Program-made: the position numbers and the translations under genes
Part shown: piece after piece, positions 1 to 35,352 of the stretch
Numbering within the stretch: the first letter of the stretch is position 1
Layout: every line of letters starts with the position of its first letter
Source of the DNA: Bacteroidota bacterium
GTDB taxonomy: Bacteria > Bacteroidota > Bacteroidia > NS11-12g > UBA955
DNA: 35,352 nucleotides
NCBI GenBank assembly: GCA_027490055.1
Contig: JAIXYV010000031.1
Coordinates: forward strand, 1-35,352
Reading direction: 5' to 3'
Notes under the pieces: model-generated
Seen by the model: the letters and a program-made list of their open reading frames with translations, nothing else
Databases searched by the model: none
Told to the model about the DNA's origin: nothing

Positions 1-549
1 AGTTTGAAGACAATTGAGATAGGTCTCTGCCGGAAAAAGAAAATCGTTGAACCCAATCTTGGCTGAATTCTGATTGGCGTAATACAAATTCAGCATGGCC
101 TCGACAAACATATTACCAGGTGCATAGGTAGTAATGGCGCTGTTGCGGCAACATTGTTCGAAAGCAAAATGCACTAATGGTCGCGTTTGTGTACCGAACA
201 AAGTATAAGCGCCCGTCGAAAAATCGACCGTATCTAAAAATGTATGTTTCTCGTCGCCCTGATTGGAAGGCGTATTGGTGACACAGCCACCGACACAGGC
301 AGAGCCTTTGATCTCTTCAATCTTAACACGGGTTAAACTAAGGACAATTTCAAATGAATCGTTGTAAGCAACTGTTCGTGGCGGTGAGTTCAAGCCGATA
401 CCACGACAATCTCTGTAAACGGCCACGGTCACTTCATAGCGCTTGCCGCTCAGATGCCTATACCGTATATCCCCTCCGATAAAAGAACCTGCAAATGCTT
501 GAGAGCTTAGAGCAGAGAGCAATAACAATAGTAGTGGTATCCGTTTCAT
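1..549 (-). CDS. Secreted surface protein, N-terminal fragment (gliding/T9SS-associated type)
   Basis: Open from the ATG at 549 to the window edge (183 codons, no stop), so only the N-terminus is present. Residues 1-20 are a signal peptide (MKRIPLLLLLLSALSSQAFA). The mature start reads GSFIGGDIRYRHLSGKRYEV followed by TVAVYRDCRGIG; this GG-[DE]-I-x-Y ... Y-x-V-T-V-x-V-Y-R-D-C pattern is what I recall from the N-termini of large Bacteroidota surface proteins annotated as gliding motility-associated or PKD-containing, usually with a C-terminal sorting domain that here lies outside the window. Two Cys pairs (GSACVGGC and EQCC) suggest disulfides. Transcription probably starts at the TAnnTTTG box 13 bases before the start codon. 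The family call is by recollection of the motif; the signal peptide and frame are directly visible. Confidence 0.72.
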   Translation of the reverse strand, partial: MKRIPLLLLLLSALSSQAFAGSFIGGDIRYRHLSGKRYEVTVAVYRDCRGIGLNSPPRTVAYNDSFEIVLSLTRVKIEEIKGSACVGGCVTNTPSNQGDEKHTFLDTVDFSTGAYTLFGTQTRPLVHFAFEQCCRNSAITTYAPGNMFVEAMLNLYYANQNSAKIGFNDFLFPAETYLNCLQT

Positions 550-562
550 TAATGTTAAGACA

Positions 563-570
563 CAAAAGTA
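563..570 (-). promoter_or_regulatory. -7 promoter box (TACTTTTG) for the leftward surface-protein gene
   Basis: The minus strand reads TACTTTTG, an exact match to the Bacteroidota sigma-factor -7 consensus TAnnTTTG, 13 bases before the ATG at 549. No convincing -33 TTTG at the usual spacing was found. It is back to back with the hscA promoter box at 658-665. Confidence 0.5.
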
Positions 571-657
571 AATAAAATGTTGCAAACCATGTCCTATAAA
601 TATTTTCAATAAAGTTGAAATCAAAAGATTGAATAAAATTATGAAGTAAAATTTAAC

Positions 658-665
658 TAATTTTG
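658..665 (+). promoter_or_regulatory. -7 promoter box (TAATTTTG) for hscA
   Basis: TAATTTTG matches the Bacteroidota -7 consensus TAnnTTTG. Only 7 bases separate it from the TTG start codon of hscA at 673, so the transcript would have almost no leader. Confidence 0.5.
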
Positions 666-672
666 CGGTGAA

Positions 673-2550
673 TTGGCTAGGATAAAAATCAATATTAAAG
701 ATGGTACCATCAAGCGTTCAGACAAAGTGCTGGGCATCGACCTGGGCACCACCAACAGTCTGGTTGCATTTGTAGACAGCAGCACTGGCAATGCCATTTG
801 CCTGGGTGAAGAGGGTGATAAAATCGTCCCATCTGTCATCTATGTAACACCTGAAAACGAACTCATCGTTGGTCAGGCAGCCAAATCCCATTTAATAGAA
901 GAAGCAGACAATACCGTTTACTCTGTTAAACGTTTACTTGGTCGCTCTTACACCGATATTGCCGGACACTCAAGTAGTTTTGGCTACCACATCATGCCGG
1001 ATGATAGTAAAGCCATGGTCAATATCAACATCCGTGGCAAGATTTACAATCCGATAGAACTGTCTGCACAGATTTTAAAGTCACTTAAAGTTAAAGCTGA
1101 ACTGGCACTTGGCGAGCCTATTAGCAAAGCTGTCATCACCGTTCCGGCGTATTTCAACGACTCTCAGCGTCAGGCGACAAGAGATGCCGGTAAACTGGCC
1201 GGACTGGATGTCTTGCGTATCGTCAATGAACCCACTGCCGCCAGTTTGGCCTATGGCATCGGATTAGACAAATCTCAAACCACTACCATCGCTGTTTACG
1301 ACCTTGGTGGCGGCACTTTTGATATCACGATACTATCTATTCAGAATGGCGTGTTTGAAGTATTGTCAACCAACGGCGATACCTACACCGGTGGCGATGA
1401 TTTTGACAGAGCCATAATTACTTACTGGTGTGAGCAACATCAACTGAACATGCAGCAACTGGAAGCCGATAAGTCGGTGTACCAGGAAATACGCCTCAAG
1501 GCCGAAGAAGCAAAAAAACACCTGAGCACAAACGATACTTTTGAATCGACAATTGCCGTATTCAATAACGTATACACATTAAGCATCGATCGCAGTAGCT
1601 TCGAAAAAAGCATACAGCCCATTGTCGAAAAAACATTGAAGTGTTGCCGAATGGCCCTGAAAGACGCGGGACTAACGCACGAAGATATTCAGGATGTGGT
1701 GATGGTAGGTGGATCGACTAGAACACCTTATGTAATAGAATCCGTTAAACGTTTATTCAGAAAAGAGCGCGTAAACAATAGCCTGAATCCGGATGAAGTG
1801 GTGGCTCTTGGTGCTGCCATTGAAGCCGATATCCTGGCTGGTAACCGCAAAGATATTTTACTGTTGGATGTTACTCCTCTTAGTTTAGGTATTGAAACAC
1901 TTGGTGGTATGATGGACACCATTATCCCAAGAAACAGTAAGGTGCCAACCAATGCTGGCAGACAATACACTACCTCTAAGGATGGTCAACTAAGTTTACG
2001 AATTTCGGTTTACCAGGGCGAACGTGAAATGGTAGCCGACAATAGAAAATTAGGTGAGTTCATTCTGGATGGCATACCAGCCATGCCGGCGGGACTCCCA
2101 AAAATTGATATCCGCTTTATGCTGAATGCCGATGGGATTCTCAGTATCGAAGCCGTAGAACTCCGTTCGGGTATTAAACAAACCATAGAGATTCAGCCAC
2201 AGTATGGCTTAACCGATAAAGAAGTTGAAACCATGCTACTGGCGGCTATGAGCAATGCCGAAGCAGACATGCACAAAAGACAACTGGCAGAAACCATTAC
2301 TGAGGCAGAGCAAGTTTTGTATCAATGTCGCAAACTCTTATTTTCGAACAACGATTTGTTGAGCGAAGAGGAAAAGAGCAGTACAGGCATGGCTATTGAA
2401 GAACTGGAAGAATTGTGCAAAGGCGACAACCGCGAGGCAATAAATCAATCGATGGAGCGTTTAAACTCTGTTACACGACCATTTGCTGAACGATTAATGG
2501 ACCAGGCCATCGGAAAAGCATTAACAGGAAAAAAATTAGATGCGTTATAA
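673..2550 (+). CDS. hscA: Hsp70-family Fe-S cluster assembly chaperone HscA
   Basis: A 625-residue cytoplasmic Hsp70. The ATPase domain starts with [10 protein letters not shown] (21-30), followed by the phosphate-2 motif [11 protein letters not shown] and [11 protein letters not shown] near residue 345; the substrate-binding domain begins at [16 protein letters not shown]. It is called HscA rather than DnaK because of the substrate domain wording ([42 protein letters not shown]), the C-terminus ([20 protein letters not shown], like the HscA ending) and the absence of a G-rich acidic tail. HscA works with HscB to release Fe-S clusters from the IscU scaffold. The start is a TTG: an in-frame stop at 658-660 excludes anything upstream, and HscA proteins carry about 20 residues before GIDLGTTN, as here. 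No hscB, iscU or fdx lies nearby. The next gene overlaps it by 11 bases. Confidence 0.88.
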
Positions 2551-3280
2551 TATTAAACCCATATTACTGTCTCTATTCATGCTGCAAATCATGACGGGAT
2601 TTGCGCAACCGGAAGTTGAAGCACCGCTTCAGCAGCAGAACATTGATACCGAAGAGCAAACCAAGACAAAACTTGGCGTAAAATTTACACTTGGCAACCA
2701 CTTATTTGTGGGCAATGCCTTTGATAACGAAAAAGTAGCCTTTGGTTTTGGTGCAGGCGTTTACAACATTGTTCATCTTAACAAACCTAAAACCGTTAAT
2801 CTGCATTGGGAATTAAATTTTAATTTTAAAGGCAGCAAATTCGGCAAGCTGAATGACACCTCTTACAGTAAAATTTCGCTGGCCTATATGGAACTGCCCG
2901 TTATGGCGAGTTTTCAGATCCTGAACACCAAGAAAAAACAACCCCTTCATTTACTCGTAGGTTTTCAAACAGGTGTCTTGTTCCGTTCAAGCATTAATAA
3001 ATCGTATGGCAAATTCGGTCAGGTTAAAACCGACCTGCCCTTTAAGCGCTTTGATTTTTCGCCAGTAATTGGCGTAAGAAAAGAAATCGGCAGCGGCATG
3101 TCGTTCCAACTGGCCGCTAAAGTGAGTCTGCAGAATATATGGACCAATACCTTTTATGAACGATCAATTGATCAGACGCCAGAAAATGATAACGTCGACT
3201 ACCGCGACCTTACTCCAGCCTTCAGAGATGGCACCCACCAGGTGAAAAATTACAGCCTGGAACTATCGTTTATGTTTTAA
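2540..3280 (+). CDS. Outer-membrane beta-barrel protein (PorT-like/OMP_b-brl_2 type)
   Basis: 246 residues with a signal peptide ending around GFAQ (residues 1-22), then a low-complexity linker rich in Q and E, then a run of alternating amphipathic strands ([94 protein letters not shown]) and a terminal strand YSLELSFMF ending in Phe, as in outer-membrane barrels. The segment around [10 protein letters not shown] is typical of the small Bacteroidota barrels placed in the OMP_b-brl_2 group. Its start codon lies inside the end of hscA (11-base overlap), implying co-transcription and translational coupling. Substrate or partner unknown; PorT itself (a T9SS component) is possible but not supported beyond fold and size. 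Confidence 0.75.
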
Positions 3281-3364
3281 AACCTTCCTTAAAAAGGAGG
3301 TAAAAACCGTATAAAACTTGCATTGGCACAGATTTTGAGAGTGCTACACTAAAATCAAATTACA

Positions 3365-3679
3365 ATGAAAAGAGTCTTACTAATTTTATTCTTCAGTCTG
3401 AGTATCAGTGCTTTCGCACAAAATACCCCAACTAAGGTCAGCCTCTTTCCAAATCCTGCCGTCTCTTATGTGGATATAGCTTTCCCTGAAACCGTTCAAA
3501 CAGAGGTAGTTGTAACCCTTAGCGATATCCTGGGTAACAAGATAGAAACCTTTACATTCAAACCAGGAGAAGCTTTAAGAATAGAGTTTGCACCCCTTAA
3601 CCTTAAAAACGGCATGTACCTATTTAAGATTGAGAGCGGCGATGCAATGTTTCTTAAAAGGCTGGTAATCAAACAATAA
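3365..3679 (+). CDS. Very small secreted protein: signal peptide plus stand-alone T9SS sorting domain
   Basis: 104 residues. Residues 1-19 form a signal peptide (MKRVLLILFFSLSISAFAQ). Almost everything after it (about 25-104) is a type A T9SS C-terminal domain: the opening VSLFPNPAVSYVDIAF, the middle VTLSDILGNKIETF, and the closing NLKNGMYLFKIESG plus FLKRLVIKQ all fit the family pattern (YPNPxxxx...G..V......GxYxxxI......xxKLVI). There is therefore no functional cargo domain, only about five residues between signal peptide and CTD. It stands alone with 84 bases upstream, and an intrinsic terminator follows about 90 bases downstream. Because its start, stop, signal peptide and CTD are all intact, it looks like an expressed mini-protein rather than a decayed gene end, but a gene remnant is the main alternative. 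Confidence 0.8.
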   Translation: MKRVLLILFFSLSISAFAQNTPTKVSLFPNPAVSYVDIAFPETVQTEVVVTLSDILGNKIETFTFKPGEALRIEFAPLNLKNGMYLFKIESGDAMFLKRLVIKQ

Positions 3680-3767
3680 TACATTTCAATCAATTTTATG
3701 TTGAATTATTTTTTTCAACTGATTGTAGATACCTCATTTTAGTTATCTTTCTATATTACAATTAATT

Positions 3768-3792
3768 AACCCTGCGCAAGCGGGGTTTTTTT
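3768..3792 (+). terminator. Rho-independent terminator
   Basis: A 6-base-pair stem (CCCTGC with GCGGGG, one G-U pair) closed by a GCAA tetraloop, extended by two A-T pairs, and followed by seven T residues. It sits between the small T9SS protein and the aldolase promoter and separates the two transcription units. Confidence 0.85.
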
Positions 3793-3839
3793 ATGCATTT
3801 TCTCTAACAAAAATAGTTTTAGATTGTTTCAAAATTTCT

Positions 3840-3847
3840 TACTTTTG
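3840..3847 (+). promoter_or_regulatory. -7 promoter box (TACTTTTG) for the aldolase cluster
   Basis: TACTTTTG fits TAnnTTTG and is followed by the ATG after 17 bases. TTTT at 3817-3820 sits 19 bases upstream, at the position expected for the -33 TTTG element, with one mismatch. Confidence 0.55.
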
Positions 3848-3864
3848 CAGCCTTATTCGAAATT

Positions 3865-4923
3865 ATGAGTATATCAAAAATACAGGAACTGTTGGGCGCT
3901 GATGCAGACAGTTTGCTAAACCACACATCTAAGACCATCAGCAAAGATAGTCTTCACTTACCGGGCAACGATTTCGTAGATAGAATTTTTGCTCAAACCA
4001 ACCGTTCACCTCAGGTTCTGAGAAGTTTAAGCGATTTATATAACCACGGCAGATTAGCTGGTACAGGTTATGTAAGTATCCTTCCGGTTGACCAGGGTAT
4101 CGAACACAGTGCTGGTGCATCTTTTGCTCCCAACCCTATGTTCTTCGATCCTGAAAACATTGTTAAATTAGCTATCGAAGGTGGTTGCAACGCTGTTGCT
4201 TCTACATACGGTGTGTTAGCTGCTACCAGCAGAAAATATGCTCATAAAATTCCGTTCATCGTAAAATTGAACCACAACGAATTCTTAACCTACCCTAACA
4301 AGTTCGACCAGATCATGTTTGGTAGCGTAGAAGAAGCCTGGAACCTTGGTGCTACTGCAGTAGGTGCAACTATCTACTTCGGTTCTCCGGAGTCTGGCCG
4401 TCAAATCGTTGAAGTGGCTCAAGCTTTCGAAAGAGCTCACGAACTTGGTATGGCTACCATCCTGTGGTGCTACCTGAGAAACAACGACTTCAAAAAAGAT
4501 GGTATCGATTACCATACTGCTACCGATTTAACCGCTCAGGCTAACCACCTTGGTGTTACTATCCAGGCAGATATCATCAAACAAAAATTACCAACCAACA
4601 ATGGTGGCTACAACGCTATCAAATTTGGTAAAACTCACCCTAAAGTATACTCTGAACTGACCACTGATCACCCAATTGATCTTTGCAGATACCAGGTGGC
4701 TAATTGCTACATGGGCAGAGCTGGTCTAATCAACAGTGGTGGTGAAAGTAAAGGTGCAAGCGACTTGTCAGAAGCAGTTACAACAGCCGTTATCAACAAA
4801 CGTGCTGGTGGTCAGGGTCTGATCAGTGGTAGAAAAGCATTCCAGAAGCCATTCGCTGAAGGTATCTCTTTATTAAACCACATTCAGGATGTTTATCTTG
4901 AAAAAGAAGTAACTATTGCTTAA
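3865..4923 (+). CDS. fbaB: Class I fructose-bisphosphate aldolase (FbaB/DhnA type)
   Basis: A 352-residue cytosolic enzyme, the size of E. coli FbaB (about 350), interconverting fructose-1,6-bisphosphate with dihydroxyacetone phosphate and glyceraldehyde-3-phosphate by a Schiff-base mechanism. Recognised by the DhnA-family segments [13 protein letters not shown] (about 72-84), [56 protein letters not shown] (Lys239 is the likely Schiff-base lysine by analogy with FbaB) and [17 protein letters not shown]. Codon use is strongly biased (AAC, TTC, GGT, GCT, ATC), unlike most neighbours, which suggests high expression and is consistent with a central glycolytic/gluconeogenic aldolase. It leads a four-gene same-strand cluster with accD 33 bases downstream, gcvH and a VanZ-like gene. 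Confidence 0.93.
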
Positions 4924-4956
4924 TTCATATCTTTATCCTAATCTTGTATTTGATTT

Positions 4957-5805
4957 ATGAGTTGGTTTAAACGCGTATCCGAAGGTATCACCACTAAAAC
5001 TAAGGAGAAGAAAGCTACCCCTGACGGTTTGTGGGACAAATGCCCGCGCTGTAAAACCATTACACCGCATAAAGATCTGGTAGAGGCTCGCTATGTTTGC
5101 CCAAGCTGCGATTACCACTACAAAATCTCTTCGAAAGAATACTTCGAAATATTCTTCGATGATAACAAATTCAAGGAACTGGATGCTAATCTGATTTCTG
5201 ATGACCCGCTTCATTTTACAGATACTAAACCTTACACCGCAAGGATTGAGGAAAGTATCAGAAAAAGCGGTCTGAAAGATGCTGTCAGAACAGCTCATGG
5301 TAAATCTAACGGCCGCAAAATTGTTATCGCTTGTATGGACTTCGGTTTTATCGGCGGTTCTATGGGTAGTGTCGTTGGTGAGAAAATTGCCAGAGCAATC
5401 GATTTCGCAAGAGAAAATAAAATGCCTTTGATTATCATTAGTAAAAGTGGCGGTGCCCGTATGATGGAAGCAGCCTTCTCGCTGATGCAAATGGCTAAAA
5501 CTTCTGCTAAACTGGCATTGCTGGATAAAGAAGGTATTCCTTATATCTCTCTGCTCACCGACCCTACTACTGGTGGTATCACGGCCTCTTTCGCAATGCT
5601 CGGCGACTTTAATATCGCTGAACCAGAGGCGCTGATTGGCTTTGCCGGACCAAGAGTTATCAAAGAAACCATCGGTAAAGATTTACCTAAAGGTTTCCAA
5701 AGCTCTGAATTCCTGCTAGAACATGGGTTCGTCGACCTGATAGTACACAGAAACATCCTTAAAGATAAAATCAGCTTATTGCTGAGTATGATCTGGGACC
5801 AATAA
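4957..5805 (+). CDS. accD: Acetyl-CoA carboxylase carboxyltransferase subunit beta
   Basis: 282 residues, close to the usual AccD length. An N-terminal four-Cys zinc ribbon (CPRC at about 29-32 and CPSC at about 48-51) precedes a crotonase-fold carboxyltransferase domain with [40 protein letters not shown], and [15 protein letters not shown]. With AccA it transfers the carboxyl group from biotin on AccB to acetyl-CoA to make malonyl-CoA, the first step of fatty-acid synthesis. accA, accB and accC are not in this window. It lies 33 bases after fbaB and 29 bases before gcvH, probably in one transcript, though a near-match box TGTATTTG at 4945-4952 could give it a promoter of its own. Confidence 0.95.
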
Positions 5806-5834
5806 TTATACACTTCAAAAAATAAAATAGTAAA

Positions 5835-6215
5835 ATGAACTTTCCTGAAAATTTAAAGTACACAAAAGAACACGAATGGATTAGTGTTGACGGTGACGTT
5901 GCAACTGTTGGTATTACCGACTTCGCTCAAGGCGAATTAGGCGATATCGTATTCGTAGAAATCGAAACTCAAGGTCAGAACCTTTCAAAAGATTCTACCT
6001 TCGGTACAGTTGAAGCTGTTAAAACTGTAAGTGATTTATTCATGCCAGTATCTGGTGAAATCACTGAAGTTAACTCAGCACTTGAATCTAACCCTGAACT
6101 GGTTAATTCTGATCCATACAATGGTGGATGGATGGTTAAAATCAAATTAAGCAACACTGCTGAATTAAACGATTTGTTAGACGTTAATGCTTACAAAGCA
6201 TTAATCGGCCACTAA
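5835..6215 (+). CDS. gcvH: Glycine cleavage system H protein
   Basis: 126 residues, the standard GcvH length. The lipoyl-carrier motif [12 protein letters not shown] is intact with Lys63 as the lipoylated residue; the N-terminus ([20 protein letters not shown]) and C-terminal [13 protein letters not shown] are classic. It shuttles the aminomethyl group from the P to the T protein and the dihydrolipoyl arm to the L protein. The partner genes gcvP and gcvT are not nearby, so here it is separated from its pathway and sits with fatty-acid and glycolytic genes. Codon use is biased toward highly expressed codons like fbaB. Confidence 0.96.
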
Positions 6216-6226
6216 TCTGAATTGAT

Positions 6227-6631
6227 TTGACTATCAAATTATCAATATTGAAACATCAATTGCCTGCGCTTGCGTGGGCAATTTTCATATTGGTGCTTTG
6301 CACTTCAAGTAACGGCGGGTTCCAGACTCAAACGCTGCTCGGCATTCCGACAGATAAGCTGGGACACGCCTTTATTTTTTCTGTCCTGGTATTCTTCATC
6401 ATGCTCGGACTCATCAAAATGTGGCGCTTCTCTTTTCTTCTGAATAAAATCAGAATAATCGCCCTGGTGATTGCAATCGTTTATGCCATTGCCATTGAAT
6501 TGATTCAGCACTATCTGACAACAGATAGAATTGGCGACTACTGGGACTTGCTGGCAGACTTCATCGGAGCCTTCTCTGGCTGGCTGATGTTTCACACCGT
6601 CTACGGCAATCTTAAATTCCTCGACAAATAA
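6227..6631 (+). CDS. VanZ-like small membrane protein
   Basis: 134 residues with about four membrane helices (LPALAWAIFILVLCTSS, HAFIFSVLVFFIMLGLI, IIALVIAIVYAIAIELIQ, DLLADFIGAFSGWLMF). The pattern DKLGHAFIFSVL ... AIELIQHYLTTDRIGDYWDLLADFIGA matches the VanZ-like family (D-K-x-x-H, then E-x-x-Q and D-x-x-D-x-x-x-N/F-x-x-G). Function in Bacteroidota is unknown; teicoplanin resistance is a property of one distant member and should not be assumed. The start shown is a TTG just 11 bases after gcvH; a TTG seven codons further in is an alternative because these proteins usually have a very short N-terminus. Likely the last gene of the fbaB-accD-gcvH cluster. Confidence 0.82.
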   Translation: MTIKLSILKHQLPALAWAIFILVLCTSSNGGFQTQTLLGIPTDKLGHAFIFSVLVFFIMLGLIKMWRFSFLLNKIRIIALVIAIVYAIAIELIQHYLTTDRIGDYWDLLADFIGAFSGWLMFHTVYGNLKFLDK

Positions 6632-6687
6632 ATAACCCCCTTTGCCGTTTACTTTCTATACACTCGCTGTATTTATCCCAAATTGCG

Positions 6688-6695
6688 TAATTTTG
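6688..6695 (+). promoter_or_regulatory. -7 promoter box (TAATTTTG) for the TonB-like gene
   Basis: TAATTTTG fits TAnnTTTG. The start codon follows after only 7 bases, the same spacing as at hscA, predicting a leaderless or near-leaderless message. Confidence 0.5.
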
Positions 6696-6702
6696 TATAG
6701 CC

Positions 6703-7389
6703 ATGGAACTTAAAAAACATCCGGATCTTGAACTCAGAAAGGACCGTCCTCTGTTTCTTTTTATTGGCTTCGCTTTCTCGCTAATTATAACCCTGATCCT
6801 ATTTACCTATACGTCTTATGAAGACATACAGGTGTTTGATATGCCTTTGCTGCCACAAAGCAGAGATGCTGAATCTATCGAAAACACTTTTCAAAACTCT
6901 GCTCCTCCACCCTCACCTGCTACGATCTCTGAACAGTTTGAAATTGTAGATAACGAAACGACTATTGTACCATTAGAAAAACCTGACCCTGTACTGGATC
7001 CTTCGGATAACTCTGACGCCGGTCCGAGTGACGGAGGCGGACCCGCTGGAGATGAATTTGTGTACGATGTCGGACTGGAAGAAAAAGTCAATTACAGAGG
7101 TGGCGAAGATGCGCTCTCTGATTTTTTATATGCCAATCTTAGCTATCCTCCGGCCGCTCGCGCTAAACACATTGAAGGTTCTATCATGGTAATCTTTACC
7201 GTCGAAAAAGATGGCTCTGTTTCTAATATCGGTACCGATGGAAAAGGCAATACCGATCTGGCTCTCGAAGCCATCAGAGTTATCAAACTCAGCAGCGGCA
7301 ACTGGGTGCCAGGTAAAATGAAAAAGAAACAGGTAAGAAGTATCTGCCGTATGCCGATCGTTTTTAAATTATCCGTTGAGGATTTCTGA
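6703..7389 (+). CDS. TonB-family energy transducer
   Basis: 228 residues: short cytoplasmic N-terminus, one membrane helix (about 18-40, LFLFIGFAFSLIITLILFTY), an acidic and Pro-rich periplasmic linker (APPPSPA, PLEKPDPVLDP, then a Gly/Asp stretch), and a C-terminal TonB domain (about 135-228) containing FLYANLSYPPAARAKHIEGS and IMVIFTVEKDGSVSNI, the hallmark Y-P-x-x-A-x-x-x-x-I-x-G ... F-x-V-x-x-D-G-x-V. TonB proteins use ExbB/ExbD proton-motive work to drive outer-membrane receptors. The linker is acidic instead of the K/P-rich linker of proteobacterial TonB. No exbBD or receptor gene is adjacent. The following gene appears to be a diverged relative. Confidence 0.85.
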   Translation: MELKKHPDLELRKDRPLFLFIGFAFSLIITLILFTYTSYEDIQVFDMPLLPQSRDAESIENTFQNSAPPPSPATISEQFEIVDNETTIVPLEKPDPVLDPSDNSDAGPSDGGGPAGDEFVYDVGLEEKVNYRGGEDALSDFLYANLSYPPAARAKHIEGSIMVIFTVEKDGSVSNIGTDGKGNTDLALEAIRVIKLSSGNWVPGKMKKKQVRSICRMPIVFKLSVEDF

Positions 7390-7476
7390 TTCCTTCATAT
7401 TATTGTCATAATTGACGCCCTTTCATACGCCAATGTATGGATTGTAAGTTATTAAAGTATTGTTCATCCTTTTATT

Positions 7477-8127
7477 ATGTTTGTTTTTAAAAACAGAACG
7501 ATTCCGCTTGGATCGCTCTTACTCCTCAATTTGTTTGTTATAGAATTGGTCATCATGAGTTACTGTCTCTATGATGTATGCTTCAAGCCAGTTAACCATT
7601 CATCTCAAAATACTGAATCTGGCCATATTCTATGTCCTTCGTCTTATGCCCCTATTCCGCAAGAACAGCCATTGTATCAAATTAAGAAAGTCGAAGGACT
7701 GACATTTATTGATGACTTAGTGCCTGCTTATTACAAAGATTTTAGACCGACTGAAGCATCTCTTCCTCCTGAGTTTGTTGATTCTGCTGCGACTGCTACA
7801 ATAACAACACTAACTACTTTGTATGAGTATGATTCTGTTGACACAAAGCCAGACTTACGTCAGATCAATCAAGATATTGGCATCATCTTAGAGCGCTTTT
7901 TTACAAGCTATTATAATGAGGTGCAATTTTCAATGAAACTGACTTATACTATCAATGAAGATGGCAGAATTACAGATGTCAACCTCTCCCCTGACGATGG
8001 TAACACAACCCTGTTAGAGGAGCAATTAAGTAATTACCTGCTAAATACAAATACAATAATTCCAGCTATGAAAGCAGGCAAAGCGGTGGCCTGCCGCATC
8101 AATGTCACTATTGAAAGTGAAGAATAA
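7477..8127 (+). CDS. Diverged TonB-like single-pass membrane protein
   Basis: 216 residues: one N-terminal membrane helix (about 10-32, LGSLLLLNLFVIELVIMSYC), a periplasmic linker, and a C-terminal half that lines up with the TonB domain of the gene before it: FSMKLTYTINEDGRITDVNL against IMVIFTVEKDGSVSNIG, and NTIIPAMKAGKAVACRINVT against NWVPGKMKKKQVRSICRMPI. It lacks the YPPAA motif (the counterpart reads INQDIGIILERFFTSYYNEV), so it may not contact a TonB box in the normal way. It has 87 bases upstream with no clear promoter box. Codon use is more AT-rich than the preceding gene. Its stop lies 2 bases from the stop of the convergent M1 peptidase gene. Confidence 0.6.
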   Translation: MFVFKNRTIPLGSLLLLNLFVIELVIMSYCLYDVCFKPVNHSSQNTESGHILCPSSYAPIPQEQPLYQIKKVEGLTFIDDLVPAYYKDFRPTEASLPPEFVDSAATATITTLTTLYEYDSVDTKPDLRQINQDIGIILERFFTSYYNEVQFSMKLTYTINEDGRITDVNLSPDDGNTTLLEEQLSNYLLNTNTIIPAMKAGKAVACRINVTIESEE

Positions 8128-8129
8128 AA

Positions 8130-16181: not shown

Positions 16182-18793
16182 TATGCCTTAGCCTCACGGC
16201 GTCTGAATTCTTTGAACCTCTGAATAATGGACAGGGTGAAGCCGAAGATCAGCACAAAAGTACCCAGCCATAACAAATTGATATACGGAAATTCTATAGC
16301 CTTAAGGATGATATAATCCATGATAGGTTTGCGGGTTGCAGAGCTAATAACAAACAACATGCTCTTAGGATCATTTGGATCCTGAATCACACGATCGAAT
16401 AATACCATCACGCCAGCCTGATTGATCACTGACTCTTTAAAACGAATCTGATCTTCGCTGATAAATTCAGGTCGGGCAATAAAGGTATCGCCCAGATTGC
16501 TGACAATGATTTCTGCTTGCAAATGCAATCTCTGCGTTGCTCCCGGAGCCTCAAGCACATTGATCTTCTGAAGCGTTAACTGACGATTGCCATCAGCAGT
16601 TGGAAACGACTCCCCTATTCTAACGGTATCTGTAGCAAAGTTCTCAAATTCTTTCTCAACCTGCTCTTCCATACTGCTCTCGTAAGTGATATGCGTAAAG
16701 ATATCGCGGGTTAAGAAATGCCTGGTATCTGGATTACTGATCAGACCCATTTTAGGGTTATTCTGACTATTAGGTTTTAAGATAAACGAATCGCGTATCT
16801 GACCTTTTTCATCTAAGACATCGTATTTAACCTCAAAGTATTTATTTGGTTTTTCCTCACTAACATTTCTGAAAGTGGCTCTCAGTTTGCCATCAGCAAA
16901 CATGGTCTTCTTATTTTTAACCAGCAGTATGTTTTCCTTGTTATTGGTCTTAGCCGTTTGGTCGACTTTACCATCTGCTGTTGTTTCGGCAAAATAACCA
17001 GTACCACTGTTGTTGACGCTCAGTACTTTTTTATTAACCGATGATACCAAGACACCGATCATCATCAATCCGAAACCGACGTGAGCGATACTGCCACCAG
17101 CAACTTTAATTTTACCTTTCAATCCAACTATCAGGTAGTGTAAATTTCCGGTAACCGCGTATAAACTGGCAATCAGGAATAAGAGGTACTCTACTTTCCA
17201 GATATTGAAAAGGAATAATGCTCCAACCGCTAAAATAATTGCTACTAATAACGAATTAGCAATTGACTCCAGCACCTTTTTAACATCCGACTGCTTGTAT
17301 TTAAAATACTGACCAATGGCTGTAAGAATAACAATCGCCATGGCAAACCATATCTGAACAGCGTTGTAATAATCTGGTCCCGCCGAGGCTTTACTGGTGC
17401 CAAACAATTTGTTGAACACCGGAATACTTGTCATCGTGATGATCTGAAAGCCCGAGAGCAACAGAACCATACTTCCGACAAACATCCAGAACTCTCTGCT
17501 ATATAATTTATCTGTTTCTATGTTCGTGCCGTATACCTTGAACAGGTTATAGATAAACCAGGATGTAGCGGCTAGAAAGATGATAGTGCCTATAACACTT
17601 ATAACGAAAGTATCGGTTTTAAAATCTACCAGAGCCAGCACCATGATGGCCAGAAAGCCAATCAGAAAATACAGCCAGGCATGTATTCGCTTTTTAAAGG
17701 TCAGGGCAAAGGTGAGGAATATAAACAGGAACAATAAAAGCAGTAACTGTCCGGATAATCCAAGATCGGTGAAAGAGTGCACACTGGCATTTCCTAAGAC
17801 ACCACTTCTTGTCAGGAAGGTCGCGTAAAGGACCATAAAGAACGAGAAGACGGTCATTACCAAAGTTAGGACAGGATATTTACCAGTTGATTTATTAATG
17901 AGCAATAGGTGGGTAGCTGTTATCATTAGCAACCAAGGCATGAGGGACGCATTTTCAACGGGATCCCAGGCCCAGTAACCTCCAAAATTCAAACTTTCAT
18001 AAGCCCAGTAACCTCCCATGATGATACCAGTTCCGAGAACCAGAACAGCTACCAGCGCCCAAGGCAAAGCTGGGATAGTCCATTCCTTTGTTCTGCGCGT
18101 CCACAAACCTGCAAATGCAAAAGCAAAAGGCACGATGGTAGCAGCAAAACCAAAAAACAAAGTTGGAGGGTGAATCACCATCCAGTAATTCTGAAGCAAA
18201 GGATTTAGGCCATTGCCATCTTTAAATATTTGCAGGTAATTAGCCTTTCCTACTTTTTCGAGAACAGGAATTAATAGTGCTTCAGGGTTGTGCTCGCGCA
18301 TTAACTGAAACGGACTGCTACCAATTTTGAAATCGCCGATATTGAAACCCAGTAGCATACTGCCGAGAACAACCTGAGCCAGCGCAATTACCGCCAGAAC
18401 TGGCGCCTGCCAGGAACCAGCTTTTCTAATTAAAATCAGACCCAGGAAAGCATGCCAGAACATCCACAGCAGGAAACTACCTTCCTGACCTTCCCAGAAA
18501 CATGAAATCATGTAATAGACTGGTAGTTCGGTAGACGAATGCTGATACGCATACTGGTACTCGAAGTAATGCTGATGTATGATGAAAAATAATGTAAAAA
18601 ATATGAGTACTACGGCGAAAGAGTGGATATAGAACATCCATCTGCCCAGGTTTTTTAAAGCGTCGTCGTTCTTATTGACAGAAAATGCATAGGCAATAGT
18701 AGAAACCAGTGCCGACACGAAGGCAAGCACCACCGCGAAGTGGCCCAGATTGCCGATGAACAGATGTTCGTTGTTAAAAATAATTGTTTCCAA
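16181..18793 (-). CDS. ccmF: Cytochrome c heme lyase CcmF-type (CcsA superfamily)
   Basis: 870 residues, longer than the about 650 of E. coli CcmF. About 13-15 membrane helices in the first two thirds carry the heme-handling tryptophan motif GGYWAWDPVENASLMPWL and the earlier SCFWEGQEGSFLLWMFWH; another conserved segment is MVIHPPTLFFGFA with the His that can ligate heme. A large periplasmic insertion (about 600-840, beta-rich) explains the extra length, and a last helix follows. It joins heme delivered by CcmE to apocytochrome c Cys thiols. It starts 3 bases after the ccmE stop and its own stop overlaps the next ATG by one base. Confidence 0.9.
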   Translation of the reverse strand: METIIFNNEHLFIGNLGHFAVVLAFVSALVSTIAYAFSVNKNDDALKNLGRWMFYIHSFAVVLIFFTLFFIIHQHYFEYQYAYQHSSTELPVYYMISCFWEGQEGSFLLWMFWHAFLGLILIRKAGSWQAPVLAVIALAQVVLGSMLLGFNIGDFKIGSSPFQLMREHNPEALLIPVLEKVGKANYLQIFKDGNGLNPLLQNYWMVIHPPTLFFGFAATIVPFAFAFAGLWTRRTKEWTIPALPWALVAVLVLGTGIIMGGYWAYESLNFGGYWAWDPVENASLMPWLLMITATHLLLINKSTGKYPVLTLVMTVFSFFMVLYATFLTRSGVLGNASVHSFTDLGLSGQLLLLLFLFIFLTFALTFKKRIHAWLYFLIGFLAIMVLALVDFKTDTFVISVIGTIIFLAATSWFIYNLFKVYGTNIETDKLYSREFWMFVGSMVLLLSGFQIITMTSIPVFNKLFGTSKASAGPDYYNAVQIWFAMAIVILTAIGQYFKYKQSDVKKVLESIANSLLVAIILAVGALFLFNIWKVEYLLFLIASLYAVTGNLHYLIVGLKGKIKVAGGSIAHVGFGLMMIGVLVSSVNKKVLSVNNSGTGYFAETTADGKVDQTAKTNNKENILLVKNKKTMFADGKLRATFRNVSEEKPNKYFEVKYDVLDEKGQIRDSFILKPNSQNNPKMGLISNPDTRHFLTRDIFTHITYESSMEEQVEKEFENFATDTVRIGESFPTADGNRQLTLQKINVLEAPGATQRLHLQAEIIVSNLGDTFIARPEFISEDQIRFKESVINQAGVMVLFDRVIQDPNDPKSMLFVISSATRKPIMDYIILKAIEFPYINLLWLGTFVLIFGFTLSIIQRFKEFRRREAKA

Positions 18794-18796
18794 ATC

Positions 18797-19180
18797 CTAT
18801 TTCTTTTCGTACTTACTTGGGCACTTTTTAAGAATATCCTTGGCTTCGAAATGATCGCCTCGGGTATACCCGATGAGCACCACTTTATCAGTCTTTTCAA
18901 GGTCAGTTGGCTTGGCATTTCTATAAATTACTTTTTTCTCCATACCAGTTGTGTCGCTGGCATAGAATTCAAAGTAATTAGGATCTGTCTGCGGATCGTA
19001 AATCTGAGGTTTAGTTTTGCTAAGTGTCGTTACCACATGCAGTTTCATATCTGGCTTTTCAAGGGCAATGGCATCGGCCTCTGCAAAGCATACATATTTG
19101 CTGGTATCGCCGTAGAAACTGACACCTAAAGCCAGTCCGACAGAAATAACGATGATTATTACAATGTGTACCGGTTTCAT
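18797..19180 (-). CDS. ccmE: Heme chaperone CcmE, CXXXY variant
   Basis: 127 residues: one N-terminal membrane anchor (about 3-22) and a periplasmic OB-fold. In the classical protein the heme-binding site is His in HxxxY near the C-terminus; here the corresponding segment AKDILKKCPSKYEKK has Cys120-Pro-Ser-Lys-Tyr124, the CXXXY variant described for archaeal and Desulfovibrio CcmE. Identification rests on the position between ccmD and ccmF, the topology and the C-terminal segment. It takes heme from CcmC and passes it to CcmF. Its ATG overlaps the ccmD stop by one base. Confidence 0.85.
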   Translation of the reverse strand: MKPVHIVIIIVISVGLALGVSFYGDTSKYVCFAEADAIALEKPDMKLHVVTTLSKTKPQIYDPQTDPNYFEFYASDTTGMEKKVIYRNAKPTDLEKTDKVVLIGYTRGDHFEAKDILKKCPSKYEKK

Positions 19181-19374
19181 TATTGATTATCCTCCAGTTG
19201 TTTGATTTTTCTGTCGAGTCTGATCAGATACAGAACGATTAAAAGGAATATGATAGCTAGGATACCTACCACTACATATATTTTCCCTGAACTTCTGAAC
19301 AGAGATTCGTTGTTTTGTGCTGCTGCATTGAGCATCACACTAAGAAATAATATGCTTAGAGAAACTTTCTTCAT
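19180..19374 (-). CDS. ccmD: CcmD-like small membrane protein
   Basis: 64 residues: an N-terminal signal-like hydrophobic stretch (1-19, ending NAAAQ), a short periplasmic piece, one membrane helix (IYVVVGILAIIFLLIVLYLI) and a charged cytoplasmic tail (RLDRKIKQLEDN). Position between ccmC and ccmE, size and the helix followed by R-x-D-R-K identify it as a Bacteroidota CcmD-type protein, which holds CcmC and CcmE together. The start lies inside the end of ccmC (35-base overlap). Confidence 0.75.
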   Translation of the reverse strand: MKKVSLSILFLSVMLNAAAQNNESLFRSSGKIYVVVGILAIIFLLIVLYLIRLDRKIKQLEDNQ

Positions 19375-20044
19375 TTTTCTTGTTATAAAGTAATAAGGTT
19401 GTACGGGCTCTTAATTCTGCAATCCAGACAAACAGAAGCGTCCATCCGATAACAGCAGGATAGAACACATGCTGAATATTATTGGTATTGTTATAGGTTT
19501 TGAAATTCACCGACTCGCCACTTCCAGGATGAATACTGAACTGAGACAGTTTTGGCATGACATAAATCAGGGAAATGAACAGCGGGAAAATAAACACATT
19601 AAAGACGGCTTGCAGTCTGGCTCTTTTTTCAGGATCATTGATAGAGCGACCCATTAACCAGTAGCCCAGATACATCGCCATACCTGCTGCCACACCATTC
19701 AATTTCGGATCGTTCGTCCATGGTGTACCCCAGGTGTTGTAGGCCCAGAACATCCCGGTAAACAAACCACAGAAACCCATCAAAATACCTACATTGGTTA
19801 GCTCGGTGGCATACACATCGCGTTTTTGTGTAGGCTTGTTCAGATAAATGATGCTATTCACCCAGGCAGCTGCCAGAATCAGCATCATACCAAACCACAT
19901 TGGCACGTGGTAAAACAGGTTACGGATGGTTTCATCCAGAATACCGACATCGGTAGGCAGATTAATCAGCATCCCGTAAATCAGCGAATAACCGACGATA
20001 AGGACGGCTAAAATTTTATACCAGGCGTTGGGAATTCTTAGCAT
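19340..20044 (-). CDS. ccmC: Heme exporter/handling protein CcmC-type (CcsA superfamily)
   Basis: 234 residues with six membrane helices. Two periplasmic heme-ligand histidines are visible, His46 in FYHVPMWFGMM and His192 in NNIQHVFYPAVIG, flanking the tryptophan region FWAYNTWGTPWTNDPKLNG (about 99-117). The usual core is WGTWWVWDARLT; here it reads WGTPWTNDPKLN, a relaxed version that loses one or two Trp. CcmC loads heme on CcmE. The first gene of the operon; ccmA and ccmB are not next to it. A weak -7 box lies at 20060-20067. Confidence 0.88.
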   Translation of the reverse strand: MLRIPNAWYKILAVLIVGYSLIYGMLINLPTDVGILDETIRNLFYHVPMWFGMMLILAAAWVNSIIYLNKPTQKRDVYATELTNVGILMGFCGLFTGMFWAYNTWGTPWTNDPKLNGVAAGMAMYLGYWLMGRSINDPEKRARLQAVFNVFIFPLFISLIYVMPKLSQFSIHPGSGESVNFKTYNNTNNIQHVFYPAVIGWTLLFVWIAELRARTTLLLYNKKNEESFSKHIIS

Positions 20045-20059
20045 GACTCTTTTACGTTG

Positions 20060-20067
20060 CGAAATTA
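20060..20067 (-). promoter_or_regulatory. Possible -7 box (TAATTTCG) for the ccm operon
   Basis: One mismatch to TAnnTTTG, 15 bases before the ccmC start on the minus strand. Weak on sequence alone; spacing matches the stronger boxes in this window. Confidence 0.3.
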
Positions 20068-20135
20068 GATATATTTTACCGAATAAAGTGTATAATTTTA
20101 TTGAAATTGCTGATAAATATTAGTGATGATAATAT

Positions 20136-20143
20136 GACCTTTG
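20136..20143 (+). promoter_or_regulatory. Possible -7 box (GACCTTTG) for pyrD
   Basis: One mismatch to TAnnTTTG, 24 bases before the ATG at 20168. Its last three bases form an in-frame TTG that lengthens the apparent reading frame by nine codons. Confidence 0.35.
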
Positions 20144-20167
20144 TGCCCACTATCAGATACAGTTATC

Positions 20168-21190
20168 ATGTTTAAAATTGCACGTTCGGTCTTATTTTTA
20201 ATGTCGGCAGAAAAAGCCCACCATGTCACCCTCACCCTACTTAACATTGTCGTAAAAACCCCCATTATCGGGCATCTTTTCAAGGCCATGTGGCGCAATA
20301 CCAATGCTCAGGGTGTTGATTTCGCTGGATTGCATTTCCCTAACCGTGTTGGTTTAGCGGCCGGATTTGACAAGAATGCCAAATATCTGGAAGTAATGAA
20401 AGCCTTGGGGTTTGGACATGTCGAAATAGGCACTGTTACCCCAAAAGCTCAGCCAGGCAACGACAAACCACGCCTGTTCAGACTGGTAAAAGACGAGGCC
20501 ATCATTAACCGTATGGGCTTTAATAACGATGGTGTTGACATCATTGCCGAACGGTTAAAAAACAGACCTGCCAATCTCATTGTTGGTGGCAATATCGGAA
20601 AAAATAAAGTGACCTCTAATGAGGATGCTGTTAACGATTATAAAATCTGCTTTGATAAACTTTACCCTTACGTGGATTATTTCACGGTAAACGTTAGCAG
20701 TCCGAATACCCCGGGACTAAGAGCTTTGCAAGACCGCGGACCATTGACGGAAATACTTAATGCCTTAATGAGCATGCGTGCTGATTTTGTCAAACAAGGA
20801 AAAAAACAACTGCCAATACTTTTGAAAATTGCCCCGGATTTAAATCAGGAGCAACTCGATGATATTGTTGCTTTGACATTAGAAACTAAAATCGACGGTC
20901 TGGTAGCCACAAACACTACGATCAGTCGCGAAGGCTTAAGCACCGACAAAGCCACTGTGGAAGCCATAGGCGCTGGTGGACTGAGTGGTAAGCCAGTAAA
21001 AGAAAAATCGACGGAAGTGCTAAGTTACCTGTGTCAGAAATTTGAAGGCAAAGTGCCAGTCATCGGCGTTGGAGGTATTCACTCCAAAGCCGACGCTGAC
21101 GAAAAATTTAAAGCAGGTGCCGGATTGGTTCAGGTGTATTCCGGCTTTATTTATGAGGGACCGGCTTTGGTAAAAGCCATTGCCTCTTAG
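20168..21190 (+). CDS. pyrD: Dihydroorotate dehydrogenase, quinone-dependent (class 2)
   Basis: 340 residues from the ATG at 20168, close to the 336 of E. coli PyrD, with a matching start (MFKIARSVLFLMSAEKAHHV, the membrane-associating N-terminal helices of class 2 enzymes). The FMN barrel shows VGLAAGFDKNAKYLEVMKAL, GHVEIGTVTPKAQPGNDKPR, INRMGFNNDG, the catalytic-loop segment VNVSSPNTPGLRALQ with the class 2 Ser, LLKIAPDL, VATNTTISR and PVIGVGGI. It oxidises dihydroorotate to orotate in pyrimidine synthesis and passes electrons to menaquinone. Nine upstream codons from a TTG at 20141 are rejected as part of the promoter box. Its stop codon interlocks with that of the convergent gene. Confidence 0.95.
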   Translation: MFKIARSVLFLMSAEKAHHVTLTLLNIVVKTPIIGHLFKAMWRNTNAQGVDFAGLHFPNRVGLAAGFDKNAKYLEVMKALGFGHVEIGTVTPKAQPGNDKPRLFRLVKDEAIINRMGFNNDGVDIIAERLKNRPANLIVGGNIGKNKVTSNEDAVNDYKICFDKLYPYVDYFTVNVSSPNTPGLRALQDRGPLTEILNALMSMRADFVKQGKKQLPILLKIAPDLNQEQLDDIVALTLETKIDGLVATNTTISREGLSTDKATVEAIGAGGLSGKPVKEKSTEVLSYLCQKFEGKVPVIGVGGIHSKADADEKFKAGAGLVQVYSGFIYEGPALVKAIAS

Positions 21191-22833
21191 TACATCAAAT
21201 AATAAATAGTATTGGTTTCAGGATGGATGATGTAGTAAACAGAACTATTGTCCTCCATTACAATCACCCCTGACATGTCGCGCTGCCCGGGAGAAAAAAC
21301 CACATCTGTTTTTGATACAGCATAGTCTAGTTTATTGCCTAAGGCGTCCAGCTTTTTATCTGCATTGTCCATCTTTTTAGCAAACTTATCTAATTTAGAC
21401 AAAGTACCGCTATTCGCTATCATTTCTTCTCCTAAAGGATTCACTTCAACTTCTATCTCAGGCTCAAGTTTAATTGGTTTAGAAGATTTGACAGTCCCAG
21501 TTTTATAGTCCATAACAGAATAAAAACCTTCGTTGTTTTTATAGCTGATAAAATGGATGTCGTTATTTCTGAAACTCTGGAAAGGGAATTTGTTGTAGTA
21601 TTTCAAAAGGAAAGACAATTCGACATTTCTCATCATGGCAACACCTCCGTTAATACGGATATTGCTTTTTTCTTTCTTAAGATTTTTTACAGTAGTGATG
21701 ATGCCATTCTTATCCGTTTCAATAGAAATAAAATCATAGATCGTCAACATCCTTGAATCGCTGTTATCTTCGGTATCCAGAATAAATTCGGCAGCAGAGA
21801 CGCCACTTGATTTAGCATAACTTTCGCCTAGGATCACAAATCCAGTTGGCGTTGCCTCAATAGATTCTACCAGGAAATCGGTTTTGCCATTGAACATAAA
21901 ATCGCCTTTATCTACCGGACCAACTTTGGTTTTTAAATCTGTCCATGTCAAATTATTAGCAGCCAATTTCTCGCCCTTGGTATTGAGTTTCAGGAAGAAT
22001 AAACCCTCAGATGTTTTGGCATTATACCACAAACCTTTAAAGTATAAACCAGCCGCTACAATCTCGCCATTGCTATAGTTGATATCGGTTGGGTAATAGG
22101 TGAAATCGACGCCGCTCATTGGATAAGAACCTGTTAAAGCAGCGGTATTAGAATATACTTCCATACGGGCTGAAAAGGTTTTTTTCTTGTACTCACTCTG
22201 AGATACGAACAGCACACAGCCTTCGTTAAAAGGCACAATTGTTTTGATATCTGAAGCAGGTTTATTCATCCCATCTTCGGCATAAGAACCCAGCACTTTT
22301 GCATCGGCAGACAACGCCAGTAACTGGTAACCTTGGTTGACTAATTTAGTGGTATTAGGTTTAGGGCGTTCGTACAAACTGTAGTTTCTTACAACGAAGA
22401 GTACGTTAGCTTCAGACAACACCCATTTAAACATAGTCCCATACGATTCCAGATCATTGACATCGCCTTTATAGGCACTTTGTGAAACGATATTGGCATT
22501 CTCATCAAAGCTTACCAGTTCGATAGATTCTTCAGAAGAATTATAAAACATCGCGATGGCTTTTTTAGAGTTTGACACCACATCTACGAGGTAGGTGCCA
22601 GGACTAACAGCAAAGATCTGACGACCCGCTTTAGCGTCCCCCAGAATGTTAACGGCATAAATGTTTTTATTGTCGATATCACGGTATTCACTGAATGAAA
22701 TACAAATAGCTTTGTTACCAGCTTTATAGATACCTCTGATATCCTCCGATTTCAGATGTGTAAGTGTTTGTTGATCTTGTGCATTGATGGTCAGACTCAT
22801 GACCGCAAATGCTAATATTAAAAGTCTTTTCAT
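21187..22833 (-). CDS. Secreted protein of unknown function (second of a related pair)
   Basis: 548 residues with a signal peptide (MKRLLILAFAVMSLTINAQ). The rest alternates beta strands and turns in a pattern suggestive of a propeller-like or repeat fold, followed by a charged helical stretch (about 475-510, LSKLDKFAKKMDNADKKLDA) and a short beta tail ending NTIYYLMY. No catalytic motif and no T9SS C-terminal domain were seen. It lies 14 bases after a gene whose product resembles it: both have VGESY/LGESY in the middle and, further on, FPFQSFRNNDIHFISYKNN here against HAMSFQGFKGNDLIVRNFNH there. No known family is assigned. Confidence 0.6.
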   Translation of the reverse strand: MKRLLILAFAVMSLTINAQDQQTLTHLKSEDIRGIYKAGNKAICISFSEYRDIDNKNIYAVNILGDAKAGRQIFAVSPGTYLVDVVSNSKKAIAMFYNSSEESIELVSFDENANIVSQSAYKGDVNDLESYGTMFKWVLSEANVLFVVRNYSLYERPKPNTTKLVNQGYQLLALSADAKVLGSYAEDGMNKPASDIKTIVPFNEGCVLFVSQSEYKKKTFSARMEVYSNTAALTGSYPMSGVDFTYYPTDINYSNGEIVAAGLYFKGLWYNAKTSEGLFFLKLNTKGEKLAANNLTWTDLKTKVGPVDKGDFMFNGKTDFLVESIEATPTGFVILGESYAKSSGVSAAEFILDTEDNSDSRMLTIYDFISIETDKNGIITTVKNLKKEKSNIRINGGVAMMRNVELSFLLKYYNKFPFQSFRNNDIHFISYKNNEGFYSVMDYKTGTVKSSKPIKLEPEIEVEVNPLGEEMIANSGTLSKLDKFAKKMDNADKKLDALGNKLDYAVSKTDVVFSPGQRDMSGVIVMEDNSSVYYIIHPETNTIYYLMY

Positions 22834-22847
22834 GACGGGAGATTGAA

Positions 22848-24341
22848 TTAATTAATAAATGAAAATTGAAGATTGCTGGTGACATTATTATACTGGTACA
22901 ACAGAACACCCTGCTCGGTTACCATGACACCTTCGCGGTATATTTGACCGGCCTTACCTGTATAGTCGCTTTCAATTGGCACATAGGTGATATTGCTGCC
23001 TGAATTGCCAATAGCTTTACCGAAATACACGCGCGTAGCCGCATTGTCAATAGCTTCACCATCCTTAATGGTATTGACATACTGGAATCCGTGATTGAAA
23101 TTTCGCACGATCAGATCATTGCCTTTAAAGCCCTGAAAAGACATCGCATGAATGTTCATCATTTCTTCGTATACATAATCGATACTGCCTTTAAAAAAGC
23201 CTTTCATCTGATACATCTTTTTTGGTTTCCAGATGCTTTTGGCTTTTTCTAACTCAAGATCGCCAACTGTTAACAGATAAAGATCACCCAAGGTTAAATC
23301 GGCATTAATAGAAGTACTAGCCATGGTACTGGTACCTGCAGGCGTAGTTATTTCGTATTGTTTCAGCAAATAGCTTTCTCCCACCATAACGATGTCAGAA
23401 CCATTTTCCTTAATGTCGATAATTCTCATTCCTGGATTTTCAGTGTATAGCAGCGTTCCATCTTCTTTCTTTATACCAAACTTATCGTTAAGCGCTTTAT
23501 TTTCAAGGAACACATTGGTCACTACCGAACCATCTGTTTTAATCTTCATGTAATTTGTTCCCAATGGAATCAATGGATAGATTGTACTGGCTGGTTTGCC
23601 ATAATCGGCCACTACAAAAGCAGAACCATCGTTCAGGACTTTCAACATATACGGATTAAAAAACGGCGGCAGCGTTAGCAAAGTGTTTGAGACAACTTTT
23701 CCATCTGCATCCAGGAATATCATGCTAACCGGACCATCAACTGCAAAAGCATTTTTAAGATAGCGGCTCATTAGGATAACGCCATTTTTGCTGCCATTGG
23801 CTAACATTAACTGATTCTTACCTTTTTCAGGTGTCAGGGTATAGGCCCACTGACGAGCGCATTTAATATCGAACTTCTCAGTGGTATGACCCATTTTATC
23901 GTCTTTGAAAGAACGACTCAGATAGAAAGAAGCGCCATCACAATCCTGTATATAAGTATCGTAACTGAAACTCTGCTTATCTTCGAATTCTGTAGAGGAA
24001 ATCTCTTTACCATCCTTGTCGACACTTAAAAGAATCCCGGTATTGCCATCAATAAAATAGAAAACGGTATTGGTACCGACAGCTGCACAAGAACGAATTT
24101 TAAGGGAATTTTTTAAAGGCACTTCGATCATATTTAAATGAGCGCCTTTAAGATTGTATAGATTCAACTCGAAACTTTTGGCATCTTTAGAGGTGTTGAA
24201 AGTGTAAACGAGGTTTTTGCTGTAATCGATCTGATCAAAATAGTCGATTCGGTATGGTGCTTGCCAGCTCACCTGAGCATTCATTGAAAACATCTGCAGC
24301 AAGAGGCACAAAGCCAGCAGACGATAGGTCATTTTATTCAT
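22848..24341 (-). CDS. Secreted protein of unknown function (first of a related pair)
   Basis: 497 residues from the ATG at 24341. Signal peptide MNKMTYRLLALCLLLQMFSM then NAQ; a second ATG three codons in is also possible. The mature part is beta-rich with many short strand-turn segments (FYFIDGNTGILLSVDKDGKE, MIFLDADGKVVSNTLLTLPP), as in propellers that report stored values, without a recognisable active site and without a T9SS tail. An in-frame TTG eight codons upstream (24365) belongs to the promoter box and is not used here. It leads a two-gene operon with the similar gene downstream. Function unknown. Confidence 0.6.
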   Translation of the reverse strand: MNKMTYRLLALCLLLQMFSMNAQVSWQAPYRIDYFDQIDYSKNLVYTFNTSKDAKSFELNLYNLKGAHLNMIEVPLKNSLKIRSCAAVGTNTVFYFIDGNTGILLSVDKDGKEISSTEFEDKQSFSYDTYIQDCDGASFYLSRSFKDDKMGHTTEKFDIKCARQWAYTLTPEKGKNQLMLANGSKNGVILMSRYLKNAFAVDGPVSMIFLDADGKVVSNTLLTLPPFFNPYMLKVLNDGSAFVVADYGKPASTIYPLIPLGTNYMKIKTDGSVVTNVFLENKALNDKFGIKKEDGTLLYTENPGMRIIDIKENGSDIVMVGESYLLKQYEITTPAGTSTMASTSINADLTLGDLYLLTVGDLELEKAKSIWKPKKMYQMKGFFKGSIDYVYEEMMNIHAMSFQGFKGNDLIVRNFNHGFQYVNTIKDGEAIDNAATRVYFGKAIGNSGSNITYVPIESDYTGKAGQIYREGVMVTEQGVLLYQYNNVTSNLQFSFIN

Positions 24342-24362
24342 AATAGAACTAAGATTATCAGG

Positions 24363-24370
24363 CAAATATG
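24363..24370 (-). promoter_or_regulatory. Possible -7 box (CATATTTG) for the secreted-protein pair
   Basis: One mismatch to TAnnTTTG, 21 bases before the ATG at 24341 on the minus strand. Confidence 0.35.
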
Positions 24371-24477
24371 CTACTATTTAGCCGATTTTAACCAATTAAA
24401 ATGTCATAAAAAAATTGCATCACAAGAGAGGTGACTCTCAGTTGCTTACAACATCATCCTGAATAATAATGCTCGGT

Positions 24478-24765
24478 TTAAAGAAATTTCATAATGAAAA
24501 TCAGCAGTCCTACTACCATAGTAGCGGCCAGAATCCCCTTACTTATTAAATCTTTATCAAATTTCAAGAAAAGAAAAAACAAGCCCAGATTACCTACCAG
24601 AGCAATGCTTAAAATAGGTGAAAGGATTTTTCCATTCACAAAAATATTAAAGTAATCCGCCACAGAAAAACCCGGATTACTGGTTAGAAATACAATCAAT
24701 GAAATTACAAAAGCTGTAAGAATGCCTATACTCAGGCCCATATAAAACTGTTTCTTATCACTCAT
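24478..24765 (-). CDS. Small three-helix membrane protein, unknown function
   Basis: 95 residues with three predicted membrane helices (FYMGLSIGILTAFVISLIVF, ILSPILSIALVGNLGLFFLF, GILAATMVVGLLIFIMKFL) and a charged loop LKFDKDLISKG between helices two and three. No family recognised. Its start overlaps the end of surE by 8 bases, so it is translationally coupled to it and most likely a real gene. Confidence 0.65.
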   Translation of the reverse strand: MSDKKQFYMGLSIGILTAFVISLIVFLTSNPGFSVADYFNIFVNGKILSPILSIALVGNLGLFFLFLKFDKDLISKGILAATMVVGLLIFIMKFL

Positions 24766-25525
24766 GCATCAGTTGTTTTAAATGTTGAATAACGCCGTTG
24801 GAGGTCAGGTCGAACTTAGTAGGCACCACACTGACATACCCATTATCTATCGCCCATAAATCTGTGTCGTTGTCATCGGCCTCGAGGTTAATAAATTTAC
24901 CTGTCATCCAGTAGTAGGTGCGACCAGAAGGATCTTGTCTTTCGTCAAAATTCTCGGCATACTTAGCACTTGCCTGACGACAAACTCTAACCCCCTTAAT
25001 GGTATCAGATTTTGGCATATTAACATTAAGCAAGGTGCCGTATGGCAGAGGATGTTCTAATATTTTGCTGGCGATTTGTCTGACATATTTGCGGCAGTGA
25101 CTAAAATCGGCGTCGTTGCTGTAATCGCAGAGCGAGAAACCAATAGCTTGTACGCCATCTACAGCTGCTTCTACCGCTGCACTCATAGTACCGGAATAGA
25201 TGACATTGATGCTGTAATTCGGACCGTGATTGATGCCTGACACCATGATATCCGGGCGTCTGTCGCAGACCTTATCCAATGCCAGTTTAACACAATCTGC
25301 TGGTGTACCGCTGCACTCGAAGGCTTTTATATCACCAAAGATTTTATTGGGCGTTAAGCGCAGAGGTACGGTGACCGTAATAGCGTGTCCCATGGCACTC
25401 TGAGGCTTATCAGGAGCAACAACAATCACTTCGCCAATTGCTGACATTTCTTCGACCAAAACACGAAGGCCTGGTGCTGTAATGCCATCATCATTGGAAA
25501 TTAGTATAAGAGGTTTTTGACTCAA
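24758..25525 (-). CDS. surE: 5'/3'-nucleotidase SurE
   Basis: 255 residues, the usual SurE length. Metal-site residues are intact: Asp12-Asp13 in ILISNDDGITAPGL, Ser43 in DKPQSAMGHAIT and Asn in VSGINHGPNYS; also the conserved YSGTMSAAVEAA. It is a cytoplasmic metal-dependent phosphatase acting on nucleoside 5'- and 3'-monophosphates. It begins 10 bases after the threonine dehydrogenase-like gene and overlaps the small membrane protein gene by 8 bases. Confidence 0.94.
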   Translation of the reverse strand: MSQKPLILISNDDGITAPGLRVLVEEMSAIGEVIVVAPDKPQSAMGHAITVTVPLRLTPNKIFGDIKAFECSGTPADCVKLALDKVCDRRPDIMVSGINHGPNYSINVIYSGTMSAAVEAAVDGVQAIGFSLCDYSNDADFSHCRKYVRQIASKILEHPLPYGTLLNVNMPKSDTIKGVRVCRQASAKYAENFDERQDPSGRTYYWMTGKFINLEADDNDTDLWAIDNGYVSVVPTKFDLTSNGVIQHLKQLMHE

Positions 25526-25535
25526 TGTTGCTGTA

Positions 25536-26501
25536 TTAAATAGACAAAGATTTTCCGTAACGAGGCGCCAGATTCACCAGCATATCTTTAGTCATAGCAT
25601 CCAAATCGAAAGCCGGTTTCCAACCCCAGTCTTGTCTGGCTTCTGTATCATCGATACTGTTTGGCCAGCTATCTGCGATTGCCTGACGGTGATCCGGATT
25701 GTATTCGGTAGTAAAATCAGGGATGTATTTTTTAATAGATTCAGTAATTTCTTTTGGAGAGAAACTCATTCCAGCCAGATTATAACTGCTTCTGATTTTA
25801 ATTTGTTCTGCAGGTGCATGCATGATATCCAGAGTCGCTTTAAGTGCATCTGGCATATAGAGCATTGGCAACTCTGTGTGATCTCCCAGGAAGCAATTGT
25901 GCTTGCCTGTTGTAAGTGCATCGTGGTAGATACTTACCGCATAGTCTGTTGTTCCACCACCTGGATCACTTTTGTGACCAATTAAACCAGGGTATCTTAA
26001 ACTGCGCACATCAACGCCGCGTTTCTGAAAATAGTATTCGCAGTAGCGTTCGCCAGCCAGTTTAGAAATGCCGTAAATAGTATTTGGATCCATCACACAA
26101 TTCTGAGGCGTGTGATTCACTGGCGTGTTCGGACCGAAAACGGCGATAGAACTTGGCCAGTAAACGCGACCGATTTTAAAATCAACTGCAGCATCAAGCA
26201 CGTTAAACAAACCATCCATATTTAAAGTCCACCCCAACTTCGGCTTAGCCTCTGCTGTAGCACTTAAAAGTGCCGCCAGATGATAGACTTGAGAAGGGCG
26301 ATGTTTTTCTAAAATTTCGGTGAATCTGGCTTTATCTAAAATATCCAGATCTTCGAACACACCTGTTTGGAAAACTTCGTGATCGCTCTTTCTGATATCT
26401 GAGGCTACCACGTTCGCTTCTCCGTAAATATTTCTTAATGATTCAACGAGTTCGGTACCTAACTGACCGCAGGAACCTATTACTAAAACTTTTTCTGACA
26501 T
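25536..26501 (-). CDS. SDR-family L-threonine 3-dehydrogenase-like epimerase/dehydratase
   Basis: 321 residues from the ATG at 26501. Extended short-chain dehydrogenase: NAD-binding GSCGQLG near the N-terminus, LAALLSATAE, catalytic Ser in PSSIAVFG and the Tyr-x3-Lys pair in YGISKLAGE. LSATAE, the PGLIGHKSDPGGGTTDYAV segment and YMPDALKATLDIM are what I associate with the GalE-like L-threonine dehydrogenases found in Bacteroidota and in animals, which turn threonine into 2-amino-3-ketobutyrate with NAD. A sugar-nucleotide epimerase remains possible. Seven in-frame codons upstream starting with TTG are rejected because that TTG is the end of the promoter box. First gene of an operon with surE. 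Confidence 0.82.
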   Translation of the reverse strand: MSEKVLVIGSCGQLGTELVESLRNIYGEANVVASDIRKSDHEVFQTGVFEDLDILDKARFTEILEKHRPSQVYHLAALLSATAEAKPKLGWTLNMDGLFNVLDAAVDFKIGRVYWPSSIAVFGPNTPVNHTPQNCVMDPNTIYGISKLAGERYCEYYFQKRGVDVRSLRYPGLIGHKSDPGGGTTDYAVSIYHDALTTGKHNCFLGDHTELPMLYMPDALKATLDIMHAPAEQIKIRSSYNLAGMSFSPKEITESIKKYIPDFTTEYNPDHRQAIADSWPNSIDDTEARQDWGWKPAFDLDAMTKDMLVNLAPRYGKSLSI

Positions 26502-26519
26502 TATTCGGTAATTTGAGCA

Positions 26520-26527
26520 CAAATGTA
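26520..26527 (-). promoter_or_regulatory. -7 promoter box (TACATTTG) for the threonine dehydrogenase/surE operon
   Basis: Exact TAnnTTTG match on the minus strand, 18 bases before the ATG at 26501. TTTT sits 19 bases further upstream at the -33 position. Confidence 0.55.
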
Positions 26528-26606
26528 CTCGCTAAAGTTAAAAGTAAAAAGTAAAAAATACGCTTTACTGCGGATTCATCCACAAAGGTTATTTTTAAAA
26601 AACAAT

Positions 26607-26614
26607 TATCTTTG
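26607..26614 (+). promoter_or_regulatory. -7 promoter box (TATCTTTG) for the glycosyltransferase gene
   Basis: Exact TAnnTTTG match only 5 bases before the ATG at 26620, so the message should be leaderless or nearly so. It is divergent from the box at 26520-26527. Confidence 0.5.
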
Positions 26615-26619
26615 CCGCA

Positions 26620-27453
26620 ATGTTTACCATTCTGATCCCGACCTGGAACAATCTGCCCTACTTAAAAGTTTGCGTAGACAGTATTATCAAGAACTCGACT
26701 TTCAGTCATCAGATCATTGTACACATTAACGAAGGACACGATGGCACTAAGGAATGGGTTGAAGAACAAGGACTGGCGCACACCTTCAGCGATCACAATG
26801 TTGGTGTTTGCAAGGCCCTTAATCAGGCATCCCGATTAGCGACCACAAAATACATCTGCTATTTTAACGATGACATGTATGCTTTACCGGGCTGGGACTA
26901 CCATCTGGCAAAAGACATAGAAAGCATTGGTCATAAAAACTTCTTCATTTCTGCTACCATGATAGAGCCTAAAAAAGGCAAGGATAAGAACATCATTCAG
27001 GGGCATGATTTTGGCGATCTGAGCAATTTCAGAGAGCGTGAATTGATTCAGAATTATAAGGATTTGAGCATGCACGACTGGAGTGGCGCCAGCTGGCCTC
27101 CCAATGTTGTTCCAATTGAATTATGGGAAAAAGTGGGCGGCTATAGCGACGAATTCAGTCCGGGTATGTACAGCGACCCCGACTTCTCGATGAAACTCTG
27201 GGAGGCTGGTGTGAGATATTTTAAAGGCATTGGCGAAAGCAGAGTTTACCATTTCATGAGTAAATCCACTGGTAAAGTCGACCGCAACGATGGCCGTAAA
27301 ACCTTTATCAGAAAATGGAAAATTACGCCAGGCTATTTCTACAGAAACATGCTGAAAATGGGTCATGAGTGGAAAGGCGAGTTAAAAAATCCATTCAAAG
27401 GTCTCTTCTATCTCGCCTCTAAACTCAAGGTGTTTTATAAGTCTGTTTTCTAA
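26620..27453 (+). CDS. Family 2 (GT-A) glycosyltransferase
   Basis: 277 residues, cytosolic, no membrane helix. N-terminal GT-A nucleotide-sugar domain: MFTILIPTWNNLPYLKVCVD, then INEGHDGTKEWVEE, and the metal-binding acidic cluster in CYFNDDMYALPGWD (DD at about 88-89). Later segments GASWPPNVVPIELWEKVGGY and SPGMYSDPDFSMKLWEAGVR are typical acceptor-side elements of GT2 enzymes. Donor and acceptor are unknown; no polysaccharide or LPS cluster surrounds it. It is a single-gene unit read divergently from the threonine dehydrogenase gene and its stop codon interlocks with the convergent T9SS gene. Confidence 0.88.
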   Translation: MFTILIPTWNNLPYLKVCVDSIIKNSTFSHQIIVHINEGHDGTKEWVEEQGLAHTFSDHNVGVCKALNQASRLATTKYICYFNDDMYALPGWDYHLAKDIESIGHKNFFISATMIEPKKGKDKNIIQGHDFGDLSNFRERELIQNYKDLSMHDWSGASWPPNVVPIELWEKVGGYSDEFSPGMYSDPDFSMKLWEAGVRYFKGIGESRVYHFMSKSTGKVDRNDGRKTFIRKWKITPGYFYRNMLKMGHEWKGELKNPFKGLFYLASKLKVFYKSVF

Positions 27454-28922
27454 TTTGACTGCTTAACAAATCGCGCTGTATAACAGCGGGTGTCAGTCAT
27501 TACTTTTAGACAATACATGCCATCAGTTAAAGCAATGATATCGATGGCCTCTCCTACTGAATTTTTTCCTGATAAGATCAGCTTACCTGACAAATCAAAA
27601 CATTCGAAGGTATAAGCTTCTGTAAAATCAGAAATCGTTAATTGATGACTGGCAGGATTGGGATATACATTTAAACTGGCAATGGTATTAGATGCTAAAC
27701 CAGAACCAAAACTACAGCCAACATAAACAGTGCGACAAATCTGAGTATCACAACCATTCAAGGTATCGCTGATGGTTAAACAAACCTTTTTGAAACCCTT
27801 GCTCGCAACTGCTTGTCGCATATACGTTGAGTTAGAACTGACAGTAGAATCGACCGTCCATTTGACTGTATAAAAATTAGCTGCTGCAGGGTTTTTAAAG
27901 ATGAGTTTACCCACTACACCTCTAAATGGTGATGCCCCCATATAATAACAGGAATCGGATAACACTATATTGCTAATTTGAGGCTGAAATGGCAGACAAT
28001 TAATACAATCAGCAAAGACGGTTTTACAAATAAAGGTATCACACATCTTAACTGTATCTGTAATTCGAACGCAGATCTCGTAATTGGTTTTTGAATACAC
28101 CATTCTGGAAGTGCTGTAGTAATTAGCACCAACTGGAGTGTTGTTAATGTACCATTGGTAGCGATAACTTAAATCAGGCGTACCATTCATAAGTACCGCG
28201 CCTTTTACAAAATAGTTCTTCTTGTTTTGAATACACGAATCATTGGCATAGAGATAAATATTTTTAGCTTTAAAATTACAATTATTAATACATGTTACAT
28301 TAAATGTATTGCATCTTGAAGTATCGCAATTATTAAAGGTATCTATAATATCGACACACATTTTATAGGTGCCATTTTTTGTAATGACCTGCATAAAATT
28401 ATACCCACCCGTTTTCCTTAAAGTATCGTTGATATACCATTTTGTCTGAAACCTGCCGAAGGTACCTCCATTGGTGCTCAGGTTGCAATTAATGGAGTTG
28501 TTTTGGATAAAGGAATGGTCTTTTTTACAGCTATCTTCAAAATCAGCGAGAATGGGTAATGCATTCCAGTCGCAATCCTTAAAACAGTTAAAGGTAATTT
28601 GTTTGGTAATGATGGTATCGCAATTGTTATTATTGTCTTTCAGATAAAGCTGAACCAGATAAGTGCCGTTGGATGCGGGATAATAGAGGTAGGTTGACTG
28701 AGAGGACACCCAGTTAATCTGAGAGCCCAGCACGCTCCACGAATATTGAATACCGCTGGTATTGGCTAAAAAGACACTCCCGTTAAGTGTCTTGTAATTG
28801 CCGCTGCAATTCTGTGTGACTGAGAATTGTTGAATGCGCGATTTCCAGTTACAGGCTGCTTCAGAATGTAAAGCAGCAAAAAAGATAAATGCCAATAAGG
28901 ATGCTTGTCTAAAAATTTTCAT
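27450..28922 (-). CDS. Secreted Cys-rich repeat protein with T9SS sorting domain
   Basis: 490 residues from the ATG at 28922. Signal peptide MKIFRQASLLAFIFFAALHS followed by EAA. Then four repeats of about 90-100 residues, each ending in a pattern V/C-x-x-I-x-D-T-x-x-x-C-D-T-x-x-C-x-T then Cys (examples CVDIIDTFNNCDTSRCNTF, CVRITDTVKMCDTFICKTV, CLTISDTLNGCDTQICRTV; the first repeat is more diverged). The final about 75 residues (LNVYPNPASHQLTISDF ... CFDLSGKLILSG ... ALTDGMYCLKVMTD ... FVKQ) form a type A sorting domain. The repeats look like PKD/Ig-like modules held by disulfides, suggesting a surface protein. The extension beyond 28922 to a TTG at 28955 would be encoded by an 18-base T tract (a run of Phe) and is rejected. 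Confidence 0.8.
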   Translation of the reverse strand: MKIFRQASLLAFIFFAALHSEAACNWKSRIQQFSVTQNCSGNYKTLNGSVFLANTSGIQYSWSVLGSQINWVSSQSTYLYYPASNGTYLVQLYLKDNNNNCDTIITKQITFNCFKDCDWNALPILADFEDSCKKDHSFIQNNSINCNLSTNGGTFGRFQTKWYINDTLRKTGGYNFMQVITKNGTYKMCVDIIDTFNNCDTSRCNTFNVTCINNCNFKAKNIYLYANDSCIQNKKNYFVKGAVLMNGTPDLSYRYQWYINNTPVGANYYSTSRMVYSKTNYEICVRITDTVKMCDTFICKTVFADCINCLPFQPQISNIVLSDSCYYMGASPFRGVVGKLIFKNPAAANFYTVKWTVDSTVSSNSTYMRQAVASKGFKKVCLTISDTLNGCDTQICRTVYVGCSFGSGLASNTIASLNVYPNPASHQLTISDFTEAYTFECFDLSGKLILSGKNSVGEAIDIIALTDGMYCLKVMTDTRCYTARFVKQSN

Positions 28923-28925
28923 ATT

Positions 28926-28943
28926 AAAAAAAAAAAAAAAAAA
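28926..28943 (-). repeat. 18-base homopolymer (T on the coding strand) just before a start codon
   Basis: Eighteen A on the plus strand, ending three bases before the ATG of the Cys-rich T9SS gene. Upstream on the minus strand lie nested inverted repeats (GCAATT with AATTGC; TGACA at 28978-28982 with TGTCA at 28967-28971), so the tract could also be the U-run of a terminator for the tolC-type gene. Confidence 0.8.
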
Positions 28944-28998
28944 TAGACGAAGCAATTTACATTATGTGACATTTTACTGTCAGAAAGATTTAATTGCT

Positions 28999-30387
28999 TT
29001 AATTTTTATACAACAAACCTGCCGCATACTCGGCCATGATAAAAGCTTTACGGTTCTTAACCGCTATATCAATTAACTTAATTTGAGCAGAGATGTAACT
29101 GAGTTCGCGGGCATTGATCATAAACAAAGAACTTTCCCCATTATTGAAAATATTCTTCTCGGCTTCCAGCAAATCGGCATAGTTTCTAACTGTTCCATTA
29201 TATAGTTCCAGCTGATCCGCTGTTGCTGTATATTCATTAATAGCAGTATTGGTCTTTGTTAAAATCTCGTTAGACTTAAATGCCATGTTATATTCCGTCT
29301 CTTTGATTTTGAAACGGGTGATAGCCAAATCTCCGCGCTCTTTACGAAACAACAAAGGCATGCTGAAAGTCATTCCAAATTTATAATCGTTAGTCGACCA
29401 GTTGGCAACTTGATTACCTGCCGTTACAGGCTGATAGCTTAAATTAAGTAGAGGTTTCAGTTGCTCTTTCTTCCATCTTTTCTCGACCAGAAGCTGATCT
29501 CTTTTCAGGTTATAAATTTGGTATTCCGGATGCTGCAAGTACCATTCATTTCCGAGCATTTCAATCTCATCAGCAATAGACAGAACAGAATCTAACTCAA
29601 CTGGTATGGTATTCAAACCAAGCTCAACTGGACGCAGAGCATTATCCCATAAGTATAAAGACAATTCGACGCCAGCATTTTTAAATGCCAGTTCAGATTG
29701 CATTAAACTAAGTTGTCTTTCCTGAAATTGAATAGACGCTTCGAGGGTATCCACACTAGGACGATCGCCGAACTCAGCTGCAGATTTTACAGCTTGTAAC
29801 CTTTCGAAGGCCGCTACTTTAGCCTGACGAAAAACATTCAACTGATGGTATGCGGCAAACCAGTTCCAGTAAGATTTACCGGCATCGTAAAGCAATTGAT
29901 TCAGCAGCGCCTGACGTTCCACTTTACCAGAGTTCATTTGAATTTTTGCTTGTGCCAATACCGCTCTTCTTTCGTCAATGAGTAAACCCTGACCAACAGA
30001 AAGTGTCAACCCAGCATACAATAATCCAGCATCTGGCAGGGCATTTTCAGGGTTTAAATTTAGACCGCGGTTATAGTCGTATCCCGACTTAAGTTCTAAT
30101 CCCGCCATAGTTGGAATTGAAACACCAGCACTCATCAAATTAAAATAGTTGGTATTTTTATAGAACTTATCTTCGGTGGTGGCTTTTAGTTTAGGATCAA
30201 AATTTCCTCTTGCTTTTTGCAGATAGGCCTTAGCATAATCATTTCTTAAGTCGGCCGTTTTAGCCAAAGGATGATTCTTTAGCACTATTTGAAAATACTG
30301 ATCCACACTCATTCGAATTGCGGTATCCGATTGTGCACTTAGAACAAATGAGGCAGACAGGCAAATTAATAAGAGTAATTGTCTCAT
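28999..30387 (-). CDS. TolC-family outer-membrane channel protein
   Basis: 462 residues. Signal peptide MRQLLLLICLSASFVLSAQ; the mature protein is mostly long amphipathic helices with two related halves, as in TolC trimers (for example LRNDYAKAYLQKARGNFDPK in the first half and the repeated FKSNEILTKTNTAINEYTAT / LLEAEKNIFNNGESSLFMIN in the second; the ending N-x-G-x-x-S-x-x-x-x-N-x-R is a TolC-family signature). Together with the adaptor and ABC protein encoded upstream it should form a tripartite conduit across the envelope. Its ATG overlaps the adaptor stop (ATGA). Confidence 0.88.
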   Translation of the reverse strand: MRQLLLLICLSASFVLSAQSDTAIRMSVDQYFQIVLKNHPLAKTADLRNDYAKAYLQKARGNFDPKLKATTEDKFYKNTNYFNLMSAGVSIPTMAGLELKSGYDYNRGLNLNPENALPDAGLLYAGLTLSVGQGLLIDERRAVLAQAKIQMNSGKVERQALLNQLLYDAGKSYWNWFAAYHQLNVFRQAKVAAFERLQAVKSAAEFGDRPSVDTLEASIQFQERQLSLMQSELAFKNAGVELSLYLWDNALRPVELGLNTIPVELDSVLSIADEIEMLGNEWYLQHPEYQIYNLKRDQLLVEKRWKKEQLKPLLNLSYQPVTAGNQVANWSTNDYKFGMTFSMPLLFRKERGDLAITRFKIKETEYNMAFKSNEILTKTNTAINEYTATADQLELYNGTVRNYADLLEAEKNIFNNGESSLFMINARELSYISAQIKLIDIAVKNRKAFIMAEYAAGLLYKN

Positions 30388-31733
30388 TTCTTAGCTGGTT
30401 TTTGAGTGCCTTTATTTTTATAAAAATCGGGAGGGAAACCGTTAATTTTTCGCCATAGTTCGTACCATACCGGCACATCTTTCAAGAGCATCATAGAGTT
30501 AACACCGCCACCAATTCTGAGGTCTTTAGGCCATGGATGATCGTTTTTATCTGGCACTACGAGTAGACGGTATTTACCGTTCTCGCTGATGAAATTATCG
30601 ATGGCAACTACTTTACCGCCATAGGTACCATAGGAAACACTAGGCCATCCAGAGAATACAATTGCCGGCCATCCATCGAATTGTACTCTGACGATACTTC
30701 CTTTTTCTAAAAGAGGCACATCTATTGGGGCTACATAAATCTCGACCGCTAATTCGAAGTTAGCTGGCATGATACTAATAATCTCAGCACCTTCTTTAAT
30801 GGTTTCGCCCAGACCGGTTTTAATTGCCTTGGTAATGAAACCATCCTGAGGAGCGAGGATATAATACATCCCCGAGCGCACCACATAATTGACGTACTGG
30901 TTTTGCATTTTAGTAACGGCCGCTTCAGCATCATACATATTAGACATGGCTGAAAACTTATCTGATTCACTTTTAGAAATCTTATCTGAGTAATCGGCAT
31001 TAATAGACGACAGTTCAATCTTAGCATTTAAAATCTGATTGCGTGAGCTAAGCAATTTGTTTTCCTGAGCAATCACTTTAGCCTGAGTTTCCTGAAGTTT
31101 CAATTTACGCGACTCGAGATCGGTGAGTGATTTCAGACCTTTGGCATAGAGTTCCTTCATACGGGTAAACTGTTCGTTTGCCACTTCCAGATTGGTTCTG
31201 GAAGCCACTAAATCTATACTATCACTTTTTACCGTCAGGTAAGCCTGCATCAGCTTGTTATACGCTTGTTCCCGCTTAAGTTTTAGTCCTTGAGTAAGTG
31301 CGAGAATCTGATTATCATTAGCTTTAATTTTTTCCATGTAAGAACTAACGCTAAGCTCTTTCGATTTCAATTGCTCGTCGGTTCTCTCGATAAGGTTTGG
31401 ATCGAAATAATCGTCTTTAATCTCTGAGATAAAAAGTATGGTATCTCCTTTTTTAACCCTGTCGCCCTCCTGCACATACCACTTCTCTATTTTACCTGCA
31501 ATAACAGAATGAATGGTTTGAGGACGTTGATCAGGCCTTAAAGCCGTGACATTTCCGAGCGCTCGTATGTTTTGTGTCCAGGGTAGCATAAGCACTACGA
31601 CTATCGGAATAAAGAGGAACAGAATCAGTCTTGGAAGAATGCGCATAGTTGGGCGCGTTTCCATAAGAGCAAAAGATCTGTAGTGCGCCTCTTTTATTTT
31701 TATTTTAATACTGTTAGGTGAAATGTTCAGCAT
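30384..31733 (-). CDS. HlyD-family membrane fusion (periplasmic adaptor) protein
   Basis: 449 residues: cytoplasmic N-terminus (about 30), one membrane helix (ILPRLILFLFIPIVVVLMLP), a split lipoyl domain (VIAGKIEKWYVQEGDRVKKG with its partner YYILAPQDGFITKAIKTGLG), a long coiled-coil hairpin between them (about 115-265) and a beta-barrel domain (IYVAPIDVPLLEKGSIVRVQ). This is the architecture of type I secretion/efflux adaptors. The gene starts 2 bases after the ABC gene stop and overlaps the TolC-type gene by 4 bases, so the three are one translational unit. Confidence 0.88.
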   Translation of the reverse strand: MLNISPNSIKIKIKEAHYRSFALMETRPTMRILPRLILFLFIPIVVVLMLPWTQNIRALGNVTALRPDQRPQTIHSVIAGKIEKWYVQEGDRVKKGDTILFISEIKDDYFDPNLIERTDEQLKSKELSVSSYMEKIKANDNQILALTQGLKLKREQAYNKLMQAYLTVKSDSIDLVASRTNLEVANEQFTRMKELYAKGLKSLTDLESRKLKLQETQAKVIAQENKLLSSRNQILNAKIELSSINADYSDKISKSESDKFSAMSNMYDAEAAVTKMQNQYVNYVVRSGMYYILAPQDGFITKAIKTGLGETIKEGAEIISIMPANFELAVEIYVAPIDVPLLEKGSIVRVQFDGWPAIVFSGWPSVSYGTYGGKVVAIDNFISENGKYRLLVVPDKNDHPWPKDLRIGGGVNSMMLLKDVPVWYELWRKINGFPPDFYKNKGTQKPAKK

Positions 31734-31735
31734 AA

Positions 31736-33394
31736 TTATTTTTCAGTTTTAGATGATTTAACTTCAATGACTTGTTGACAGGCATTTTTCATATCTTCAT
31801 TAACAGAGGAGCATATTACCGTCCATGGTGTATCAGAAGCTGTCAGTGATGAAACGATTTTCAGACGATCATTAATCTCTATAAACTCCATGCCATTTTC
31901 AATCAGCAATAATCTAGGGCGGTGAACGATACTACGGGCCAGTAATATTTTTTGGATAATACTTTTCGGCAGTTTCATGCCATCGACACCGAGGCGGGTA
32001 TCCAAGCCATACGATTGTTGTTGAACAAAATCAGTAAGATTCGTTAATCCTATTGCCCAAAGCACATCGTCATTAGTTACACCTGGTCGCCCAAGAGTAA
32101 TATTATCCAATAAAGATCCATCAAAAATATGTTCATGATTTAAGCGAACACCAATTCTGGCATACAACTCATTAGAATTAAAATTGGCCATTGGGAGCTT
32201 ATCAATACAGACTGTTCCTTCAGTGGCTTCGTAAATGCCCGCGATTATGTATAGTAAAGATGTTTTACCCGAGCCACTTTTTCCAGTGAGACAAGTATGT
32301 TGCCCTGCTTCAACCATCATTGAAAAATCATTAATAACTGGCTTACCTGTATCACTATGTGTAAAGCAAAGATTTTTTACTTCGACACTTAGTGGTGCGG
32401 TGTCATCGATAGTTTGAGAACCATTAGACGTAGAATCTATTTCAAGGTCGGTTACATATCCGATTTTCTCAAGTGCCGTAATGACATCATAAATATTTTC
32501 AATACTCAAAATCAGTTTCTCAACCGAATTAATAACGAGGAGAATAATGATCTCGGCAGCGATAAACTGACCAATATTCATTTGCTGATTCAGCACCAGC
32601 AGTCCTCCAATTAAAAGTAATCCAGCAGCAACCAAAGATTTGAAAATTATAAGCAGCAGATATTGCTGGCGAAGAACCTTAAAATGGCTTTCGCGCGATT
32701 CTAGATAACCCATCACATTATCATCCGTTCGCTTTACTGGCAAATCAGAAGATGGCGACATTTTAAAAGACATGCGTGTATTCGCAATGTCTTCAAGCCA
32801 GGATACCACCTTGTATTTGTATTTAGACTCTCGCATACTGGTTTGTAGGCCTGCAATTCCAGTATACTTAAATATTGCTAAAACCAGCAAGAACAGTCCT
32901 AGTCCAAATAAGATGAAGAAAGGGTGATAAAACGACAGCAGAATAAGACCGAAAATAATCTGTAAAGTAGCAGTTGAAAAATCAATCAATACTTTAGACA
33001 TGCCCTTTTGAATAGATACCGTATCGAAGAATCTGTTCATAAGCTCAGGAGCACTTTCCTTATCTATTACAGAAGCTTTAATGCGGGGCAAACGGAAGGT
33101 GAATTCGAAAGCCGCACGAGCAAATATTTTTTGTTGTAATGTTTCGATGATACGCATCTGTGCCAATTGCAAACCACCTGTTAATAAAACTCCCAGCACA
33201 ACAATAACGACCAGTACTATCCAGGAAGTTGAAACCTGTCCACCCTGAATAAGGTTGACGATTGCCTGAATACCCAGAGGAATTGAGAGATTTACCAATC
33301 CATGAAAGATGGCATAATAGTAGACGCGACCAATATCTTTTTTATCAGCTTTGAGCAGTCGCCTGAAACGTTGTATTGGAGTGAGTAATTTCAT
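31736..33394 (-). CDS. ABC transporter of a type I-like export system with degenerate ATPase motifs
   Basis: 552 residues: exporter-type membrane domain (about 20-310, no C39 peptidase domain in front) and a nucleotide-binding domain (about 335-545). Walker A is intact (GKSGSGKT, 371-378) and the catalytic-Glu position is kept (Glu499), but other motifs are not: the Q-loop aligns as RLNHEHIFDG (Asn419 for Gln), the signature LSGGQ is replaced by LPKSI (475-479), the Walker B aspartate is Ile498 (RLLLIENG), the D-loop SALD is absent and the switch His is Ser (VICSSVNED, about 526-534). Membrane segments GLVNLSIPLGIQAIVNLIQG and MNRFFDTVSIQKGMSK resemble Bacteroidota transporters paired with HlyD and TolC proteins. 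The ATG overlaps the TetR gene stop by one base. Confidence 0.85.
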   Translation of the reverse strand: MKLLTPIQRFRRLLKADKKDIGRVYYYAIFHGLVNLSIPLGIQAIVNLIQGGQVSTSWIVLVVIVVLGVLLTGGLQLAQMRIIETLQQKIFARAAFEFTFRLPRIKASVIDKESAPELMNRFFDTVSIQKGMSKVLIDFSTATLQIIFGLILLSFYHPFFILFGLGLFLLVLAIFKYTGIAGLQTSMRESKYKYKVVSWLEDIANTRMSFKMSPSSDLPVKRTDDNVMGYLESRESHFKVLRQQYLLLIIFKSLVAAGLLLIGGLLVLNQQMNIGQFIAAEIIILLVINSVEKLILSIENIYDVITALEKIGYVTDLEIDSTSNGSQTIDDTAPLSVEVKNLCFTHSDTGKPVINDFSMMVEAGQHTCLTGKSGSGKTSLLYIIAGIYEATEGTVCIDKLPMANFNSNELYARIGVRLNHEHIFDGSLLDNITLGRPGVTNDDVLWAIGLTNLTDFVQQQSYGLDTRLGVDGMKLPKSIIQKILLARSIVHRPRLLLIENGMEFIEINDRLKIVSSLTASDTPWTVICSSVNEDMKNACQQVIEVKSSKTEK

Positions 33395-34071
33395 TAGTGT
33401 TTAATGGTTTTTAGGACCATATCCATGAAGAATTTACAGATATAATCGTTGTTTTTTTGTTTATTGGTTAAGGCTGGCAAATGTTGAGCATAGAACTTCT
33501 GAAGGTGAACACTTTCGATAACACTAGACACCAGCATGTTGGGATACTTATATTTTGGCGCGATTTCTTGTATGATGAGACTAACGCGTCCAACGAATTG
33601 TTTATAGGCCATAAAGGCGCCTTCCTGATTAATTTTATCCACGGATTTACAGAGATAAGATTTAGACGATTCAAAGTTAACGATTCTACTTAGCAAAAAG
33701 ACATTAAAATTACCAGAGGTGTCTTCTTTTTCAAGTTCCTCTGTAATGAGTATAATCGCTCTTTCGAGACGTTTCTCAGGCGATTGGATATTATTGAGCG
33801 ACAGAACGAGGCGGTATTCCATCCATGCCCAGTACCAGGAAGACAAGTACATTAACAGCTTGCTTTTACTTTCAAAATACCTGTAAACAGAGGCCTCATT
33901 GGAACCAATTTTTTGACCAAGTTTGCGAAAAGTAAAATCCTCAAAACCAAGCTCGTCTATCATCTCGATACCATGGCGAATGATATTAAGTCCCAGCTCG
34001 CTCGACTCAGGATCCTTGATATACAAGGAATCACTTACCTGCAAACGTATTTTAGAAAGAATGGACTCCAT
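33394..34071 (-). CDS. TetR-family transcriptional regulator
   Basis: 225 residues. The N-terminal helix-turn-helix is clear: GLNIIRHGIEMIDELGFEDF then TFRKLGQKIGSNEASVYRYF followed by ESKSKLL, the classic TetR F/Y-R-x-F-x-x-K ending (residues about 27-72). The rest is a helical ligand/dimer domain with no close family recognised. It is the first gene of the ABC-HlyD-TolC operon and probably controls it by binding its own promoter, where a perfect palindrome overlaps the -7 region. Having the repressor as leading gene gives negative autoregulation and links export of a compound to its sensing. Confidence 0.88.
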   Translation of the reverse strand: MESILSKIRLQVSDSLYIKDPESSELGLNIIRHGIEMIDELGFEDFTFRKLGQKIGSNEASVYRYFESKSKLLMYLSSWYWAWMEYRLVLSLNNIQSPEKRLERAIILITEELEKEDTSGNFNVFLLSRIVNFESSKSYLCKSVDKINQEGAFMAYKQFVGRVSLIIQEIAPKYKYPNMLVSSVIESVHLQKFYAQHLPALTNKQKNNDYICKFFMDMVLKTIKH

Positions 34072-34085
34072 AATACTTATCTCTG

Positions 34086-34093
34086 CAAATATA
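34086..34093 (-). promoter_or_regulatory. -7 promoter box (TATATTTG) of the tetR-ABC-hlyD-tolC operon
   Basis: Exact TAnnTTTG match on the minus strand, 14 bases before the TetR start codon. It overlaps by two bases the palindrome at 34092-34108. Confidence 0.6.
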
Positions 34094-34108
34094 ATAGTAT
34101 TACTATTA
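34092..34108. promoter_or_regulatory. Probable TetR operator, 17-base perfect palindrome
   Basis: TAATAGTATTACTATTA has two perfect 8-base arms around a single central T. It touches the upstream edge of the -7 box and fills the region between -7 and -33, where a bound dimer would block RNA polymerase. Length and placement are typical of TetR-family operators. Confidence 0.65.
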
Positions 34109-34190
34109 GTTTTGTTATTATTTTTATCTATAATGCAATTATTACTTTTACAATTGATTTATAAACTGCAACTTCGGACAATAAAGCAAC

Positions 34191-34224
34191 AAAAAAAAGC
34201 CGGAACTGTTTGCACAATCCCGGC
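34191..34224 (-). terminator. Rho-independent terminator downstream of the T9SS gene at the right edge
   Basis: On the minus strand a 7-base-pair stem (GCCGGGA with TTCCGGC, one G-U pair), a 12-base loop and eight T residues, about 20 bases beyond the stop codon at 34245. It insulates the TetR operon from upstream transcription. Confidence 0.85.
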
Positions 34225-34244
34225 CAATATTCGATTAAAAATAC

Positions 34245-35352
34245 CTATTCTACTACTAATTTCACAGAAAATAACTGCCCTTTAGACAAGACATTGACTG
34301 CGTAAATACCCTGACTTAATTCTGAGACATCCAGGAGGATTTCTTCCTGATTCGCAGCAGTATAGGTTTGTACACACTGACCCGCAACATTGTATACCAT
34401 AATCTTGTCGCCATTCGAAAAATCATGCTTAAGTCTGGCCTGCTGACTTGTTGGATTAGGATAAATAGTCAGAGGTTGCGACTTGTAAAGCACATTGTCA
34501 ATATCCGTTAAGGCCAGCGTGCAATATACGGTATTGGTACTGCCGGCATAGTTGTTATCATAGAAAACAGAAGCCGTGTTCTTTAAGTAATAGCCTTTGC
34601 TTAGTGGCTTGGTATTGACTTTAAAACCGATGTAGGCACCGCTGTTCATGTTCTCGTAATCTTTAGTTGGATTTGGCGATAATTTGATATTGGGAAAATG
34701 CCAGATAATAATGCCTTTGTATGAATTGTTCGGATCCGTTTGTAATTCGGTGTAATAGGCTTTGTTACTGCCCGTCTCCTGAATGTAGGACATATCCAGA
34801 TTCAGATCCAGTGTGTCGATAACGACAGCATAGAAAACGGTATCCGTGCTAAAATTATTAAATGAAATATTGTATCTCAGATCTCTGTCTTCACTTGCCA
34901 GATAAGTAACTGAATCTCCCAGCACCGGAGTTGGATAAACATCTTTTCTGAAAGCTGCAATGCCACCATTTGCGCCATTCACTTCCTGAGGAATGGAATC
35001 AAAATCATCTTCTACATAACTTGAACTACCTGTTGAAATGCTTGAAGAGACCATGGCATCAAACTGAAAACTCTTATCAAACTGAGTTGCACTAGGCAAG
35101 GCAGAGTAAAGAATGGTTTTTCTTTCACCGGGCACCAGATTGGTATAGTTCCACTGAACCACCGAATCGTTGACACTGGTTTGAGCAGGCACACAGTATT
35201 CGCCGCTGAACAGTTTACTCTTGCGCAATCTGATAGCACCACTGATGGTATTAGAACCAACATTTTCATATGTCAGGTAGTACACCACCCTTTTATCTTT
35301 CTGAACCAGTTTGCCTTTTGGCGATGAAATACCCACTTTAATATCATTGACA
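34245..35352 (-). CDS. T9SS-exported surface protein, C-terminal part
   Basis: The frame is open to the window edge (the codons before the apparent GTG at 35336 read VNDIK), so only the C-terminal about 369 residues are present. It contains two DUF11/DUF7619-like beta-sandwich modules: VVYYLTYENVGSNTISGAIR and, later, LRYNISFNNFSTDTVFYAVV with IDTLDLNLDMSYIQ and ending KNTASVFYDNN before TNTVYCTL, then a type A sorting domain (LTIYPNPTSQQARLKHDF ... VYNVAGQCVQTYT ... ELSQGIYAVNVLS ... SVKLVVE). Such proteins are usually very large; the missing N-terminus probably holds the functional domains. A strong terminator follows. Confidence 0.82.
   Translation of the reverse strand, partial: VNDIKVGISSPKGKLVQKDKRVVYYLTYENVGSNTISGAIRLRKSKLFSGEYCVPAQTSVNDSVVQWNYTNLVPGERKTILYSALPSATQFDKSFQFDAMVSSSISTGSSSYVEDDFDSIPQEVNGANGGIAAFRKDVYPTPVLGDSVTYLASEDRDLRYNISFNNFSTDTVFYAVVIDTLDLNLDMSYIQETGSNKAYYTELQTDPNNSYKGIIIWHFPNIKLSPNPTKDYENMNSGAYIGFKVNTKPLSKGYYLKNTASVFYDNNYAGSTNTVYCTLALTDIDNVLYKSQPLTIYPNPTSQQARLKHDFSNGDKIMVYNVAGQCVQTYTAANQEEILLDVSELSQGIYAVNVLSKGQLFSVKLVVE

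Follow-up and report, generated by a model that had tools for sequence, protein, structure and literature searches.

A HlyD-TolC-linked ABC exporter of Bacteroidota with a degenerate, twice-lost nucleotide-binding domain and a probable energy source other than ATP

The window, i.e. the whole stretch of 35,352 bp that was analysed (contig JAIXYV010000031.1, assembly GCA_027490055.1, Bacteroidota), carries an operon on the reverse strand in the order TetR, ABC, HlyD and TolC. The ABC gene is a 552-aa open reading frame at 31736-33394 (-) and matches both ABC Pfam domains above their cut-offs (ABC_membrane, PF00664, 2.5e-10, 41 bits versus 28; ABC_tran, PF00005, 7e-14, 53 bits versus 25). The original prediction had described an intact frame in a tightly coupled operon and both were confirmed: TetR stop and ABC start overlap, the gap between ABC and HlyD is 2 bp, and HlyD and TolC overlap by 4 bp. 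The membrane domain (TMD) and nucleotide-binding domain (NBD) of the ABC protein and the other features are the following.

33394..34071 (-), TetR-family regulator that opens the operon, its stop overlapping the ABC start (Pfam TetR_N, 3e-7)
31736..33394 (-), degenerate ABC exporter half-transporter, 552 aa (Pfam, homologues, AlphaFold2 model, PCAT1/HlyB fold)
32429..33394 (-), TMD, residues 1-322, strongly conserved (36-77% identity with relatives; conservation among 175 members)
31739..32392 (-), degenerate, fast-evolving NBD, residues 335-552 (absent in 12 relatives)
32762..32767 (-), F210-K211 of coupling helix 2, predicted NBD contact (F210 in 160/167 full-length and 1/12 NBD-less members)
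32552..32554 (-), E281 in TM6, a carboxylate inside the membrane (99% of full-length members have E/D, as do 12/12 NBD-less ones)
32486..32488 (-), D303 in the TM6 helix (164/167 full-length, 12/12 NBD-less members)
32261..32284 (-), Walker A GKSGSGKT, residues 371-378, the sole intact catalytic motif (GK[ST] in 155/167)
32138..32140 (-), Q-loop position, Asn419 (Gln in 15/167)
31958..31972 (-), signature position, LPKSI (475-479) replacing LSGGQ (LSGGQ in 0/167)
31895..31900 (-), Glu499 in place of the Walker B Asp, followed by Asn500 in place of the catalytic Glu (alignment)
31805..31807 (-), H-switch position, Ser530 (hand alignment; His in 13/167, 12 of these 13 in the outgroup)
30384..31733 (-), HlyD-type periplasmic adaptor, 449 aa (Pfam HlyD_3; TIGR01843 below cut-off)
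28999..30387 (-), TolC-family outer-membrane channel, 462 aa (Pfam OEP, 3e-26; adjoins in relatives)

ABC, HlyD and TolC genes are found together here, as in type I secretion gene sets. The ABC protein misses the NCBIfam cut-offs for type I secretion and peptide exporters widely (permease/ATPase models TIGR03375, 133.7 versus a cut-off of 693, and TIGR01846, 121.8 versus 725.55), and no dedicated secreted-substrate gene for type I secretion was recognised. Downstream of the operon, at 27450-28955 of the window, lies a gene whose product has a type IX secretion sorting tail (PF18962).

The NBD of the window protein had been predicted to be almost entirely non-canonical. Its Walker A is indeed perfect, the Q-loop Gln is replaced by Asn, LSGGQ by LPKSI, and a canonical D-loop (SALD) is missing. 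The switch His corresponds to Ser530 in a hand alignment; MAFFT instead places a Val at this position. At Walker B the prediction was off by one residue, having assigned an Ile to the Asp position and a retained Glu to the catalytic position. When PRLLLIENGMEFIE is aligned with PAILVLDEATSALD, Glu499 falls at the Walker B Asp position and Asn500 at that of the catalytic Glu. With the register corrected, the catalytic site is therefore more degenerate than had been stated, and the window protein has LPKSI, Glu, Asn and Ser in place of the motif set of ATP-hydrolysing NBDs. The contrast drawn with the canonical exporter encoded at 10719 of the window holds (GGSGGGKS, Q, LSGGQ, D, E, SALD and H).

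By fold and descent the window protein is an ABC exporter (type IV). An AlphaFold2 model of the 552-aa protein (mean pLDDT 87) matched PCAT1 with a TM-score of 0.91 and HlyB with 0.89, and both Foldseek and VIA (Z about 30) pointed to PCAT1, HlyB and MsbA. The closest solved TMDs by sequence are those of ComA (7e-10 for the TMD) and PCAT1, and the lineage probably descends from peptide or T1SS-type exporters. HlyB-HlyD-TolC, PCAT1, ComA and the NHLP exporters (TIGR03796) are alike in fold and in their HlyD and TolC partners, the sequence relation being distant. These exporters have canonical ATPase motifs and hydrolyse ATP.

In a first search, covering the window's genome and 38 relatives, 25 full-length orthologues were found outside the window (35-62% identity) together with 2 TMD-only proteins. 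The NBDs of all 25 are similarly degenerate, which rules out both a sequencing error and a lone decayed copy, the cases that had been named as fatal to the prediction. A TMD profile (A1) detected the family in 98 of 395 genomes sampled phylum-wide and, within the class, in 214 of 396, nearly always as one copy per genome. A named genome collection yielded 573 stretches with matches, and almost all of the 80 inspected were labelled Bacteroidota. In most relatives the ABC gene has TetR, HlyD and TolC genes as neighbours, and HlyD is also strongly conserved, with about 43-69% identity to ingroup relatives, NBD-less loci included. The homologues and their shared operon thus support the earlier suggestion that the protein marks a subfamily conserved in Bacteroidota and accompanied by HlyD and TolC. 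Our literature searches, with few subscription papers within reach, found no description of this ABC family.

Some loci are arranged differently. At L173:4980-6833 and L188:4065-5885 (family f50) no HlyD or TolC neighbour was present in the stretch examined; the neighbours are proteins of 750-850 aa, a differing operon context for the exporter. At L033 the operon adjoins a gene for a bacterial sugar transferase (PF02397) and one for gyrase B, unlike in the window. L031, L032, L034 and L035, from the window's family, have a similar layout; the two neighbour genes were tested in L033.

A set of 167 distinct NBDs was used to count motifs. Walker A (GK[ST]) is kept in 155 and broken in 12, the latter scattered over several lineages, while LSGGQ occurs in none and the Q-loop Gln in 15. 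The Walker B Asp position is held by Glu in 106, Asp in 28 and Lys in 20; the catalytic Glu position by Asp in 103, Glu in 34 and Asn in 19; and the H-switch position by Asn in 43, Ser in 34, Lys in 20 and His in 13. The LPKS wording, proposed as a mark of the subfamily, was rejected as such: LP[KR]S was seen in only about 23 of the 167, as one among many signature variants, and Ile and Ser at the B and H positions were not conserved either. Among the 16 deep-branching outgroup members Asp is kept in 16, Glu in 15 and His in 12, but the Q-loop Gln and LSGGQ in none; in the ingroup (n=151) not one NBD has Asp, Glu and His together. By sequence, the subfamily is without the residue set required for ATP hydrolysis, and the loss was stepwise. 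In the simplest reading the signature and Q-loop would have gone first, followed by Walker B, the Glu and the His. A few members (L017-L019) still have Q, D and E; in these, slow hydrolysis of ATP might be possible.

Could the full-length proteins nevertheless be slow or unorthodox ATPases that rely for hydrolysis on a Glu or Asp in the Walker B and catalytic places, with the NBD-less members as derived exceptions? Glu or Asp is present at the Walker B Asp position in 134 of 167 and at the catalytic position in 137 of 167, the NBD is under purifying selection (see below), and the outgroup has kept D, E and H. We regard this reading as unlikely, however, given that the signature is lost in all members and the Q-loop Gln and His in nearly all of the ingroup, that Asn occupies the catalytic position of the window protein, an Asn shared by 19 members, and that Walker A is broken in 12 members and the NBD lost twice.

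Complete loss of the NBD was found in 12 genomes. In each, a TMD-only protein of roughly 315-339 aa ends in a clean stop, HlyD begins at or just after this stop, and TolC follows; one of the loci lies in a single-contig genome of 7.0 Mb (G287). The TMD tree divides the 12 into two clades. The first covers two genera in the family to which the window's genome belongs (support 0.985), the second ten genomes of three families (support 0.998). From this tree we infer two independent losses, yet 10 of the 12 genomes form a single clade. The closest full-length relatives of both clades have a broken Walker A (GxxGxGRT with K to R in L024-L026, GQNGSGKH with GKH in L172), as would be expected if ATP binding disappears before the domain does. 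The coupling helix 2 motif is lost along with the NBD: F210 is retained in one NBD-less member, the Arg usual at position 205 drops from 151 of 167 full-length members to 1 of 12, and in clade I the coupling-helix segment is deleted.

A profile search for the NBD across the 12 NBD-less genomes detected no stand-alone family NBD. The best score was 168 bits, in ordinary exporters of ~600 aa, against 288-296 bits for the positive controls. Since no such NBD was detected, its supply in trans seems unlikely, and a split of the NBD into a separate gene was rejected on the operon content and on this genome-wide search. An ABC NBD gene near L161, considered as a split-off NBD, encodes a separate 282-aa protein with an ordinary score. 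Two further candidates for NBD loss were discarded: L227 runs into a contig end, and L229 (G731:C268) has a frameshift between TMD and NBD, the NBD continuing in another frame. The frameshift in L229 is either an assembly error or ongoing loss.

An active site could also come from a canonical ABC subunit encoded elsewhere, in a heterodimer or mixed complex. Degenerate sites are usual in heterodimeric exporters such as TM287/288, TmrAB, TAP and BmrCD, in which one degenerate site is tolerated and has a proposed structural or regulatory role (PMC7756269), and further ABC exporters are present in the genomes studied here. Those heterodimers keep one consensus site, whereas both sites would be degenerate in the presumed homodimer of the window family. 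Judged by gene content, window-type operons hold no second ABC gene and genomes nearly always a single family copy, and the coupling-helix motif is lost in the NBD-less members; we therefore consider such pairing improbable. With its clean loss on two occasions and the retention of HlyD and TolC, the NBD is, by sequence, dispensable. As the NBD was lost outright twice and Walker A is damaged in 12 of 167, ATP would not be essential to the system. The original prediction had overlooked these losses, and also that the TMD is the conserved part.

The conservation of the two domains was compared with that in the canonical exporter. In 15 genomes that encode both exporters, the NBD/TMD identity ratio averaged 0.56 for this family and 1.19 for the canonical one; the NBD here was less conserved than the TMD in 15 of 15 genomes, the reverse of the canonical exporter, where the NBD was at least as conserved as the TMD. 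In 40 of 40 independent close pairs NBD dN exceeded TMD dN (1.2-4.8 fold). The TMD had a dN/dS of about 0.01-0.05 and the NBD one of 0.02-0.2, the latter given only where synonymous change was unsaturated. The NBD is thus relaxed yet still under purifying selection, which shows that it still matters where it is present. The pattern would fit an NBD that keeps ATP binding and folding but not catalysis, and together with the kept Walker A it fits the predicted ATP binding with slow or no hydrolysis. The membrane domain is the conserved core of the system.

These values bear on the view that the gene is a decaying pseudogene or non-functional remnant, for which the progressive motif loss, the two complete NBD losses and the one frameshifted copy (L229) might be quoted. 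The low dN/dS in both domains, frames that are broken in no more than a handful of the roughly 195 members, and an operon conserved across a phylum leave next to no room for it; the selection and frame data refute it, and the statement that this is not obvious decay was borne out.

Within the TMD, P39, K130, S190, K193, G263, G275, A279 and K310 are invariant in 175 of 175 members. E281 in TM6, a Val in the canonical exporter, is Glu or Asp in 173 of 175, and D138, H237, K252 (K/R), E292, K293 and D303 are nearly constant, NBD-less members included; the charged residues of the TMD are unchanged in the TMD-only members. At equal divergence, and with approximate TM limits, 6 conserved ionisable TM residues were counted here versus 3 in the canonical family. 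D303 precedes the Walker A Lys by 74 residues, the same spacing as between E314 and K388 of LmrA (numbering from PMC2704374); D303 is the only residue to share the E314 spacing. The charged residues, E281 included, are already present in the outgroup with its more intact NBD, and a search for new intramembrane acids in the NBD-less clade found none, in which SbmA differs. For these two reasons the charges are no specific evidence of proton coupling; as read from the alignment, they would permit ion coupling.

We tentatively propose a tripartite exporter independent of ATP hydrolysis, in which the NBD would be a dispensable ATP-binding regulator and ion-motive force is the favoured drive. The ABC-fold membrane domain, assumed to be a homodimer, would form the inner-membrane part of a TetR-controlled pump with the HlyD adaptor and TolC channel, descended from peptide-type ABC exporters but having lost their dependence on ATP hydrolysis. 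Where kept, the NBD may bind ATP as a regulatory or structural gate rather than as an engine. With less certainty, movement of the substrate could be coupled to ion-motive force via the conserved E281, K252, D303 and E292/K293. A small molecule, lipid or peptide is a plausible substrate, to be removed under TetR control.

A different account of the same data takes TMD, HlyD and TolC as an ATP-gated or passive conduit, in which efflux runs downhill through a gated channel or a facilitator and ATP binding by full-length members does no more than open or stabilise the path, comparable to the use of ABC domains in CFTR or SUR. The Walker A kept in 155 of 167 members despite the lost hydrolysis motifs speaks for it, as does a coupling helix 2 motif conserved only with the NBD present; LmrA currents begin upon ATP binding, not hydrolysis (PMC6155054), and function without an NBD would be possible if the conduit were constitutively open. 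An ungated path through the inner membrane would be costly, however, NBD-less members would require another gate, and the strongly conserved charged network suggests more than a pore. We hold this account to be possible but doubtful. The pump is probably powered by an energy source other than ATP, and we favour export driven by ion-motive force, by analogy with SbmA, LmrA-MD and MsbA-MD.

LmrA and MsbA without their NBDs (LmrA-MD and MsbA-MD) carry out transport driven by ion gradients (PMC2704374, PMC4979069, PMC6155054), for which LmrA requires the TM6 carboxylate E314 (PMC2704374). They resemble the NBD-less members in being NBD-free membrane domains of ABC exporters, but they are laboratory truncations of working ATPases, whereas the truncation here is natural and maintained. 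SbmA/BacA (SLiPT) proteins use protons to import peptides and stem from YddA-type ABC transporters; SbmA has an ABC fold that naturally lacks the NBD, is proton-powered and has lost the coupling helices as well (PMC13316013). The likeness lies in the type IV ABC membrane domain, the conserved acidic residues and, in the NBD-less members, the loss of both NBD and coupling helices. The window protein itself retains both, the absence of which characterises SLiPT proteins. SbmA moreover works as an importer and has an additional TM0 domain and a glutamate ladder, whereas the window family matches PF00664, belongs to an export operon with HlyD and TolC, and includes intermediates, with decayed NBDs, that are still alive. 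In three TMD-only members and the window TMD, PF00664 alone gave a meaningful Pfam match and SbmA/BacA gave none. On such sequence comparisons SbmA would be a parallel case and no close relative.

A further possibility, which we put forward with some reserve, is that the lineage switched from ATP to ion-motive force inside the HlyD-TolC pump and that every step of the switch survives today, in near-intact ATPases, members that only bind ATP, members with a dead Walker A and members with no NBD. It would then be the second transition of the SbmA type, independent of the first, and the first that we could trace in a trans-envelope exporter. The kind of transition is already known; a trans-envelope exporter and surviving intermediates would be new. 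The debate on ABC membrane domains without an ATPase has so far concerned mainly the engineered LmrA-MD and MsbA-MD, and SbmA, whose intermediates are mostly gone. Here natural NBD-less exporters, Walker-A-dead sisters, and ATP-binding-only and near-canonical relatives share their operon context, and for this reason the energy source, the role of the coupling helix and the order of loss are directly testable. For annotation a caution follows, this being a common Bacteroidota gene that matches ABC ATPase models and is probably no ATP-driven pump.

Long forms of the protein were also encountered (L168-L172, L174-L182 and L185-L187), of roughly 700-840 aa with 150-260 extra N-terminal residues. 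The extra segment gave no Pfam match in the three long forms tested (L168, L176 and L178), and in length it would agree with a vestige of the C39 or C39-like domain that peptide exporters have.
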